A DNA stretch of 64,000 nt, taken from assembly GCF_003991875.1 (NCBI RefSeq), contig NZ_CP031423.1:1860001-1924000 (forward strand), read 5' to 3'. This document shows positions 1-64,000 of the stretch, piece after piece. Origin of the DNA: Microbacterium lemovicicum. Its GTDB lineage: Bacteria > Actinomycetota > Actinomycetes > Actinomycetales > Microbacteriaceae. The notes under the pieces were generated by a model that worked only from the letters and a program-made list of their open reading frames with translations, ran no database searches and was not told the DNA's origin. Each line of letters starts with the position of its first letter. Within the stretch, counting starts at the first letter, position 1. A program made the position numbers and the translations under genes.

Positions 1-240
1 CGGGACGTCGATGCCCAGGGCCTCGATGGCCACGCCGGCCGGCGGATCGGATGCTGCGACCGGGGCCGCCGTGGCGGCGGTCCGCGGCACATCCACCGTC
101 GCCGTGGGACGAACGGTCGGCGTGGGCGACGGGGTCGGAGTCGGGGCGGCCGTCTCGACCGGCGCCGTCGCCGGGGGCGCCGGCGTGGAGCAGCCCGCCA
201 GCAGAAGGGCGGCCAGGACGACAGGAAGGAAGCGTTTCAC
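1..240 (-). CDS. Class F sortase-like lipoprotein, N-terminal part (cut by window edge)
   Basis: The gene runs off the left edge, so only about 80 residues are visible. They begin at a GTG preceded by GAGG six bases upstream. The N-terminus is a lipoprotein signal peptide (MKRFLP, a hydrophobic run, then lipobox LLAGC). A Pro/Thr-rich linker follows and ends in IEALGIDVP, which resembles the first strand of class F sortases. Membrane-anchored sortases of this class often sit beside DUF4397 surface proteins, and the upstream neighbour here is one. The sortase assignment is therefore an inference from context plus one short motif. The catalytic His, Cys and Arg would lie outside the window. If the call is wrong it is simply a Pro/Thr-rich lipoprotein. 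Confidence 0.6.
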   Translation of the reverse strand, partial: MKRFLPVVLAALLLAGCSTPAPPATAPVETAAPTPTPSPTPTVRPTATVDVPRTAATAAPVAASDPPAGVAIEALGIDVP

Positions 241-262
241 CGGATACCTCGGGTGGGATGCC

Positions 263-296
263 GGCCGCGGATCACCTGAGCACGTGATCCGCGGCC
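263..296 (-). terminator. Perfect 13-bp hairpin between DUF4397 gene and sortase-like gene
   Basis: GGCCGCGGATCAC and its exact reverse complement are separated by 8 nt. It is the second of two strong hairpins in the 117-nt gap and ends just before the ribosome-binding site of the downstream gene. It has no T-run, so it could attenuate transcription or stabilise the mRNA end rather than stop transcription completely. Confidence 0.55.
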
Positions 297-315
297 GAAC
301 TCTGTGGACGTTGCA

Positions 316-351
316 GGTCGCGGGCCGCGCTGGGGGACGCGGCCCGCGACC
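316..351 (-). terminator. Perfect 14-bp hairpin after the DUF4397 gene
   Basis: GGTCGCGGGCCGCG pairs exactly with its complement across an 8-nt loop, starting about 6 nt after the stop codon of the DUF4397 gene. This is a strong GC-rich stem without a T-tract, typical of actinobacterial intrinsic terminators. It probably uncouples expression of the abundant surface protein from the sortase-like gene. Confidence 0.6.
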
Positions 352-357
352 GCACGA

Positions 358-1182
358 TCAGGACTCGACGCGGCGGCGGCGCACCAGCACCGTCGTGGCG
401 ACACCGGCCGCAACGACGAGCGCGGAGCCCGTCAGCCAGAGAGCCTGGTTCTGGGCGTCCCGCTGCGCGGCGTAACCGGCCGTGCCGGAGGGCACGCCAC
501 CCGGGTTCGAGTGGGCCGTCGGAACCTCCTGCACAGCGAGGGCGAGGTTGCCGTCAGCGGCGCTGCCCCACGCGTAGACGACGGTCAGGGTGCCGTCCTT
601 GATGGCGACGTCTGCCGGGCCGATCACCGGGTCGGTGGTTCCGGCCAGCGCGACGGCGGCCGAGACCGTCCCGGCGGGCAGGTTCAGCGTCGCCTCGTTC
701 GGGTTCTCGAGCATCTGCACGACCGGCGAGCCGCCCGCGAGGATGTCGACGGCGGGAGCCGCAGCCGTGTGGCGGACGGTCAGACGACCTTCGCCGGCCT
801 TGGTCGCGCTGATGTCGTTCGTGAACGCGTTGAGGGCGGGGTTGCCCGAGGCGTCGAGGTTCGCCACGGCGGTGTAGCTGGTGTCAGCGGCCAGGTTCAG
901 CGTGACGGGGCCGAGCAGCGGTGCGCTGGCGTCGGCTGCGTCGGCGGCGGTGACGGCGACCACGTGCTCGCCGGCGGGCACGTCGAGCGGGCCGGCCAGG
1001 GTGCCGGGCGTGAAGTCGTCGAGGGTGAGGGCGCCGTCCACGTAGACGTCGACGGTGAGGCCGGGGATGGCGTGCAGGACCGACAGGTCTGCAGAGGACG
1101 ACGAGATGGCGTTGGCGGGCAGGGCGACGCCGGCGGCCAGCACGATGCCGGCTGCGAGTCCGGCGGTGAGAGTCTTGCGCAC
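358..1182 (-). CDS. DUF4397-domain secreted, membrane-anchored surface protein
   Basis: 274 aa from a GTG with AAGGAGG five bases upstream. A Sec signal peptide (MRKTLTAG, a hydrophobic core, ALPANA) is followed by two related beta-rich segments at about residues 30-150 and 150-235. Both carry the DUF4397 pattern: LHAIPGLTVDVYVDG in the first, VRHTAAAPAVDILAGG in the second. The C-terminus has one membrane segment and an RRRRVES tail, the usual layout of a wall-sorted protein. No LPXTG is present; the residues before the membrane segment are NPGGVPSGTAG. DUF4397 proteins are thought to be cell-surface proteins, but their molecular role is not established. The next gene is a sortase-like lipoprotein, so this protein is its probable substrate. 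Confidence 0.85.
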   Translation of the reverse strand: MRKTLTAGLAAGIVLAAGVALPANAISSSSADLSVLHAIPGLTVDVYVDGALTLDDFTPGTLAGPLDVPAGEHVVAVTAADAADASAPLLGPVTLNLAADTSYTAVANLDASGNPALNAFTNDISATKAGEGRLTVRHTAAAPAVDILAGGSPVVQMLENPNEATLNLPAGTVSAAVALAGTTDPVIGPADVAIKDGTLTVVYAWGSAADGNLALAVQEVPTAHSNPGGVPSGTAGYAAQRDAQNQALWLTGSALVVAAGVATTVLVRRRRVES

Positions 1183-1305
1183 GATTTCCTCCTTGACGGG
1201 GGGCGGGGGGTCCGCCCGTGTTGTGGAGTTGTTCCGGCGGATGTCGCCGCCTGGATGCACCTGCAGGAGAAAAGTTCCGGAGCCCGTCAGCCGATGCCTT
1301 CTCGA

Positions 1306-1311
1306 TAGGGT
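1306..1311 (+). promoter_or_regulatory. -10 element TAGGGT, leaderless start
   Basis: TAGGGT lies exactly 6 nt before the ATG at 1318 and no Shine-Dalgarno sequence is present, so transcription should begin at or next to the start codon. Confidence 0.55.
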
Positions 1312-1317
1312 CGGATC

Positions 1318-1515
1318 ATGACAGAGCCCGAAGAGACATCGGATGCCGGACTCGACCGCTACGTCATCGGCGGGGTGGTCGCGGGTCCGGTCATCGGCAT
1401 CCTCATCGGGATGATCTTCCCCGCAATCGGCATCGGCTTCGGCATCGCCATGGGGCTGTCGCTGGGCATCGTCGCCGGTGTGATCCTCTGGTTCTTCCGC
1501 CGGCCGCGTCGCTGA
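1318..1515 (+). CDS. Small two-helix membrane protein
   Basis: 65 aa. After a short acidic N-terminus (MTEPEETSDAG) come two adjacent Gly/Ile-rich membrane segments at about residues 17-34 and 38-58, ending in FFRRPRR on the probable cytoplasmic side. No family is recognised. The gene has its own leaderless-type promoter and is followed 21 nt later by the SIMPL-domain gene, which has a second -10 element of its own. Base composition matches the neighbours, so this is probably a native gene. Confidence 0.7.
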   Translation: MTEPEETSDAGLDRYVIGGVVAGPVIGILIGMIFPAIGIGFGIAMGLSLGIVAGVILWFFRRPRR

Positions 1516-1523
1516 CCACCGCG

Positions 1524-1529
1524 TAGAGT
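1524..1529 (+). promoter_or_regulatory. -10 element TAGAGT, leaderless start
   Basis: TAGAGT is followed by 7 nt and then the ATG at 1537, with no Shine-Dalgarno sequence. This supports 1537 over the in-frame GTG at 1528, which lies inside the element. Confidence 0.55.
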
Positions 1530-1536
1530 GCGCGGT

Positions 1537-2208
1537 ATGGCCGACGTCACGATCACCGTCCGCGGCGAGCACGAGACCCGCATCGCGCCCGAGCAGGGCA
1601 TCGCCCGCATCACCGTGCGCGATGAGGGGCCGGAGCGCGCTCCCGTCCTCGAGCGGATCTCCGTCCTCGCACTCCCCCTCCGCGACGACCTCGCGTCGCG
1701 CCTGGCCGCCGGCACGATCGTGGAGTGGTCGAGCGGCCGCGCCGCCGTCTGGTCGGACCGCCCGTGGAACGCGGAGGGCACCCGGCTCGCCCTCGTGCAC
1801 TACGCCACGATCGACATCTCCGCGACGTTCTCCGATGTGGCGGCGCTGTCGACGTGGCTCTCCGACGTCGCCGAGCGCGACGGCGTGCAGGTCGGCGGCG
1901 TGGAATGGGTCCTCACGCCGGCCACCCGCGCCGCTCGCGAGCAGGAGGTCGCGACCGAGGCCGTCCAGGTGGCGGTCGCCCGCGCCACCGCCTATGCCCG
2001 GGCGATCGGTCGCGAGACGGTCACCCCCGTCGAGATCGCCGACGTCGGGCTGCTGGGCCACGGCGATGCGCCGGGCATGCCCGCGTCACCGAAGATGATG
2101 CGCGCCGCCTTCGGGGCGATGGACGCGTCGTCGGGCCCGGCGATGCAGTTCCAGCCCGAGGAGATCACCCTGACCGCGGCGGTCGAAGCCCGCTTCACGG
2201 CCGCCTGA
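1537..2208 (+). CDS. SIMPL (DUF541) domain protein
   Basis: 223 aa. The protein has the SIMPL layout: an N-terminal strand with VTITVRGEHETRIAPEQG, a central pair of helices, and a C-terminal part with ATEAVQVAVARATAYARAIG, then VTPVEIADVGLL and a final ITLTAAVEARF strand. There is no signal peptide, unlike many periplasmic family members, so a cytosolic location is likely. Proteins of this fold assemble into oligomers and have been linked to oxidative stress and signalling, but no specific role can be inferred here. It is convergent with smpB. Confidence 0.85.
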   Translation: MADVTITVRGEHETRIAPEQGIARITVRDEGPERAPVLERISVLALPLRDDLASRLAAGTIVEWSSGRAAVWSDRPWNAEGTRLALVHYATIDISATFSDVAALSTWLSDVAERDGVQVGGVEWVLTPATRAAREQEVATEAVQVAVARATAYARAIGRETVTPVEIADVGLLGHGDAPGMPASPKMMRAAFGAMDASSGPAMQFQPEEITLTAAVEARFTAA

Positions 2209-2244
2209 CCGCGGCGGTGGGCTCGTCGGCGAAGCGCAGACGCG

Positions 2245-2721
2245 CTACTCGCCCAGGCGGTTCTTGGAGCGCATCGCGCGCTCGGCCTCGCGCTTGTCCT
2301 GGCGCTCGCGCAACGTCTGGCGCTTGTCCCACTCGTGCTTGCCCTTGGCGATGGCGATCTCGACCTTGGCGCGCCCGTCGGAGAAGTACAGCTTCAGCGG
2401 GATCAGCGTGTAGCCGCCGGCCGACACCGCGTGGGAGAGCTTGATGATCTCCTCCTTGTGCAGGAGGAGCTTGCGGGTGCGCTTGGTGGAGTGGTTCGTC
2501 CAGTGGCCCTGCGAGTACTCCGGGATGTGCACGGCGTCGAGGAAGGCCTGCCCTCCGTCGATGTAGGCGTACCCGTCCGACAGGTTCGCGCGGCCCTGCC
2601 GCAGCGACTTGACCTCGGTGCCGGTCAGCACCAATCCCGCCTCGTACGACTTCTCGATGTTGTACTCGTGGCGCGCGCGACGGTTGGTCGCGATGACCTT
2701 CTCGCCGCGTTCCCTGGGCAT
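2245..2721 (-). CDS. smpB: SsrA-binding protein SmpB
   Basis: 158 aa, the normal family length. SmpB binds tmRNA and delivers it to stalled ribosomes for trans-translation. Visible hallmarks are VIATNRRARHEYNIE at the N-terminus, the central GTEVKSLRQGRANLSDGYA and the basic C-terminal tail GKHEWDKRQTLRERQDKRE that enters the decoding centre. It lies 92 nt downstream of ftsX on the same strand. The prfB-ftsE-ftsX-smpB order is conserved in actinobacteria and supports the identification. No ssrA gene is visible nearby. Confidence 0.98.
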   Translation of the reverse strand: MPRERGEKVIATNRRARHEYNIEKSYEAGLVLTGTEVKSLRQGRANLSDGYAYIDGGQAFLDAVHIPEYSQGHWTNHSTKRTRKLLLHKEEIIKLSHAVSAGGYTLIPLKLYFSDGRAKVEIAIAKGKHEWDKRQTLRERQDKREAERAMRSKNRLGE

Positions 2722-2813
2722 GTCGTACCGTTCCGTGAGCTGTTGCGATGACGCCGCGCGAGCGCGCGGCAGCCCATCAGTCTATCAGCGGGTGCGCGCT
2801 CCGGGCGAAGACG

Positions 2814-3731
2814 TCACGCCCGCAGCCAGCGGCGGATGGCGAATCCGGCCGAGATCGCCGCCAGCACCACGCCGATCACGATGATCACCGGTATGACGAC
2901 CCAGGCGTCGCTCATGCCTATCCACGTGGTGACGAAGTCGATCCGCTCCCGCAGATACTGGTTCACCCCGAAGTGCACGATCGCCACGACCGCCCCCGAC
3001 GCGAGCACCGAGCCGATGAAGGCCGCGAACACGCCCTCGAGGATGAACGGGGTCTGGATGAACCGATTGGATGCCCCGACCAGGCGCATGATGCCGATCT
3101 CCCGTCGTCGCGCGAAAGCCGACAGGCGGATCGTCGTGGCGATGAGGAGGACGGCCGCGACGAGCATGAGGCCGGCGATCCCCACCGCGATGTAGGTGGC
3201 GACGGTGAGACCGGAGAACAGCGGTTCGAGGTATTGGAGCTGGTCCTTCACCTCCTCGACACCGGCCTGACCCGCGAACGCCTCGATGATGACGTCCGAC
3301 TGCCGCTGGTCGACCAGGTTGATCGAGTACGACTCGTTGAACTGCTCCGGCGAGAGCACGTCCGCGTAGTCCTCGGGGAACAGCTGGAGGGCGTTGTTGT
3401 ACGCCTCCTCCTGCGTCTCGAAGCGCGAGTCGCGGATGAGCGGCGCGATGGCCGCGCTGTCGAGCTTGGCCTGCACCTCGTCGACCTGCTCCTGCGTCGC
3501 GGCCTCGCCGGTGGTGCACGTCGCCGCGGTCGAGACCGGCGCGCACATGTACACCGTCACCTGGGCGCGATCGGCCCAGTAGTCGCGCATCGTGCCGATC
3601 TGCATCTGCATGAGGATGGCGGCGCCCACGAAGGTGAGCGAGACGAACGTCACGAGGATGATCGAGATCACCATCGACGCGTTGCGGCGCAGGCCGGACA
3701 GCGCCTCGCCCAGGATCAGACGGAACCTCAC
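2814..3731 (-). CDS. ftsX: Cell division protein FtsX
   Basis: 305 aa. FtsX is the membrane partner of FtsE and passes divisome signals to peptidoglycan hydrolases outside the cell. The start is a GTG that overlaps the ftsE stop codon by 3 nt. Topology is one membrane segment at about residues 20-43, an external domain of about 130 residues containing [10 protein letters not shown] (a possible disulfide), then three membrane segments with the conserved [14 protein letters not shown] loop between them. The sequence ends [11 protein letters not shown]. It is co-transcribed and translationally coupled with ftsE. Confidence 0.96.
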
Positions 3732-4771
3732 GAGGTCGGCCCCACTTCTTCTTCGGGTTCGTCTTCGCCGAGGCCCAGCCGATCGGCGACCCCCAGCTCG
3801 GTGACGTCGAGTTCCGCGGCATCGATGACCGGAAGGGACTGCGTGGTCGGCGCGTCGGTGCGCGCAAGAGCGGCCTCCAGAGCGGTGGCCTGGGCCGCGG
3901 CATCCGCTGCCCCTGCTTCGTGGAGCACCGTGCCGACGGCCTCCTCGGCGGCGACGACGGCCGCATCGACGGCGGCGGGCTCCAGGTGGCCGGCGTCGAC
4001 CTCGCGGGCGACCTCGAGCACGGCGGTGAGGGCGGCGATGGCCGCGGCGCCCTTCTCGGGCTCCGGGGCGAGGCTCGGCAGGCCGGACGTGTCGCCGTAG
4101 CCGCCGCGGCGCTCGTCGCGGACGAGCACGCCGTCGCTGAGCTCGATGACGCGGCGCTGCATCTGGTCGACGAAGCCGGCCTCGTGCGTGGCCATGACCA
4201 CCGTCGTGCCGTTGGCGTTGATGCGCGCGAGCAGCTGCATGATGTCGACGGATGTGCCGGGGTCGAGGTTTCCGGTCGGCTCGTCGGCGAGGAGCACCTG
4301 CGGGCGGTTGGCCAGCGCGCGGGCGATGGCGACGCGCTGCTGCTCGCCGCCGGAGAGCTCGTGCGGGAACCGCTTCTCCTTGCCGTCGAGTCCGACGAGC
4401 GCGAGCACCTCGGGCACGGCCTGGCGGATGAAGCCGCTCGAGGACCCGATGACCTGCAGCGTGAAGGCCACGTTCTGGAACACGGTCTTGTTCGGCAGCA
4501 GGCGGAAGTCCTGGAAGACCGCGCCGATGTGACGGCGGAAATAGGGCACCTTGCGGTTGGAGAGGGAGCGCATGTCGCGGCCGAGCACGACCACGCGTCC
4601 GTCGCTCGGCGTCTCCTCGCGGAGGATCATCCGCAGGCAGGAGGACTTGCCGGAGCCGGACGCGCCGACGAGGAAGACGAACTCGCCCCGGAGCACCTCG
4701 AAGTCGACCTCGCTCAGGGCGGGGCGGGAGGTGCCGCGATAGCGCTTCGTGACGTTCTCGAACCTGATCAT
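3728..4771 (-). CDS. ftsE: Cell division ATPase FtsE with long C-terminal extension
   Basis: 347 aa, against about 225-230 for typical FtsE. The first ~225 residues form a normal ABC ATPase: Walker [10 protein letters not shown] at about residue 36, Q-loop VFQDFRLL, signature LSGGEQQRV, Walker B LLADEPTG and the switch His in MATHEAG. After [20 protein letters not shown] comes a ~115-residue Ala/Glu/Asp-rich tail with predicted helices and an acidic end ([12 protein letters not shown]). The tail has no recognised domain. The stop overlaps the ftsX start. FtsE powers FtsX-dependent activation of cell-wall hydrolases at the septum. Confidence 0.96.
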
Positions 4772-4864
4772 GGCTCTGAGAGCCTAAGCGCGGCCCCGCG
4801 GTGCACCCCGAGCGACACCCGCAGTCGTGGCATCCCGCCCTCTCGGCGCGCCGTCGCGACCGGG

Positions 4865-5974
4865 TCAGTCCTCGTCGGGACGCTTGCGCCAGCGGATGCC
4901 CGCGGCGATGAGGCCGTCGAGGTCGCCGTCGAAGACCGAGGCGGGGTTGCCGACCTCGTAGCCGGTGCGCAGGTCCTTGACGAGCTGCTGGCCGTAGAGG
5001 AAGTAGGAGCGCATCTGATCGCCCCAGCTCGCCGTGATCGTGCCGGCCAGCTCCTTCTTCTTCGCCGCCTCCTGCTCGCGCTGCAGGATGAGCAGGCGCG
5101 TCTGGAGCACGCGCATCGCGGCGGCGCGGTTCTGGATCTGCGACTTCTCGTTCTGCATCGACACGACGATCCCCGTGGGGAGGTGGGTGATGCGCACGGC
5201 GGAGTCGGTGGTGTTGACCGACTGGCCGCCGGGGCCGGACGAGCGGAACACGTCGACGCGGATGTCGCCCTCGGGCACCTCGACCTCGACGGCCTCCTCC
5301 ATGACGGGGATGACCTCGACGGCGGCAAAGCTCGTCTGGCGCTTGTCGGCGGAGCCGAACGGGCTGATGCGCGCGAGGCGGTGCGTGCCGGCCTCGACCG
5401 ACAGGGTGCCGTAGGCGTAGGGGGCGTCGATCTCGAAGGTCGCGGACTTGATGCCGGCGCCCTCCGCGAACGAGGTGTCCATGACCTTCACGGGGTACTT
5501 GTGACGCTCGGCCCACCGCAGGTACATGCGCATGAGCATCTCGGCGAAATCGGTGGCGTCGTCGCCGCCGGCGCCGGAGCGGATCGTCACGACCGCCGAG
5601 CGGTCGTCGTACTCGCCGTCGAGGAGCGTCTGCACCTCGAGCTGGCTGACGGACTCGGTGACCTCGGCGAGCTCCTTGCGGGCCTCGTCGGCGGAGTCCT
5701 GGTCGTCCATCTCCATCGCGAGCTCGATGAGCACGTCGAGGTCGTCGAGGCGCCGCTCGATGGCGGTGATGCGCGCGAGCTCGGACTGACGGTGGCTCAG
5801 CGCGCTCGTGACCTTCTGCGCCTTGTCGGTGTCGTCCCACAGGTCGGGGGCGCCGGCCTCCTCGCTGAGGCGGGCGATCTCCGCGGCGAGCGCGTCGACA
5901 TCCACCACCGCCTTGATGTCGGCGAAGGTGGAGCGGACGGCCTGGATGTCGGCGGAAAGATCGAGATCGAGCAT
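4865..5974 (-). CDS. prfB: Peptide chain release factor 2
   Basis: 369 aa. RF2 reads UGA and UAA. The stop-codon recognition motif SPF is visible in RISPFGSADKRQTSF and the catalytic GGQ in SSGPGGQSVNTTDSAV. The start chosen is the ATG of MLDLDLSADIQ; a TAGTCT hexamer lies 8 nt upstream with no Shine-Dalgarno sequence, so the mRNA is probably leaderless. There is no in-frame UGA and no programmed frameshift, unlike in E. coli. It lies 93 nt upstream of ftsE in the conserved cluster. Confidence 0.97.
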   Translation of the reverse strand: MLDLDLSADIQAVRSTFADIKAVVDVDALAAEIARLSEEAGAPDLWDDTDKAQKVTSALSHRQSELARITAIERRLDDLDVLIELAMEMDDQDSADEARKELAEVTESVSQLEVQTLLDGEYDDRSAVVTIRSGAGGDDATDFAEMLMRMYLRWAERHKYPVKVMDTSFAEGAGIKSATFEIDAPYAYGTLSVEAGTHRLARISPFGSADKRQTSFAAVEVIPVMEEAVEVEVPEGDIRVDVFRSSGPGGQSVNTTDSAVRITHLPTGIVVSMQNEKSQIQNRAAAMRVLQTRLLILQREQEAAKKKELAGTITASWGDQMRSYFLYGQQLVKDLRTGYEVGNPASVFDGDLDGLIAAGIRWRKRPDED

Positions 5975-5982
5975 GACAGTCC

Positions 5983-5992
5983 AGACTAACGT
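5983..5992. promoter_or_regulatory. Divergent promoter with overlapping -10 elements (prfB / MFS gene)
   Basis: AGACTAACGT contains TAACGT on the plus strand and TAGTCT on the minus strand, which share the central TA. The plus element is 7 nt before a GTG at 6000 and the minus element is 8 nt before the prfB ATG at 5974. Both spacings fit leaderless transcripts. Confidence 0.5.
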
Positions 5993-5999
5993 GGATGCG

Positions 6000-7316
6000 G
6001 TGACAGACCGCGCCGGAACGATCCTCCTGCGGTTCGGGCCCATGGTCTACGGGCCCACCGTGCTCTTCGCGCTCGGCGAGGGTGCGGTCATCCCCCTCAT
6101 CCCGGTGATCGCCTCGCGGCTCGGCGCGGATGTCGCGACCGCCGCCCTCATCGCCTCGGCGCTCGTCGTCGGGCAGCTCGTCGGCAACCTCCCCGCGGGC
6201 TACGCCGTGGCGCGCGTCGGCGAGCGGATCACCATGGTGATCGCCGGATCCGTCGCCCTCGTCGGCTTGGCCGGGCTGCTGCTCGCCCCGAGTCTGGGCG
6301 TGTTCGCGGCATCCATCTTCGTCATCGGCTTCTGCGCCGCGGCGTTCGGGCTGGCGCGCCACTCCTTCATGACGACCCGTGTGCCGCTCGCATTCCGCGC
6401 GCGGGCGCTGTCACTGCTGGGCGGATCGTTCCGCCTCGGCATGTTCGTGGGGCCCTTCATCGCCGCCGCGCTGCTGGCGGTGTTCGGCGACGAGCACGCG
6501 GCGGTGTGGTTCTTCGCCGCCTGTCTCATCGCGACGATCCTGCTCGTGCTCCTCGGTCCGGACCCGGAGAAGCAGCCGCCGCTGACAACCGGCGCGATTC
6601 CGGATGCTGCGGCCTCCGGTCCGCGCACGGCCACCGAGTCCTCCCGCCGCGCCGGCTTGCCGGACGACAGCGGCGAGGCGGTGACCGGGTCGATCCCGAC
6701 CGTCGAGCGCGTCGGCGTGTTCCGGACGATGTGGCGTCACCGGCGGGTGCTGTCGCGACTGGGGCTGGCCGCGGCATCCCTGTCGGCCATCCGCTCGACG
6801 CGCCAGGTGGTGCTGCCGCTGTGGGGCGTGTCGATCGGGCTCGACGCCCAGACGATCGCGCTCGTCGTGGGCGTCTCGGGGGCGATCGATTTCGCCCTCT
6901 TCTACGCCAGCGGACAGGTGATGGACCGGTTCGGCCGCCTGTGGGCCGCCCTCCCGGCGATGCTGCTGATGAGCGCCGGCTTCATCGCCCTGGCCTTCAC
7001 CCACGACCTCGCGTCGTCGGCGATGTGGTTCGCGCTCTTCGCCGCCGTGCTCGGCGTCGGCAACGGCCTGTCGAGCGGCATCCTGCTGACCCTCGGCGCC
7101 GACGTCGCTCCACCCGCCGACCCGGCGCCGTTCCTCGGCTCGTGGCGGACGCTGACCGACGCCGGCGGGGCGGTCGCGCCGCTGCTCGTCTCGGGGATCG
7201 CCGCCGTGTCATCGCTCGCCATCGCGACCGGGGCCGTCGGCGTGCTCGGGCTGCTGGGCGCCGGCGCATTCTTGCGGTGGGTTCCGCGCTTCGTGCCGCG
7301 CGCGACGCCGGACTGA
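6000..7316 (+). CDS. MFS transporter
   Basis: 438 aa from the GTG at 6000; in-frame ATG 5973 and GTG 5991 are alternatives, but 6000 fits the TAACGT promoter. About twelve membrane segments are split by a hydrophilic loop of roughly 70 residues (about 185-255). The first half has the MFS motif-like PAGYAVARVGERIT and RHSFMTTRVPLAFRARALSLLGG; the second has QVMDRFGRLWAALP. The substrate cannot be inferred; the fold is of the drug or metabolite efflux type. It is divergent from prfB. Downstream lies the left boundary of the 7.3-11.8 kb island. Confidence 0.88.
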   Translation: MTDRAGTILLRFGPMVYGPTVLFALGEGAVIPLIPVIASRLGADVATAALIASALVVGQLVGNLPAGYAVARVGERITMVIAGSVALVGLAGLLLAPSLGVFAASIFVIGFCAAAFGLARHSFMTTRVPLAFRARALSLLGGSFRLGMFVGPFIAAALLAVFGDEHAAVWFFAACLIATILLVLLGPDPEKQPPLTTGAIPDAAASGPRTATESSRRAGLPDDSGEAVTGSIPTVERVGVFRTMWRHRRVLSRLGLAAASLSAIRSTRQVVLPLWGVSIGLDAQTIALVVGVSGAIDFALFYASGQVMDRFGRLWAALPAMLLMSAGFIALAFTHDLASSAMWFALFAAVLGVGNGLSSGILLTLGADVAPPADPAPFLGSWRTLTDAGGAVAPLLVSGIAAVSSLAIATGAVGVLGLLGAGAFLRWVPRFVPRATPD

Positions 7317-7342
7317 CCGCCGCGCGCGCGGATATGCGTCCG

Positions 7343-7432
7343 CCGGTCAGCGCAGGGCGGTCCGGCTCGTCGCCGTCGCCTCGAGTGCGAGCCCGTCGGG
7401 CACGAACAGCGACACCACTGGTGGGTACCACC
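7343..7432. repeat. Left copy of 90-bp direct repeat (displaced 3' end of pilus gene)
   Basis: This copy matches 11664-11753 at 87 of 90 positions in the same orientation. Read on the minus strand it encodes the last 27 codons and stop of the TadE-like gene now ending at 11668. All three differences are synonymous (CCA/CCG, CGG/CGC, CTG/TTG). It is best explained as the original gene end, cut off when the island inserted. Confidence 0.85.
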
Positions 7433-7434
7433 TC

Positions 7435-7848
7435 CCCGCGATCGCCGCGCAGCGGCAGCGCCGCGTCGTGCAGCTCGACAACGTCGTCACCCTTGACAGG
7501 AAGATCAGCGACCTGAAGGCTCGGCTCGGTCGCGTGACGGTGCGCTGGTCAGGAAGCGGGATGCCTGACGCAGCCTACGAGGCCGCGGTGGCGCAGCTCG
7601 ACGCCGATCTAGCCGGGCTGGTGGAACGGCGCCGGCATGCCGGTCCTGCGCCCGCCGTCGAGGTCGACCCACGCGAGCTCGCTATCCGCTTGACCGAGCT
7701 GTGGGATGACCTCACCGTCATCGAGAAGCGCAACCTGCTGCGCCCGCTCATCCACCGGGTGCGGATCCTGAAACCCGCCCGTCAGGGCAAAGGGGTGTGG
7801 CGAGACCGCGTCGACGTCATACCCGCCTGGGGGCCCGCTGCCGGTTGA
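7435..7848 (+). pseudogene. Serine recombinase, C-terminal remnant
   Basis: The frame is open from inside the repeat and a GTG at 7468 would give 126 aa. The sequence matches the C-terminal coiled-coil and end domain of large serine recombinases: repeated helices (LDRKISDLKARLGRV, LDADLAGLVERRR) and then LWDDLTVIEKRNLLRPLIHR followed by VRILKP. The catalytic resolvase domain, recombinase domain and most of the zinc ribbon are absent, so it cannot catalyse recombination. The truncation falls at the boundary of the 90-bp repeat, which suggests the deletion or insertion event occurred there. Confidence 0.75.
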
Positions 7849-8108
7849 TGCACCCGACGCCGCCGCCGCACAGCTGTCCAGGTGCCCTGGATTAGCAACA
7901 GGATGAGTCCGCCGATGACGAGGACGACTGAGGTGGTCGTCCAGCCACCTAGGAGTCCTGGAAGCAGTCCGAGGAGAACGAATACAATGCCCAGAGCAAA
8001 CCCGCCGCACATCTGAGCTGTCGCACTCGTGCCCTCATCCGAATCGGTCACGGCTTCATCTTGCACCTCTGCGACAATCAGCGCGTAAAGCCAGCGTGGG
8101 AGCGACAC
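7782..8108 (-). CDS. Small membrane protein, two helices, unknown
   Basis: 108 aa from a GTG; a later GTG at 8051 (VTDSDEGT) is an alternative that would avoid overlap with the plus-strand gene at 8061. Two membrane segments are visible, ALGIVFVLLGLLPGLLGG and SVVLVIGGLILLLIQG, then a very basic tail (AVRRRRRVHQ). The 3' end overlaps the recombinase remnant in convergent orientation by 67 nt. No family is recognised. It is island cargo and existence as an expressed protein is uncertain. Confidence 0.5.
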   Translation of the reverse strand: MSLPRWLYALIVAEVQDEAVTDSDEGTSATAQMCGGFALGIVFVLLGLLPGLLGGWTTTSVVLVIGGLILLLIQGTWTAVRRRRRVHQPAAGPQAGMTSTRSRHTPLP

Positions 8109-8369
8109 GACTTCGCCACCTACGCCGCGGCACTTCCCGGCGTTCGTCGTCTGATTCGGGCTCAGCGCATCCTTCTGATCTGCGCCGGCATCAGTGTTGG
8201 CGTTCCGCTCCTGATTGCCCTCACCGGCGGGCCGATATTGCTGATGGCTTTGACCCCTATCGTCACGGCGGTCCTCACCGCAGCATCCGGCTTTTGCCTG
8301 CAGCGAGCCGCTGCGGTCGAACGACTCGCCATCGCACGGTGGGTGATCGCCGCCGAGCGGTTCTCCTAG
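8061..8369 (+). CDS. Small membrane protein, unknown
   Basis: 102 aa if the TTG at 8061 is used; no other start is available in frame and no good ribosome-binding site is seen. The protein has a polar N-terminus (KPAWERHDFATYAAALPG), then two hydrophobic segments around ILLICAGISVGVPLLIAL and GPILLMALTPIVTAVLTAA, and ends RWVIAAERFS. No family is recognised. It lies 31 nt upstream of the next plus-strand gene, so the two may be co-transcribed. The weak start keeps confidence low. Confidence 0.45.
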   Translation: MHLCDNQRVKPAWERHDFATYAAALPGVRRLIRAQRILLICAGISVGVPLLIALTGGPILLMALTPIVTAVLTAASGFCLQRAAAVERLAIARWVIAAERFS

Positions 8370-8400
8370 TCACGCAGGAGGCGCCTGGTATGAAGGCTGC

Positions 8401-8877
8401 ATGAGTGGATGCGAGGGCCGATGGCTCCTGCTCGGTCTTCTCGGCGGAGTCGCCCTCGTGGTGCTGTGCCTTGGACGATGGATCTTCGAATTCATGACGG
8501 ACTTCAACCGCGCGCAGGGCGGTTTGAACGGCCGCCTAGCCGGCGCTGCCCCGAAATGGTCTTCGCACACCATGGGCATAGGTATGGCGATCTGCGCTGT
8601 CTTGAGCTACTTCGAGTGGGCTCGCGCCTGCCCGCCGTTTCACCCTGACATCCTGGCCGTGTCGGTGGTTGTTGGCTCCCTGCTCCTAGCGACGGTTGCC
8701 ACGGCTCTACTTGCTCGGAGAAGGTGGACGGTCGACCACATGTTCGATGCCGGTGCGATCTTGTCGCTGGGTCAAGAACATGCGGTGCGAGCCGCAAGAC
8801 GAAGGGCGGCTCCGGGTCCCGTAGCCCTCATGGCGGTCGCCGTCGCGCTGTTCGCCCTTTATGCCTTCATCGCTTGA
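8401..8877 (+). CDS. Membrane protein, about four helices, unknown
   Basis: 158 aa from an ATG. Hydrophobic segments lie at about residues 8-28, 57-72, 82-103 and 137-157, with a conserved-looking cytosolic stretch between the last two (RRRWTVDHMFDAGAILSLGQEHAVRAARRR). No family is recognised. It is island cargo. Codon use is less GC-biased than in flanking chromosomal genes. It is followed by the first 41-bp repeat and converges with the gene at 8955. Confidence 0.65.
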   Translation: MSGCEGRWLLLGLLGGVALVVLCLGRWIFEFMTDFNRAQGGLNGRLAGAAPKWSSHTMGIGMAICAVLSYFEWARACPPFHPDILAVSVVVGSLLLATVATALLARRRWTVDHMFDAGAILSLGQEHAVRAARRRAAPGPVALMAVAVALFALYAFIA

Positions 8878-8914
8878 GCACAGCTCAGATCTCAGTTCGG
8901 CCCTGGAGGTGCTG

Positions 8915-8955
8915 TCGGTTGACGAACAACGACGTGCAACTTAAGACGACGACAC
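8915..8955 (+). repeat. 41-bp island repeat, copy A
   Basis: The unit starts TCGGTT and ends CGACAC, with ACG, ACAAC, ACG, GCAACTT and GACG at fixed spacing between. It matches copy C at 34 of 41 positions and copy B at 33 of 41. It is an imperfect palindrome: outer TGTCG/CGACA and inner GTTG/CAAC. It occupies the convergent gap between the genes ending at 8877 and 8955. Confidence 0.7.
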
Positions 8956-9416
8956 TAACGGCTACGGCTTGAGAAGTCGGGACGCAGCCTCTGCGGTCGT
9001 CGTCGCGTTCGGGCGAGTGGCCGCAGTTCTCCATCGAGGAAGGCAAGTGCCGCGAAGGCTGTTACATGATTCACGGTCACCCGCTGGCTTCCCATCGGAA
9101 GGGCGTAGGCGGGGTTACGGAATGTTGCCGCGATGCCATGAATCAGCCCCAGCTCTTCTTCGGAGAGCTTCAGAACCCGCTCGGCTAAATCGTCTTCGCC
9201 GTAGTCCCACAAGCTTCCCGCGGCTTGGGGAGCCGAGAAGAAAACTCGGAGGGCCTTGTACCCCCTCATGGCGGCGACGATTGTCGGGTCGAAGCGCGCA
9301 GCCATGGCTGGATCGAGAACGACTTCGTCGCCCTTCTCGAGCAGCTCGTCGTAGTCGTAGATGACTGCGTCCTCGCCGCTGTCTTCTACCTTCGAGCTCG
9401 TTCCCGACACATCCAT
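8955..9416 (-). CDS. Unknown protein, island cargo
   Basis: 153 aa. The start is the ATG of MDVSGTSSK, placed 7 nt after a TATCGT element. The protein is soluble and acidic at first (EDSGEDAVIYDYDELLEKGD). A helical middle follows (LDPAMAARFDPTIVAAMRGY, then LWDYGEDDLAERVLKLSEEE), and the C-terminus is basic (RTRRRPQRLRPDFSSRSR). No family or motif is recognised. It is flanked by 41-bp repeats A and C, one on each side, as a single-gene block. The annotated start could be further upstream, but that would run through repeat C. Confidence 0.65.
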   Translation of the reverse strand: MDVSGTSSKVEDSGEDAVIYDYDELLEKGDEVVLDPAMAARFDPTIVAAMRGYKALRVFFSAPQAAGSLWDYGEDDLAERVLKLSEEELGLIHGIAATFRNPAYALPMGSQRVTVNHVTAFAALAFLDGELRPLARTRRRPQRLRPDFSSRSR

Positions 9417-9423
9417 GTTCGAG

Positions 9424-9429
9424 ACGATA
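9424..9429 (-). promoter_or_regulatory. -10 element TATCGT, leaderless start
   Basis: TATCGT on the minus strand is followed by 7 nt and the ATG at 9416, with no Shine-Dalgarno sequence. Confidence 0.5.
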
Positions 9430-9523
9430 GTCCCGATGTTGTGAACGGTTGCGACCAAAGGTCGTGACCGAAGTCTGCCCGGCAGGGACGTCGACCTTCG
9501 GGACACACCGTCCCTTCCTGTGA

Positions 9524-9564
9524 TCGGTTCACGCACAACTACGAGCAACTTTCGACGGCGACAC
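9524..9564 (+). repeat. 41-bp island repeat, copy C
   Basis: It has the same orientation and layout as copy A (TCGGTT start, ACAAC, ACG, GCAACTT, GACG, CGACAC end), with 34 of 41 positions identical. It sits in the 248-nt divergent gap, about 100 nt upstream of the sigma factor gene. The rest of that gap shows only the -10 at 9424-9429 and a GAACTT at 9632. Confidence 0.7.
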
Positions 9565-9664
9565 GACCCTCGTCGGGACGGAGCCGGAAAGTCGCACCGG
9601 GGCGACCCAGACAAGACGAAGAAAATGCCGTGAACTTAACTGGCCGGATCGGACAATACCCAGT

Positions 9665-10261
9665 GTGAGCATGCACGACGGCCAGATCATGACCCGATCC
9701 ATCACGGAGCGGGCGGCGTTCGCGGAGCTCTATGACCGGCATGAACGCAGCGTCTACCGGTACGCGGCCCGCCGGCTCGGTCCGTCACAAGCAGACGACA
9801 CCACCTCCGAGACATTCGTGGTGGCCTTCGCCCGCCGTGCGGACTTCGTAGGGCACGACGCCCGCCCTTGGCTGCTTGGGATCGCGACCACGCTCATGCA
9901 CAAGTTCGCTCGACAGGAAGCCCAAGCATGGAGGGGGATGCTGGCCGCTGACCTCGCCAGGGTCGACAGCGATCAGTTCGAAGCTGTCGACGACCGGTTG
10001 GACGCCGGAACGACTGCGCAACAGATGGGAGCGACACTGGCGCGGCTTCCGGCAGGTGACCGCGACGCCCTTCTGCTGCACACCTTTGGCGACCTCGACT
10101 ACGAGGGCATCAGCAAAGCGCTCAGCATCCCGATAGGCACTGTCCGCTCACGCATACACCGTGCCCGCCGAAAACTCCGCGCCGCGATCGACCCGGCTTA
10201 CCGCCCAGAGAAGGAAGCACATCATGGACGAGATCTCGCTCCTGCGCCAAGTGCGGAATGA
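9665..10261 (+). CDS. ECF-type RNA polymerase sigma factor
   Basis: 198 aa from GTG 9665; ATGs at 9671 and 9689 are possible. Region 2 is visible at about residues 15-75 (AFAELYDRHERSVYRYAARR, FVVAFARRADF) and region 4 at about 125-175 (LARLPAGDRDALLLHTFGDL, then DYEGISKALSIPIGTVRSRI). GACAAT is 7 nt before the GTG, and a GAACTT lies at 9632, a sequence typical of ECF -35 elements, so autoregulation is possible. The 3' end overlaps the next gene by 38 nt, so the pair is translationally coupled. The partner is probably its regulator. It is carried by the island between repeats C and B. Confidence 0.88.
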   Translation: MSMHDGQIMTRSITERAAFAELYDRHERSVYRYAARRLGPSQADDTTSETFVVAFARRADFVGHDARPWLLGIATTLMHKFARQEAQAWRGMLAADLARVDSDQFEAVDDRLDAGTTAQQMGATLARLPAGDRDALLLHTFGDLDYEGISKALSIPIGTVRSRIHRARRKLRAAIDPAYRPEKEAHHGRDLAPAPSAE

Positions 10262-11387
10262 CATCCCGGAGAGGGCGCCGGAGGACGTCGCTCGCCGACG
10301 GGAGGCCCTGCTCGCGCACATCGATGGTGCGGCCAACCCCATAGCGAGCTCGCACCGCCACAGCACGCGCACCGCTACATGGCTTGGAGTGTCGCTGCTG
10401 ACAGCTGCGGCCGTAGCGATCGCACTGGCTATCGCCCCGAACGTGCTGAGCGGGAACACCATCAACAACGGGAACGACCAGATCGTGGCCGCGCCCAGCG
10501 CCGTCCCGACGGCCACCGCTGACGTCATGGTTCCCGCCTCAGTAGTGACGGTAATGAAGGCAGCCGCGATCGAAACCTTGAAAGTCAGCGACCCCGTCGT
10601 GGGCCCAGGCCAGTATTCGCTCATTCAGACCAACGCTGTTGGCCGCACCTCGGGGTCCATCGAGGCCGACCGAGCAAAGATCGAAGCCCAAGGCGGTGAA
10701 TCGAAGGAAGAGGACTTGGTGTCGTATCTGCAGGGCGTACGCGAGGACCTGTATATCCCGGCGAACCGCGACAACGAATGGGTGTGGGTGCGTCATGCAC
10801 CGACCGTCGTGGAGACCTTCGGACCACGATCCGAAGCACTCGCCCAAGAAAGCGAGACTTTCCCTGGTGGCACCGAGCGGCTACCCGGGGGCGCGTTCAC
10901 CAGTGGCGGGTCGACGATTGACAGCTACTACATCGGGACGGAGCCCGTGCGAGGGTACGACGCTCTTCCCCGCGACCCGCAGCAGCTTCTCGGCACGATC
11001 TACGACCTGACAGTGGGTCAGGGGCAATCCCCCGATGGCGAAGCTCTTGTATGGATCGCCGACCGACTTCGCACGGGAACCGTGCCGGCCGATCTTCGGG
11101 CCGCCCTCTACGAGGCCGCCGCAATGATCCCAGGAGTCACCATCACCGAGCAGCAAGCAACCCTCGACGGGACAACTGGCATCGCCATCGGGCGCGCCGA
11201 GCCCTACGTCTATGACGACGTCAACGGGACGCGCGGCGGCTTTCGCCAAGACATCATCATCGATCCCACCACGGGCCAGTTCATCGGCGAGCGAGAGGTA
11301 CTCCTAAAAGCCTTCACCGACATGCCAGCAGGCGCCGTGACGCGATCGACATCCGTCACCACTACCGTCGTAGACTCTGCACCCTAG
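10224..11387 (+). CDS. CU044_5270-type membrane protein, probable sigma-factor partner
   Basis: 387 aa from an ATG with GAGAAGGAAG upstream. A cytosolic N-terminus of about 50 residues (MDEISLLRQVRNDIPERAPEDVARRR) precedes one membrane segment (GVSLLTAAAVAIALAIAPNV). The large external domain has the tail typical of this family (PYVYDDVNGTRGGFRQDIII, then DPTTGQFIGEREVL). Genes of this type are commonly coupled to ECF sigma genes in actinobacteria and are presumed to be anti-sigma-like, although the inhibitory activity is largely inferred from gene pairing. It is the last gene of its island block and is followed by repeat B. Confidence 0.82.
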   Translation: MDEISLLRQVRNDIPERAPEDVARRREALLAHIDGAANPIASSHRHSTRTATWLGVSLLTAAAVAIALAIAPNVLSGNTINNGNDQIVAAPSAVPTATADVMVPASVVTVMKAAAIETLKVSDPVVGPGQYSLIQTNAVGRTSGSIEADRAKIEAQGGESKEEDLVSYLQGVREDLYIPANRDNEWVWVRHAPTVVETFGPRSEALAQESETFPGGTERLPGGAFTSGGSTIDSYYIGTEPVRGYDALPRDPQQLLGTIYDLTVGQGQSPDGEALVWIADRLRTGTVPADLRAALYEAAAMIPGVTITEQQATLDGTTGIAIGRAEPYVYDDVNGTRGGFRQDIIIDPTTGQFIGEREVLLKAFTDMPAGAVTRSTSVTTTVVDSAP

Positions 11388-11663
11388 TGAGACGGCAACA
11401 TATTTGGGAAGCCCGAGTTTGAGGCCGCGCCTACTGTCGGTTAACGCATGACGACGTGGAACGTAGGACGGCGACACCTCGCTCATCGCATTCCGGAACG
11501 GACATAATCTCGACATTGTGTCGCGTCATACAGAGCGCCTCGCTATCGACTAGCTGGGGCGGGTCTGAAGCTTATTGCAGCGGCACGCCACAAAGCGGAG
11601 GACTCTACAGCGAAATGCTTCGTCGCAACGGCCACACGGACGCGCGCGCAGGTTCGGGTCAGG
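11388..11663. other. AT-richer gap at the right end of the island
   Basis: No credible coding sequence was found. The stretch holds the third 41-bp repeat (11437-11477) and is otherwise unremarkable, with visibly lower G+C than the adjacent pilus genes. It ends where the right copy of the 90-bp repeat begins. Confidence 0.6.
11437..11477 (+). repeat. 41-bp island repeat, copy B
   Basis: It matches copy A at 33 of 41 positions in the same orientation, keeping the TCGGTT start, the ACGACGTG core and the CGACAC end. It lies 49 nt after the stop of the CU044_5270-type gene. Confidence 0.65.
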
Positions 11664-11753
11664 CCGGTCAGCGCAAGGCGGTGCGGCTCGTCGCCGTCGC
11701 CTCGAGTGCGAGCCCGTCGGGCACGAACAGCGACACCACCGGTGGGTACCACC
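11664..11753. repeat. Right copy of 90-bp direct repeat (functional 3' end of pilus gene)
   Basis: It encodes the last 27 codons of the TadE-like gene in frame. It differs from the left copy by three synonymous changes, including a TTG leucine codon that is rare in this genome. This would fit a gene end supplied by the incoming element. Confidence 0.85.
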
Positions 11754-12096
11754 GCCCGGCGACCGTTACCCGCGCCGACGTGCCGTCCGGCGTGCCGGCC
11801 GCGACGACCACGGCTCCTCCCCCGACCTCGGCGACCAGCGCTCCCGCCTGGTCCGCCACACCGTCGTCGGTGAGCACCGCGAGCGGATCGGCGTCGGTGA
11901 CGACCAGGGTGAACCCGTCCGCGCCCGCGAGAGCCGCCGCATCCGCCAGCGCATCGAGCCTCTTCTGCGCCAGGTACAGGCTCGTCGCGTTCACGCACAC
12001 CAGCACCGCCACCAGCGCGAGCAGGCAGTAGCCGATCGTCAGGATCAGGATGCTGCCCTCCTCGCCCTCCGCGGCGGCCGTCCAGCGCCGCATCAC
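11668..12096 (-). CDS. Rv3654c-like TadE/TadG-type pilus protein
   Basis: 142 aa from GTG 12096, which overlaps the upstream stop by 2 nt; ATG 12093 is equivalent. The N-terminus is the short basic leader and membrane segment of Tad pseudopilins: GEEGSILILTIGYCLLALVA. Next come SLYLAQKRLDALADAAALAG, as in TadG/Rv3654c proteins, and a compact beta-rich domain. It is probably a minor pilin or secretion accessory protein at the membrane. It is the last gene of the pilus operon. Its final 27 codons are duplicated at 7343-7432 because of the adjacent island. Confidence 0.85.
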   Translation of the reverse strand: MMRRWTAAAEGEEGSILILTIGYCLLALVAVLVCVNATSLYLAQKRLDALADAAALAGADGFTLVVTDADPLAVLTDDGVADQAGALVAEVGGGAVVVAAGTPDGTSARVTVAGRWYPPVVSLFVPDGLALEATATSRTALR

Positions 12097-12596
12097 TCGG
12101 TTCCCCAGTACCGCGACACCTTCTGCGCGGCCGAGGCGTCGACCGGGACGGACGCCAGACGCTCGAGGCCGAGCACGGGCGGCACGAGCGGCAGCGAGAC
12201 CCGCGCGGAGACGGTGACCACGACCGTAGCGCCGGCGTCAGGACAGCGGGTGCCCGCCGGGCGGCAGTCGAAGGCGATGTCGACGGATGCCGGATCCAGA
12301 CCGTACTCCTCGACCACCGCGTCGAGCACCCGCGCGGCCTTGTCCCGCGCGTCCGCGTCGTCGGTCGACACGGCGACGGTGCGCGCGATGTGACGGGCGG
12401 CGGCCTCCACCCCGAGCGCCTGCCCCTGGATCAGACCCAGCGAGATGATGAGGTAGACCACGGGGACGAGGAGCAGCATCCCGACGACGATGAACTCCAG
12501 CGCCGCCGAGCCGCGCTCATTCGTCAGGTCGAGCCGGCGTCGCAGCACCGCGAGCGCCCGTGCCGTCCGATCAGTCGAACGACTCTGCGGGCGCAT
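12093..12596 (-). CDS. TadE-like minor pilin
   Basis: 167 aa. A basic N-terminus of about 27 residues is followed by the TadE hallmark ERGSAALEFIVVGMLLLVPV, in which the Gly and Glu of the prepilin-like motif are conserved. About 115 residues face outward, with a Cys pair in FDCRPAGTRCPD. The gene overlaps the preceding TadE-like gene by 26 nt and the next gene by 4 nt, so all three are made together. TadE-type proteins are minor components needed for Flp pilus assembly. Confidence 0.88.
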   Translation of the reverse strand: MRPQSRSTDRTARALAVLRRRLDLTNERGSAALEFIVVGMLLLVPVVYLIISLGLIQGQALGVEAAARHIARTVAVSTDDADARDKAARVLDAVVEEYGLDPASVDIAFDCRPAGTRCPDAGATVVVTVSARVSLPLVPPVLGLERLASVPVDASAAQKVSRYWGTE

Positions 12597-12969
12597 GCGC
12601 GGTCACCTCCAGCAGGCGCGGCACGCCGAGGAGACCGAGGAGCGGCAGCGTGGTGCGCACGGTCACCTCGACTTCCGGCCGGTCTCCTGTTCCGGTCTCC
12701 GTCACAGTGATGTCGGAGGCGTACTCGGCGCCGACGGCGCGGGTGACGATGGCGCGGGTGCGATCAGCCCCCTGCGCCAGCGACGTGTCCGCCAATGCGG
12801 CATGGAACGCGCCTTCAACGGCGGCGTAGTGGACGACGTTGCGGACGTAGATCGCCAGCGCGAGCTGCAGCACGGCGAGGGTGAGGAAGGTGAGCAGGGT
12901 CCCGACGAGGACGAACTCGACCGGACTGGACCCGCGCTCATCGCCCAGCAGCTCGCGGATACGGTGCAC
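12571..12969 (-). CDS. TadE-like minor pilin
   Basis: 132 aa from a GTG placed 3 nt after the stop of the DUF4244 gene, which implies translational coupling. The motif DERGSSPVEFVLVGTLLTFL marks a TadE-type protein with the Gly-x-x-x-x-Glu signature and a single membrane segment. An external domain of about 90 residues follows. It is one of three TadE/G-type genes in tandem, probably minor pseudopilins with distinct positions in the pilus or its base. Confidence 0.87.
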   Translation of the reverse strand: MHRIRELLGDERGSSPVEFVLVGTLLTFLTLAVLQLALAIYVRNVVHYAAVEGAFHAALADTSLAQGADRTRAIVTRAVGAEYASDITVTETGTGDRPEVEVTVRTTLPLLGLLGVPRLLEVTAHAPAESFD

Positions 12970-12972
12970 CGG

Positions 12973-13176
12973 TCAGATTCCGGAGACCCGATCGATGGCC
13001 TGCTGGAAGAGCTCCGCGAGCGCCGGTCCGGCCAGGGCCCAGATGACGACCACCAGCCCGGCCGTCATCAGCGTGATGAGCACCCAGCCCGGCACGTCGC
13101 CCCGATCCTCCTCCCAGGTGCTCCCCCAGGCGGATCGCACACGCGCCAGTGCGCGCGTCCCCAGTTCGTGCATCAT
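12973..13176 (-). CDS. DUF4244 Flp-type major pilin candidate
   Basis: 67 aa. The first of two consecutive ATGs has AAAGGAG 7 nt upstream, which fixes the start at 13176 and rejects the longer frame from 13206. The protein has a basic leader (MMHELGTRALARVRSAW), an acidic DRGDVPGW stretch and one long hydrophobic helix (VLITLMTAGLVVVIWALAG), ending LAELFQQAIDRVSGI. Size and position after TadC match the DUF4244 proteins of actinobacterial Tad loci, presumed to form the pilus fibre. The strong ribosome-binding site, unlike its coupled neighbours, fits high expression. Confidence 0.85.
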   Translation of the reverse strand: MMHELGTRALARVRSAWGSTWEEDRGDVPGWVLITLMTAGLVVVIWALAGPALAELFQQAIDRVSGI

Positions 13177-13202
13177 GACGTTCTCCTTTCGATCGACGAC
13201 GG

Positions 13203-14135
13203 TCATCCGACACCCAGCCGGAGCATGAACACACCCGGGAACACCGCGAACAGCACGCTCAGCGGCAGGATCAGGAAGACCAGAGGGATGAGCATGACGA
13301 TCTCCTTGCGGCCCGCCTGCTCGATGAGGATGCGGCGCGCGTCCTCACGGGCGTCGCCGGCCTGCGCCTGCAGCACCTGGGCGAGCGGCGCGCCGCGGTC
13401 GATCGCGGCGACCAGGTGGTCGATGCTGCGCGACAGCGCGGGCACCTGGAGATCCGAAGACAGCCGGGTCAGGGCATCCTGCAGGCTCGAACCGGTGCCG
13501 ACCGCCAGCACGACGGCGCGGAGCTCGGCCGTCAGATCGCCGACGCCGACCGTGCCGACCCGCCGGAGGGAGTCGAGCAGGCCCTCGCCGGCGGACAGGC
13601 AGAGCGCCAGGAACTCCAGCACCGTCGGCAGCTCCTCTTCGACGCGGCCGGTCCTCCGGCGGGCGGCGCGCGTCAGCCACAGATCGCAGCCGACCACGCC
13701 GGCGAGGCCGAGCACGGGCGGCAGCAGCACCGCGCCGGGGATGAAGCGTCCGGTGAGCGCGAGGCCGACGAGCAGCCCGCCGCCCGCGAGCACCCCGCCG
13801 ACTCCCCACGCGAGCTGGCGGCCGCGGAAGGCGGCGACCTCCGGCGACCACGCCGCCTGTCGGAGCCGGCGGCTCACGCCCTCCGTACCGCCGAGCATCT
13901 CCGCGAAGCGCACCCGCAGCGCAGCCCAGGCGGTCGCTCCACCCGACAGCGCCGGCGGAGCCCACACCGTCGTGCCGCGGGGATCGGTCACGTCGCGGAT
14001 GTACGGCGCGATCCGCCGCGACAGGCTCGGCGCACCCCAGCGCGGCGTCAGCGACATGAGCAGGCAGACGCCCGCGCCGAAGGCGCCGCCGAGCACGACG
14101 GCGGTGGCCAGCTGCGTGAGTGCGAGTGGGTTCAC
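13203..14135 (-). CDS. tadC: Type II/IV secretion F-domain protein, TadC-like
   Basis: 310 aa from a GTG that overlaps the tadB stop by 3 nt. Membrane segments lie near both ends and in the middle. The T2SSF-like cytosolic domain contains EELPTVLEFLALCLSAGEGL, then LLDSLRRVG and ILIEQAGRKEIVMLIPLVFL at the C-terminal end. TadC forms the inner-membrane platform with TadB. The last residues FAVFPGVFMLRLGVG are typical of the family. The Flp-type pilin follows 27 nt downstream. Confidence 0.9.
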   Translation of the reverse strand: MNPLALTQLATAVVLGGAFGAGVCLLMSLTPRWGAPSLSRRIAPYIRDVTDPRGTTVWAPPALSGGATAWAALRVRFAEMLGGTEGVSRRLRQAAWSPEVAAFRGRQLAWGVGGVLAGGGLLVGLALTGRFIPGAVLLPPVLGLAGVVGCDLWLTRAARRRTGRVEEELPTVLEFLALCLSAGEGLLDSLRRVGTVGVGDLTAELRAVVLAVGTGSSLQDALTRLSSDLQVPALSRSIDHLVAAIDRGAPLAQVLQAQAGDAREDARRILIEQAGRKEIVMLIPLVFLILPLSVLFAVFPGVFMLRLGVG

Positions 14136-14989
14136 CCGAACCACCGCCGCGGCTCCGGCAGGCGGCCGATCCGCACCATGATGCGGAAGGCGACGATCGA
14201 CACGAGCGCGCCGGCCACGATCAGCACCACGCCCTCGGCGCTGCCGTACGCCTTGGCGCCCTCCGGCCGGAGGGCCAGCATCCCGAGGATGACCCAGGGC
14301 GCGACGACTCCCAGAATCGCCGCACCCCGGATCCACGACTGCCGCGCCTCGACTTCGGCGCGCAGCGCGACATCGGCGCGCACCGCCGTCGACAGCGCGC
14401 GCAGCACCGCGGTCAGCTCCGTCCCCCCGACCTGACGGGCCATCCGCAGCGTCTCGATGATCCGGTCGGCGACCGGATCGGCCAGTGTCGACTTGAGGCG
14501 CTCGGCACTCGAGTCGAAGTGTCCTGAGGCCGCCAGATCACGGCCGAACTGCGCGAACGCCGGACGCAGGGCGACCGGGCCCGAGTCGGCCAGGCTCGCG
14601 ACGGCGTCGGGGAGCGCCATGCCCGCGCGCACGGACGCGATCAAGAGATCGCAGACGTCCGGCCACATGCCGCGACGCCGGCGCCTCAGCCCGGTCTCCC
14701 TGCCGCGCAGCAGCGCCACCGGGGCCAGCGCGCCGATGACGACCGCGACGAGTGCGAGCGCCGGAACGGGCACCACCAGCCACACGATCGCACCGGCCAC
14801 GATCCCGCCCGCCGCGCAGGCAGCGGGCAGCGTCTTCCCGGGCAGGTGGCCGTATCCTGCGCCCTCGAGCAGACGCGCGATGCGACCCGTCGACGCCGGG
14901 CGGGAGGCGACCGCGCCGGCCGGCCACAGCCACGGGGAGAGGATGAGGAGCAGGCCGGCCGCGAGCGTCGCGCCCCAGACGAAGATCAT
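14132..14989 (-). CDS. tadB: Type II/IV secretion F-domain protein, TadB-like
   Basis: 285 aa. The ATG overlaps the tadA stop (ATGA). Two N-terminal membrane segments precede the cytosolic domain, which carries MWPDVCDLLIASVRAGMALP and LRMARQVGGTELTAVLRALS, hallmarks of TadB-like proteins. Two membrane segments follow at the end. It pairs with TadC to form the pilus platform driven by the ATPase encoded upstream. Confidence 0.9.
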   Translation of the reverse strand: MIFVWGATLAAGLLLILSPWLWPAGAVASRPASTGRIARLLEGAGYGHLPGKTLPAACAAGGIVAGAIVWLVVPVPALALVAVVIGALAPVALLRGRETGLRRRRRGMWPDVCDLLIASVRAGMALPDAVASLADSGPVALRPAFAQFGRDLAASGHFDSSAERLKSTLADPVADRIIETLRMARQVGGTELTAVLRALSTAVRADVALRAEVEARQSWIRGAAILGVVAPWVILGMLALRPEGAKAYGSAEGVVLIVAGALVSIVAFRIMVRIGRLPEPRRWFG

Positions 14990-16134
14990 GCGCCGTCCCA
15001 CCGGTAGAGCGTGCGGGCCTCGACGGCGTCCGCCACCACACGCCCGGTGGGCGCGACGAGCTCCACGACGCGGCGGCGACCCCCGGCATCCTTCGCGCAG
15101 TGCGCCACGAGGTGCACCGACGATGCGATCGCGGGCAGCACGAAGCCCCCGTCGATGTTGCGGCCCGCGAGCAGCGGCAGAGCGGCGAGCTTCGAGAGTG
15201 CGTCGCGCGCGGAGTTCGCGTGGATGGTCGCGGCACCGGGCACGCCGGTGTTGAGGGCGAGGAGGAGGTCGAGTGCCTCCGCGTCGCGCACCTCGCCCAC
15301 CACGAGCCGGTCGGGACGCATGCGCAGAGCCTCCTTCACGAGCCGACGCAGCGTGACCTCGCCCGACCCCTCGAGGCTGGGCTGCCGACCCTGCAGCGCG
15401 ACGAGGTCCGGCGCATCGACGGCGAGCTCGAAGGTCTCCTCCACGGTCACGACGCGGTGCTCCGGCGGGCATGCGCCGATGAGGGCGGCCAGCAGGGTCG
15501 TCTTGCCCGCGTGCGTGGCTCCGGACACCAGGATGCTGCGCCCCTCCGTCATGGCCGCGCGCAGGTGCACAGCGGCCTCCGGAGCGATCGAGCCGATCGC
15601 CTCGAGCGTGTCCAGGTCGCGGTAGGCGGGCAGGAACTTCCGGACGTTCACCGACCAATGCCGCCGGGTGATGTCGGGGATGACGACGTGCAGGCGCGAC
15701 CCGTCGGGCAGGGAGGCATCGACGAAGGGCTGGCTCAGGTCGACGCGTCGACCGGTGGCGTGCAGCATCCGCTCCACGACGTCGCGGACGGCGGTGTCGC
15801 TCAGCGACAGCGGCACACGCTCCGACCGCCCGCCTCGCGCGATGAAGATGCGGTCGGGGGCGTTGATCCACAGCTCCTCGACCGTCGGATCGTCGAGGTA
15901 GGCCTGCAGCGGCCCGTACCCCGACACCGCGGCCAGCACGTCGCGCACGCACGACGCCTCGTCGTCGACGGGCGACAGGCCGCGGGCGAGGGCGAAGTCG
16001 TTGTGCCGCCGCACCTCAGATCGGGCGATCAGCGCGGCCGCGTCCGGATGCCGCGCCGGGTCGGTCTGCTCAGCCCTCAGCCGCTCGCGGACGCGCTCGG
16101 CGACCGCGGCGACGGGGCTGGCGACCGGACTCAC
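14986..16134 (-). CDS. tadA: TadA/CpaF-type pilus assembly ATPase
   Basis: 382 aa from a GTG with GAGG about 10 nt upstream. This hexameric secretion ATPase powers pilin polymerisation. Visible motifs are the N-terminal region YGPLQAYLDDPTVEELWIN, a Walker A of the form GATHAGKTT, the Asp box VTVEETFEL, Walker B RLVVGEVRDAEALD and the His box TIHANS. Residues in Walker A depart from the common GGTGSGKTT but keep GKT. It is the first gene of the seven-gene operon. No TadZ-like gene or prepilin peptidase is present in the window, so these would have to be encoded elsewhere. Confidence 0.93.
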   Translation of the reverse strand: MSPVASPVAAVAERVRERLRAEQTDPARHPDAAALIARSEVRRHNDFALARGLSPVDDEASCVRDVLAAVSGYGPLQAYLDDPTVEELWINAPDRIFIARGGRSERVPLSLSDTAVRDVVERMLHATGRRVDLSQPFVDASLPDGSRLHVVIPDITRRHWSVNVRKFLPAYRDLDTLEAIGSIAPEAAVHLRAAMTEGRSILVSGATHAGKTTLLAALIGACPPEHRVVTVEETFELAVDAPDLVALQGRQPSLEGSGEVTLRRLVKEALRMRPDRLVVGEVRDAEALDLLLALNTGVPGAATIHANSARDALSKLAALPLLAGRNIDGGFVLPAIASSVHLVAHCAKDAGGRRRVVELVAPTGRVVADAVEARTLYRWDGA

Positions 16135-16215
16135 CCGTGCATCCTCGCAAGACCGCCGACCGCCCCGCGCGAGTTATCCACAGCGCCCGCGCCGCAGCAT
16201 CCACCCTCTCCTGTC

Positions 16216-16486
16216 CACCTGACGCGGACATGGGGAATCATCGGCACGATGCGACGAGCCCTGACAGGTGAAGGGAACGCGGGCAGCCCGTGTGGCGCGA
16301 GCGGCCCAGCACCGCTCGCTCACCTGACGGGAGAGTGCGGAATGAGCCATCCGTGGCGACAACGGGCGTCAGGTGAACGGAACGCGGGCAACCCGTCCTC
16401 GCCCGAACGGCCCGCCGCCGCTCGCCTACCTGTCACCGCCGTTCGGAATGAGGCCCGGTAACGACGACGGGCGTCAGGTGAGCGGA
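16216..16486. repeat. 105-bp tandem repeat, 2.6 copies, with nested palindromes
   Basis: Units begin at 16216, 16321 and 16427 (periods 105 and 106). Each has a CACCTGAC-type box, a GGAATGA segment, a TCAGGTGA box, GGAACGCGGGCA and a GCGAGCGG...CCGCTCGC inverted repeat; the third unit is partial. TCAGGTGA and CACCTGA boxes pair across a unit, giving nested hairpins. It fills the 361-nt gap between the esterase stop and the tadA start. No gene is seen in it. Confidence 0.75.
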
Positions 16487-16495
16487 TGCTCCGTC

Positions 16496-17788
16496 CTACG
16501 ACCCCGGGGGCGAGAGCTGCAGGATCGGGTACAGCAGGCCGAAGCCGGCGTCCAGGCCGCCGTTGAGGCCGTCCACGACGTGGCCGGCGCCGGGGATCTC
16601 GATGTAGGCGGTCGTCATGCCGGCGTCCTTCGCCGCGGCGGAGACGGCCTTGGCCGCGGGGATGAAGGCCGGGTCTGCACCGCCGACGGTGAAAATCGCG
16701 TTGACCCCGTCGTACTTGCCCTTGTTCGCGGCGAGGATGTTGATCGGCTTGGAGGCCTCGAACTTCGCGGCGTCGCCGCCGTAGATCTGCGCCGTGACGC
16801 TGTCGGCATCCTCCGAGCCGGGGTATTCCTCACCGGAGATGTCGAGGATGTTCATGAAGACGTCGGGCTCCTCCGCGCCGTACTTTATGGCGCAGCCGCC
16901 GCCGTTGGAGTAGCCGGCGATCACCCAGAACTTCGGGTCTTCCAGGATGTTGAGGTTCGTCTTGGCCCAGTCGACGACGTCCTTCTTGATGTACGTCTCC
17001 GCGTTGCCGAAGGTCGAGGAGTCCGCGCACGCGGGGTCTCCCCCGTTGCCGATCTGGTCGGCCACGACGACGATCGGCGCGAGGCCCTTGTTCTTCGACG
17101 CGTAGTCGTCGAGCACGGCACCGATGTAGCTCGGGTCGGGGTTGCCGGGGTATCCCATCATGAGGATGACCAGCGGCAGAGCCGGGGCGTTCGCGACCTG
17201 CGCCGCGGGGGGCAGGTAGATGCCCGCCGGCCGCGCGTCGAAGCCCGACACCGTCGCCGGGATGACCTGCGTGCCCTGCGTGCCCTTGGCGGGCATGTCG
17301 GCCGGCGGCGTCCACGAACTGTAGAGCGGGCCGGCGTTCGTCCGCGTCGGGTCCGGCGTCGGGATGTTCACGGGATTGTCGGCCGAGACGCCGAACATGC
17401 TCCCCAGCGTCGGGTTCAGGCCGTAGGCGGCGTTGATGCCGAGGCCGCCGGCCAGCGCGAACACGAGCGCGCCGATGATCGCGAGCACTTTGCGCCACCA
17501 GCGCGAGCGGAAGAGGTTGGCCACCGCCAGCCCCACGCCGCCCAGCGCGCCCATCGACCACCACGCGACGAACAGCGGGAGCGGCGACCCGAAGGCGTTC
17601 GTCGCGTTGCTCGCCAGGAAGACGCCCAGCGCGATCGCCACGCCCAGCACGATGCCGAGGAGAGACGTCAGCACCCACCGCGGCGAGGGAGTGCGCATCA
17701 GCAGGTAGATCGCGAACACCACGGCGGCGATGAGGACGCCCCAATATGCCGGACCGTCGATGACGTTCAGGCTCCACAGTGCGTCCAC
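16496..17788 (-). CDS. Membrane-anchored alpha/beta hydrolase (putative esterase family)
   Basis: 430 aa from GTG 17788; an in-frame extension upstream would run into the tRNA region. Four membrane segments occupy about residues 10-125 (AYWGVLIAAVVFAIYLLM, then WVLTSLLGIVLGVAIALGVF). The external catalytic domain follows: PLVILMMGYPGNPDPSYIG, the nucleophile elbow AGYSNGGG and a late His in GAGHVVDGL. The fold resembles the esterase D/mycolyltransferase-like superfamily seen in actinobacteria, with a cell-surface ester as probable substrate. It stands alone between the tRNA and the tandem repeat. The substrate is unknown. Confidence 0.82.
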   Translation of the reverse strand: MDALWSLNVIDGPAYWGVLIAAVVFAIYLLMRTPSPRWVLTSLLGIVLGVAIALGVFLASNATNAFGSPLPLFVAWWSMGALGGVGLAVANLFRSRWWRKVLAIIGALVFALAGGLGINAAYGLNPTLGSMFGVSADNPVNIPTPDPTRTNAGPLYSSWTPPADMPAKGTQGTQVIPATVSGFDARPAGIYLPPAAQVANAPALPLVILMMGYPGNPDPSYIGAVLDDYASKNKGLAPIVVVADQIGNGGDPACADSSTFGNAETYIKKDVVDWAKTNLNILEDPKFWVIAGYSNGGGCAIKYGAEEPDVFMNILDISGEEYPGSEDADSVTAQIYGGDAAKFEASKPINILAANKGKYDGVNAIFTVGGADPAFIPAAKAVSAAAKDAGMTTAYIEIPGAGHVVDGLNGGLDAGFGLLYPILQLSPPGS

Positions 17789-17901
17789 TCGGGCAGCCTC
17801 TCGATCTGTCGGACCAGCGTATGCCTCATGATGCACGGTGCGCCGTCGCGGGACAACAGACCCAGGTCGCGTAGGCCACAGGTGATCCACAGCGCCACCG
17901 A

Positions 17902-17907
17902 TACAAT
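17902..17907 (+). promoter_or_regulatory. -10 element TACAAT of tRNA-Leu
   Basis: TACAAT ends 10 nt before the mature tRNA 5' end. The -35 region (around 17879-17884) is weak. Confidence 0.55.
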
Positions 17908-17917
17908 CGACACACCA

Positions 17918-17999
17918 GCGGGAGTGGTGAAACTGGCAGACACGCAGGATTTAGGTTCCTGTGCCTCCGGGCGTGTGGGTTCAAGTCCCACCTTCCGCA
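17918..17999 (+). tRNA. tRNA-Leu (anticodon UAG)
   Basis: The acceptor stem GCGGGAG pairs with CTTCCGC. The anticodon arm is CAGGA, loop TTTAGGT, TCCTG, giving anticodon TAG. A long variable arm (gtgcctccgggcgt region) marks a class II tRNA, and the T-arm GTGGGTTCAAGTCCCAC is intact. The discriminator is A and the CCA end is not encoded. It reads CUA and related leucine codons. Confidence 0.95.
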
Positions 18000-18072
18000 C
18001 GGCGGCGGCCATCGCCACCACCTCCCGCACCACGCCGACCGCCGCATCCGCGGCCCGACGGAATCGACACAC

Positions 18073-18846
18073 GTGCACCACGCCGCGCTTCTTCCCTGGC
18101 TCGACCCCGAGACGATCATCGCCGCGGCGGGCCCTTGGGCTCTCCTCGTCGTGTGCTTCATCATCTTCGCCGAGACCGGCCTGCTCATCGGGTTCCTGCT
18201 CCCCGGCGACACGCTGCTCATCATCGCGGGGCTCCTCTCGCACCCCTCGGATGTCGCGCCTCACGGGGTCTTCGGCATGAACGTCTGGTTCGTCGCGCTG
18301 CTCATCGGCTTCGCGGCCTTCGTCGGCGGCGAGGTCGGCTACCTCATCGGCCACAAGGCCGGCCCGGCGATCTTCGAGCGCAAGGAATCCGGCATCTTCA
18401 GCCGTGCCAACGTGGAGCGTACGAACGCCTTCTTCGAGCGCTTCGGCGCCGCGACCGTGATCCTGGCGCGCTTCGTGCCGGTCGTCCGCACGTTCGCGCC
18501 GATCGCGGCCGGCGTCGGCCACATGAACAAGTGGCGCTACACGCTCTACAACCTGATCGGCGCCGTGCTGTGGGGCATCGGCCTCACCATGCTCGGGTAC
18601 GCCGTCGGACTCATCCCCCCGGTGCGCGACTTCGTCACGAGCTACATCGATGTGATCCTCCTCGCCGCGGTAGCCGGCACCATCGGCTTCATCGCCGTGC
18701 ACTACTTCCGTGAGCGCTCGAAGGCCAAGAAGGAGGCGCTCGCCGGCGACGGTGAGACCGACGCCGCCGAGGCCCAGCACCTCACGCTCGACAAGGACGT
18801 CTTCGACCAGCCGCACCACCGCGACGGCGGCACTCCGACGGTCTGA
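18073..18846 (+). CDS. DedA family membrane protein
   Basis: 257 aa from a GTG. DedA proteins are proton-coupled membrane transporters, some of which flip lipid carriers such as undecaprenyl phosphate. Motifs are FAETGLLIGFLLPGDTLL near the N-terminus, the cytosolic ERFGAATVILARFVPVVRTF with the essential acidic and Arg residues, and APIAAGVGHM. Membrane helices follow to about residue 205, then a soluble acidic tail of 45 residues ending PHHRDGGTPTV. It lies 73 nt after tRNA-Leu and converges with ku across a shared hairpin. Confidence 0.93.
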   Translation: MHHAALLPWLDPETIIAAAGPWALLVVCFIIFAETGLLIGFLLPGDTLLIIAGLLSHPSDVAPHGVFGMNVWFVALLIGFAAFVGGEVGYLIGHKAGPAIFERKESGIFSRANVERTNAFFERFGAATVILARFVPVVRTFAPIAAGVGHMNKWRYTLYNLIGAVLWGIGLTMLGYAVGLIPPVRDFVTSYIDVILLAAVAGTIGFIAVHYFRERSKAKKEALAGDGETDAAEAQHLTLDKDVFDQPHHRDGGTPTV

Positions 18847-18856
18847 CCCTGCTTCC

Positions 18857-18895
18857 GAGACGGATGCTGCGGCCCGAGGCCGCGGCATCCGTTTC
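18857..18895. terminator. Bidirectional terminator built from two inverted GGATGCYGC motifs
   Basis: An 18-bp stem (two G-U pairs only) has a 3-nt loop: GAGACGGATGCTGCGGCC pairs with GGCCGCGGCATCCGTTTC. It lies between the convergent dedA-like and ku genes. Each arm contains one copy of the recurrent nonamer. Confidence 0.8.
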
Positions 18896-18900
18896 GTGTC

Positions 18901-19878
18901 TCAGGAGGCTTTCGCGGTCTTCTTGGCCGGCGCCTTCCGGGCCGGCGCCGTCTTGGCGGCAGACGCCTTCGACGATGCGGCGGTCTTGGTGGCGGGCGCC
19001 TTCTTCTTGTCGGCGGCGCTGCCCGACGCCTTCGCCGAGCCGGAGGCCGCGGCATCCGTCGTCTTCTTGTCGGACGCGTCCGCTCCGCGCGCCGCCCGGC
19101 TGCGCTCGACGCTGGCACGCAGGGCGGCCATCAGGTCGATGACCTCGCCGCCGGAATCCTCCTCGTCCTTCTCGCCGAAGGTCTCGGCGGTGTCGAGCGC
19201 GTCGCCCTTCTCGAGCTTGGCCTCGATGAGGGTGCGCAGCTCCTCCTGGTACTCGTCGGTGAAATCCGACGGGGTGAAGTCGGAGGAGAACGACTCGACC
19301 AGCGACGCCGAGAGCTCGAGCTCCTTCGCGCTGATGCGCACGCTCTCGTCGAGCGAGGGGAACGCGGCCTCGCGCACCTCGTCGGCCCACAGGAGCGTCT
19401 GCAGCACGAGCACGTCGCCGCGCACACGCAGGGCCGCCAGCCGTGTCTTCTGCCGCAGCGAGAAGCGCACGATCGCGGTGCGGTCGGTCTGCTCGAGGGT
19501 GCGCCGCAGCAGCACGTAGGCCTTCGGCGAGGCGGAGTCGGGCTCGAGGTAGTAGGCGCGGTCGAGCGTCAGCAGGTCGACCTGCTCCGACGGCACGAAC
19601 TCCACGACGTCGATCTCGCGGCTGCGCTCGGACGGGAGGGAGTCGAGGTCCTCCTTGGTGAGCACCACCGTGCGATCGCCGTCGTCGTACGCCTTATCGA
19701 TGTCGGAGTAGGGCACGACCTCGCCGTCGATCTCGCAGACGCGCTGATAGCGGATGCGCCCGCCGTCTTTGTTGTGCACCTGGTGCAGCGAGACGTCGTG
19801 ATCCTCCGTCGCGGAGTACACCTTCACCGGCACGTTCACGAGCCCGAACGTCAACGCGCCCTTCCAGATCGCCCTCAT
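18901..19878 (-). CDS. ku: Non-homologous end joining protein Ku
   Basis: 325 aa from the ATG of MRAIWKGALTFGLVNVPVK, the canonical bacterial Ku N-terminus. Ku forms a homodimeric ring on DNA ends and recruits LigD. The core runs to about residue 260 (YYLEPDSASPKAYVLLRRTL, then ELELSASLVESFSSDFTPSD). A 65-residue Lys/Ala-rich tail (KKAPATKTAASSKASAAKTA region) follows, as in mycobacterial Ku, where the tail helps DNA binding. It is divergent from ligD with 77 nt between starts. Confidence 0.97.
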   Translation of the reverse strand: MRAIWKGALTFGLVNVPVKVYSATEDHDVSLHQVHNKDGGRIRYQRVCEIDGEVVPYSDIDKAYDDGDRTVVLTKEDLDSLPSERSREIDVVEFVPSEQVDLLTLDRAYYLEPDSASPKAYVLLRRTLEQTDRTAIVRFSLRQKTRLAALRVRGDVLVLQTLLWADEVREAAFPSLDESVRISAKELELSASLVESFSSDFTPSDFTDEYQEELRTLIEAKLEKGDALDTAETFGEKDEEDSGGEVIDLMAALRASVERSRAARGADASDKKTTDAAASGSAKASGSAADKKKAPATKTAASSKASAAKTAPARKAPAKKTAKAS

Positions 19879-19955
19879 GGTCCCAGTGAACACCGGCGGG
19901 GCGCCCGGCGGCTACCCCGGCGGCGGCCCTTGACACCGCGCGGCAGGATGGAGAC

Positions 19956-22532
19956 ATGGCGGGAGAGCAGCTGGCGAGCATCGGCGGTCGCCGCCTGCGC
20001 ATCACCAACCTCGACAAGGTGCTCTACCCCGAGACGGGTACGACCAAAGGGGAGGTGATCGACTACTACACGCGCGTCGGGCCGACGATGATCCCGCACG
20101 TGATCGGTCGCCCGGTCACCCGCAAGCGGTGGCCCGACGGGGTGGGGACGGCGCAGCATCCGGGGCAGTCGTTCTTCGCGAAGGATCTCGAGCCCGGTGC
20201 ACCGTCGTGGGTCCACCGCCTGCCGATCCCGCACTCGGGCGGCCCGAAGGACTACCCCCTGGTCGGCGACGTGCCGACCCTGGTGTACCTCGCACAGGTG
20301 GCGAGTCTCGAGCTGCACGTGCCGCAGTGGCGCTTCACCGCCTCGGGCGAGCGAGGCGACGCCGACCGCCTCGTGCTCGACCTCGACCCCGGTCCGGGGA
20401 CGGGCCTGGCCGAATGCGCGGAGGTGGCCCGCTGGGCGCGGGAGATCCTCGGGCACATGGGCTTGGACCCCTTCCCCGTCACCAGCGGCAGCAAGGGCAT
20501 CCAGCTCTACTCGGCGCTGCCGCCCGGGCAGACCAGCGAGCAGGCCTCCGCTCTGGCCCACGAGCTGGCGCGCGCGATCGAGGCCGATCATCCCGACCTC
20601 GTCGTCAGCTCGATGAAGAAGTCGGTGCGCGACGGTCGCGTGCTCATCGACTGGAGCCAGAACAACGGCGCGAAGACGACCATCGCCCCCTACTCGCTCC
20701 GCGGACGGGCGCACCCCAACGTCGCCGCACCCCGCACGTGGGACGAGCTCGACGATGCCGACCTCCGGCAGCTCTCCTTCGAGGAGGTGCTCGCCCGCAT
20801 CGACGACATCGGCGACCCGCTCTCAGCGCTCGGGTTCCACGCCGGCGGCCGCGAGTCGGACGACGGCCCCCTCGCCGCCTACATCTCCAAGCGCACGGCG
20901 GGCAAGACGCCGGAGCCCGTGCCGTCGGACCCCGCGGCCGCGACCGTCGATCCGTCCGACCTGCCGCGCTTCGTGATCCAGGAGCACCACGCGACCGCAC
21001 TGCACTGGGACTTCCGCCTCGAGCACGACGGCGTCCTCGTGAGCTGGGCGGTGCCCCGCGGCGTGCCGCCGACGCCGCGTCGCAACAGCCTGGCCATCAT
21101 GACCGAGGACCACCCGATGGACTACGCCTCGTTCGAGGGCACGATCCCCGCGGGCGAGTACGGCGGGGGGTCGGTCACGATCTGGGACGACGGGCGCTTC
21201 GAGCTCGAGAAGTGGCGCGACGACGAGGTCATCGCGACCCTCGAGGGCCGCCCCGGCGGTCCGCTCGGCCGCGTGCGTCTCGCCCTCATCCGCACGAAGG
21301 GCGCGGGCGAGAAGTCGCAGTGGCTTCTGCACCGGATGAAGACGGATGCTGCGGGCCGCCCTCAGCCGGACGGCGAGGTCGTCGAGGCGTCACCGCAGGC
21401 GGACGGCAGGACTCCGGCGGCCGAAGACGAGCCCTCCGCTGACGGACCTGCCGAGGACGCGCGACCGGAACCTGTGCCCGACCTTCCCGAGTCCGCCCCC
21501 GAGATGCCGGTCGACGAGCTCCTCGCGCAGGCTCCCCCGCTCGCCTGGCCGCCCGCCCCGGCGGACCTGCGGCCGATGCTGTCGACCACCGCCACCCCCG
21601 AGTGGGCGGAGACCGCCGCGCGGTCGTGGACCGGCGCCGCGTGGGCGGAGGCGAAGTGGGACGGCATCCGTGCCGTCGGGGTGTGGGACGGCGAGAGCCT
21701 CCGCCTCTGGGCGCGCAGCGGCAACGAGTCGACGGCGAAGTACCCCGAGATCAGCGGCGCGGCTCTCGCGCTCGGTTCCGAGCCCGTGATCCTCGACGGC
21801 GAGCTCGTGGCCCTCGACGAGCGCGGCCGCCCGAGCTTCCCGCTCCTGCAGACCCGCATGAACCTGGCGCGTGCCGGAGATGTCGCCCGCGAGGCGAAGC
21901 GGACGCCCGTCACCTACTACCTCTTCGACGTCCTGGCCGCCGCGGGCCGCGACGTGACCCGCCTTCCGCTGACGGCGCGCCGCAGCATCCTGGAGCACGT
22001 CGCACGGGGCCTCCCCGAGACCTTCGTGGTCCCGCCGGTGTTCGACGACGTCCGCGAGGCGCTGGAGACCAGCCGCCGGTTCGACCTCGAGGGCGTCGTG
22101 GTGAAGGATCCCGCGTCGACGTATCGCCGCGGCATCCGCTCGGACTCCTGGCTCAAGGTGAAGCTGACGCGCACACAGGAGGTCGTGATCGCCGGCATCC
22201 GACCGGGGCAGGGCAGCCGCGCGTCGACGTTCGCGTCGTTGCTGCTCGGCATTCCGGGGCCGGACGGACTGCAGTACGCGGGGCGTGTGGGCACCGGCTT
22301 CAGCGAGAGCACGCTGCGCATGCTGCAGGACCGCCTCGAACCGCTGCGGACCGACGGCACGACGCTCGTCGGCGTGCCGCGCGCCGACGCGCGCGACGCG
22401 CTGTGGGTGCGGCCCGAGCTCGTCGGCGAGGTCGAGTTCGCGGAGTTCACGCCCGGCGGCATCCTCCGGCACTCCCGGTGGCGCGGACTGCGTCCCGACA
22501 AGTCGCCGTCCGAGGTCGTGCGCGAGAGCTGA
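19956..22532 (+). CDS. ligD: Multifunctional DNA ligase D (POL-PE-LIG)
   Basis: 858 aa with three enzymatic domains in the mycobacterial order. The primase-polymerase is at about residues 1-300 (DADRLVLDLDPGPGTG holds the metal-binding Asp pair; also TSGSKGIQLY). The 3'-phosphoesterase is at about 325-475 (RFVIQEHHATALHWDFRLEH). The ATP-dependent ligase is from about 530 to the end, with nucleotidyl Lys in AEAKWDGIRAVGVW, LDGELVALDERGRPSF and the C-terminal EVEFAEFTPGGILRHSRWRG. The PE-LIG linker of ~60 residues is acidic. With Ku it repairs double-strand breaks without a template. Confidence 0.97.
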   Translation: MAGEQLASIGGRRLRITNLDKVLYPETGTTKGEVIDYYTRVGPTMIPHVIGRPVTRKRWPDGVGTAQHPGQSFFAKDLEPGAPSWVHRLPIPHSGGPKDYPLVGDVPTLVYLAQVASLELHVPQWRFTASGERGDADRLVLDLDPGPGTGLAECAEVARWAREILGHMGLDPFPVTSGSKGIQLYSALPPGQTSEQASALAHELARAIEADHPDLVVSSMKKSVRDGRVLIDWSQNNGAKTTIAPYSLRGRAHPNVAAPRTWDELDDADLRQLSFEEVLARIDDIGDPLSALGFHAGGRESDDGPLAAYISKRTAGKTPEPVPSDPAAATVDPSDLPRFVIQEHHATALHWDFRLEHDGVLVSWAVPRGVPPTPRRNSLAIMTEDHPMDYASFEGTIPAGEYGGGSVTIWDDGRFELEKWRDDEVIATLEGRPGGPLGRVRLALIRTKGAGEKSQWLLHRMKTDAAGRPQPDGEVVEASPQADGRTPAAEDEPSADGPAEDARPEPVPDLPESAPEMPVDELLAQAPPLAWPPAPADLRPMLSTTATPEWAETAARSWTGAAWAEAKWDGIRAVGVWDGESLRLWARSGNESTAKYPEISGAALALGSEPVILDGELVALDERGRPSFPLLQTRMNLARAGDVAREAKRTPVTYYLFDVLAAAGRDVTRLPLTARRSILEHVARGLPETFVVPPVFDDVREALETSRRFDLEGVVVKDPASTYRRGIRSDSWLKVKLTRTQEVVIAGIRPGQGSRASTFASLLLGIPGPDGLQYAGRVGTGFSESTLRMLQDRLEPLRTDGTTLVGVPRADARDALWVRPELVGEVEFAEFTPGGILRHSRWRGLRPDKSPSEVVRES

Positions 22533-22535
22533 TGC

Positions 22536-23456
22536 TCAGGCGTGGCGCGCGTCGTCGTGCTCGACGTGCCCCGCGGCCTCGAGCTGGAACGTCGAGTGCT
22601 CGACGTCGAAGTGATCTGCCAGGCAGCCCTGCAGCCGGCTGAGGATGGCCGAGGAGGCGCCGTCGCGGAGCGCCTCGTCGGCGACCGTGACGTGCGCCGA
22701 GAAGACCGGCGCTCCGCGCGTGAGCTGCCACACGTGCACGTCGTGACAGTCGACGACGCCGGGAGTGCGCAGGATGTGCGCGCGGATCTCCTGCACTTGG
22801 ATGCCGCGCGGCACCTCTTCGCCGAGCACCGAGGCCACCTCGCGCAGCAGGCCGATCGCGCGCGGCACGATCATCGCTGCGATGAGCAGGGAGGCGATCG
22901 CGTCGGCTGGCGCCCATCCGGTGAACAGGATGACGATCGCCGCGACGATGACCATGGCGGAGCCGAGGAGGTCGCCCAGCACCTCGAGGTACGCCCCGCG
23001 CACGTTGATGCTGCGCTTCTGCGCCGCGCTCAGCAGCCACATGGCCACCGCGTTGGCGACGAGCCCGATCGCGGCGACGATGAGCATCGGGCCGCCGGCC
23101 ACCTCCGCCTCCTGCGGATTCACCAGGCGCTGGATGGCCTCTACGGCCACCCACGCCGACAACGCGATCAGGATGACGCCGTTGATCAGCGCGCCGAAGA
23201 CCTCGGCGCGCTGGAAGCCGTAGGTGCGTCGCTCGGTGGCGGGCCGGGCAGCAACCATGCTCGCCACGAGCGCGATGACCAGCGCCGCGGCATCCGTGAA
23301 CATGTGGACGGCGTCCGCGAGGAGGGCGAGCGATCCGGACAGGACGGCACCGACGACCTGCACCACCATGACCACCGAGGTGATCGCGAGCGACACGCCC
23401 AGCAGCCGGCGGTTGCTGCCGCCGCGGATGCCGCCCTCCGGCGCGTGATCGTGCAT
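22536..23456 (-). CDS. Cation diffusion facilitator (metal efflux)
   Basis: 306 aa. CDF proteins export Zn2+, Co2+, Cd2+, Fe2+ or Mn2+ in exchange for protons. Six membrane segments span about residues 18-205, followed by a ferredoxin-like cytosolic domain (GVVDCHDVHVWQLTRGAPVF) and a His/Asp-rich end (GHVEHDDARHA). The N-terminus is also His-containing (MHDHAPEGG). The TM2 site is HMFTDAAAL, the usual HxxxD. The TM5 site reads YLEVLGDLLGS, ExxxD instead of HxxxD. This variant occurs in some CDFs and could affect metal choice. It ends 3 nt from the convergent ligD stop. Confidence 0.93.
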   Translation of the reverse strand: MHDHAPEGGIRGGSNRRLLGVSLAITSVVMVVQVVGAVLSGSLALLADAVHMFTDAAALVIALVASMVAARPATERRTYGFQRAEVFGALINGVILIALSAWVAVEAIQRLVNPQEAEVAGGPMLIVAAIGLVANAVAMWLLSAAQKRSINVRGAYLEVLGDLLGSAMVIVAAIVILFTGWAPADAIASLLIAAMIVPRAIGLLREVASVLGEEVPRGIQVQEIRAHILRTPGVVDCHDVHVWQLTRGAPVFSAHVTVADEALRDGASSAILSRLQGCLADHFDVEHSTFQLEAAGHVEHDDARHA

Positions 23457-23541
23457 GAGGCCAGGTTACGGCCGCCGGGCCGCGCGTCCGCGGCATTCCG
23501 CGCAGTCGGGAACGATCACGGTTCTCACCTGGAGCCGCGCG

Positions 23542-24144
23542 TCAGAGCTCGGCGAGCAGCGGGCCGAGCTCCCGGAACGCGCGCGCGCGGTGGGACTCGC
23601 CGTTTTTCTCCACCGCGGACCACTCGCCGACCGTGCGCTCGGCCTCCGGGTCCTGGCCGTCGGGGATGAAGGCGGGGTCGTAGCCGAAGCCGCCCGCTCC
23701 CCCGGCCTCGCGCGCCAGCCGCCCCGGCCAGATGCCCTCGACGACGTGCTCCTCGCCAGCCGGCGTGACCACCGCGATCGCCGAGGTGAAGTGCGCGGTG
23801 CGGTGCGCGTCGGCGATGTCGGAGAGCTGGTCGAGCAGCAGGGCGAGGTTGGCCGCGGCGTCCTTCGCGTGCCCGGCCCAGTAGGCGGAGAAGACCCCGG
23901 GCGACCCGCCGAGCACGTCGACGCAGATGCCGGAGTCGTCCGCCAGCGCGGGCAGCCCGGTGTGAGCGGCTGCGGCGCGCGCCTTGATGAGGGCGTTGTG
24001 CGCGAACGTCACGCCGTCCTCCACGGGTTCCGGCCCGTCGTAGGCGATGACCTCGAGGTCGGGCCGCACCTCCGCCACGATCGCCTGGAACTCGACGACC
24101 TTGTGCGGATTGTGGGTGGCGAGGACGATGCGACCCACGGTCAC
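23542..24144 (-). CDS. rdgB: dITP/XTP pyrophosphatase (RdgB/HAM1)
   Basis: 200 aa from a GTG overlapping the rph stop (GTGA). The enzyme removes non-canonical purine nucleoside triphosphates. Motifs are [11 protein letters not shown] at the N-terminus, [20 protein letters not shown], then [14 protein letters not shown], and a C-terminal [10 protein letters not shown]. It is the last gene of the murI-rph-rdgB group, and the rph-rdgB pairing is conserved in many bacteria. Confidence 0.96.
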
Positions 24145-24878
24145 TCCCCCGCGAGGGCCGTGGTCTGAAGGTCGCGGAGATCGGCGCAGCCGGCGACGCC
24201 GAGCTCGAGCAGGGCATCGAGCTCGCGCTTGTCGAACGGCGCACCCTCCGCGGTGCCCTGCACCTCGACGAACAGGCCGCGGCCGGTCACCACGACGTTC
24301 ATGTCGGTCTCGGCGCGGACGTCCTCGACGTAGGCGAGGTCGAGCATCGGCGTGCCGTCGATGATGCCGACCGAGACGGCCGCCACGGAGTCGATCAGCG
24401 GCGTGGCCTTCTGCCCGATGAACTTCTTCGCGCGGCCCCATTCGATGGCGTCGGCCAGCGCGACGTAGGCGCCGGTGATCGCCGCGGTGCGCGTGCCGCC
24501 GTCGGCCTGCAGCACGTCGCAGTCGATGACGATGGTGTTCTCGCCGAGCGCCTTCGTGTCCACGACGGCACGCAGCGCGCGACCGATGAGGCGGGAGATC
24601 TCGTGCGTGCGCCCGCCGACCTTGCCCTTGATGCTCTCGCGGTCGTTGCGGGAATTGGTCGCACGCGGCAGCATCGCGTACTCCGCCGTCACCCAGCCCT
24701 TGCCCTTGCCCGTCAGCCAGCGCGGCACGCCGTTGGTGAACGACGCCGTGCACAGCACCTTGGTGCCGCCGAAGGAGATCAGCGCGGACCCCTCGGCGTG
24801 CGCGCTCCACCCGCGCTCGATGGTGATGGGACGCAGGTCGTCGACGGCGCGGCCGTCTGCCCGGATGATCTCGCTCAT
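24141..24878 (-). CDS. rph: Ribonuclease PH
   Basis: 245 aa, the full family length. This phosphorolytic 3'-5' exoribonuclease trims tRNA precursors. Motifs are [20 protein letters not shown], then [38 protein letters not shown] and the catalytic [20 protein letters not shown]. It begins 49 nt after murI and overlaps rdgB by 4 nt. Confidence 0.98.
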
Positions 24879-24927
24879 TGCTCTCCTCGTGTGTGCGCGT
24901 CGGACGCGGGATGTCGGATGCCGCGGC

Positions 24928-25746
24928 TCAGCGCGGCAGGTCGATGGCGCCGGTCTGCACCAGCTGGACGTCGCGGATCTCCCGGCCCATCAGCCGGTGC
25001 GCGAGCGTGACGAAGTCGTCGGCGGAGGTGCCGGTGGCCTCGTAGACATGGGTGGGCGCAGCATCCGGCCCCGCGAGAAGATCTCGGGAGACGAGCTGCC
25101 GGTAGACGTCCTTCGCGGTCTCGCTGTCGCTGGAGACCAGCGACACGCCCTCGCCCATGACGTAGCTGATAGCACCCTCCAGGAACGGGTAGTGCGTGCA
25201 GCCGAGCACGAGCGTGTCGACGCCGGCGTGACGGAGCGGTGCGAGGTACTCCTCGGCGACGGCGAGCACCTCGGACGACTCGGTGACCCCCGCCTCGACG
25301 AACTCGACGAAGCGCGGGCAGGCGCGGGCGAAGACGGTCAGGCGGGCGTTCACCTCGAGCATGTCCTGGTAGGCGCGCGAGGCGATGGTCCCCGCCGTGC
25401 CGATGACGCCGATACGGCCGTTGCGGGTCGTCGACATCGCCGTGCGGACGGCGGGGCCGATCACCTCCACCACCGGCACGGAGTAGCGCTCGCGCGCGTC
25501 GCGCAGCATGGCGGCCGAGGCCGTGTTGCAGGCGATGACGAGCATCTTCACGCCCTGGTCGACGAGGGTGTCGAGCACCTCGAGCGAGTAGCGGCGCACG
25601 TCGGCGATGGGCTTGGGGCCGTAGGGCGAATGTGCCGTGTCGCCGATGTAGAGCAGCGACTCGCGCGGCAGGAGCGCAGAGATCGATCGGGCGACGGTGA
25701 GCCCGCCGACCCCGGAGTCGAAGATCCCGATCGGCGCGTCATCCAC
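24928..25746 (-). CDS. murI: Glutamate racemase
   Basis: 272 aa from a GTG that lies 8 nt after TAGGGT, so it is leaderless or nearly so. The enzyme makes D-glutamate for peptidoglycan. Both catalytic Cys motifs are present: [11 protein letters not shown] and [27 protein letters not shown] and [12 protein letters not shown] also match. The longer open frame continuing upstream across pncB is a shadow and was rejected. It is the first gene of the murI-rph-rdgB group and divergent from pncB. Confidence 0.97.
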
Positions 25747-25754
25747 GATCCCCC

Positions 25755-25760
25755 ACCCTA
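25755..25760 (-). promoter_or_regulatory. -10 element TAGGGT of murI
   Basis: TAGGGT on the minus strand lies 8 nt before the murI GTG, with a G-run between. Confidence 0.5.
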
Positions 25761-25887
25761 CGCCAGGGGCCGCGCCACCCCTCTGCGTGCCGGTCGTCGG
25801 GAGCGGCGGCCTCGGCGGCACCCGCGGCGGGGTGTCGGGGCGTATACCGCACGCGCGCCCTGCGACCGGCACGGGAGGCTCGCTCAG

Positions 25888-25893
25888 TAGGCT
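25888..25893 (+). promoter_or_regulatory. -10 element TAGGCT of pncB, leaderless start
   Basis: TAGGCT is followed by 6 nt and then the ATG at 25900, without a Shine-Dalgarno sequence. Confidence 0.55.
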
Positions 25894-25899
25894 GACCGC

Positions 25900-27240
25900 A
25901 TGACGAGCACCGGCGTCCTGCGCAGCACGGCCCTCCACACCGACCGCTACGAGCTCACCATGCTCGATGCGGCCCTGCGCGACGGGACGGCGGGCCGCCG
26001 CTGCGTCTTCGAGCTGTTCGCGCGCCGCCTCCCCGGTGCCCGCCGCTTCGGCGTCGTCGCCGGCACCGGGCGCCTGATGAGCCTCATCCGCGACTTCCGC
26101 TTCGGCGAGGACGAGCTGCGCTACCTCCGCGACGAGAAGGTCGTGGATGCCTCGACCGTCTCCTACCTCGAGGACTACCGCTTCGGCGGCTCGATCATCG
26201 GCTACCGCGAGGGCGAGGCGTACTTCCCCGGCTCCCCCGTGCTGACGGTGGAGGGCACGTTCGCGGAGGCGGTGATCCTGGAGACGCTCGCGCTGAGCGT
26301 GCTCAACCACGACTGCGCCGTCGCCACGGCCGCCGCGCGCATGTCGATCGCGGCCGGCGACCGGCCGCTGGCGGAGATGGGCTCGCGCCGCGCGGGCGAG
26401 GAGTCGGCCGTGGCCGCCGCGCGCGCCGCGTACATCGCCGGCTTCGGCGCCACCTCGAACCTCGAGGCCGGACGCCGCTGGGGCGTACCCACCATGGGCA
26501 CCGCGGCCCACTCGTGGACGCTGCTGCACGACACCGAGGAAGACGCCTTCCGCGCCCAGATCGCCGCTCTCGGCCCGAGCACGACGCTCCTCGTCGACAC
26601 CTACGACATCCGCCGCGGTGTCGAGCTCGCCGTGCAGGTCGCCGGCCCCGAGCTGGGCGGCGTCCGCATCGACTCCGGCGACCTCCCCACCGTCGCCGCC
26701 GAGGTGCGCGCGCAGCTGGACGAACTCGGCGCCACGCGCACGCGCATCACCGTCACGAGCGACCTCGACGAGTACGCGATCGCGGCGCTCGCGGCCTCCC
26801 CCGTCGACGCGTACGGCGTCGGCACGTCGGTCGTGACGGGCTCCGGGTCGCCGACGGCAGGGATGGTCTACAAGCTCGTCGCACGACAGGATGCCGCGGG
26901 CTCCTGGGTCGGCGTCGCCAAGGCGTCCGCCGACAAGGCCTCCCGCGGAGGACGCAAGGCCGCGTTCCGGACGCTCGAGCACGGCACCGCGACGAGCGAG
27001 CTCGTCACCGTGTCGGACGGCTTCGAGGACGTCGCCACGGCGGCCGAGCACCCGGATGCCCGCGCACTCCAGACGAGCTTCGTCACCGGCGGCGACATCG
27101 ACGCGGCGGCCGAGGGCCCCGAGGGTGTCGCGGCCGCACGGTCACATCACGCCCGCGTGCGGGAGGAGCTGCCCGTGCGCGCCCTCGCGCTCAGCAGGTC
27201 GGATCCGGCGCTGGAGACCGTCTTCGTCGACGTCGCCTGA
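25900..27240 (+). CDS. pncB: Nicotinate phosphoribosyltransferase
   Basis: 446 aa. The enzyme converts nicotinate and PRPP to nicotinate mononucleotide in the Preiss-Handler route of NAD salvage. Motifs are [20 protein letters not shown] at the N-terminus, [20 protein letters not shown], then [19 protein letters not shown] (containing the His autophosphorylated in this family), RIDSGDLP and [19 protein letters not shown] element 6 nt before the ATG indicates a leaderless mRNA. It is divergent from murI and convergent with the DUF3039 gene. Confidence 0.96.
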
Positions 27241-27255
27241 TGGGCGCGGCTGCGC

Positions 27256-27522
27256 TCAGCCGACCATCGACTCGTAGATCTCCTTGCAGGTGGGGCACAC
27301 CGGGAACTTCTCCGGATCACGCCCCGGGATCCACTTCTTGCCGCAGAGGGCGCGCACAGGCTTGCCGGTGATCGCGGACTCCAGGATCTTGTCCTTCTTG
27401 ACGAAATGGGAGAAGCGCTCATGATCACCCGGCTCGAGATTCTCCTCGCGGATCAGCTCTTCGAGCTCTCGGTCCAGGGTGGCGGTGCCTCCCTGGTCAG
27501 GTCTGTCCAAGGGGGTGCTCAT
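27256..27522 (-). CDS. DUF3039 protein
   Basis: 88 aa. The protein belongs to a small actinobacterial family of unknown role. Two Cys pairs, RALCGKKW and FPVCPTCKEIYESM, look like a zinc-ribbon half-site. The middle contains HERFSHFVKKDKI. It has its own -10 element in the short gap after the permease gene, so it can be expressed independently. Nothing in the neighbourhood points to a specific process. Confidence 0.85.
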   Translation of the reverse strand: MSTPLDRPDQGGTATLDRELEELIREENLEPGDHERFSHFVKKDKILESAITGKPVRALCGKKWIPGRDPEKFPVCPTCKEIYESMVG

Positions 27523-27530
27523 GGAGAGCG

Positions 27531-27536
27531 AGTCTA
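27531..27536 (-). promoter_or_regulatory. -10 element TAGACT, near-leaderless start of DUF3039 gene
   Basis: TAGACT on the minus strand is followed by 8 nt and the ATG at 27522. Confidence 0.5.
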
Positions 27537-27547
27537 ACCGAGGACGC

Positions 27548-29080
27548 TCAGGTGGACTCGGCGAATTCCATCAGGCGTGAGCTGCGACGCGTGAACACAG
27601 ACGCGCCGATCGAGATGCCCACCGCGAACACCACCACGCCGATCGCCAGGCCGCTCCACAGGGCCGCGGTGGTCTGGGAGTAGTCGCCGGTCAGGGCCAG
27701 CCAGCCCCACCACAGGGCGGGGGCGCTGAGCACGATCGCTCCGAGGAAGACCACGCCCTGGGCGACGGCACCGCCGGCGCCGACGCGCTGCGGCTGCTGG
27801 AACGGGCTGTCGCCCGGCCGGGCCACCGCGTACGGCGCCACGACCGACGAGATGCTCGACAGTCCGAGGGCGCTGAGGAAGAGCGAGGCGCAGACGCCGA
27901 CCATCGCCGGGAGGAGAGCCCACCGGCCGTGACCGGCGACCGTGAGCGGAACGGCGACGGCGAGCACCGGAACGGCGACGAGGAGCACGGGAACCAGCCG
28001 GCCGATGCGGTCGGAGACGCCGCGGATGCCGCTTCCGATGTGCATCCACACGGCGGAGGAGTCGTACGCGAGGTCGTTGTGCGGCAGCCAGCCGAAGAAC
28101 AGCGCGGCCAGGGGCACGGGCACCAGCACCGCGTATTCGAACGGCACGCCGGCGATGAGCAGCGGGAGCATCGTGATCGCGGCGGCGATGGGCACGGCGA
28201 CGATGTTCACCAGGTAGCGGCTGTCGCGGAACCAGTACACGAGGCTGCGCGCGGCGACCCCTCCGCCGGGGGTGCCGGGGGCGACGCCGAACCAGCCGAG
28301 TCCGCCGTGCTCGCGCACGGCCACGGGGCGCTCCGTCGACGTGAGGGCGTGCCGCACGATCAGCGCCCAGAAGCAGGCCAGGATCGCGACGGTGAGCACC
28401 GCGACGGTCAGCGCCGCGGTGGGCGCGCCGTCGTCGATCACGCGCTCGGCGGGATACGCCCACGAGGCGCCGACGGGCGTGAGCGCGAGGGCGCCGACCG
28501 CGGCGCGCAGCGGCGGCGGCACCGTGCCGCGCCATTCGAGCGACGACAGGAACACCCCGACCGGCACGACCACCACGAGGACGGCCAGGACGAAGACGCC
28601 GGTGAGCTCGCGGGACCGACGCTCGCGGATGAACGCGGCGGTGACCGCCATGCTCACGCGGGCGAGGAGAGAGCAGGTGAGGATGCCGAGCATGACCCCG
28701 AAGGCGCCCGCCGGCCAGGGCACCCCGTGCGCCTGCCAGACGAGGACGAGGCAGACCCCGAGCGCGATCAGGACGAAGGTGGGGACGCTGAGGAGTCCGG
28801 CCAGCAGCAGCACCGCGGCGAGCGGTGCGGGCGGCAGCCCGAAGACGGAGAAGCGCCGTGGGTCCAGCGGGTCGCTGGTGCCGGCCATCAGGGGCGCGAG
28901 CGCGAAGCCGAGGGTCACGGCCGAACCGCCGAGGACCGTGACCGTCAGAGCGGCGGCGGACGTGGCATCCCGCAGCGTCAGCAGGGCCCAGCAGGCGAGC
29001 ACCGTGCCCGCGATGAGCGCCACGAGACCGGCCACCATGCGGACGACGTGCACGGGCTCCCCGCGGAGGGCGCCCAGCAT
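27548..29080 (-). CDS. ABC exporter permease, multi-spanning
   Basis: 510 aa from ATG 29080, chosen because GAGG stands 9 nt upstream; a GTG at 29116 would overlap the ATPase gene by 25 nt. About twelve hydrophobic segments are visible, with a central cytosolic loop (SLVYWFRDSRYLVNIVAVPI) typical of ABC-2-type exporters and Pro/Gly-rich connectors. No exact family is recognised. It is 11 nt downstream of the ATPase gene, so the two form one transporter. The substrate is unknown. Confidence 0.82.
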   Translation of the reverse strand: MLGALRGEPVHVVRMVAGLVALIAGTVLACWALLTLRDATSAAALTVTVLGGSAVTLGFALAPLMAGTSDPLDPRRFSVFGLPPAPLAAVLLLAGLLSVPTFVLIALGVCLVLVWQAHGVPWPAGAFGVMLGILTCSLLARVSMAVTAAFIRERRSRELTGVFVLAVLVVVVPVGVFLSSLEWRGTVPPPLRAAVGALALTPVGASWAYPAERVIDDGAPTAALTVAVLTVAILACFWALIVRHALTSTERPVAVREHGGLGWFGVAPGTPGGGVAARSLVYWFRDSRYLVNIVAVPIAAAITMLPLLIAGVPFEYAVLVPVPLAALFFGWLPHNDLAYDSSAVWMHIGSGIRGVSDRIGRLVPVLLVAVPVLAVAVPLTVAGHGRWALLPAMVGVCASLFLSALGLSSISSVVAPYAVARPGDSPFQQPQRVGAGGAVAQGVVFLGAIVLSAPALWWGWLALTGDYSQTTAALWSGLAIGVVVFAVGISIGASVFTRRSSRLMEFAEST

Positions 29081-29091
29081 CAGCGCGATCC

Positions 29092-31050
<1,959 letters not shown>

Positions 31051-31056
31051 CGCTCC

Positions 31057-31062
31057 AACCTA
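31057..31062 (-). promoter_or_regulatory. -10 element TAGGTT, leaderless start of ABC ATPase
   Basis: TAGGTT on the minus strand is 6 nt before the GTG at 31050. This spacing supports the long start of the ATPase gene. Confidence 0.5.
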
Positions 31063-31226
31063 CCAAGACGAAGTCCGTCCGCCCCGAGGGTGACGCCCGA
31101 TTGCGCCCTCCATCGCGTCACGAATCGACAACGGACGAAGCGGATGGCGGCCGACCCGCCCCCGCCGTCACGAGAAGTCCCGCCGACCCGCCCGTCAAGC
31201 CTCGGCCTTCGTGCAGACGGCGTCCG

Positions 31227-31232
31227 TACACT
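31227..31232 (+). promoter_or_regulatory. -10 element TACACT, leaderless start
   Basis: TACACT is followed by 6 nt and the ATG at 31239; no Shine-Dalgarno sequence is seen. Confidence 0.55.
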
Positions 31233-31238
31233 CGCGGC

Positions 31239-32120
31239 ATGGCCGACAAGGTGCATCGCATCCACTCCCTCACCGACGAGTCCCCCTGGGACGGCGGGCT
31301 TCCTCCCGCGGGCTCCGACGAGCATCCCCGACTGGTGCGCGTGCTCGACCGCGTGCTGGCCGTGCAGCGCCCGCTCGTGCTCGCGCACCTCCGCGGGATC
31401 CGCGCCCGTCACCCCGAGGCTTCCACCCTCGACATCGTCAAGATGCTCGAACGCCGCTATCTCGCCGCCGTCACCACCGGCGGCGCCGCCGTCGGTGCGA
31501 CGGCGGTCGTCCCGGGCATCGGGACCGGCATCACGCTCGCGCTCAGCGGCGTCGAGACGGTCGGCTTCCTGGAGGCGACGGCGCTGTTCGCGCAGTCGGT
31601 GTCGGAGGTGCACGGCATCCCCGTCGACAACCCCGACCGCGCCCGCGCGCTCGTCCTCACGCTGATGCTCGGCAAGGAGGGCATCGACCTCGTGTCACAG
31701 CTCGCCGGCCAGGCCGGCGGAAAGGGCGTCACCCGCGATCGCTACTGGGGCGAGCTCATCACCAAGACGCTCCCCCGCGCCGCCGTCGGGCCGCTCGTCG
31801 ACCGGCTCAAGGGCTCGTTCGTCCGCCAGTTCGCCGCCAAGGGGGGCGCCTCCTTCCTCGGGAAGGCGCTGCCGTTCGGCATCGGCGCCGTGGTGGGCGG
31901 CACGGGCAACCACCTGCTCGGCCGGCGCGTGCTCGTCAACTCGCGGAAGGCCTTCGGCATGCCTCCCGTCACACTCCCCACCGAGCTCGAGCCCCGCACG
32001 AGCACTCCGGCCGTCGGCGAGGGCCGGCGGAACGGCGGACGCCGCGCCCGCAAGGCGCAGGCGAAGCTGGAAGCCGCCGGCGCGGCATCCGCTCCTCCGG
32101 AGTCGACGCTCCGCAGCTGA
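31239..32120 (+). CDS. Unrecognised protein with Gly-rich amphipathic core, possibly EcsC-like
   Basis: 293 aa. The first 80 residues are soluble (KVHRIHSLTDESPWDGG, then a helix with RPLVLAHLRGIRARHPEAST). A hydrophobic Gly/Ala/Val stretch follows (GGAAVGATAVVPGIGTGITL) and a second one lies near residue 210 (GKALPFGIGAVVGGTGNHLL). The end is basic (GRRNGGRRARKAQAKLEAAG). The alternation resembles EcsC-family membrane-associated proteins, but this is a loose match. It lies 70 nt upstream of the subtilase gene on the same strand and may belong to that module. No function is assigned. Confidence 0.7.
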   Translation: MADKVHRIHSLTDESPWDGGLPPAGSDEHPRLVRVLDRVLAVQRPLVLAHLRGIRARHPEASTLDIVKMLERRYLAAVTTGGAAVGATAVVPGIGTGITLALSGVETVGFLEATALFAQSVSEVHGIPVDNPDRARALVLTLMLGKEGIDLVSQLAGQAGGKGVTRDRYWGELITKTLPRAAVGPLVDRLKGSFVRQFAAKGGASFLGKALPFGIGAVVGGTGNHLLGRRVLVNSRKAFGMPPVTLPTELEPRTSTPAVGEGRRNGGRRARKAQAKLEAAGAASAPPESTLRS

Positions 32121-32190
32121 TGCGCTGATCCACCCGTGACACCGGGTGCACTCCGGCGGTACTGTCACCGCAGGAGAGAGCGGGTGCGTC

Positions 32191-33873
32191 ATGTCGGCAA
32201 CCGAGGATCGACCCCAGCTTCCGCGCGAATTCAGGGCGATCGAACCGGACGCCGACCTCGAGCCGGATCCCGCCAAGCCGGCACCGCGCGGCGAGGAGCC
32301 GTCGGACGTCGACGAGCACGACGACGATCGGCGGGCGCCGGGACCCTCCGGACCTCTGACCCCCGCGTTCTCCCTGCCCGGCGTGCCGACGACCGTCTCG
32401 CTCGTGACCGACTCCGTCATCACGCGGCCGCTGGCCGAGCGGATGTCCTCGGCCCGCCCCGACGAGCCCATCGGCATCGTCATCGAGCTGCGCACCGACA
32501 GCGGCATCTCCGCGGGCGATGCCGTGGGCGAGCTGCGCGCGTCGGTGCTCATCGCCGCCCAGGGCCGGAAGGACGTGCCGGAGCCCTGGCTGTCGGGCAC
32601 CTACCTCATGGCCGCGCTCACCGCCACGGAGATCCTCGAGCTCGTCCGCGTGGACGCCGAGAAGGGCGGCGCCGTGCGGGGCGGCCGGCAGGAGTCCAAG
32701 ACCGCTCCCCGCAGCTTCATCAACCGCATCTGGCCGAACTTCGAGGTGCGCGCGACGATCCACCGTTCGGTCATCACGACGAAGTCGGATGCCGCCGTCC
32801 GGTCGTTCGACGCCACGGGCGACGGCATCGTCTGGGCGGTGCTGGACACCGGCGTCGACGCGACGCATCCGCATTTCCGCACCTACGACACCCTGAGCCT
32901 CCCCGACGGGGTCAGCGCGCGCAGCTTCGTGCCGGGATCGAGCGACGCGGATGCGCTCCGCGACCCGAACGGGCACGGCACGCACGTCGCCGGCATCATC
33001 GCCGGCGGGCAGGCCGTCGGGCCTCGAGGGAAGCCGATCTGCGCGGCGACCTGGTACCGCACCGCGGAGGGCGAGACCGGCGTGCAGCGGGTCGAGCTCG
33101 ACCACATCAGCGGCATGGCGCCGCGCACGACGATCGTGCCGATCAAGGTGCTGCGCGACGACAGGACCGGCGACCTCGCGTCGCTCCTGGAGGCGCTGCA
33201 GTACATCCAGGACGTCAACCGCGGCGGCCGCGACCTCATCGTGCACGGGGTCAACCTGTCACTCGGCTACCCCTTCGATCCATCGTGGTTCGCGGCGGGC
33301 CTCTCCCCCGTCTGCCGCGAGGTGGACCGCCTCGTCTCCGACGGCGTCTGCGTGGTCGTGTCGTCGGGCAACACCGGCTACGGCGCGGCGCGCGACACCG
33401 CCGGCAGGGAGATGCGGCTCGGCTTCGGCATGACGATCAACGACCCGGGCAACGCCGCGCGGGCGATCACCGTGGGCTCGACATCGATCAAGCCGTACGC
33501 CACCGGCGTGTCGTACTTCTCCTCCAAGGGGCCGACCGGCGACGGGCGCCTCAAGCCCGACCTGGTGGCCCCGGGCGAGCGGGTGGTCAGCGCGGGGGCG
33601 GGCGAGCTCCTGGAGAAGGCGCGCGCGACGGTGCGGCTGGAGAAGGGCCAGAAGTCCGCAGACGTCACCTATGTCGAGGATTCCGGCACCTCGATGTCGG
33701 CTCCGCATGTATCAGGAGTGGCCGCCGCCTTCCTCTCCGTCCATAGAGAGTTCATCGGCAAGCCCGACGACGTGAAGCGCATCCTCATGGACTCGGCGAG
33801 CGACCTCGGCCGCGAGCGGACATTCCAGGGACGCGGTCTCGTGGACGCGATGCGGGCGATCCAGAGCGTGTAG
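32191..33873 (+). CDS. S8 family serine peptidase without signal peptide
   Basis: 560 aa from ATG 32191. No secretion signal is present, so this subtilase is probably cytosolic. The catalytic triad is visible: Asp in WAVLDTGVDATHPHF (about residue 216), His in NGHGTHVAGIIAGG (about 265) and Ser in DSGTSMSAPHVSG (about 500). The oxyanion Asn is in VVVSSGNTGYG. The N-terminal ~190 residues are acidic, then beta-rich (IGIVIELRTDSGISAGDAVG) and could be a prodomain or recognition domain. A 30-nt gap separates it from the hydrolase gene, so the two are probably co-expressed. The target is unknown. Confidence 0.88.
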   Translation: MSATEDRPQLPREFRAIEPDADLEPDPAKPAPRGEEPSDVDEHDDDRRAPGPSGPLTPAFSLPGVPTTVSLVTDSVITRPLAERMSSARPDEPIGIVIELRTDSGISAGDAVGELRASVLIAAQGRKDVPEPWLSGTYLMAALTATEILELVRVDAEKGGAVRGGRQESKTAPRSFINRIWPNFEVRATIHRSVITTKSDAAVRSFDATGDGIVWAVLDTGVDATHPHFRTYDTLSLPDGVSARSFVPGSSDADALRDPNGHGTHVAGIIAGGQAVGPRGKPICAATWYRTAEGETGVQRVELDHISGMAPRTTIVPIKVLRDDRTGDLASLLEALQYIQDVNRGGRDLIVHGVNLSLGYPFDPSWFAAGLSPVCREVDRLVSDGVCVVVSSGNTGYGAARDTAGREMRLGFGMTINDPGNAARAITVGSTSIKPYATGVSYFSSKGPTGDGRLKPDLVAPGERVVSAGAGELLEKARATVRLEKGQKSADVTYVEDSGTSMSAPHVSGVAAAFLSVHREFIGKPDDVKRILMDSASDLGRERTFQGRGLVDAMRAIQSV

Positions 33874-33903
33874 GCCCACGGGCCAGGACAGGGAGGCGTG
33901 GTC

Positions 33904-35175
33904 ATGAGACTGCCGTACACCGAGGTGCAGTTCGATGAGAAAGGCGTCCCCGCGGAGCCCGACCAGCTGCGGGAGGCGGCATCCCTCGTGAGGGACAGGA
34001 ACGCCACCGACGTGATCCTGCTCTCGCACGGGTGGAACAACACGGCCGCCCAGGCCCGTGACCTCTACGAGAGGATCGTCGCCTCGATCGTCGCCGTCCG
34101 TGACCGCGTTCCTGGTGCGACCGATCGGCGCATCGTCGTCGTGGGCATGGTCTGGCCGTCGATCCAGTGGGCGGCCGAGGAGGACTCCGGGGCCGGCGCG
34201 GGCATCGAGGACGACGCCGCCGTCCTCGCCGCCGAGATCCGCTCGCGTGTCGAGGACGCCGCCACGGCGACACGCCTCGCCGCCCTCATCCCCCGTCTGC
34301 GCACCGACTCCGCGGCGCAGGCCGAGTTCGTCTCCCTCCTGCGCGGTACGCTCCCCAACTCCACGAAGGGTGAGGACGAGGCCGCGTTCACCGCGCTGAA
34401 GACAGGCGATCCGGCCCAGGTCTTCGAGGCCGCGAAGGACAGCGGCTCCGACGACGCCGCACCGGCCGCGGTCGGCGGCGCCGCCGACATCGATCCCGCG
34501 GGTCTCGCTCCCCTCGAGGACGGCGGAGCCGCGGGCTTCTTCGACGGACTGATCAGCGCCGCCCGCAATCTGCTCAACGTCACGACGTACTACACGATGA
34601 AGGAGCGTGCGGGCCTGGTGGGCAGGAAGGGCATGGCGCGTCTCCTCGAGGAGCTGCACGCCACGGCCTCCGATGCACGCCTCCACCTCGTCGGACACTC
34701 CTTCGGCGGCCGTGCGGTCACCGCCGCGGCGCTCGCCGCGGACGCTCCGGTCTCATCGCTCTCGCTGCTGCAGGCGGCCTACAGCCACTTCGGCATGGCC
34801 CACGACTGGGACGGCGCGGGCACCGACGGCCTCTTCGCCGCCGTCCCCGCCAAGGTCCTCGGGCCGGTGCTCGTCACCTTCACGCACAACGACAAGGCCG
34901 TCGGTGTCGCCTATCCGGTGGCATCGAGACTCGCCCGCCAGATCGGGGCGGGACTCGGCGACGAGAACGACCCCTACGGCGGCATCGGTCGAAACGGCGC
35001 ACTCAGGACCCCCGCGTCGCTGCCCGCGGCCGACCTCGCCGACGTCGGAGGCACCTACGCCTTCCGCCCTGGGCACGTCTCCTCGCTCCGCGCGGACGAC
35101 TTCGTCTCCGGACACTCCGACATCGCCGGGCGCCAGGTCGCCTACGCCGTCCTCACCGCCATCACGTCCACCTGA
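33904..35175 (+). CDS. Alpha/beta hydrolase (lipase-like) paired with the subtilase
   Basis: 423 aa. ATG 33904 has GGGAGG 7 nt upstream and was preferred to GTG 33898. The oxyanion strand ATDVILLSHGWNNTAAQARD and the nucleophile elbow RLHLVGHSFGGRAVTAAAL (Ser near residue 264) mark a lipase-like fold. Late VLVTFTHNDKAVGV may supply the acid, and the catalytic His may be in RPGHVSSL or SGHSD. A large insertion of about 150 residues between the first strands and the elbow is Ala/Asp-rich. No signal peptide is present. It is immediately downstream of the cytosolic subtilase. The exact family and substrate are not recognised. Confidence 0.78.
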   Translation: MRLPYTEVQFDEKGVPAEPDQLREAASLVRDRNATDVILLSHGWNNTAAQARDLYERIVASIVAVRDRVPGATDRRIVVVGMVWPSIQWAAEEDSGAGAGIEDDAAVLAAEIRSRVEDAATATRLAALIPRLRTDSAAQAEFVSLLRGTLPNSTKGEDEAAFTALKTGDPAQVFEAAKDSGSDDAAPAAVGGAADIDPAGLAPLEDGGAAGFFDGLISAARNLLNVTTYYTMKERAGLVGRKGMARLLEELHATASDARLHLVGHSFGGRAVTAAALAADAPVSSLSLLQAAYSHFGMAHDWDGAGTDGLFAAVPAKVLGPVLVTFTHNDKAVGVAYPVASRLARQIGAGLGDENDPYGGIGRNGALRTPASLPAADLADVGGTYAFRPGHVSSLRADDFVSGHSDIAGRQVAYAVLTAITST

Positions 35176-35230
35176 TCCGTCCGGTCGATCGGCGACGATC
35201 GATGGAACGGATGCCGCACACGGCGCGCTG

Positions 35231-35316
35231 CGATCCGGCGCCCCGCGATCCGGCGCCCCGCGATCCGGCGCCCCGCGATCCGGCGCCCCGCGATCCGGCG
35301 CCCCGCGATCCGGCGC
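35231..35316 (+). repeat. 15-bp tandem repeat, five perfect units and a partial sixth
   Basis: The unit CGATCCGGCGCCCCG repeats head to tail from 35231 to 35305 and continues as a partial sixth unit that runs into the -10 of the next gene. The number of units may vary by slippage. The array would supply the -35 region of the promoter at 35316. Confidence 0.9.
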
Positions 35317-35321
35317 ACAAT
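35316..35321 (+). promoter_or_regulatory. -10 element CACAAT at the end of the 15-bp array
   Basis: CACAAT is 6 nt before the ATG at 35328. The -35 position (about 35293-35298) falls inside the repeat array. Confidence 0.5.
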
Positions 35322-35327
35322 GGTCGC

Positions 35328-35576
35328 ATGGGTCTTTTCGCATCCCGCCCCGAAGAGCCGTCGGAGTGGGCCGGTCTCCCGTCGGAGCCGGCCGAACCCG
35401 GCTCCCCCGCTGAGACGCTCGAAGCGCCCATCGGCATCGGCCTCGAGGCCGTGCTCGGCGCCTCTGTGACGAGCATCGCCGTCCCCGTCGTGGTGCGCGC
35501 GGGCATGGCGGACGACCCCGAGGCGGAGCCGGGCGCCGGAGCGGAGCCCGGCGCGGACGCGGACGCCGGCGACTGA
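35328..35576 (+). CDS. Small acidic protein with one hydrophobic segment, unknown
   Basis: 82 aa. The N-terminus is Glu/Pro/Ser-rich (ASRPEEPSEWAGLPSEPAEP). A short hydrophobic stretch follows (GLEAVLGASVTSIAVPVVVR), and the C-terminus is acidic (EAEPGAGAEPGADADAGD). The start is the ATG of MGLFASRP; an upstream in-frame ATG would translate the tandem repeat and was rejected. No family is recognised. The gene converges with the HbpS-like gene. Confidence 0.65.
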   Translation: MGLFASRPEEPSEWAGLPSEPAEPGSPAETLEAPIGIGLEAVLGASVTSIAVPVVVRAGMADDPEAEPGAGAEPGADADAGD

Positions 35577-35601
35577 CCGCGCCGCCGACGCCCGCAGACG
35601 C

Positions 35602-36000
35602 TCAGAACCCGGCGGCGCCGGCCTCGGCGACGGCGTGGTCCTGCTCGCCCGAGCCCCCGCTGACGCCGACCGCTCCGACCACGACACCGTCGCGGGAGAG
35701 CGGGATGCCCCCGGCAAAGATCGCGACCCGGCCTCCGTTGGTCGTGTGGATGCCGAAGAACTGCTTCCCCGGCTGCGAGTTGTCGCCGAGGTCCTTCGTG
35801 GAGATGTCGAACGCCCGCGACGTCCAGGCCTTGCTGATGGAGATGTCGACGCTGCCGATCCATGCGCCGTCCTGCCGGATGTGGGCGACCAGATTGCCGC
35901 CGGCGTCGACGACGGCGATGTTCATCGGCTGACCGACCTCATCAGCCTTCGCCTCGGCTGCGGCGATGACGCGACGGGCATCCTCGAGTGTGACGGACAT
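35602..36000 (-). CDS. GlcG/HbpS family heme-binding-like protein
   Basis: 132 aa from an ATG with AAGGGAAG upstream. The small alpha/beta fold is recognised by LEDARRVIAAAEAKADEVGQ at the N-terminus, then MNIAVVDAGGNLVAHIRQDG, ISISKAWTSRAFDIST and the C-terminal GVVVGAVGVSGGSGEQDHAV. Family members include HbpS, an extracellular heme sensor in Streptomyces, and GlcG in glycolate loci. This copy has no signal peptide. The ligand is not predictable; no two-component genes are adjacent. Confidence 0.88.
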   Translation of the reverse strand: MSVTLEDARRVIAAAEAKADEVGQPMNIAVVDAGGNLVAHIRQDGAWIGSVDISISKAWTSRAFDISTKDLGDNSQPGKQFFGIHTTNGGRVAIFAGGIPLSRDGVVVGAVGVSGGSGEQDHAVAEAGAAGF

Positions 36001-36177
36001 GACTTCCCTTCGGCGGGCCGGGCCCGGCACAGGACGATCCCGCACGACGGGCGTCACACCGGACCGGCGCGCGACCACCCGGCCAGCCTACGGACGGGCC
36101 CGGTCGACAGGGAAGGGCCGGGCCCGGTCATGTCGCACGTGCGTGCGACGATGCCCTCCGGACGTCGGGAGGGTCGG

Positions 36178-37374
36178 ATGCGGGGCGAGGCCACCGTGCT
36201 GCACGCCGACCTCGACGCGTTCTACGCCTCCGTCGAGCAGCGCGACGACCCCTCACTGCGCGGCCGCCCCGTGATCGTCGGCGGCGGAGTCGTACTCTCG
36301 GCGAGCTACGAGGCCAAGGCCCGCGGAGTCCGCACCGCGATGGGTGGCCGGCAGGCGCGCGAGCTCTGCCCCGACGCCGTCGTCGTGCCCCCGCGGATGG
36401 ACGCGTACTCGGCGGCCAGCAAGGCCGTCTTCGCCATCTTCCGCGACACCACGCCGCTCGTGGAGGGTCTGTCGATCGATGAGGCGTTCCTGGAGGTGGG
36501 CGGGCTGCGCCGCCTCGCGGGCACCCCCGAGCAGGTCGCGGTGGCGCTCCGCGCCCGGGTCAGGACCGAGGCCGGACTCGCGATCTCGGTCGGCGTGGCG
36601 CGCACCAAGTTCCTCGCGAAGGTCGCCAGCGCCGTCAGCAAGCCCGACGGCCTGCTGGTGGTCGAGCCCGACCGCGAGGAGGAGTTCCTGCTTCCCCTGC
36701 CCGTGGAGCGTCTGTGGGGCGTGGGAGCGGTCACGGCGGAGAAGCTGCACCGACTCGGCATCCGCACCGTCGGACAGCTGGCGGAGCTCGAGTCCTCGAC
36801 GGCCGAACGCCTGCTGGGCAGGGCGGCGGGCGCGCACCTCCATGCGCTCGCTCGACTCCGGGATCCGCGACCCGTCGAGACGGCGCGACGCCGGGGCTCC
36901 ATCGGATCGCAGCGGGCCCTCGGGAACGGCCCGCGCACACCCGAGGAGCTCGACGTCATCCTCAGCCAGATCATCGACCGCCTCGCACAGCGTCTCCGCG
37001 ACGGGGAGCGCTCGTGCCGCACCGTGGTGCTCCGGCTGCGCTACGGCGACTACGCCAAGGCCACGCGGTCGCGCACACTGCGCATGCCGACGCAGCGCAC
37101 GGTGGTGCTCCTCGACGTCGCGCGCGCGCTCCTGTCGGCGGCCGCCCCGGAGATCGCCGCGCGCGGCATCACCCTGATCGGCATCTCGCTCGCCCAGCTC
37201 GCCACGGCTGACGCGCTCCCGCCGGAACTGCCGATCGACGAGGACGAGGGCCTGCGGCTCGACACCGCGCTCGACGCCGTGCGCGACCGCTTCGGCGCCG
37301 CGGCGCTCTCACGCGCCGCCCAGCTCGGGCGCGACCCCGGCTGGTCCAGCCCGATCCTGCCCGAGCACCGATGA
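36178..37374 (+). CDS. dinB: DNA polymerase IV
   Basis: 398 aa. ATG 36178 has GGAGGG just upstream and puts VLHADLDAFYASVEQRDD close to the N-terminus, as in the family; ATGs at 36130 and 36151 are less likely. This Y-family polymerase performs translesion synthesis. Catalytic residues are visible in DLDAFYASVEQ and LSIDEAFLEV, and the HhH region in LWGVGAVTAEKLHRLGIRTV. The little-finger domain includes SIGSQRALGNG. The C-terminus lacks an obvious beta-clamp QLxLF motif. It is convergent with the dienelactone hydrolase, with 7 nt between stops. Confidence 0.95.
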   Translation: MRGEATVLHADLDAFYASVEQRDDPSLRGRPVIVGGGVVLSASYEAKARGVRTAMGGRQARELCPDAVVVPPRMDAYSAASKAVFAIFRDTTPLVEGLSIDEAFLEVGGLRRLAGTPEQVAVALRARVRTEAGLAISVGVARTKFLAKVASAVSKPDGLLVVEPDREEEFLLPLPVERLWGVGAVTAEKLHRLGIRTVGQLAELESSTAERLLGRAAGAHLHALARLRDPRPVETARRRGSIGSQRALGNGPRTPEELDVILSQIIDRLAQRLRDGERSCRTVVLRLRYGDYAKATRSRTLRMPTQRTVVLLDVARALLSAAAPEIAARGITLIGISLAQLATADALPPELPIDEDEGLRLDTALDAVRDRFGAAALSRAAQLGRDPGWSSPILPEHR

Positions 37375-37381
37375 GCCCCGG

Positions 37382-38125
37382 TCAGCGCCCGGCGTCGACG
37401 TCGAGCTTCTCGTCGAAGAAGTCGAGCACACGGGCGACGCCCTCCTCCTGGCGGTCGCGGGTGAGGACGGAGTGGCCTTCGCCCTCGAACTCGACGGCGA
37501 TGAACCGGTCGCCGAGCTCGCGGCGGAGAGTGTCGAAGCGGGTGCCGGTCGCGGCATCCGTGCGATAGCGCAGTCCCAGCACCTCGCATCCCTCGGCCGC
37601 CTTGCGGGTCACCGCGACGAGGTCGAGCGGACTGAGCCCGAGGTCGGCGCCGCGCTTCGCCCCGATCGGGAACGGAAGCGACGGCTCGGCCAGCACCGGC
37701 GCGATGACCGGCGCATCGGCCATCATCGCGAGCGCGAAGCCCCCGGTGAAGCACATGCCGACCACGCCCACACCCGGACCCCCGACGTCCTCGTGCAGCT
37801 GACGCGCGAGTGCGCGAAGCCATCCGGCGACGGGGCTGGTACGGCCGCGGGCGAAGGTGGAGAACTCGCGGCGCACGCAGAAGCGGGCCAGGTCGCCCGC
37901 GATGTTGCGCGCGGTGAAGCCCGCTCCCGGAGTGCCGAAGAGCCGCGGCAGCAGCACCGTGTGCCCACGGGCGACGACCTCCTCGGCGAAGGCGACGAGC
38001 AGGTCGTCGATGCCGGGGATCTCGTGGATGACGATGACCCCGGTGCCCGAGCCCTTCCGCCACACCTCGCGGGTCTCACCCGCCAGGCTCACCTCGTCGT
38101 GCTGCCAGCTGCGGAGTGCGTCCAT
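37382..38125 (-). CDS. Dienelactone hydrolase family protein
   Basis: 247 aa. The Cys nucleophile elbow GVVGMCFTGGFALAMM and the N-terminal GVIVIHEIPGIDDLLVAFAE (family Glu) identify the dienelactone hydrolase group. The catalytic His is in VEFEGEGHSVLT. True dienelactone hydrolases act in chloroaromatic degradation, but most family members have unknown substrates and no aromatic genes are adjacent. Its promoter probably overlaps that of the SCO4848-family gene. Confidence 0.88.
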   Translation of the reverse strand: MDALRSWQHDEVSLAGETREVWRKGSGTGVIVIHEIPGIDDLLVAFAEEVVARGHTVLLPRLFGTPGAGFTARNIAGDLARFCVRREFSTFARGRTSPVAGWLRALARQLHEDVGGPGVGVVGMCFTGGFALAMMADAPVIAPVLAEPSLPFPIGAKRGADLGLSPLDLVAVTRKAAEGCEVLGLRYRTDAATGTRFDTLRRELGDRFIAVEFEGEGHSVLTRDRQEEGVARVLDFFDEKLDVDAGR

Positions 38126-38154
38126 GTGCTCATCGTGGCACCCCGCGACCGTAT

Positions 38155-38160
38155 TAGCCT
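38155..38160 (+). promoter_or_regulatory. -10 element TAGCCT, leaderless start; overlaps divergent TAATAC
   Basis: TAGCCT is 6 nt before the GTG at 38167. On the minus strand the same stretch reads TAATAC toward the dienelactone hydrolase gene, so the two promoters may share sequence. Confidence 0.45.
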
Positions 38161-38166
38161 CGAACG

Positions 38167-38385
38167 GTGCACATCGCCCTGGCCGTGATCCTCTTCGCCA
38201 ACGCCCTCTTCAACATCGTGGCCTGGCCGCAGTTCCTGCGGCGCGTCGCGAAGGACCCGCGGACAAGGGATGACGCGGGCAGCGCCACCGCGTTCCTGCG
38301 CGTGCATGTGGTGCTGGTGGTCATCGCGCTGGCGCTGGCCGCGGCATCCCTCATCGGAGGCGTCGTCCTGCTCGCCGCCGGCTGA
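38167..38385 (+). CDS. SCO4848-family small membrane protein
   Basis: 72 aa from a GTG. Two membrane segments flank a conserved-looking cytosolic loop: IALAVILFANALFNIVAWPQ, then FLRRVAKDPRTRDDAGSATA, then FLRVHVVLVVIALALAAASL. The WP-x-FL-x-KDPR pattern and size match the actinobacterial SCO4848 family, whose function is unknown. Its stop codon lies inside a duplicated hairpin that also serves the convergent aldehyde dehydrogenase gene. Confidence 0.8.
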   Translation: MHIALAVILFANALFNIVAWPQFLRRVAKDPRTRDDAGSATAFLRVHVVLVVIALALAAASLIGGVVLLAAG

Positions 38386-38433
38386 TCCCGGCGGCGGGCG
38401 GACGCCGCCGGCTGATCCCGGCGGCGGGCGGAC
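38374..38433. terminator. Duplicated 30-bp hairpin unit between convergent genes
   Basis: Two exact 30-bp units (38374-38403 and 38404-38433) each contain GCCGCCGG, a CTGATC loop and CCGGCGGC. The third unit begins but stops. The array overlaps the 3' end of the SCO4848-family gene and precedes the aldehyde dehydrogenase stop. Confidence 0.7.
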
Positions 38434-38442
38434 GCCGCCGCC

Positions 38443-39978
38443 TCACTCGTGCTGCGGGAAGCCCAGGTTCAGTCCGCCGTGCGACGGGTCGAGCCAGCGC
38501 GACGTGATCGCCTTCTCCTGCGTGAAGAAGTCGAAGCCGTGCTCGCCGTACGCCTTCGCGCCGCCGAAGAGCGAGTCCTTCCACCCGCCGAACGAGTGGT
38601 ACGCCACGGGCACGGGGATCGGCACGTTGATGCCGACCATGCCGACCTGCACCTCGCGCTGGAAGCGGCGCGCGGCGCCGCCGTCGTTGGTGAAGATCGC
38701 GGTGCCGTTGCCGTACGGGCTGCCGTTGATGATGCGCAGGCCGTCCTCGTAGCCGTCGACGCGGACGATCGAGAGCACCGGTCCGAAGATCTCGTCGCGG
38801 TAGACCGACGACGAGGTCGGGACGCGGTCGATGAGGGTGGGGCCGAGCCAGAAGCCGTCGGGGTCGCCGTCGAACTCGTCGTCGCGGCCGTCCACGACCA
38901 CGGTCGCGCCGTCGGCGGAGGCGACGTCGATGTAGCCGGCGACCTTGTCGCGGTGCACGCCCGTGATGAGCGGGCCCATGTCGGTGCCACGCGTGCCGTC
39001 GCCCGTGCGGAGGGTCGCCATGCGCTGCTTCACCCGCGTGACCAGCTCATCGGCCACGGCGTCGACCGCCAGCACGACGGAGATCGCCATGCAGCGCTCG
39101 CCCGCCGAGCCGAAGCCCGCATTCACCGCAGCGTCGGCGGCGAGGTCCAGGTCGGCGTCGGGCAGGACGAGCATGTGGTTCTTCGCGCCGCCGAGGGCCT
39201 GCACGCGCTTGCCGTGCGCGCTGGCGGTCTCGAAGATGTACTTCGCGATCGGCGTGGAGCCCACGAACGAGATGGCGCGGACGTCGGGGTGCACGAGCAG
39301 CGCGTCGACGGCCTCCTTGTCGCCGTGCACGACGTTGAGCACGCCGTCGGGGAGCCCCGCCTCCGTCATCGCCGCGGCGAGCCAGTTGGCCGCCGACGGG
39401 TCCTTCTCGCTCGGCTTGAGCACCACGGCGTTGCCGGCGGCGATCGCGACCGGGAAGAACCAGAGCGGCACCATCGCCGGGAAGTTGAAGGGGCTGATGA
39501 TGCCCACGACGCCCAGCGGCTGGCGCAGCGAGTACACGTCGACACCGGTGGACACGTTCTCGGAGTAGGCGCCCTTCGTGAGGCTGGCCGCGCCGCACGC
39601 CAGTTCGACGACCTCGAGCCCGCGGGCGATCTCGCCGAGCGCGTCGGAGGTGACCTTGCCGTGCTCGGACGTGAGGATCGCCGCCAGCTCCTCCTTGCGC
39701 GCATTGACGATCTCGCGGAACGCGAACATCACCGTCTGACGCTTGGCGATCGACGCATCGCGCCAGCCGCCGGACGCCGCGCGGGCGATCTCGACGGCGG
39801 CGTCGACGTCGGCGGTGGACGCGAGGCGCACCTCGCGCTGCACGATCCCCCGCGCCGGGTCGTAGACGGGCGCGGTGCGGTGGGACTCGCCGGACCACGG
39901 CGCACCCCCCACCCAGTGGTCGAGGACGGCGATGTCGGCCTCGGTCGAGGCGGGCTCCGCGATGCGGGTGTCGGTCAT
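38443..39978 (-). CDS. mmsA: CoA-acylating (methyl)malonate-semialdehyde dehydrogenase
   Basis: 511 aa from ATG 39978 with GAGGGAG upstream. The enzyme oxidatively decarboxylates malonate or methylmalonate semialdehyde to acetyl- or propionyl-CoA. Motifs are GVVGIISPFNFPAMVPLWFF (typical MmsA), LGGAKNHMLVLPDADLDLAA, the catalytic Cys in FGSAGERCMAISV and the end HGFDFFTQEKAITSRW. It lies 61 nt after the aminotransferase gene. In this cluster malonate semialdehyde from beta-alanine is the probable substrate. Confidence 0.95.
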   Translation of the reverse strand: MTDTRIAEPASTEADIAVLDHWVGGAPWSGESHRTAPVYDPARGIVQREVRLASTADVDAAVEIARAASGGWRDASIAKRQTVMFAFREIVNARKEELAAILTSEHGKVTSDALGEIARGLEVVELACGAASLTKGAYSENVSTGVDVYSLRQPLGVVGIISPFNFPAMVPLWFFPVAIAAGNAVVLKPSEKDPSAANWLAAAMTEAGLPDGVLNVVHGDKEAVDALLVHPDVRAISFVGSTPIAKYIFETASAHGKRVQALGGAKNHMLVLPDADLDLAADAAVNAGFGSAGERCMAISVVLAVDAVADELVTRVKQRMATLRTGDGTRGTDMGPLITGVHRDKVAGYIDVASADGATVVVDGRDDEFDGDPDGFWLGPTLIDRVPTSSSVYRDEIFGPVLSIVRVDGYEDGLRIINGSPYGNGTAIFTNDGGAARRFQREVQVGMVGINVPIPVPVAYHSFGGWKDSLFGGAKAYGEHGFDFFTQEKAITSRWLDPSHGGLNLGFPQHE

Positions 39979-40039
39979 GAGTTCTCCCTCTGTCGGCGCC
40001 GGAGGCTCCGGCATCCTGTGGCGGCCTGCCCTCGTGGGG

Positions 40040-41362
40040 TCAGCCGCGCCCTGCGATGCCGAGCACCTCGTCGTAGATCGCCATCGCCTGCGCCACCTCG
40101 TCGTCGGTCACGACGCACGGCGGCACCACGTGTATGCGATTGTCCTGCACGAACGGCAGCAGTCCTCGGGCGGAGAGACCCTTCTTGATCTCTCCCATGG
40201 CGCCCGCCGTCAGTGGCGTGCGCGCGTCCCGATCGGAGACCAGCTCCAGCGCCCAGAATACGCCTTCGCCGCGCACCTCCCCGATCAGCTCGTGGCGCTC
40301 CGCGAGCTCCTCGAGGCCGGGGCCGATGGCCTCGGCGCCGATGCGGCGGGCGTTGTCGACGATGCCCTCCGCCTCCATGGCGTCGAGCGCGCCGATGATG
40401 GATGCCGCGGCCAGCGGGTGACCGCTGTAGGTGAGTCCCCCGGGGAACACCGTCTCGTCGAAGTCGGCGGCGATGGCGTCGGAGATGATCACGCCGCCCA
40501 CGGGCACATAGCCCGAGTTGACGCCCTTGGCGAAGGTGATGAGGTCGGGCACCACGTCGTAGCCCTCGAAGGCGAACCAGCGTCCGGTGCGCCCGAAGCC
40601 GGCCATCACCTCGTCCAGGATCAGCACGATGCCGTATCGGTCGCAGATCTCGCGCACGCCGGCGAGGTAGCCCGGCGGCGGGATGAGGATGCCGGCCGTG
40701 CCCGGAACGGTCTCGAGGAGGATCGCGGCGATGCTCGCGGCCCCCTCCGACTGCACGACGCGCTCGAGGTGACGGAGCGCGCGCTCCGACTCCTCCTCGA
40801 GGGTCGTGGCCCAGAACTCCGACCGGTACAGGTAGGGGCCGAACACGTGCACGTGACCGCGGGCGTACTCGTTCGGGATGCGGCGCCAGTCGCCCGTGGA
40901 GACGATCGCCGCCCCGGTGTTGCCGTGGTAGGAGCGGTAGGTCGAGATGACCTTGTCGCGCCCGGTGTGCAGACGCGCCATGCGGATGGCGTTCTCGTTC
41001 GCATCGGCGCCGCCGTTGGTGAAGAACACCTTCCGGAATCCGGCGGGCGCCCGGTCGACGATGCGCCGCGCGGCCTCGCCGCGGGCGAGCGCGGCCGTCG
41101 CGGGAGCCACGGTCGCCAGCTCGTCCACCTGGGCGTGGATCGCGGCGAGGACGGCGGGATGCTGGTGCCCGATGTTCACGTTGACCAGCTGGCTGCTGAA
41201 GTCGAGCCATCGCCGGCCCGAGTGGTCCCACACCGTGCTGCCGAGGCCACCGGCCAGGACGGGCGGGTCGATGAGCGCCTGCGCGGACCAGGAGTGGAAC
41301 ACGTGCGCGCGGTCGAGCTCCCGCGCGCGGGCGTCGAGATCGGTCTGGACGGTGTCGGTCAT
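40040..41362 (-). CDS. Class III aminotransferase, probable omega-amino acid/beta-alanine transaminase
   Basis: 440 aa from ATG 41362, 6 nt after CATAAT. The PLP enzyme has LDFSSQLVNVNIGHQHPAVL, then FTNGGADANENAIRMAR, the cofactor Asp in VLILDEVMAGFGRTG and the Schiff-base Lys in LITFAKGVNSGYVPVGG. This subgroup includes beta-alanine and other omega-amino acid transaminases. With MmsA downstream and an N-carbamoyl-beta-alanine hydrolase in the same cluster, conversion of beta-alanine to malonate semialdehyde is the best guess. It has its own promoter, separate from the transporter operon. Confidence 0.9.
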   Translation of the reverse strand: MTDTVQTDLDARARELDRAHVFHSWSAQALIDPPVLAGGLGSTVWDHSGRRWLDFSSQLVNVNIGHQHPAVLAAIHAQVDELATVAPATAALARGEAARRIVDRAPAGFRKVFFTNGGADANENAIRMARLHTGRDKVISTYRSYHGNTGAAIVSTGDWRRIPNEYARGHVHVFGPYLYRSEFWATTLEEESERALRHLERVVQSEGAASIAAILLETVPGTAGILIPPPGYLAGVREICDRYGIVLILDEVMAGFGRTGRWFAFEGYDVVPDLITFAKGVNSGYVPVGGVIISDAIAADFDETVFPGGLTYSGHPLAAASIIGALDAMEAEGIVDNARRIGAEAIGPGLEELAERHELIGEVRGEGVFWALELVSDRDARTPLTAGAMGEIKKGLSARGLLPFVQDNRIHVVPPCVVTDDEVAQAMAIYDEVLGIAGRG

Positions 41363-41368
41363 GACTGA

Positions 41369-41374
41369 ATTATG
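41369..41374 (-). promoter_or_regulatory. -10 element CATAAT, leaderless start of aminotransferase
   Basis: CATAAT on the minus strand is 6 nt before the ATG at 41362. Confidence 0.5.
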
Positions 41375-41444
41375 GGCCACGCCCCGACCCGGGGGCATCC
41401 CCGCCGCACACGCGCGGCGGGGGTGCCCCCGAGAGGGTGGCGGA

Positions 41445-42608
41445 CTACTGGCCGCCCTCCGTGAGGGTGACCTCGATGGGGCTGACGTCGGCACCGGTCA
41501 GGTCGATTCCGGCGTCGGCCAGTTCGTCGTGCGCCTTCTCGATCCACTCGTTCGAGTAGGCCGTCGAGGGCGGTGCCGCCGTGATCAGGTGCGCACCGGT
41601 CTCGTTGACGGCGGCGAGGGCGCCGTCGACGGTCTTGTCCCACGCGGCCTCGTCGATGATGCCGATGCCGTTCTCGGAGGGCCAGATCAGCTTGTTGGTC
41701 TCGTTCACCATCCACAGCTCGTGGCTGGGACCCCAGCCGGAGCCCGCGGCGATGGTGATCTCCGACGCCTTCTCGGGGTTCTGGGCGGCGTACGCCCAGC
41801 CCTTGATGACGGCCTTGAGGAACTTGACGGTCGTCTCCTGATAGGCCGTGTCGCTCTCGAGCTTCGCGGTGTCGGCCCAGATGGCGTCCTGCAGCATGGC
41901 GCCCTCCGTGTCCTCGTAGGAGATGACGTTGAAATCCGACGGCTCGTAGAGCTTCCCCGTGTCGGGGTCGGTCGTCTCCAGCAGCTGCGCGTACTCGTTG
42001 TAGGTCATCGCCTGCGCGGCATCGATGTCGCCCTGAAGGAAGGCGTTCATGTTGAAGTCCTGCGTGATGATCTGCACGGTCGAGGCGTCCAGACCCTGTG
42101 CGGCCATGGCGGCGAAGATCTCCCACTCGTTGCCGAAGCCCCACGAGCCGATCTTCTTGCCTTCGAAGTCCTTCACGGACGAGATGCCCGAGTCCGCCCA
42201 TGACACCTGCAGTGTGCCGGAGCGCTGGAAGATCTGGGCGATGTCGGTGAGGTTCGCTCCGGCCTCGATCGAGCCGAGCACCTTGGGCACCCAGGCGATC
42301 GCGTAGTCCACGTCGCCGTTGGCGAGGGCGTCCTGCGGCACGATGTCGCCGCCGGACGGGATGATCTCGACATCCAGACCCTCCTCGGCGAAGAACCCCT
42401 GGTCGACCGCGGCGAAGTAGCCGGCGAACTGTCCCTGCGGCAGCCACTGCAGCTGCAGCTTCACCGGGGTGAGCTCTCCCCCGCCCGACGCGTCGCCGGA
42501 GGCAGCGCCTCCCTCGCCTCCGGAGCTTCCCGAGCAGGCCGCGAGGGCGAGCACGCCGCTGAGGGCGAGTGCTCCGGCCGCGAGCATGCGGCGTGTGCTG
42601 TGTCTCAT
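41445..42608 (-). CDS. NMT1/THI5-type ABC substrate-binding lipoprotein
   Basis: 387 aa. The lipoprotein signal ends in the lipobox LALAACSG, followed by a Gly/Ser linker. The mature part carries VKLQLQWLPQGQFAGYFAAV, the signature region of periplasmic proteins binding pyrimidine-like ligands, and VDYAIAWVPKVLGSIEAG. THI5-like proteins bind formylaminopyrimidine or related compounds. Here, beside hydantoinase and ureidopropionase genes, a pyrimidine, dihydropyrimidine or hydantoin ligand is likely. It is 89 nt after the permease gene and is the last gene of the transport group. Confidence 0.93.
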   Translation of the reverse strand: MRHSTRRMLAAGALALSGVLALAACSGSSGGEGGAASGDASGGGELTPVKLQLQWLPQGQFAGYFAAVDQGFFAEEGLDVEIIPSGGDIVPQDALANGDVDYAIAWVPKVLGSIEAGANLTDIAQIFQRSGTLQVSWADSGISSVKDFEGKKIGSWGFGNEWEIFAAMAAQGLDASTVQIITQDFNMNAFLQGDIDAAQAMTYNEYAQLLETTDPDTGKLYEPSDFNVISYEDTEGAMLQDAIWADTAKLESDTAYQETTVKFLKAVIKGWAYAAQNPEKASEITIAAGSGWGPSHELWMVNETNKLIWPSENGIGIIDEAAWDKTVDGALAAVNETGAHLITAAPPSTAYSNEWIEKAHDELADAGIDLTGADVSPIEVTLTEGGQ

Positions 42609-42697
42609 GTCGATCCTTCTCTCTGTGGTGTGGTGCCGGTCGTCCTGTGGTGCGGGGATGGTGCGGGCGCGGTGGGGTCGTGTTCCGGCGCGGCGCG

Positions 42698-43501
42698 TCA
42701 GGCGCTCCGCCGTCGGGTCGCGAGCCGCTCGAGGACCAGCGTCACGACGTAGAACAGGAGCCCGAGGATGATGGCGGCGAAGACGTAGGCCCACGCCCGG
42801 GCGTAGGCGCTGGTGGCCGCCGAGGTGGAGATGAGGCCGCCGAGCCCGCCGCGCGGTCCGCCGAAGTACTCCGCGACGAGGGCGGAGATGACCGCCAGTG
42901 AGGAGGCGATCCGGATGCCGGTGAACACGAACGGCACGGCCGTCGGCAGCGTCACGGTGCGCAGCACCTGGCCGCCGCTCGCGGCGTAGGCCGTCATCAG
43001 ATCGCGGTGCACCGGGATCACCTGGCGGAACCCCCGGAGCGTGTTCAGGAATATCGGCACGAACGACGCGAGCGCGGCGATCGCCTGCCGGCCGAACTGG
43101 CTGTCGGCGCCGAACATCGAGTTCAGCACCGGCGCGAGGGCCACGATCGGGATGACGGCGAGGCTCGCCACGACGGGCGCACCCATCATGTCGAGCACGC
43201 GCCAGCGTGCCGCGAGCGCCGCCAGGAGGATCCCGAGGATCGCCCCGACCAGTAGCCCGACGAGGGCGTTCGTGCCGGTGACGGCGGTCGCTGCGAGGAC
43301 GGCCGGTGCGAACGCCACGAGCTCCTCGGCGATCGAGGCCGGACTGGGCAGGAGGTAGTCGCTGACGCCGCCGACCGAGACGAGCACCTGCCATCCGCCG
43401 AGCACCACGATGCCGACGACGACCGGCGCGACGATCCGAAGGACGCCGTCCCCTCCCCCGGAGCGCACACGGGACGAGGAGGAGACGGATGCTGCGGCCA
43501 T
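42698..43501 (-). CDS. ABC importer permease (pyrimidine/hydantoin cluster)
   Basis: 267 aa; the ATG at 43501 overlaps the ATPase stop (TGATG), and a GTG directly before it is equivalent. Six membrane segments are visible. The EAA-type cytosolic loop is DLMTAYAASGGQVLRTVTLP, with ISALVAEYFGGPRGGLG after it. The layout matches SsuC/TauC-type permeases that partner NMT1-family binding proteins. It is the second of two permeases flanking the ATPase gene. Confidence 0.92.
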   Translation of the reverse strand: MAAASVSSSSRVRSGGGDGVLRIVAPVVVGIVVLGGWQVLVSVGGVSDYLLPSPASIAEELVAFAPAVLAATAVTGTNALVGLLVGAILGILLAALAARWRVLDMMGAPVVASLAVIPIVALAPVLNSMFGADSQFGRQAIAALASFVPIFLNTLRGFRQVIPVHRDLMTAYAASGGQVLRTVTLPTAVPFVFTGIRIASSLAVISALVAEYFGGPRGGLGGLISTSAATSAYARAWAYVFAAIILGLLFYVVTLVLERLATRRRSA

Positions 43502-44331
43502 CACCGGTTCTCCACCCCCCGCGCCGTCGGGGTGCCCTGGTGCAGGGCCTCACGGACGGCGGTGACCATGCCGAAGAACGCGGTGTCCTCGCGGAGGTCC
43601 TCGGTGCGCTCGGACTCCAGCGCGATGGGGACGATCTCCTGGATGCGCCCGGGGCGGGGCGACATGACGACCACCCGGTCGGAGAGGAACACCGCCTCGG
43701 GGATGGAGTGGGTGACGAAGACCACGGCGGCGCCGGTCTCGGACGAGATGCGCACGAGCTCGCTCTGCATGCGCTCACGGGTCATCTCGTCGAGCGCGCC
43801 GAACGGCTCGTCCATCAGCAGCAGGCTGGGCTGCTCGGCGAGAGCGCGGGCGATCGCGACGCGCTGCTGCATGCCTCCGGAGAGCTGGTCGGGGTACCGG
43901 TCGGCGAAGTCCGTCAGGCCCACCATCTCGAGCAGCTCCGCCACGCGTGAGCGGCGGGCCGCAGCATCCGTCCGATGCAGCTCCAGAGGGAGGGCGACGT
44001 TGGCCGACACCGTCCGCCAGGGCAGAAGACCCGCCTGCTGGAAGACGATGCCGTAGTCCTGGTCGCGCCGCGCTCGGTCGGCCGTCTTGCCGAAGACGCG
44101 CACGCTGCCCGAGGTGGGCTGGTCGAGGTCGGCGACCAGGCGCATGAGGGTCGACTTGCCGCACCCCGAGGGTCCGATGAGCGAGACGAACTCCCCCGGC
44201 GCCACCGTCAGGTCGATGCCCGAGAGCGCGGGGACGTCGCCGGAGCGCGTGGAGAAGACCTTGTCGACGCCGGACACCTCCACGGCGGGGGCCGTCGTCC
44301 GGTCGGGCCGAGCCTGCTGCTCGAGGGTCAC
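43501..44331 (-). CDS. ABC importer ATPase (pyrimidine/hydantoin cluster)
   Basis: 276 aa from a GTG overlapping the stop of the first permease (GTGA). Walker A SLIGPSGCGKSTLMRLVA, Q-loop GIVFQQAGLLPW, signature [16 protein letters not shown], Walker B LLLMDEPFGALDEMTR and the switch His in VTHSIPEAV are all intact. This is the SsuB/TauB type that energises uptake of aromatic or sulfonate-type small molecules. Overlaps on both sides place it in one operon with the two permeases. Confidence 0.94.
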   Translation of the reverse strand: MTLEQQARPDRTTAPAVEVSGVDKVFSTRSGDVPALSGIDLTVAPGEFVSLIGPSGCGKSTLMRLVADLDQPTSGSVRVFGKTADRARRDQDYGIVFQQAGLLPWRTVSANVALPLELHRTDAAARRSRVAELLEMVGLTDFADRYPDQLSGGMQQRVAIARALAEQPSLLLMDEPFGALDEMTRERMQSELVRISSETGAAVVFVTHSIPEAVFLSDRVVVMSPRPGRIQEIVPIALESERTEDLREDTAFFGMVTAVREALHQGTPTARGVENR

Positions 44332-45263
44332 GACCCCACCTCCACGCGTCGGTAGTTCGAGAGGATGACGCCGAGGAGAGCGACGGATCCGGCGGCGACG
44401 AGACCGAGCGCGATGGCGCCGAAGATCGGCCCCCAGGCCTTCGAGGGATCACCGGAGGCCTGACCGGCGTACTGGATGAGGATGCGGCCGATGCCGCCCT
44501 GGAGCCCTGTCGACACCTCGGCGACGACGGCGCCGACGACGGCGTTCGCGGCACCGAGCCGGAGCGCGGGGATCAGATAGGGCACCGCCGCAGGGAAGCG
44601 GAGGCGGGTCAGGGTCTGCCAGGAGCCGGCCGCGTAGGTGTGCATGAGCTCGGTGTGGATGCGGTCCGGCGACTGCAGGCCCCGCAGGGCCCCCACGGCG
44701 ATCGGGAAGAACGCGAGGTAGCTGGCGATGAGCGCGACGCTCATCCAGTCCTGCCACTCGAACGGGCCGACCTGCACCCGCGAGCCCCAGCTCTTGACCA
44801 CCGGGGCGAACGCGATGAGCGGAACGGTCTGGCTGAGGATGATCCAGGGCAGGAGACCCCACTCGGCGATCCGCCAGCGCTGCATGATGATCGCCAGACC
44901 GATGCCGACCACCAGGCCGACCAGCCAGCCGACGGCCGCGATTCCGAGGGTCACGAGGGCGGCGACGGTCACCTCGAGCCACAGCGGGCGCGCCGTCGGG
45001 GCGCTCGTGACGGGTTCCAGCATCCGCGCGGCCATGTCCCAGACGTGCGGCATCGCGAGATCGGTGGTGCGCGGCAGCACCCGCAGTTCTCCGAGGACGA
45101 CGCCGTTCGCGGGGCCGAGGAGCTTGTAGAGCTCCCAGACGGCCACGACCGCCAGCAGTCCGGCGGCACCCCACAGCCAGCCGATCGCGCGACGTCGCCC
45201 GCCCCGCCGCCGGTGCAGCGACGGCGGCGGACCCGCACCGTCGATGAGCCCGGCGGCCGTCAC
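44328..45263 (-). CDS. ABC importer permease (pyrimidine/hydantoin cluster)
   Basis: 311 aa from a GTG overlapping the oxidoreductase stop by 4 nt. A basic N-terminus (HRRRGGRRRAIGW) precedes six membrane segments. The EAA-type loop contains ELMHTYAAGSWQTLTRLRFP, followed by NAVVGAVVAEVSTGLQGGIG. It carries an extra external loop of about 60 residues after the first helix (PRTTDLAMPHVWDMAARMLE). It forms the channel together with the second permease. Confidence 0.92.
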   Translation of the reverse strand: MTAAGLIDGAGPPPSLHRRRGGRRRAIGWLWGAAGLLAVVAVWELYKLLGPANGVVLGELRVLPRTTDLAMPHVWDMAARMLEPVTSAPTARPLWLEVTVAALVTLGIAAVGWLVGLVVGIGLAIIMQRWRIAEWGLLPWIILSQTVPLIAFAPVVKSWGSRVQVGPFEWQDWMSVALIASYLAFFPIAVGALRGLQSPDRIHTELMHTYAAGSWQTLTRLRFPAAVPYLIPALRLGAANAVVGAVVAEVSTGLQGGIGRILIQYAGQASGDPSKAWGPIFGAIALGLVAAGSVALLGVILSNYRRVEVGS

Positions 45264-46276
45264 TGCTTCGCCGTCACGTGCTCGGACAGCGCGGGGATCA
45301 CGGTCTCGCCGTAGACGCGCAGTGTCTCCTCCTTGTTGTCGTGCTGGAGGTAGCCGGCGAACTGGTCGACGCCGAGGGAGCGCAGCTCCTCGAGCTTGGC
45401 GATGTGGTCCGACGCGGAGCCGAGCAGGCAGAACCGGTCGATGATCTCGTCGGGCACGAAGTCGGCGTGCGTGTTGCCCGCGCGGCCGTGCTCGTTGTAG
45501 TCGTACCCCTGTCGCCCGGCGATGTAGTCGGTCAGCGCCTCAGGCACGGCGCCGTGCTGGCCGTACTTGGTCACGATGTCCGCGACGTGGTTGCCGACCA
45601 TCCCGCCGAACCAGCGGCACTGGTCGCGCATGTGGGCCCAGTCGTCGCCGATGTAGAACGGGGCGGCGACGCAGATCTTGACGCTCATCGGATCCCGACC
45701 GGCCTTCTCGGCGGCATCCCGCACCGTCTGGATCATCCACTTCGCGATGTCGACGTCGGCGAGCTGCAGGATGAAGCCGTCGCCCACCTCGCCGGCGAGC
45801 TTCAGCGCCAGCGGGCCGTAGGCGGCCACCCAGACCTCGAGCTCGCTTCCGACCGACCAGGGGAAGCGGAGCGTCGCGCCGTTGTACTCCACCTCGCGGG
45901 AGTTGCCGAGTTCGCGGATGACGTGGATCGACTCGCGCAGCTCGCGCAGTGTCGTCGGCTTGCCGTTCGTGACCCGCACGGCGGAGTCGCCCCGGCCGAT
46001 GCCGACGATCGTCCTGTTGCCGTACATCTCGTTGAGGGTGGCGAACACCGACGCGGTGACCGTCCAGTCGCGCGTCGCCGGATTCGTGACGAACGGCCCC
46101 ACCGTGACCTTGCGGGTCTCGGCGAGGATCTGGCTGTAGATGACGTACGGCTCCTGCCACAGCAGGTGCGAGTCGAAGGTCCACACGTGCGAGAAGCCGT
46201 GCTGCTCGGCGAGTCTGGCGAGCGCGATCGTGCGCGACGCCGGGGGGTTGGTCTGCAGGACCGCTCCGAAATCCAT
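45260..46276 (-). CDS. LLM-class flavin/F420-type oxidoreductase (TIGR03842-like)
   Basis: 338 aa. The luciferase-like TIM barrel is recognised from the N-terminal MDFGAVLQTNPPASRTIALA, then GFSHVWTFDSHLLWQEPYVI, NRTIVGIGRGDSAVRVTNGK and the C-terminal FCLLGSASDHIAKLEELRSL. It resembles the TIGR03842 group, predicted to use F420, often found beside hydantoinase genes but without an assigned reaction. It is placed between dihydropyrimidinase and the permease with an 11-nt gap and a 4-nt overlap. A redox step on the pyrimidine or hydantoin ring is an inference from position. Confidence 0.88.
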   Translation of the reverse strand: MDFGAVLQTNPPASRTIALARLAEQHGFSHVWTFDSHLLWQEPYVIYSQILAETRKVTVGPFVTNPATRDWTVTASVFATLNEMYGNRTIVGIGRGDSAVRVTNGKPTTLRELRESIHVIRELGNSREVEYNGATLRFPWSVGSELEVWVAAYGPLALKLAGEVGDGFILQLADVDIAKWMIQTVRDAAEKAGRDPMSVKICVAAPFYIGDDWAHMRDQCRWFGGMVGNHVADIVTKYGQHGAVPEALTDYIAGRQGYDYNEHGRAGNTHADFVPDEIIDRFCLLGSASDHIAKLEELRSLGVDQFAGYLQHDNKEETLRVYGETVIPALSEHVTAKQ

Positions 46277-46286
46277 GTGTCCGTCC

Positions 46287-47723
46287 TCAGATCAGGTACT
46301 GGCTGAGGGCGCGCTTGACGTACCGGCCGTGTCCGGCGGACCCGTGGTAGACGCCGCCGTCGACGATGACCCGTCCGCGCGAGAGCACGGTGTCGACGTG
46401 GCCGTCGATCTCGAACCCCTCCCAGGCGGAGTGGTCCATGTTCATGTGGTGCGACTCGTGGACCCCGATGGACGTGTGGCCGTTCGGGTCGTAGATGACG
46501 ATGTCGGCGTCGGCCCCCGGCGCGATCACGCCCTTCTGCCCGTAGAGCCCGAACATGCGCGCGGGGGTGGTGCTCGTGAGCTCCACCCAGCGCTCGAGGG
46601 TGAGTTCGCCGGTCACGACGCCCTGGTACATGAGGTCCATGCGGTGCTCGACGGAGCCGATGCCGTTCGGGATCTTCCGGAAGTCGCCGCGGCCGAGCTC
46701 CTTCTGGTCCTTCATGCAGAACGGGCAGTGGTCGGTGGAGACCATCTGCAGGTCATTGGTGCGCAGGGCCTGCCACATGGAGTCCTGGTGTCCCTCGGCG
46801 CGGGAGCGCAGCGGCGTCGAGCACACCCATTTCGCGCCCTCGAACCGGCCCCACTGCTCGCTCGAGGCACCCAGCTGGTCCTCCAGAGACAGGTACAGGT
46901 ACTGCGGGCACGTCTCGCCGAACGCGTTCTGGCCGCGGTCGCGCGCCCAGGCGAGCTGCTCCACCGCCTGCTTGGCGCTGACGTGCACGACGTAGAGCGG
47001 CGCGCCGGTGAGGTTGGCCAGCATGATCGCGCGGTGCGTGGCCTCCTCCTCCATCTGCCATGCGCGCGCGATGCCGTGGAAGTACGGGTCGGTCTTGCCC
47101 TCGGCGTACAGCTGCTCCGCGAGCACATCGATGACCGGACCGTTCTCCGCGTGCATCATCGTGAGCATGCCCGTGTCGCGCGAGACCTGCATCGCCTTCA
47201 GGATCTGCGCGTCGTCGGAGTAGAAGACGCCCGGGTAGGCCATGAAGAGCTTGAAGCTCGTGATGCCCTCATCGATGAGGCCGGGCATGGCGGCCAGGGC
47301 GTCCTGGTCGACTCCGCCGATGATCTGGTGGAACCCGTAGTCGATCGCGCAGGTGCCGGCGGCCTTGCGATGCCACTCGGCGAGGCCGTCCTGGATGCGC
47401 TCGCCGGTGCGCTGGACGGCGAAGTCGATGATCGTCGTCGTGCCGCCCCATGCCGCGGCGCGCGTGCCCGTCTCGAACGTGTCGGAGGCGGCGGTGCCGC
47501 CGAACGGCAGCTCCATGTGCGTGTGCGCGTCGATGCCCCCGGGGATGACGTACTTGCCGGTGGCATCCAGGACGGTGTCGACGGATGCCGCGAGGTCGCT
47601 CCCGAGCAGCACGGATCCGGGTGCGAGCACCGCGACGATGCGCTCGCCGTCGACGAGGACGTCTGCCGGCACGCGTCCGGTCGCGCTGACGACGATGCCG
47701 CCGGCGATGAGGGTCGTGGTCAT
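46287..47723 (-). CDS. hydA: Dihydropyrimidinase / D-hydantoinase
   Basis: 478 aa. This amidohydrolase opens 5,6-dihydrouracil or hydantoins to N-carbamoyl amino acids. Binuclear metal ligands are visible: HxH in GGIDAHTHMELPFGG, the carboxylated Lys in SFKLFMAYPG, His in MMHAENGP and VVHVSAKQA, and Asp in STDHCPFCM. The C-terminus HGRYVKRALSQYLI is typical of the family. The order of enzymes around it supports pyrimidine catabolism rather than an industrial-type hydantoin route, but both substrates are possible. Confidence 0.95.
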   Translation of the reverse strand: MTTTLIAGGIVVSATGRVPADVLVDGERIVAVLAPGSVLLGSDLAASVDTVLDATGKYVIPGGIDAHTHMELPFGGTAASDTFETGTRAAAWGGTTTIIDFAVQRTGERIQDGLAEWHRKAAGTCAIDYGFHQIIGGVDQDALAAMPGLIDEGITSFKLFMAYPGVFYSDDAQILKAMQVSRDTGMLTMMHAENGPVIDVLAEQLYAEGKTDPYFHGIARAWQMEEEATHRAIMLANLTGAPLYVVHVSAKQAVEQLAWARDRGQNAFGETCPQYLYLSLEDQLGASSEQWGRFEGAKWVCSTPLRSRAEGHQDSMWQALRTNDLQMVSTDHCPFCMKDQKELGRGDFRKIPNGIGSVEHRMDLMYQGVVTGELTLERWVELTSTTPARMFGLYGQKGVIAPGADADIVIYDPNGHTSIGVHESHHMNMDHSAWEGFEIDGHVDTVLSRGRVIVDGGVYHGSAGHGRYVKRALSQYLI

Positions 47724-47742
47724 GATGTGGCGCCCTTTCCGG

Positions 47743-48591
47743 TCACGGCTTCGCGATCTGCGTGTAGGAGTCGGGCCGGCGGTCGCGGTAGAACTGCCAG
47801 TCGTCGCGCATCTGCTGCACCATGTCCATGTCGAGGTCGCGCACGAGCACCTCCTCGTGGCTGCCCGAGCCGCGCTCCCCCACGAAGTTGCCGCGGGGGT
47901 CGATGACCTGGCTCGTGCCGTAGAAGTCGACGGCGAGCTCGCCGTACTCGTTGTCCTCGCGGCCGACCCGGTTGGGCTGCAGCACGAAGTAGCCGTTCGC
48001 CACCGCCGCCGCGGGGCCCTCGACCTCCCAGAGCCGGTTCGACAGGCCGGGCTTCGTGGCATTCGGGTTGAACACCATGTGCGCCCCGCTCAGGCCCAGC
48101 TCGCGCCATCCCTCGGGGAAGTGCCGGTCGTAGCAGATGTACATGCCGACCTTGCCGACCGCGGTGTCGAAGACGGGATAGCCGAGGTTGCCGGGACGGA
48201 AGTAGAACTTCTCCCAGAACCGGTCGAGGTGGGGCAGGTGGTGCTTTCGGTACGTGCCGAGGATGGAGCCGTCCGCATCCACCAGCACCGAGGTGTTGTA
48301 GTAGACGCCGGTCTGCGCCTCCTCGTAGATGGGCAGCACCATGACGGTGCCGAGCTCCTTGGCAACGTCCGCGAAGCGCTGCACGATCGGGCCGTCGGCC
48401 GGCTCGGCGTAGCGGTAGTATTTCTGATCCTGCGTGATCCCGAAGTAGGGACCGTAGAACAGCTCCTGGAAGCAGACCACCTGCGCACCGTCTGCGGCCG
48501 CCTGCCGCGCGAAGGCCTCGTGCTTGTCGAGCATCGACTCCTTGTCACCCGTCCACGTCGTCTGCGTGATCGCCGCTCGTACTGTCGTCAT
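47743..48591 (-). CDS. N-carbamoyl-beta-alanine amidohydrolase (nitrilase superfamily)
   Basis: 282 aa from ATG 48591 with GAGGGAG upstream. The nitrilase catalytic triad is present: Glu in VVCFQELFYGPYFG, Lys in TYRKHHLPHLDRFWEKFYFR and Cys in GMYICYDRHFPEGWRELGL. These match beta-ureidopropionase/N-carbamoyl amino acid amidohydrolases, which release beta-alanine, CO2 and ammonia. It is the first gene of the catabolic operon, 19 nt before hydA. Confidence 0.93.
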   Translation of the reverse strand: MTTVRAAITQTTWTGDKESMLDKHEAFARQAAADGAQVVCFQELFYGPYFGITQDQKYYRYAEPADGPIVQRFADVAKELGTVMVLPIYEEAQTGVYYNTSVLVDADGSILGTYRKHHLPHLDRFWEKFYFRPGNLGYPVFDTAVGKVGMYICYDRHFPEGWRELGLSGAHMVFNPNATKPGLSNRLWEVEGPAAAVANGYFVLQPNRVGREDNEYGELAVDFYGTSQVIDPRGNFVGERGSGSHEEVLVRDLDMDMVQQMRDDWQFYRDRRPDSYTQIAKP

Positions 48592-48636
48592 CGTCGTCTC
48601 CCTCGCTGTCCCCGCACTGTCATCGTGCGGCGCGCA

Positions 48637-48655
48637 CGTTTCGCGCGCGTTTCGC
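48637..48655 (-). promoter_or_regulatory. CGTTTCGC direct repeats upstream of the catabolic operon
   Basis: Two copies of CGTTTCGC start 11 nt apart (48637 and 48648), about one helical turn, 46-64 nt upstream of the first gene of the pyrimidine/hydantoin operon. This is a candidate regulator-binding site; the regulator is not in the window. Confidence 0.35.
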
Positions 48656-48770
48656 CGATCTTGCGTTCTCGACCGGATCCACCTCGACCCGGTCATCCGC
48701 GGGCGTGACGGCCCCGGTGATGGCTGAACGTACACGACACGGATGCCGCGGCACCATGCTCCCTACAACC

Positions 48771-48784
48771 TGCAAGCGCTTGCG
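48771..48784. promoter_or_regulatory. LacI-family-type operator TGCAAGCGCTTGCG
   Basis: A near-perfect palindrome centred on the CG of AAGCGCTT, the classic half-site of LacI/GalR regulators. It lies just upstream of the -35 of the maltokinase-like gene. Confidence 0.6.
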
Positions 48785-48793
48785 CTCGACGCC

Positions 48794-48822
48794 TCGACAC
48801 CGCTCCCGGCCCGCCATAGCGT
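48794..48822 (+). promoter_or_regulatory. Promoter of maltokinase-like gene (TCGACA, 17 nt, TAGCGT)
   Basis: The -35 TCGACA (48794-48799) and -10 TAGCGT (48817-48822) are spaced by 17 nt. The -10 is 6 nt before the ATG at 48829, so the mRNA is leaderless. Confidence 0.65.
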
Positions 48823-48828
48823 GGAACG

Positions 48829-50193
48829 ATGGACAGCACCCTGGACTGCCTCTCGACGTGGATGCCGCATCAGCGGTGGTACGCCGCGAAAGGCCGCACA
48901 CCCGCCCTCCGTCTCGTCGGCTCGTGGGATCTCCTCTCGCCCGATCCGGCCGCGCGGGTGCGCACGCTGCTCGTCGCCGACGAGGCCTCGACGCCCGCTG
49001 TGCTCTACCAGGTGCCGGTGGTGGAGCGCTCCACGGCGACCGTCGCCGACGACGCGGTCGGCGTCATCGGCTCGCCGGAGTCCGGCATCACGCTCATCGA
49101 CGGCCCCACCGACGCCGCTTACACCGCGGGGCTCCTGGGCCTCGTCTCCTCGGGAGGCCGTGCCGGCTCCGGTGACACCGTGGCGACGGGTCGGCCCGCG
49201 GCATCCGCCCCGTCGACGGCCGACGACCACGCGTCGCGCGTCCTCAGCGGCGAGCAGTCGAACACCTCGATCATCTACACGTCGGCTGCGGGCGGGGCGC
49301 CCGTCATCTCCAAGGTCTTCCGGCAGCTGCACCCCGGGCTGAATCCCGACATCGAGCTGCAGACCGCGCTCGCCGACGTCGGCTCCCCCTTCGTGCCGCG
49401 CGCCGTCGGGTCGCTCGGCGGCACATGGGCGGGCACCGACGGCCCCGTCGAGGGCTCGCTGGCCTTCGCCCAGGAGTTCCTCCCCGGCGTCGAGGACGCC
49501 TGGCGGGTCGCCCTCGCCGCGGCCGAGGCCGGCGAGGACTTCACCGCCCGCGCGCGCGACCTCGGGGTCGCGACGGCGACGGTGCACGCCGACCTGGCGC
49601 GGCTCTTCCCGACGACCGTGTCGGGCGACGCCGAACGCGCGGCGGCAGCGGCGTCGTGGCGTGTACGCCTCGACACGGCGATCGCGGAGGTGCCGGAGCT
49701 CGCGCCGTTCCGGGAGCCGATCCTCGCCGTCTACGGACGGGCGACCGAAGCGGCATGGCCGGCGCTGCAGCGCATCCACGGCGACTACCACCTCGGGCAG
49801 GTGATCCTCGTGCCCGACCACGGCTGGGTGCTCCTGGACTTCGAGGGCGAGCCCCTGCGGCCGATGTCGGAGCGGACGCGGCCCGACCTGGCGCTGCGCG
49901 ATGTCGCGGGCATGCTGCGGTCGTTCGACTACGTCGCCGGATCCCTCCGTCTCGCTCAGCCCGATCGGCCCGCGGACGACGTCGGCGCCTGGGCCGCCGA
50001 CGCGCGGCGGGCGTTCCTGGACGGCTACGCGCACGCGGGTGAGGACCCGGCACGGACGCAGGCGCTCCTGGATGCGCTCGAGATCGACAAGGCCGTCTAC
50101 GAGGCGATCTACGAGGCCCGCAACCGCCCGAGCTGGCTGCCGATCCCGCTCGGCGCCGTCGGCCGTCTCGTCGACGGACCGACGCGCTCCTAG
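48829..50193 (+). CDS. Maltokinase-like kinase (Mak/Pep2 family)
   Basis: 454 aa. Maltokinases make maltose-1-phosphate for alpha-glucan synthesis; close relatives phosphorylate glucosamine. The N-terminal cap domain is recognised from LSTWMPHQRWYAAKGRTPAL. The kinase core has SGEQSNTSIIY, the catalytic loop IHGDYHLGQVILVPDHGW, the metal-binding VLLDFEGEPLRPMSER and the end YEAIYEARNRPSWLPIPLGA. No treS, glgE or glgB is adjacent, so the substrate is open between maltose and glucosamine. The LacI-type operator upstream argues for sugar-responsive control. Confidence 0.88.
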   Translation: MDSTLDCLSTWMPHQRWYAAKGRTPALRLVGSWDLLSPDPAARVRTLLVADEASTPAVLYQVPVVERSTATVADDAVGVIGSPESGITLIDGPTDAAYTAGLLGLVSSGGRAGSGDTVATGRPAASAPSTADDHASRVLSGEQSNTSIIYTSAAGGAPVISKVFRQLHPGLNPDIELQTALADVGSPFVPRAVGSLGGTWAGTDGPVEGSLAFAQEFLPGVEDAWRVALAAAEAGEDFTARARDLGVATATVHADLARLFPTTVSGDAERAAAAASWRVRLDTAIAEVPELAPFREPILAVYGRATEAAWPALQRIHGDYHLGQVILVPDHGWVLLDFEGEPLRPMSERTRPDLALRDVAGMLRSFDYVAGSLRLAQPDRPADDVGAWAADARRAFLDGYAHAGEDPARTQALLDALEIDKAVYEAIYEARNRPSWLPIPLGAVGRLVDGPTRS

Positions 50194-50248
50194 CCCGCGG
50201 GAGACGACGAGCTCCCCGCGCGCGTGGAGACGACGCGCCCGAGACGAC

Positions 50249-50285
50249 GAAGGCCGCCGCGCGAGGTGATCGCGGGGCGGCCTTC
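50249..50285. terminator. Hairpin terminator between convergent genes
   Basis: GAAGGCCGCC pairs with GGCGGCCTTC, and an inner GC-rich part can extend the stem. It lies between the kinase stop and the convergent protease stop. Confidence 0.7.
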
Positions 50286-50297
50286 GTGCGTCGGACG

Positions 50298-51998
<1,701 letters not shown>

Positions 51999-52084
51999 GG
52001 GTTGCTCCTTCTTCCAGGCGAGGACAACACTGTCAACCGATCCTGTGGATCTTCTATGCCACGACCCCGGTGAACCTATGCGAG

Positions 52085-52090
52085 TAATCT
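52085..52090 (+). promoter_or_regulatory. -10 element TAATCT, leaderless start
   Basis: TAATCT is 7 nt before the ATG at 52098. Confidence 0.5.
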
Positions 52091-52097
52091 GAGGCCG

Positions 52098-53297
52098 ATG
52101 CGAGAACCAGCGGGCGCCTGGCGCCGAACCGCGGCGGGGGCGGGACTCCTCGCACCGGACGGATCCACCCGTCCCACCATCTTCGCCGAGATGAGCGCAC
52201 TCGCGGCCGCCACGGGCGCGATCAACCTGGGTCAGGGCTTCCCCGATGAGGACGGCCCGGCCGTCGTGCTGGAGGCCGCGAGGGCGGCGATCTCCGACGG
52301 CGTCAATCAGTACCCGCCCGGTCGCGGCTCGGTGGAGCTCCGCCTCGCCGTCGCCGAGCACCAGCAGCGCTTCTACCGGCTCGCGCTCGACCCCGAGCAG
52401 GAGATCCTCATCACCGCCGGAGCCACCGAAGCGCTCGCCGCGACGCTGCTGGCGCTCGTCGACGGCCCCGACGACGAGGTCGTCGTCTTCGAGCCGCACT
52501 ACGACTCATACGCCGCGTGCATCGCCCTGGCCGGTGCCCGGCTGGTGCCGGTGCCGCTGCGCTGGCCGCTGTTCCAGCCTGACCTCGATGAGCTCCGACG
52601 AGCCGTGACCGACCGCACCCGCGTCATCCTCGTCAACGACCCGCACAACCCGACCGGCTCGATGTTCTCCGCCGAGGTGCGCGCGGAGATCGTGCGGCTG
52701 GCCGAGCGTCATGACGCGATCATCGTCACCGACGAGGTCTACGAGCACCTCGCCTTCGACCGGCCGCACGTGCCGATCGCCGGCGCGGAGGGCGCACGCG
52801 GGCGCACGATCTCCATCTCCTCGGGCGGGAAGACCTTCTCCACGACGGGCTGGAAGATCGGCTGGGCGACGGGTCCCGCGCCGCTCATCGAGGCGGTCGT
52901 CGCCGTCAAGCAGTACCTGACCTACTCCGGCGGGGCGCCGTTCCAGCCCGCGATCGCCGTCGGGCTGCGCCTGCCCGATGAGGCGTTCGCCGCGATCACC
53001 GCCTCCTATCGCGCGAAGCGCGATCTCCTGGGCGAGGGCCTCCGAACGGCGGGGTTCGACGTGTCGACGCCGGACGGCTCCTACTTCACCGTTGTGGATG
53101 CTGCGCCTCTCGGTGCCACGGATGCCGATGCCTTCTGCCGGGAGCTGCCCGCGCGTGCCGGCGTCGCGGCGATCCCGCTGACGGCCTTCGTGACGCCGAC
53201 GCACCGCGCGGACTACGCCACGCTCGTGCGCTTCGCGGCCTGCAAGCGCGAGGACGTCCTCAGCGAGGCGACGTCGCGACTGTCGGTCCTGCGCTGA
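52098..53297 (+). CDS. Class I/II pyridoxal-phosphate aminotransferase
   Basis: 399 aa. Motifs are AINLGQGFPDEDGPAVVLEA, then NQYPPGRGSVELRLAVAEHQ, VILVNDPHNPTGSMFSAEVR, the cofactor Asp/Tyr in IVTDEVYEHLAFD and the Schiff-base Lys in SISSGGKTFSTTGWKIGW. The NQYPPGRG pattern and GGKTFS fit the kynurenine/methionine aminotransferase-like group. The neighbouring nitrilase-superfamily amidase (deaminated glutathione amidase-like) is convergent rather than in the same operon, but transaminases of this group can produce the omega-amides such amidases hydrolyse. The substrate is not fixed. Confidence 0.92.
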   Translation: MREPAGAWRRTAAGAGLLAPDGSTRPTIFAEMSALAAATGAINLGQGFPDEDGPAVVLEAARAAISDGVNQYPPGRGSVELRLAVAEHQQRFYRLALDPEQEILITAGATEALAATLLALVDGPDDEVVVFEPHYDSYAACIALAGARLVPVPLRWPLFQPDLDELRRAVTDRTRVILVNDPHNPTGSMFSAEVRAEIVRLAERHDAIIVTDEVYEHLAFDRPHVPIAGAEGARGRTISISSGGKTFSTTGWKIGWATGPAPLIEAVVAVKQYLTYSGGAPFQPAIAVGLRLPDEAFAAITASYRAKRDLLGEGLRTAGFDVSTPDGSYFTVVDAAPLGATDADAFCRELPARAGVAAIPLTAFVTPTHRADYATLVRFAACKREDVLSEATSRLSVLR

Positions 53298-53321
53298 CCG
53301 GGGCCCGTCCCCGTCCGGTCA
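53295..53321. terminator. Short convergent hairpin containing both stop codons
   Basis: TGACCGG pairs with CCGGTCA across 13 nt. The TGA stop of the aminotransferase gene and the stop of the convergent amidase gene lie in the two arms. Confidence 0.5.
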
Positions 53322-54167
53322 GGCGTCGCCGTCCCGCGGCGTCGCCGGCTCACCCGGTACGACCCGCAGCCGGCGGAGCTGCAGGGCCGGATTCACCCGG
53401 CGCACGCGCGCGATCGCCGCACGGTCCAGGTGTGCGACGGCGACCTCCTCGGCGGCGATGCCGACGGCCGCGCGCTCGACACCCTGCGGGTCGACGATCA
53501 TCGAATGCCCGACGCCCAGCGGCGGCGGGTGATCGGCGGCCGCGACGAAGAACGTGTTCTCGATCGCGCGGGCGTGCAGGAGCGTGCGCCAGTGCTGCTC
53601 CTTGAGCGGGCCGCGCACCCACTCCGCAGCGACCAGCACGAGGTCCGCGCCGGCGTCGGCGAGGAGCCGCGTGACCTCGGGGAAGCGGAGGTCGTAGCAG
53701 GTCATGAGCCCCACGCGCAGACCGTCGACGTCGAACGTCTCCGGTGCGCCGAGCTCCCCCGGCTCCACCCAGTCGGATTCGCGCTGCCCGAAGGCGTCGT
53801 ACAGGTGCAGCTTGCGGTAGCGCGCCACGATGCCGGAACCGTCCACGGCCACCACGGTGTTGCGCACGCGACGCCCGTCCGAGCCGTGTTCGAGCATCCC
53901 CGCGACCACGTGCACGCCATGGCGGGCGGCGATCGCGATCAGCTCGGACGTGAAGGGGCCCTCGACGGGCTCGGCGTGGGCGCTCAGCCGGTCGTCGAAG
54001 GGGTCGACGAAGTAGCTGGAGTACTCGGGGAACAGCACCAGGCGCGCCCCGCGCTGCGCGGCGACAGCGGTCAGCCGGTCGATCGTCGCGAGATTGGCGC
54101 CGCGGTCGTCGATCGGGGCGAACTGCGCCACCGCGACGCCCAGCGCCGGCAGCTGCTCACCGGTCAC
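53319..54167 (-). CDS. Carbon-nitrogen hydrolase (nitrilase superfamily, Nit1-like)
   Basis: 282 aa from a GTG overlapping the upstream stop (GTGA). Catalytic residues are Glu in LVLFPEYSSYFVDP, Lys in ARYRKLHLYDAFGQRESDW and Cys in GLMTCYDLRFPEVTRLL. The YDAFG and CYDLRFPE patterns fit the Nit1/omega-amidase branch, which repairs deaminated glutathione or hydrolyses omega-amides. It differs clearly from the N-carbamoyl amidohydrolase at 47.7 kb. It is co-transcribed with the DUF6328 gene. Confidence 0.9.
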   Translation of the reverse strand: MTGEQLPALGVAVAQFAPIDDRGANLATIDRLTAVAAQRGARLVLFPEYSSYFVDPFDDRLSAHAEPVEGPFTSELIAIAARHGVHVVAGMLEHGSDGRRVRNTVVAVDGSGIVARYRKLHLYDAFGQRESDWVEPGELGAPETFDVDGLRVGLMTCYDLRFPEVTRLLADAGADLVLVAAEWVRGPLKEQHWRTLLHARAIENTFFVAAADHPPPLGVGHSMIVDPQGVERAAVGIAAEEVAVAHLDRAAIARVRRVNPALQLRRLRVVPGEPATPRDGDA

Positions 54168-54676
54168 GGCTCCTCCCTCGGGTGACGGGCGCGGATGACC
54201 GCCGGCACGATGATCCAGAGCGCGGCGATGACCGCGCCGAGCGCTCCCAGCGCGATCCAGGCGGCCGCAGCATCCAGCACCACGTCGAAGACGAAGGCGA
54301 CCACGCCGACCAGCAGCAGCGCCACCAGGCACAACGCGGTCACGAGCGCCAGATGCCCGTAGGTGACCACGCGGGCCTTCTCCTGGCGCCGGAAGAGCGT
54401 GCGGTGCAGGGCGACGGGCGAGAGGGCGACGATCGCACTCAGCGCCGACAGCACGACGAGCGTGAGGTAGACCGCGCGCTGGAAGGCGGTGAGGTCGGCG
54501 AACGCCGGCTGGAAGGCGAGTGCGAGCAGGAAGCCGGTGAGGATCTGCGTGCCGGTCTGAAGCACCCGCAGCTCCTGGAGCACCTCGTTCCAGTTGCGGT
54601 CGGCCCGCTCGACCGCGGTCTCGTCGCGGCCGTCGACCTGATCGTCGGGCATCTCGGAGCGGCGTGCGGAGGACAT
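54164..54676 (-). CDS. DUF6328 membrane protein
   Basis: 170 aa. Two ATGs follow GGGGAGG; the second (54676) has the better 8-nt spacing and was chosen, the first is at 54682. Four membrane segments lie at about residues 48-64, 70-92, 105-130 and 138-163, after a charged N-terminus with NWNEVLQELRVLQTGTQILT, a stretch typical of the family. The role is unknown. The longer in-frame extension upstream is a translation of the antisense of tRNA-fMet and is not real. Confidence 0.85.
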   Translation of the reverse strand: MSSARRSEMPDDQVDGRDETAVERADRNWNEVLQELRVLQTGTQILTGFLLALAFQPAFADLTAFQRAVYLTLVVLSALSAIVALSPVALHRTLFRRQEKARVVTYGHLALVTALCLVALLLVGVVAFVFDVVLDAAAAWIALGALGAVIAALWIIVPAVIRARHPREEP

Positions 54677-54760
54677 GTCCATATCCTCCCCATCCAGGTC
54701 GGTGCCGGGCAAGCCGATGGCCCTGACACGCACCGGTTCGCGGCCCCTCCGGAGGCGTGT

Positions 54761-54766
54761 TAGGCT
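54761..54766 (+). promoter_or_regulatory. -10 element TAGGCT of tRNA-fMet
   Basis: TAGGCT (TTAGGCT extended) ends 10 nt before the mature tRNA 5' end. Confidence 0.55.
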
Positions 54767-54776
54767 TTTCATGTGC

Positions 54777-54853
54777 CGCGGGGTGGAGCAGTTCGGTAGC
54801 TCGCTGGGCTCATAACCCAGAGGTCGCAGGTTCAAATCCTGTCCCCGCAACCA
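54777..54853 (+). tRNA. Initiator tRNA-fMet (anticodon CAU)
   Basis: 77 nt with encoded CCA. The acceptor stem has the initiator-specific C1/A72 mismatch (CGCGGGG against CCCCGCA). The anticodon arm CTGGG CTCATAA CCCAG has the three G-C pairs typical of initiators. The D-arm and T-arm (GCAGGTTCAAATCCTGT) are intact. Confidence 0.97.
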
Positions 54854-54855
54854 AC

Positions 54856-54891
54856 AAGACTAGGCGCCCTTCCGAGGGCGCCTAGTCTTTT
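54856..54891 (+). terminator. Intrinsic terminator of tRNA-fMet, overlapping the marR-type gene end
   Basis: A perfect 15-bp stem (AAGACTAGGCGCCCT and its complement) with a TCCG loop is followed by a run of T. The right arm also encodes the last codons and the TAG stop of the convergent MarR-type gene. Confidence 0.9.
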
Positions 54892-55385
54892 CTGCGTGTG
54901 CTGCTCGCCGCGGGCTCGTCGCTCGACACCGCACGGCCGAGCTCCTCGAGGAAGCGGCCGATGACGCGCAGCTCCCCGTCGCTGTACCGGTCCGCGACAG
55001 CCCGCATCTTCGCCAAGCTGTGCCCGAAGTTGCGGAAGAAGGCCTGCCGCGAGAGATCCGTCAGCACCACGACGCGCGAGCGCCCGTCGTGCGGGTGGGG
55101 ACGGCGGTCGAGGTGTCCCGCGCGACTCAGCCGGTCGAGCATCTTCGTGGTGGACGCGGTGGTGATGCGCAGGTGACGGGCGAGATCGTGGGGACTGACG
55201 ACCTCGCCGCGCGACTCGCGCATGATGAGCATCCGGAGGGCCGCGAGATCGGTCGCGTTCATCTCCATATCGCCCTTCATGTCGCTGTGCATGCGGTCGA
55301 TGGCATCGGTGAATGCGCGAACCTCCTCCAGCACCTCGCGAACTGCGAGATCATGGAGGGACTGCGGCGTCGAGCGCTCGGTCAT
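54882..55385 (-). CDS. MarR-type regulator of the carotenoid operon (CrtR-like)
   Basis: 167 aa from an ATG with GGGAGG upstream. The winged-helix core is at about residues 45-125: NATDLAALRMLIMRESRGEV, then SPHDLARHLRITTASTTKML (recognition helix) and the wing RRPHPHDGRSRVVVLTDLSR. It is divergent from idi-crtE with 73 nt between starts, as crtR is from crtE in Corynebacterium, where CrtR represses the operon and responds to geranylgeranyl diphosphate. The same role is inferred here. Its 3' end is embedded in the tRNA terminator. Confidence 0.9.
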   Translation of the reverse strand: MTERSTPQSLHDLAVREVLEEVRAFTDAIDRMHSDMKGDMEMNATDLAALRMLIMRESRGEVVSPHDLARHLRITTASTTKMLDRLSRAGHLDRRPHPHDGRSRVVVLTDLSRQAFFRNFGHSLAKMRAVADRYSDGELRVIGRFLEELGRAVSSDEPAASSTRRKD

Positions 55386-55430
55386 GTCGACATTGCCTCC
55401 CGGGGACGGTTATCATCATGACACGCGATC

Positions 55431-55445
55431 GCTAGCTAAACTAGC
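55431..55445. promoter_or_regulatory. Palindromic operator GCTAG-CTAAA-CTAGC overlapping the idi promoter
   Basis: The perfect 5-bp arms are centred on a 5-nt spacer and contain TAAACT (55437-55442), the likely -10 of the carotenoid operon. The position fits binding by the divergent MarR-type protein as a repressor. The idi ribosome-binding site (AAGGAG) follows directly. Confidence 0.65.
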
Positions 55446-55458
55446 AATAAGGAGCACC

Positions 55459-56013
55459 ATGAACGATGGCGATCAGGTCGTCCTTCTCGACGAAGAGGGA
55501 CGTGCGATCGGCACCGCGCCCAAGGCCACCGTGCACGACACGGAGACAGCCTTGCATCTCGCCTTCTCCTGCCACGTCATGAACGACGCCGGCGAGGTCC
55601 TCGTCACCCGCCGCGCCCTCTCCAAGGTCGCATGGCCGGGCGTCTGGACCAACTCCTTCTGCGGACACCCCGCTCCCGGCGAAGCCATGGAGGACGCCGT
55701 CCGTCGCCGTGCCGCGTACGAGCTGGGGCTCGAGATCGACGAACTCGAGCTCCGGCTCCCCGACTTCCGGTACCGCGCGGTCGACGCGAGCGGCATCGTG
55801 GAGAACGAGATCTGCCCCGTGTTCTTCGCCCGCGCGCGGCACGAACCCGTGCCGAACCCCCTCGAGGTCGTCGACGTGCGGTGGGTCGATCCCCTCGCGC
55901 TGGGCAGCGCGCTCAGCGCGGCCGCCTGGGCCTTCAGCCCCTGGCTCGAGCTCCAGTCCGAGCAGCTGCCCCTCTTCGGGCGGGATGTGCTCACCGGCGC
56001 CGCGACGCCATGA
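55459..56013 (+). CDS. idi: Isopentenyl-diphosphate delta-isomerase, type 1
   Basis: 184 aa from ATG 55459 with AAGGAG upstream. It interconverts IPP and DMAPP, supplying the starter for carotenoid synthesis. The Nudix-like fold is seen in LHLAFSCHVMNDAGEVLVTR, the catalytic Cys motif WTNSFCGHPAPGE, the metal-binding AMEDAVRRRAAYELGL and the Glu pair in ENEICPVFFAR. It is the first gene of a seven-gene operon. Confidence 0.97.
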   Translation: MNDGDQVVLLDEEGRAIGTAPKATVHDTETALHLAFSCHVMNDAGEVLVTRRALSKVAWPGVWTNSFCGHPAPGEAMEDAVRRRAAYELGLEIDELELRLPDFRYRAVDASGIVENEICPVFFARARHEPVPNPLEVVDVRWVDPLALGSALSAAAWAFSPWLELQSEQLPLFGRDVLTGAATP

Positions 56014-57077
56014 TCACCCTCGCCACCGACGCCGCCTCGCGCGCGGCGATCGATCGGGAGATCGACCGGGCCCTCGGCCGCATCGCCGCCCGCTGCCTCG
56101 CCCTGGGCGACGGCGCTGTGGCCCTCGGCGATGCCATCGCCCGCTCCACCACGGGCGGCAAGCGGTTCCGTCCGGCACTCGTGGTCTCAGCCTTCAGCGC
56201 CTTCGGCTCCGACCCCGCCGACGTGCCCGCCCTCTATCCGGTGGCGGCCGCCTTCGAACTCCTCCACACGGCCTTCGTGGTGCACGACGACGTCATCGAC
56301 AACGACACCGAGCGCCGCGGCATCCCGAACGTCGTGGGCGAGTTCCGCGATCGCGGACGCAGCAGCGGAGCGGATGCCGCGGCTTCCTCGCTCGTGGGAG
56401 ACGCGGCCGGGATCCTGGCCGGCGACCTCCTGCTCCACGAGGCCGAGCGCATCATCGCGCTCGCCGCCCTTGATCCCGGCGCTCGCGCGCTGATCCTCGA
56501 CGTCATCGACGACGCGGTCTTCGTCTCCGTCGCCGGTGAACTCGCCGACGTCGAGAACGCGGCGGCCGGAGACTGGGCGTCACCGGAGGCCATCCTCAAC
56601 GCCGCCCACGACAAGACCGCCGTGTACTCCTTCACCGCCCCGCTCCGCGCCGGCGCGATCCTCGCGGGCGCCCCGCCCGAGGCGTTCCCCGCCATCGATC
56701 GCTTCGGCGGCCGGCTCGGCCTCGCCTTCCAGCTCGTCGATGACCTCATCGGCGCGTTCGGCTCTCCCGAGCAGGCCGGACGCGACGCGGGCGGCGACCT
56801 GCGCGAGGCCAAGCGCACGCCGCTCGTCGCACTCGCCCGGGAGTCGGCGTCGTGGCCGCTCGTCAGCTCGGCGCTCGCCCTCGCGCACACCGGTCCGATC
56901 GCGGTCGCGGAGGCGCAGCGGATGCTCGACGAGAGCGGCGCCCGCGACGGCGTCCTGGGTCTCATCGAGGAGACGCTCGCCGAGTCGCGCGCCGCCGCCC
57001 GCGACGCGTCCCTGCCCATCGACGTCCGCACGCTGCTCCTCGGCCTCGCCGACGCGGTGCAGGAGAGGATCCCGTGA
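56010..57077 (+). CDS. crtE: Geranylgeranyl diphosphate synthase
   Basis: 355 aa; the ATG overlaps the idi stop (ATGA). This trans-prenyltransferase makes C20 GGPP. The first Asp-rich motif is FVVHDDVIDNDTERRGIPNV, and TTGGKRFRPALV lies before it. The second motif is FQLVDDLIGAFGSPEQAGRD, in which the usual last Asp is replaced by Gly (DDLIG), a form seen in several actinobacterial enzymes. The RDAGGDLREAKRTPLV stretch matches the GGxDL.GKxT region. Confidence 0.95.
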   Translation: MITLATDAASRAAIDREIDRALGRIAARCLALGDGAVALGDAIARSTTGGKRFRPALVVSAFSAFGSDPADVPALYPVAAAFELLHTAFVVHDDVIDNDTERRGIPNVVGEFRDRGRSSGADAAASSLVGDAAGILAGDLLLHEAERIIALAALDPGARALILDVIDDAVFVSVAGELADVENAAAGDWASPEAILNAAHDKTAVYSFTAPLRAGAILAGAPPEAFPAIDRFGGRLGLAFQLVDDLIGAFGSPEQAGRDAGGDLREAKRTPLVALARESASWPLVSSALALAHTGPIAVAEAQRMLDESGARDGVLGLIEETLAESRAAARDASLPIDVRTLLLGLADAVQERIP

Positions 57078-57979
57078 GTCGAGAGCCCACCGGACTCGAG
57101 CTGTACGACAGGACGGCGAGGGATGCCGCGGCCGCGGTGATCGCGGCCTACTCCACCTCGTTCGGCCTCGCCTGCCGCCTGCTCGGCCCGCGGGTGCGCC
57201 CGCACGTGCGCAACATCTACGCACTGGTGCGCATCGCGGACGAGATCGTGGACGGGCCCGCGGCGGCCGCCGGCCTCAGCGCGGAGGCGGAGCGCGCCGT
57301 GCTGGATGACCTCGAGACCGAGGTCTACACGGCCATCGAGCGGGGTTTCAGTGCGAACCTGGTGGTGCACGCTTTCGCCACCACCGCACGCGAGTGCGCG
57401 ATCGGGGAAGACCTCATCCGCCCGTTCTTCTCCTCCATGCGGACGGACCTCGAGCGCACCGACCACGACGCCGCCTCCCACGCGGAGTACGTCTACGGGT
57501 CGGCCGAGGTCGTCGGGCTGATGTGCCTGCAGGTGTTCGTGAGCGCCGGGTCGCGGCATCCGGTCGCTGCGGCTCCCCACCTCGTCGAGGGTGCCCGCCG
57601 CCTCGGAGCGGCGTTCCAGGACGTGAACTTCCTGCGCGACCACGAGCACGACGCCGGCGGCCTCGGCCGCAACTATCTCGGCCTCGACGGCACGAGCGCC
57701 TCGCGCATCGCGGTGCTGAACCGCATCGACGCCGACCTCGCCGCCGCCGCTGCGACGGTGCCGGCCCTGCCCGCCGACTGCCGCCGGGCCGTCACGCTGG
57801 CGCACGACCTCTTCGCGGAGCTGTCGGCGCGTCTGCGGCAGGACCATGACGCCGGACGCCGCGTGCGCGTGCCGGATCCGGTGAAGGCGGCCATCGCGGC
57901 CCGGGTGATCGCCGGTCGCCCTCCTCGACCCCCGGGCGCCCGCAGCGGGCGCACCATCTCGATCGGAGCAGGACGATGA
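57074..57979 (+). CDS. crtB: Phytoene synthase
   Basis: 301 aa from a GTG overlapping the crtE stop (GTGA). It condenses two GGPP to phytoene. Motifs are YSTSFGLACRLLGPRVRPHV, the first Asp motif in LVRIADEIVDGP, then EYVYGSAEVVGLMCLQVFV and the second Asp motif in LGAAFQDVNFLRDHEHDAGG followed by LGRNYLG. Confidence 0.95.
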   Translation: MSREPTGLELYDRTARDAAAAVIAAYSTSFGLACRLLGPRVRPHVRNIYALVRIADEIVDGPAAAAGLSAEAERAVLDDLETEVYTAIERGFSANLVVHAFATTARECAIGEDLIRPFFSSMRTDLERTDHDAASHAEYVYGSAEVVGLMCLQVFVSAGSRHPVAAAPHLVEGARRLGAAFQDVNFLRDHEHDAGGLGRNYLGLDGTSASRIAVLNRIDADLAAAAATVPALPADCRRAVTLAHDLFAELSARLRQDHDAGRRVRVPDPVKAAIAARVIAGRPPRPPGARSGRTISIGAGR

Positions 57980-59574
57980 CCCCCGACCACAGCCGCACCA
58001 ACGGACGCGAGGTCGTCGTCATCGGCGCCGGCATCGCGGGCCTCGCCACCGCGGCGCTCCTCTCTGCGGAGGGCTACGACGTCACGGTCTACGAGGGCCG
58101 CGACGAGATCGGCGGCCGTGCCGGATCGTGGGAGCGGGACGGCTTCCGCTTCGACACCGGTCCGAGCTGGTACCTGATGCCCGAGGTGTTCGATCACTTC
58201 TTCCGCCTGCTCGGCACCTCGGCCGAGGACGAGCTGGACCTCGTCCCGCTGACCCCGGCCTACCGCGTGTTCACCGAGAACGAGGGGGCGGAGCAGCCTC
58301 TGGACGTCGTGTCGGGGCGCGCCGAGGCCATCGCGCTGTTCGAGGGCATCGAGCCGGGCTCCGGCACGGTGCTCGACGAGTACCTCGATTCAGCCGGAGA
58401 TGCGTACGACCTGTCCATCAACCGGTTCCTCTACGACTCCTACGAGTCGCTGGGCGGCCTCACCGACCCGGAGCTGCTGAAGCTGCTCCCCCGGCTCGCT
58501 CCGCTGCTGACCCGCTCGCTCTCGTCGTACGTCGAGAAGCGCTTCCAGGATCCGCGCCTGCGCCAGGTGCTCGGCTATCCCGCGGTCTTCCTGGGCGGAT
58601 CGCCGTTCGGCGTGCCGAGCCTGTACCACCTGATGAGCCACCTCGACCTCGATGAGGGCGTGCTCTATCCCCGGGGCGGTCTGACCACCGTCATCCAGGC
58701 CGTCGAGCGCGTGGCGGTGCGTCACGGCGTGACGATCCGCACGGGCGCCCCGGTCGTGGGGATCACGACCGAGGAGGATCCGAAGGCGCGGGCCACCGGC
58801 ATCCGTCTTCAGGACGGCACCACGGTCGCGGCCGATCTCGTCGTCTCCACGACCGACCTCCACCACACCGAGACGCAGCTGCTCCCCGAGCACCTGCGCA
58901 CCTACCCCGAGTCGTGGTGGAAGAACAAGACGCCGAGCCCCGGCGCGCTGCTCCTTCTGCTGGGCGTCGAGGGGGAGCTCCCTCAGCTCGCGCACCACAC
59001 GCTGCTGTTCACGGCCGACTGGCGGGAGAACTTCGGCGCCATCTTCGGCAAGGACACCTACATTCCCGATCCCGCCTCGATCTACGTCTGCCGGCCCAGC
59101 GCCACCGACGACTCGGTGGCGCCCGAGGGGCACGAGAACCTCTTCGTGCTCGTTCCGGTGCCCGCCGACCCGTCGATCGGACGCGGCGGCGTGGACGGGG
59201 CGGGAGACGCGTCGGTCGAGGCCGCAGCCGACCTGGTGATCGCGCAGATCGCGGAATGGACCGGCGTGCCCGACCTCGCCGACCGCATCGTCGTGCGGCG
59301 CACCATCGCCCCCGGTGACTTCGAGGCCGACCTGCACGCCTGGCGGGGGAATTCCCTCGGCCTCGCGCACACGCTGGGCCAGAGCGCGGTGTTCCGTCCG
59401 CGCAACGCGTCGAAGAAGGTCGAGAACCTCTCCTACGCCGGCGGATCGGTGCTTCCGGGCATCGGGCTGCCGATGTGCCTGATCTCCGCGGAGCTCGTGC
59501 TCAAGAGGCTCCGCGGCGATCGTTCGACCGGGCCGGTGGCGGAGCCCGCGCACGTCGCATCCCCCGGGGCCTGA
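57976..59574 (+). CDS. crtI: Phytoene desaturase (lycopene-forming)
   Basis: 532 aa; the ATG overlaps the crtB stop. The FAD-binding N-terminus is VVVIGAGIAGLATAALLSAE with EIGGRAGSWERDGFRFDTGP, and the C-terminal flavin motif is YAGGSVLPGIGLPMCLISAE. It introduces double bonds into phytoene to give lycopene. The following lycopene elongase and heterodimeric cyclase genes support lycopene as its product. Confidence 0.96.
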   Translation: MTPDHSRTNGREVVVIGAGIAGLATAALLSAEGYDVTVYEGRDEIGGRAGSWERDGFRFDTGPSWYLMPEVFDHFFRLLGTSAEDELDLVPLTPAYRVFTENEGAEQPLDVVSGRAEAIALFEGIEPGSGTVLDEYLDSAGDAYDLSINRFLYDSYESLGGLTDPELLKLLPRLAPLLTRSLSSYVEKRFQDPRLRQVLGYPAVFLGGSPFGVPSLYHLMSHLDLDEGVLYPRGGLTTVIQAVERVAVRHGVTIRTGAPVVGITTEEDPKARATGIRLQDGTTVAADLVVSTTDLHHTETQLLPEHLRTYPESWWKNKTPSPGALLLLLGVEGELPQLAHHTLLFTADWRENFGAIFGKDTYIPDPASIYVCRPSATDDSVAPEGHENLFVLVPVPADPSIGRGGVDGAGDASVEAAADLVIAQIAEWTGVPDLADRIVVRRTIAPGDFEADLHAWRGNSLGLAHTLGQSAVFRPRNASKKVENLSYAGGSVLPGIGLPMCLISAELVLKRLRGDRSTGPVAEPAHVASPGA

Positions 59575-59575
59575 C

Positions 59576-59941
59576 ATGCCGGGGCTGTACCTGCTCGCGA
59601 TCCTCCTGTCGTCCGCCGGCGTCGCCGCGCTCGACGCGAGGTTCCGCCTGGCGTGGCAGCCCGCCCCCGCACGCACGGCCGCTGCCGTCGGCATCGGCAC
59701 CGCGTTCTTCCTGGCGTGGGACGCCGTCGGCATCGCCACCGGCGTCTTCGTCAAGGGCGACAGCCCTCTGCTGCTCGGCATCGACCTCGCACCGCACCTG
59801 CCGCTGGAGGAGCCGGTGTTCCTCGCGTTCCTCTGCTACCTCGGTCTGGTGGTGTGGGGTGCCGCGCGGCGTCGCCTGGCGCGACGCCGGCCCGAGCCGG
59901 CCGCCGACGGCGTCGCTCGCCGGGATGCGGAGGCGCCGTGA
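59576..59941 (+). CDS. crtYe: C50 carotenoid cyclase subunit CrtYe-like
   Basis: 121 aa, starting 1 nt after the crtI stop. It has three membrane helices (LYLLAILLSSAGVAALDARF, then AAAVGIGTAFFLAWDAVGIA, and an LEEPVFLAFLCYLGLVVWG region). The PLEEPVF segment is the lycopene-cyclase domain signature. In Corynebacterium and Micrococcus two such small proteins form a heterodimeric cyclase acting on the C50 precursor. Whether epsilon, beta or gamma rings are made cannot be read from sequence by eye. Confidence 0.9.
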   Translation: MPGLYLLAILLSSAGVAALDARFRLAWQPAPARTAAAVGIGTAFFLAWDAVGIATGVFVKGDSPLLLGIDLAPHLPLEEPVFLAFLCYLGLVVWGAARRRLARRRPEPAADGVARRDAEAP

Positions 59942-60297
59942 CGTACGCGCTCATCGTGCTGCCGTTCGTGCTCCTCACCGCGGTCGTGGTGCTCTGCACC
60001 GTGCGGAAGCCCGGCTTCGGACGACGGATGGCCGCCTCGGCCCTCACGGCCGTCGCGCTCTGCGCGCTGACGGCCGTGTTCGACAACCTGATGATCGCCG
60101 CCGGACTGTTCACCTATCCGCCGGAGCACCTGAGCGGCCTGCGGATCGGGCTCGCGCCGCTCGAGGACTTCTCCTACCCGCTGTGCGCCGCCTTCCTCGT
60201 ACCCGCCGTCGCCACTCTGCTGCGCACCCGCCACGCGGGCGGCCGAGGTGGCGGCGCACGCGGCCGGAGCGCTCGTGCGCGAGGCGCGACGGCATGA
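59938..60297 (+). CDS. crtYf: C50 carotenoid cyclase subunit CrtYf-like
   Basis: 119 aa from a GTG overlapping the previous stop (GTGA). It has the second half of the cyclase signature: LTAVFDNLMIAAGLFTYPPE and PLEDFSYPLCAAFLVPAV. Helices lie at about residues 5-21, 32-52 and 77-92, followed by a Gly/Arg-rich tail (HAGGRGGGARGRSARARG) unlike the preceding subunit. It acts with CrtYe. Confidence 0.9.
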   Translation: MTYALIVLPFVLLTAVVVLCTVRKPGFGRRMAASALTAVALCALTAVFDNLMIAAGLFTYPPEHLSGLRIGLAPLEDFSYPLCAAFLVPAVATLLRTRHAGGRGGGARGRSARARGATA

Positions 60298-61190
60298 CCG
60301 GCCCGCGCACCTCGCCGCTCGGAGCCGCCACCGTGCTCCGGGAGCTCTTTCTGGCGTCCCGACCCATCAGCTGGATCAACACCGCGTACCCCTTCGCCGC
60401 GGCGTACCTGCTGACCACCCGCGACATCGACGCGACGCTCATCATCGGCACGATCTTCTTCCTCATCCCGTACAACCTCGCGATGTACGGGATCAACGAC
60501 GTCTTCGACTACGAGTCGGACCTTCGCAATCCGCGGAAGGGCGGCGTGCACGGCGCGGTGCTCGACCGTCGGATGCACCCGATCACCCTGTGGGCGGCCG
60601 CGCTGTCGTGCCTGCCGTTCCTGGTCTACCTCGTCGTGGTGGGTCCGCCGTCGTCGTGGGCGGTGCTCGCGATCAGCATGTTCTTCGTCGTGTTCTACTC
60701 CGCTCCGCCGCTGCGCCTCAAGGAGCGGCCCTTCGCGGATTCGATGACCTCCAGCATCCACTTCTTCTCCCCCGCGGTATACGCGCTCGTGCTGGCCGGC
60801 GCGACGTGGACATGGTCGCTGGTCGCTCTGCTGGTCGGATTCGCGCTGTGGGGCGTCGCCTCGCACGCGTTCGGCGCCGTGCAGGACGTGGTCGCAGACC
60901 GCGCGGCCGACATCTCCTCGATCGCGACCGCGCGCGGCGCCCGGTGGACGGTGCGCTTCGCCCTCACCTGCTACGCCCTGGCGGGGGTCGCGATGCTGGC
61001 GACGCCCTGGCCCGGTCCGCTCGCGGGGCTCCTCGTGCTCCCCTACCTCGCCGCCGTCTGGCCCTACCGCTCCGTCAGCGACGCAGAGTCGGAGACGGTG
61101 ACCCGCGGCTGGGACCGGTTCCTCTGGATCAACCAGATCGCGGGTGCCGGCGTGACCCTCCTGCTGATCTGGTACGCGTTCTTCACCTGA
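60294..61190 (+). CDS. crtEb: Lycopene elongase / prenyltransferase (UbiA family)
   Basis: 298 aa; the ATG overlaps the crtYf stop. UbiA-type motifs are visible: the first Asp motif in GINDVFDYESDLRNPRKGGV and the second in FGAVQDVVADRAADISSIAT. About eight membrane helices are present. In C50 pathways this enzyme adds C5 units to lycopene, giving flavuxanthin-like products that the cyclase then closes. It is the last gene of the carotenoid operon; no glycosyltransferase (crtX) is present. Confidence 0.93.
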   Translation: MTGPRTSPLGAATVLRELFLASRPISWINTAYPFAAAYLLTTRDIDATLIIGTIFFLIPYNLAMYGINDVFDYESDLRNPRKGGVHGAVLDRRMHPITLWAAALSCLPFLVYLVVVGPPSSWAVLAISMFFVVFYSAPPLRLKERPFADSMTSSIHFFSPAVYALVLAGATWTWSLVALLVGFALWGVASHAFGAVQDVVADRAADISSIATARGARWTVRFALTCYALAGVAMLATPWPGPLAGLLVLPYLAAVWPYRSVSDAESETVTRGWDRFLWINQIAGAGVTLLLIWYAFFT

Positions 61191-61411
61191 GCAGCCCGAG
61201 GCCGCCTGAGCGGCTCGCGGCCGCGTGGGCGGGCTGCGCGCCCGCCTGAGCGGGTGTATGGGCTCCCGCGCTTCCCCGGTCCGTCGACGAATGCACGGCG
61301 GATGGCGCGCCGGCCACCTCATGAACCACATCCGTCCTCGCCGGTCCCACCGGTCGCGTGAACCTCGCACCACCCCGCCGGACATGCCACGACCACACGC
61401 CGCACGAACGA
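61191..61411. other. Convergent gap between the carotenoid operon and UPF0182 gene
   Basis: No coding sequence is supported. It contains GC-rich imperfect inverted repeats just after the crtEb stop (CCGCCTGAGCGG and CCCGCCTGAGCGGG), which could act as weak terminators. Confidence 0.5.
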
Positions 61412-61445
61412 GGAGAGGGTCGCGACCGTGGTCGCGACCCTCTCC
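61412..61445. terminator. Perfect 16-bp hairpin downstream of the UPF0182 gene
   Basis: GGAGAGGGTCGCGACC pairs exactly with its complement across a 2-nt loop, 15 nt beyond the UPF0182 stop. No T-run follows on either strand; the stem alone is very strong. Confidence 0.75.
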
Positions 61446-61459
61446 TGCGGTGCTGCCGG

Positions 61460-64000
61460 CTACTGCTCGCCGAGCTCGATCAGCTTCTGGACAGCGGCGG
61501 TCAGGCGAGCGTCCGCCTCGCCGAAGGCGGCGAGGTCGTTGGCCTGCAGCGCGGCCTGCTTGGCCTGCACGGCGGACTGCGCCTCCTGCAGAGCAGCCTG
61601 GTACTCGTCGGCCGGCGGGGTCGTCGGCGCGGTGGACTCACCCGGCGACGGCGACGCCGAGGGGGTGGGTGCCGGCGTGCCTGTCGGACCGGGCGACGGC
61701 GTCACGCCGCCGTCACCGGCACTCGCGCCGGAGTCTCCGCCGAACAGCACGTCGAGCGCGTCGTTCAGCGTGTCCTCGAAGGCGACCTGGCTGCCGAAGG
61801 AGACCAGCACCTTCTGCAGGGTCGGGAGCTTGGTGGCTCCCGAGGACTGCACGAACACCGGCTGCACGTAGAGCAGGCCGCCACCGACCGGCAGCGTCAG
61901 CAGGTTGCCGTTGATGACGTCCGACTGGCCCTGTTTGAGGATGTTGATGAAGGCGGAGACGTTGGGATCGGCGTCGAAGGTGTTCTGCACCTGTCCGGGA
62001 CCGGGCACCGGAGTGTCGGCGTTCACCACCAGCATCCGGAGCTTGCCGTAGTCCTCGCTCTTCACCCCCGCCTGGTCGCCCGCGTTGGAATCGACGCCGA
62101 GGTAGCCCATGAGCACGTTGCGTGCCGTGGCGCCGGAGGACGACGGGATGAACGACGTGAACATCGAGTACGTCGGCGCATCCTGGCCGGGCATCTGCAT
62201 CGTCAGGTAGTACGGCGGCTGCAGGCGGTCGTTGTTCTGCGGGTCGTTCGGGGTCGCCCAGGCGTTGTCGCGCTGGTAGAACGACTGCGCGTCGTTGACG
62301 TGGTAGACGCCGAGCATCGTCCGCTGCACCTTGAACAGGTCGGTCGGGTAGCGCACGTGGCTCATCAGGTCGGCCGAGATGTCGGTCAGGGGCTTGATGG
62401 TCGACGGGTAGATCTTCTGCCAGGTCTGGAGCACCGGGTCCTGGTCGTCCCACGCGTAGAGGGTGACCTTGCCGTCGTAGGCGTCGACCGTGGCCTTGAC
62501 CGAGTTGCGGATGTAGTTGATGTTGTCCAGCGCGAAGCGCGGGGCGGTGTTGTTCGAATCGGCGATCGCCTGCTGCAGGCTGACGTTCGACGAGTACGGG
62601 TACGAGTTGCTCGTGGTGTAGCCGTCGACGACCCACACGATACGGCCGTCCACGACGGTCGGGTAGGGGTCGCTGTCGAGCTCGAGGTAGGGAGCGACCT
62701 TCTGCACGCGCTCGCGCGGCGTGCGGTCGTACAGGATCTGAGACTCCTCGTTGACGTTGTCGGAGAACAGGATCTGCTCGGACTGGAACTTCAGCGCGTA
62801 GATCAGGCGGTTGAAGACGTTGCCGACGCTCGGTCCGCCGTCGCCGGAGAAGGTGGTCTTCGTCTCGGTCGCGCCGTCCTCGCCGTCGGGGTAGTCGAGC
62901 TCCACGGGAGCCGTGCCCTCGGGTGCACCGACGATCGAGTACGGCGGCGACTTCTCGCCGAAGTAGACGCGCGGCTCGAAGTTCTCCTCGTCGGAGAGGA
63001 AACCGGATGCCGGGATGCCGCGCTCGAGGAACACGGGGTTGCCGTCGGCGGTGCGCGCGTTGCCCTTCGCCGCGACGAGGCCGTAGCCGTGCGTGTAGAT
63101 GAGGGTGTTGTTCTGCCACGACGGGGCGCCGAGCTGGTCGATGTCGAGCTCGCGGACCGCGCTGATCGTGTCCTGCGAGACGCCGTCGATCGTGTAGCGG
63201 TCGACGTCGAGGTCATCGGGGAACTGGTAGTACTGGCGGTACTGCTCGATCTGCCGCACGGTCGGGCTGATGATCGCCGGGTCCATGATGCGGATCTGCG
63301 CGGTCGTCTGCGCATCGGAGCGGAGCTGGCCCTGCTCGACGTCGGTCGCGGCGGCGAAGTCGCTCTTCTCGAGCCCGTCGAGGCCGTATGCCGTCTGCGT
63401 CATGTCGATGCCGCGCTGGTAGTACTCGCTCTCCAGCGCCAGCTGGTTCGGCCGCACCTGGAAGGTGTTGACGACCCAGGGATAGCCGGCGCCGAGCACG
63501 ATCGCCGACACGACGAGCAGCGCGGTGGCGATGAGCGGGTAGCGCCAGCGGCCGATGACGGCGGTGACGAAGAACAGCACGGCCACCAGGATGGCGACGA
63601 TCGCGAGGATCGTCTGGCCGGGGATGGTCGCGTGGACGCCGACGTAGCCGGGACCGGTGATGCGGTCGCCCGGCTCGACGAGCGTCTTGAAGCGGTCGAG
63701 CCAGAGGCTCGCGCCCTGCACGAGCAGGTAGAGACCGGCGACGATCGCGAGCTGGATGCGGGCGGCCTTCGAGATGCGCAGCTCGCGCTGGCCGACGCGC
63801 ACCGACCCGTAGAGGTAGGAGACGACGGCCGTCACGAGCAGGCAGATCAGCAGCACCGCGGAGATGAAGCCGAGCGCCGCGCCGTAGAACGGCATGGCGA
63901 AGAGGTAGAAGCCGGTGTCGAGCCCGAACTCCGGGTCGGTGGTGGTCGTCGCGACGCCGTTGAACCAGAGCCAGGTGGTCTCCCACTGGGCCGATGCCGC
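61460..64000 (-). CDS. UPF0182 family membrane protein, N-terminus outside window
   Basis: At least 846 codons are visible; the frame stays open to the right edge, where TTWLWFNGVATTTTDPEFGL continues upstream of the first internal Met. UPF0182 proteins are about 950-1000 aa, so roughly 100-150 residues are missing. Membrane helices occupy the first ~200 visible residues (LLICLLVTAVVSYLYGSVRV, then ILAIVAILVAVLFFVTAVIG). A large external domain follows with NNTLIYTHGYGLVAAKGNAR and RPYYLTMQMP-like segments. The end is a Pro/Thr/Ser-rich linker and a short coiled coil (AQSAVQAKQAALQANDLAAF). The function is unknown. Confidence 0.93.
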   Translation of the reverse strand, partial: AASAQWETTWLWFNGVATTTTDPEFGLDTGFYLFAMPFYGAALGFISAVLLICLLVTAVVSYLYGSVRVGQRELRISKAARIQLAIVAGLYLLVQGASLWLDRFKTLVEPGDRITGPGYVGVHATIPGQTILAIVAILVAVLFFVTAVIGRWRYPLIATALLVVSAIVLGAGYPWVVNTFQVRPNQLALESEYYQRGIDMTQTAYGLDGLEKSDFAAATDVEQGQLRSDAQTTAQIRIMDPAIISPTVRQIEQYRQYYQFPDDLDVDRYTIDGVSQDTISAVRELDIDQLGAPSWQNNTLIYTHGYGLVAAKGNARTADGNPVFLERGIPASGFLSDEENFEPRVYFGEKSPPYSIVGAPEGTAPVELDYPDGEDGATETKTTFSGDGGPSVGNVFNRLIYALKFQSEQILFSDNVNEESQILYDRTPRERVQKVAPYLELDSDPYPTVVDGRIVWVVDGYTTSNSYPYSSNVSLQQAIADSNNTAPRFALDNINYIRNSVKATVDAYDGKVTLYAWDDQDPVLQTWQKIYPSTIKPLTDISADLMSHVRYPTDLFKVQRTMLGVYHVNDAQSFYQRDNAWATPNDPQNNDRLQPPYYLTMQMPGQDAPTYSMFTSFIPSSSGATARNVLMGYLGVDSNAGDQAGVKSEDYGKLRMLVVNADTPVPGPGQVQNTFDADPNVSAFINILKQGQSDVINGNLLTLPVGGGLLYVQPVFVQSSGATKLPTLQKVLVSFGSQVAFEDTLNDALDVLFGGDSGASAGDGGVTPSPGPTGTPAPTPSASPSPGESTAPTTPPADEYQAALQEAQSAVQAKQAALQANDLAAFGEADARLTAAVQKLIELGEQ

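Follow-up and report, generated by a model that had tools for sequence, protein, structure and literature searches.

What are the three 41-bp direct repeats that separate the gene blocks of a small island in Microbacterium lemovicicum, and what might have put them there? The window (the whole stretch of 64,000 nucleotides analysed, from contig NZ_CP031423.1) contains a 4.3-kb island with a GC content of 64%, compared to 71-72% outside, positioned between an MFS gene and tadG. An initial annotation had described three same-orientation repeats (termed A, C, and B) that set an unknown gene apart from a sigma/partner operon, and this layout proved correct, as did the coordinates, orientation, and spacing of the copies. 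All three are on the plus strand, 30 of 41 columns are invariant, and the reported identity of 33-34 positions to copy A was borne out (A-C 34/41, A-B 33/41), with C-B at 32/41. The features of the island and its edges are as follows.

7342..7444: left copy of the tadG 3' end (direct repeat D1), adjoining the MFS gene; from repeat finding (94% over 103 nt) and junction comparison
7432..7848, plus strand: C-terminal fragment of a large serine recombinase (LSR), N-terminus absent; 58% identical over 133 residues to the LSR of the congener G028
7837..7853, plus strand: half-site D (weak), overlapping the LSR stop codon; 14/17 to A, 11 to C, 12 to B
8061..8369, plus strand: small ORF, no family
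8401..8877, plus strand: 158-aa ORF; sub-threshold Pfam matches only
8915..8955, plus strand: repeat copy A, candidate attP-type site
8955..9416, minus strand: A-C module gene of a sparse uncharacterised family (LWDYGED...PLARTRRRPQ); start codon assumed
9524..9564, plus strand: repeat copy C
9665..10261, plus strand: ECF sigma factor (Sigma70_r2, Sigma70_r4_2; TIGR02937 above cut-off)
10224..11387, plus strand: sigma partner, CU044_5270 family protein (NF038083, 106.7 bits, cut-off 100)
11437..11477, plus strand: repeat copy B
11663..11765: right copy of the tadG 3' end (D1), within the complete gene; from repeat finding and junction comparison
11668..12096, minus strand: tadG-like pilus gene (Tad, PF13400), with the MFS gene as neighbour in relatives

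No repeat matches are expected by chance (100 dinucleotide shuffles of the window), and the top pair of 41-mers within the island agrees at 34 of 41 positions, whereas 30 mononucleotide shuffles reached 29 at most. The edges of the repeat are sharp, with 20-nt flanks agreeing at 3-8 positions except on the left of A and B (10/20), and variable columns cluster mid-repeat, with 9 among the middle 20 and 2 among the 21 at the ends (Fisher p = 0.015, for a split chosen by the analyst). The description of each copy as an imperfect palindrome did not hold up: self-complementarity was unremarkable against 1000 shuffles (p = 0.11 for A, 0.985 for C, 0.135 for B) with a centre that differs per copy, and single-strand DNA folds of the three copies, on both strands, were weak (z -1.8 to +0.7). 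The observations of the initial annotation are thus partly confirmed. Searching Rfam over 7300-11800, up to E = 1, yielded no RNA element match.

The serine-recombinase fragment that opens the island, with a weaker half copy of the repeat at its stop codon, was absent from that annotation. By itself the fragment has no Pfam or NCBIfam match; its relative in G028 is intact, with Resolvase, Recombinase, and Zn_ribbon_recom domains, and sits in a ~103-kb insertion that splits tadA. At the junction the LSR stop codon abuts tadA, of which residues 2-152 are encoded on one side and the remainder ~103 kb off. In two more LSR relatives (G141 and G239) a tadA fragment lies no more than 10 bp from the LSR end, so this LSR family seems to target the tad locus. 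Protein searches of plasmids and viral contigs found no relative of the fragment or of the G028 LSR (the latter at E 1e-40 for plasmids). The MFS gene and tadG are neighbours in 9 of 16 other loci, and this neighbourhood exists without the island in relatives; this adjacency and the low GC content count in favor of the composite LSR island proposed below.

Sequences like the half-sites lie at the two ends of the G028 insertion, clearly so for the left half, whereas at the other end there is only a 13-bp piece of the right half. The left half of the repeat matches the LSR/tadA junction (L106:5977) at 19 of 24 positions for A and C and 18 for B, and this is the sole place with at least 19/24 on either strand of 192,001 bases of the G028 contig, one other place reaching 18. 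A profile model run over the same ten stretches returned this left half as its one match, although with model R1 it scores just 11.0 bits, for an E of 0.043 in 72 kb. Where tadA resumes at the far end of the insertion (L113:2458), the right-half core (columns 22-34, a sub-window chosen post hoc) agrees with copy C at 12 of 13 positions, 24 bp inside the junction and in matching orientation, the single such match in 1.15 million position-by-query trials. Alternative columns 20-34 at 12/15 gave 14 matches in the G028 stretches, and columns 22-41 gave 82 of at least 14/20, with the G028 end absent among the matches listed. By eye, the right G028 junction has a spacing that exceeds that of the repeat by ~20 bp, and ~13 bp of tadA have been lost from between the junctions, pointing to a reaction that was imprecise or has since decayed. 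In the window, half-site D is one of two non-copy places with at least 14/17 on both strands (the other is at 10139), and scores only 2.6 bits with R1. By eye, copy B and tadA have ATGACGACGTG in common, a candidate for the core that attP and attB sites share.

Serine integrase attB and attP sites are described as typically up to 50 bp (PMC4111918), a length that the 41-bp repeat fits. As is typical of LSR att sites, the sequence is found beside a recombinase gene, with a half-site over the stop codons of the G028 LSR (19/24) and, more weakly, of the remnant (14/17). The repeats lack the dyad symmetry around a central crossover that is a further trait of LSR att sites, which lowers the att-site claim. 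Because the repeats look like phage-type LSR docking sites and a broken LSR gene is adjacent, the island seems, judging from sequence, to consist of gene blocks that were acquired separately and stand in a row with candidate LSR sites between them, and not to be an integron.

We favor, with a probability of about 0.68, a reading in which the repeats would be attP-type sites of the LSR family inserting into the tad pilus locus, and the island a composite accreted by repeated LSR integration with later loss. The left half of the repeat would be the recombinase-proximal half-site, overlapping the recombinase stop codon, and the right half the other end of the element. The row LSR-D-A-C-B would thereby begin with an LSR-element end, made up of the remnant and half-site D; behind it would come three blocks, each closed by an att site in the same orientation: D-A with small ORFs, A-C with one gene, and C-B with the sigma operon. 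We infer that an LSR acted on A, C, and B by integrating repeatedly at one place, with DNA lost afterwards. The composite would then have entered the genome beside tadG together with a second tadG 3' end, probably through homologous recombination in tadG at one side and, at the other, an illegitimate join within the LSR gene.

The initial annotation had expected the consensus to recur in related genomes, in arrays with other genes and near the same recombinase, and this was unsupported. Allowing up to 3 mismatches, no copy was found outside the island in the 3.56-Mb genome itself or in 97 other relatives. An exact gapped pattern, which recovers just two of the three own copies, found no repeat in 365 further genomes of the genus, and a scan of 84,980 species gave chance-like matches only. 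With strict filters, the repeat profile matched 81 of 148 genomes at E up to 1, the own genome included; the top foreign match (G276, 18.1 bits, E 0.013 per genome) outscores that in G028, and the second is in G073. Since so many genomes were scanned, the foreign matches in the 147 relatives are at about chance level. The G276 place was aligned to the repeat, and a search of the surrounding 20 kb revealed no LSR relative. Nor did 32-60 kb around five LSR relatives contain a second copy of the LSR-end sequence or an array, and an R1-like site was present in none of four more distant LSRs (32-37% identical to the remnant).

Single pattern matches in viral contigs (1 and 19 stretches) and genome contigs (7) were rejected as chance. 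When an ungapped 41-bp weight matrix, which cannot score matches with other spacing high, was applied to these 27 loci, the top score was 20.0, compared to 51-53 for the true copies, and the gap-tolerant model R1 found no repeat in the five to which it was applied (L004, L011, L013, L015, and L016). L013 is a Microbacterium record whose single match has different spacing. DNA searches against plasmids and phages gave nothing at the repeat site, one returning no match and another only E 0.3-0.9; the three matches of a further search fell twice in the partner gene and once (H13) at 9719-9890 inside the sigma gene. What stands of the cassette-boundary interpretation, which is partly supported overall, is that site-specific recombination sites, delimiting gene blocks beside a recombinase, are the best explanation of the repeats; the recurring arrays elsewhere were not found.

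We consider it unlikely that the island is a true LSR-based cassette array, a serine counterpart of integrons in which circularisable, non-autonomous modules of less than a kilobase, recombinase-free and with their own attP-type site, would be captured successively in trans by a neighbouring LSR and remain exchangeable. The sites do line up in one orientation beside an LSR end, and the modules carry a single gene or operon without any recognised recombinase, with the stop of the A-C gene touching site A. The A-C gene family is also scattered (homologs in 5 of 394 class genomes and 7 of 396 order genomes, own included), and same-orientation repeats flank it in three of eight loci, above all 64 control placements. 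The other five loci lack flanking repeats, however, and those that exist differ in sequence from genome to genome, so they do not form one site family. The absence of a repeated LSR-end site in the five LSR relatives likewise counts against an array. To our knowledge, serine integrases do not normally join attP with attP. The A-C protein itself has no relative among viral contigs and plasmids and matches nothing in NCBIfam or PADLOC; Pfam gave no match for the longer ORF in the window or for three homologs.

Rather improbable, in our estimate, is that the blocks arrived singly by homology-facilitated illegitimate recombination, each accompanied by a diverged local 41-bp copy. Such target duplications have a similar look in G363, where the A-C gene is flanked by 97-bp copies (81%) of the beginning of a DNA-glycosylase gene (TIGR03252), and in G075, with 38-bp repeats (84%) on its two sides; moreover, tadG copies bracket the whole island. 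This scenario leaves unexplained why pieces of the two repeat halves occur at LSR-element ends, and why all three copies have edges that are sharp and equal and are better conserved toward their ends.

It is very improbable that the repeats are a terminator or a regulatory sequence (a promoter for a sigma factor, or a regulator site) recurring beside the genes of one regulon. Copy C is ~100 bp upstream of the sigma gene, and A and B come after gene ends; however, A and B on the plus strand face no obvious gene start, the folds are weak, and the own genome has no further copy within 3 mismatches. A sigma-dependent promoter was rejected, as homologous sigma/partner operons in four congeners (G007, G018, G032, and G028) are without the site. 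The flanking-repeat test on these homologs placed G007 just over the control maximum (34.6 compared to 33.7 bits) and the other three below; no mention of CU044_5270 was found in the literature searched. A dispersed MITE-like element, despite the shortness of the repeat and its several copies, was rejected as extremely improbable, since no other copy was found in the genome within 3 mismatches and the palindrome is not significant.

If the attP-type reading is true, it would link a so far unexplained repeat to one particular recombinase family and its target, the tad pilus genes of this actinobacterial genus, and would predict the reaction's site, partner, and polarity. Single-gene modules between LSR sites would also make accreted islands less distinct from integron-like cassettes.

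Among the matches listed in our literature searches for LSR composite islands or serine-integrase cassette arrays, there was no such system. Integrons likewise have sites of one orientation between single genes beside a recombinase, but theirs is tyrosine-type whereas that of the window is serine-type. As the initial annotation had remarked, the repeats differ from attC: they lack RYYYAAC...GTTRRRY by reading and have no strong single-strand fold, on which grounds attC sites were rejected. In composite or accreted islands of tandem ICE/IME/CIME elements, blocks are divided by att copies, as may be the case here; unlike those, the blocks of the window are very short and without a recognised mobility gene. 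Phage serine integrases, such as those of Streptomyces phage Darolandstone and Arthrobacter phage Maja, belong to the same protein family as the G028 LSR, at a distance (33-38% over 55-76% of the LSR, 12 records). SCC/ECC (ccr) islands target rlmH, whereas the window island lies between the MFS gene and tadG and its G028 relative in tadA; the window modules are very small (0.6-1.9 kb) and its recombinase is broken. The G028 LSR is not identifiable as a Ccr protein, matching CcrB weakly (80.8 bits, cut-off 900), CcrC at 43.2, and CcrA at 15.8. What these islands share with the window is an LSR-type recombinase, direct-repeat att sites of ~50 bp, and several att sites per island (multiple attR in 16 of 32 ECC elements, PMC6222049), to which A, C, and B, with the weaker D, would correspond as putative att sites. 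By analogy, LSR islands with several att sites, rather than integrons, appear to be the closest known parallel.

All three 41-bp direct repeats (A, C and B) described in the initial annotation lie at exactly the coordinates claimed, and the identity of 33-34 of 41 to copy A is matched by computed pairwise identities of 34, 33 and 32 of 41 across the three copies. Thirty of the 41 columns are invariant, nothing comparable is expected by chance, and the repeat edges are sharp, with conservation higher at the ends than in the middle. The palindrome claimed for each copy was not significant when tested. The relevant features of the window are:

7432-7848, + strand: C-terminal fragment of a large serine recombinase (LSR; its last 138 residues), recognised by identity to the LSR of the relative G028
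7837-7853, + strand: putative weak half-site D
8915-8955, + strand: repeat A
8955-9416, - strand: A-C gene
9524-9564, + strand: repeat C
11437-11477, + strand: repeat B

Shorter sequences, TCGGGACGCAGCC and TCGGGACGGAGCC (12 of 13 alike), were also observed 3' of A and C at unequal distances (8977-8989 and 9573-9585), with a third copy, in the form TCGGGACGGAGCC, within the partner gene (10933-10945).

The LSR fragment has no match in Pfam (run on 7468-7848) or NCBIfam, and matches to it at 1e-10 were found in 6 of 366 genus genomes, its own counted. An intact LSR in G028 is 58% identical to the fragment over 133 residues and contains Resolvase, Recombinase and zinc-ribbon domains; its distant relatives carry annotations as phage serine integrases, and its CcrB match is far under the cut-off. 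The gene of this LSR lies at one end of a ~103.5-kb insertion that interrupts tadA, leaving residues 2-152 in stretch L106 and the rest in L113 (junction regions L106 5976-6445 and L113 1765-2505); judging from a few genes near the LSR, the insertion would in our reading be a prophage. The junction holds the LSR stop codon and ATCGGTTAGCGCACAACACCGTGCA, which agrees with the left part of A and C at 19 of 24 positions and of B at 18; on either strand of the 192,001 bases searched in this contig, no further place scores 19 and a single one scores 18. Over the same ten stretches, R1, a sequence profile of the repeat, likewise marked only this junction (11.0 bits). The opposite junction carries GCAACTGTCGACG in the matching orientation, 24 bp into the element; it agrees with the right-half core of C at 12 of 13 positions, the only such match in 1.15 million trials, with a sub-window picked post hoc; other cuts of the right half gave nothing notable there.

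Within the window, the stop codon of the LSR fragment overlaps D (GCTGCCGGTTGATGCAC), which matches A at 14 of 17 positions, C at 11 and B at 12; outside the repeat copies, the window has a single further place at 14 of 17, and D scores only 2.6 bits with R1. Translated in frame with the recombinase, four of the sites (D, A, B and the one in G028) end in Gly-stop, whereas C gives Gly-Ser. On the simplest view, then, the left half of each repeat would be the half-site on the recombinase side, and the full 41 bp a putative attP-type site, the right half being the weaker part of the argument.

In three congeners (G028; G141, L118-L119; G239, L123-L124), the LSR gene ends at a tadA/cpaF fragment, at residues ~152-162. 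The G141 and G239 LSRs are 41-42% identical to the G028 protein and end at most 10 bp from a tadA fragment starting at residue 160-162, facing the C-terminal part of tadA, whereas the G028 LSR faces the N-terminal part. As LSRs end at tadA in all three genomes, the family seems to share the tad locus as a target, and this pilus locus is a likely insertion hotspot. No second copy of their own LSR-end sequence was found at five LSR relatives (32-60 kb examined; best other match 27.4 bits), and no R1-like site in the 3.4-kb loci of four more distant ones.

The island itself (7342-11765; 64.1% GC versus 71.0% and 71.8% outside) has an MFS gene on one side and tadG on the other. Among 28 genomes searched, 17 have tadG, the own genome counted; in foreign loci examined with ~1.5 kb flanks, the MFS gene adjoins tadG in 9 of 16, the other seven having no MFS match within the flank. 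In one relative (G010), the aligned MFS and tadG parts are 22 bp apart, although the MFS frame stays open past that point. The tadG 3' end is duplicated in the window (94% alike over 103 nt): the left copy adjoins the MFS gene on one side and the middle of the recombinase gene on the other, and the right copy completes tadG. A foreign piece carrying its own tadG end may thus have entered the locus; homology-facilitated illegitimate recombination is a process described in PMC3240628.

In the own genome (3,555,647 bases, one contig), A, C and B are the only copies at up to 3 mismatches, and a reversed control pattern gave zero matches. A consensus search, as the initial annotation had proposed, revealed no recurrence, either in 97 other relatives (up to 3 mismatches) or in 365 other genus genomes (a gapped exact pattern, which recovers only two of the three own copies). 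R1 scores the own copies at 43-45 bits and the best foreign match among 147 genomes, in G276, at 18.1 bits, with no LSR relative in the 20 kb searched around it; a scan of 84,980 species genomes for the conserved ends returned seven matches, all single and scattered. We consider the 41-bp repeats to be predicted attP-type sites of the tad-locus LSR family, and the island composite, with a probability of about 0.68, lowered slightly to that value by the weakness of the right-half and D matches and by the lack of an LSR beside the best foreign profile match.

The module content bears out the annotated unknown gene (A to C) and sigma/partner operon (C to B): D-A holds small ORFs, A-C one gene, and C-B an ECF sigma factor with a CU044_5270 partner. 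The family of the A-C gene is sparse, with members in 5 of the 394 genomes searched at class level and in 7 of the 396 at order level (own counted); it consists of small uncharacterised proteins (LWDYGEDxLAxR...HVxAFAA...PLARTRRRPQ) with no match in Pfam, NCBIfam or PADLOC; the G143 homolog (L092) has an internal TAG. The gene lies between same-orientation repeats in 3 of 8 loci (window, G075 and G363), exceeding all 64 control placements, and the other five have no flanking repeats above controls; the repeats differ in sequence in each genome, and the gene itself is mobile-looking. In G075 (L078 4271-5979), near-palindromic direct repeats of 38 bp flank a 1.67-kb block of small genes that includes the homolog, and a 27-bp pattern taken from these repeats has just two matches in the G075 genome at up to 3 mismatches. 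In G363, each repeat corresponds to the start of a DNA-glycosylase gene; the A-C family gene stands between a relic and the complete 5' end of this TIGR03252 gene (L085 4190-4775; 97 bp, 81%), and stop and start codons overlap. These flanking repeats in three genomes, and the gene-start origin of the G363 pair, keep alive a rival explanation in which blocks arrive with diverged copies of their targets.

As candidate sites of an LSR, the 41-bp repeats can be compared with known systems. Sites used by serine integrases usually span no more than 50 bp and have inverted arms (PMC4111918); the window repeats differ in that dyad symmetry, a usual mark of such sites, was tested for and not found, which lowers the claim of LSR-site membership. 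Enterococcal ECC islands have 50-bp att repeats, with multiple attR in 16 of 32 ECC elements, and multiple sites are likewise reported for complex SCC elements (PMC6222049). The window differs from SCC/ECC in enzyme, target, module size and its dead recombinase; with recombination as the putative function of the repeats, it resembles the elements described there in carrying several putative LSR-type sites in one island.
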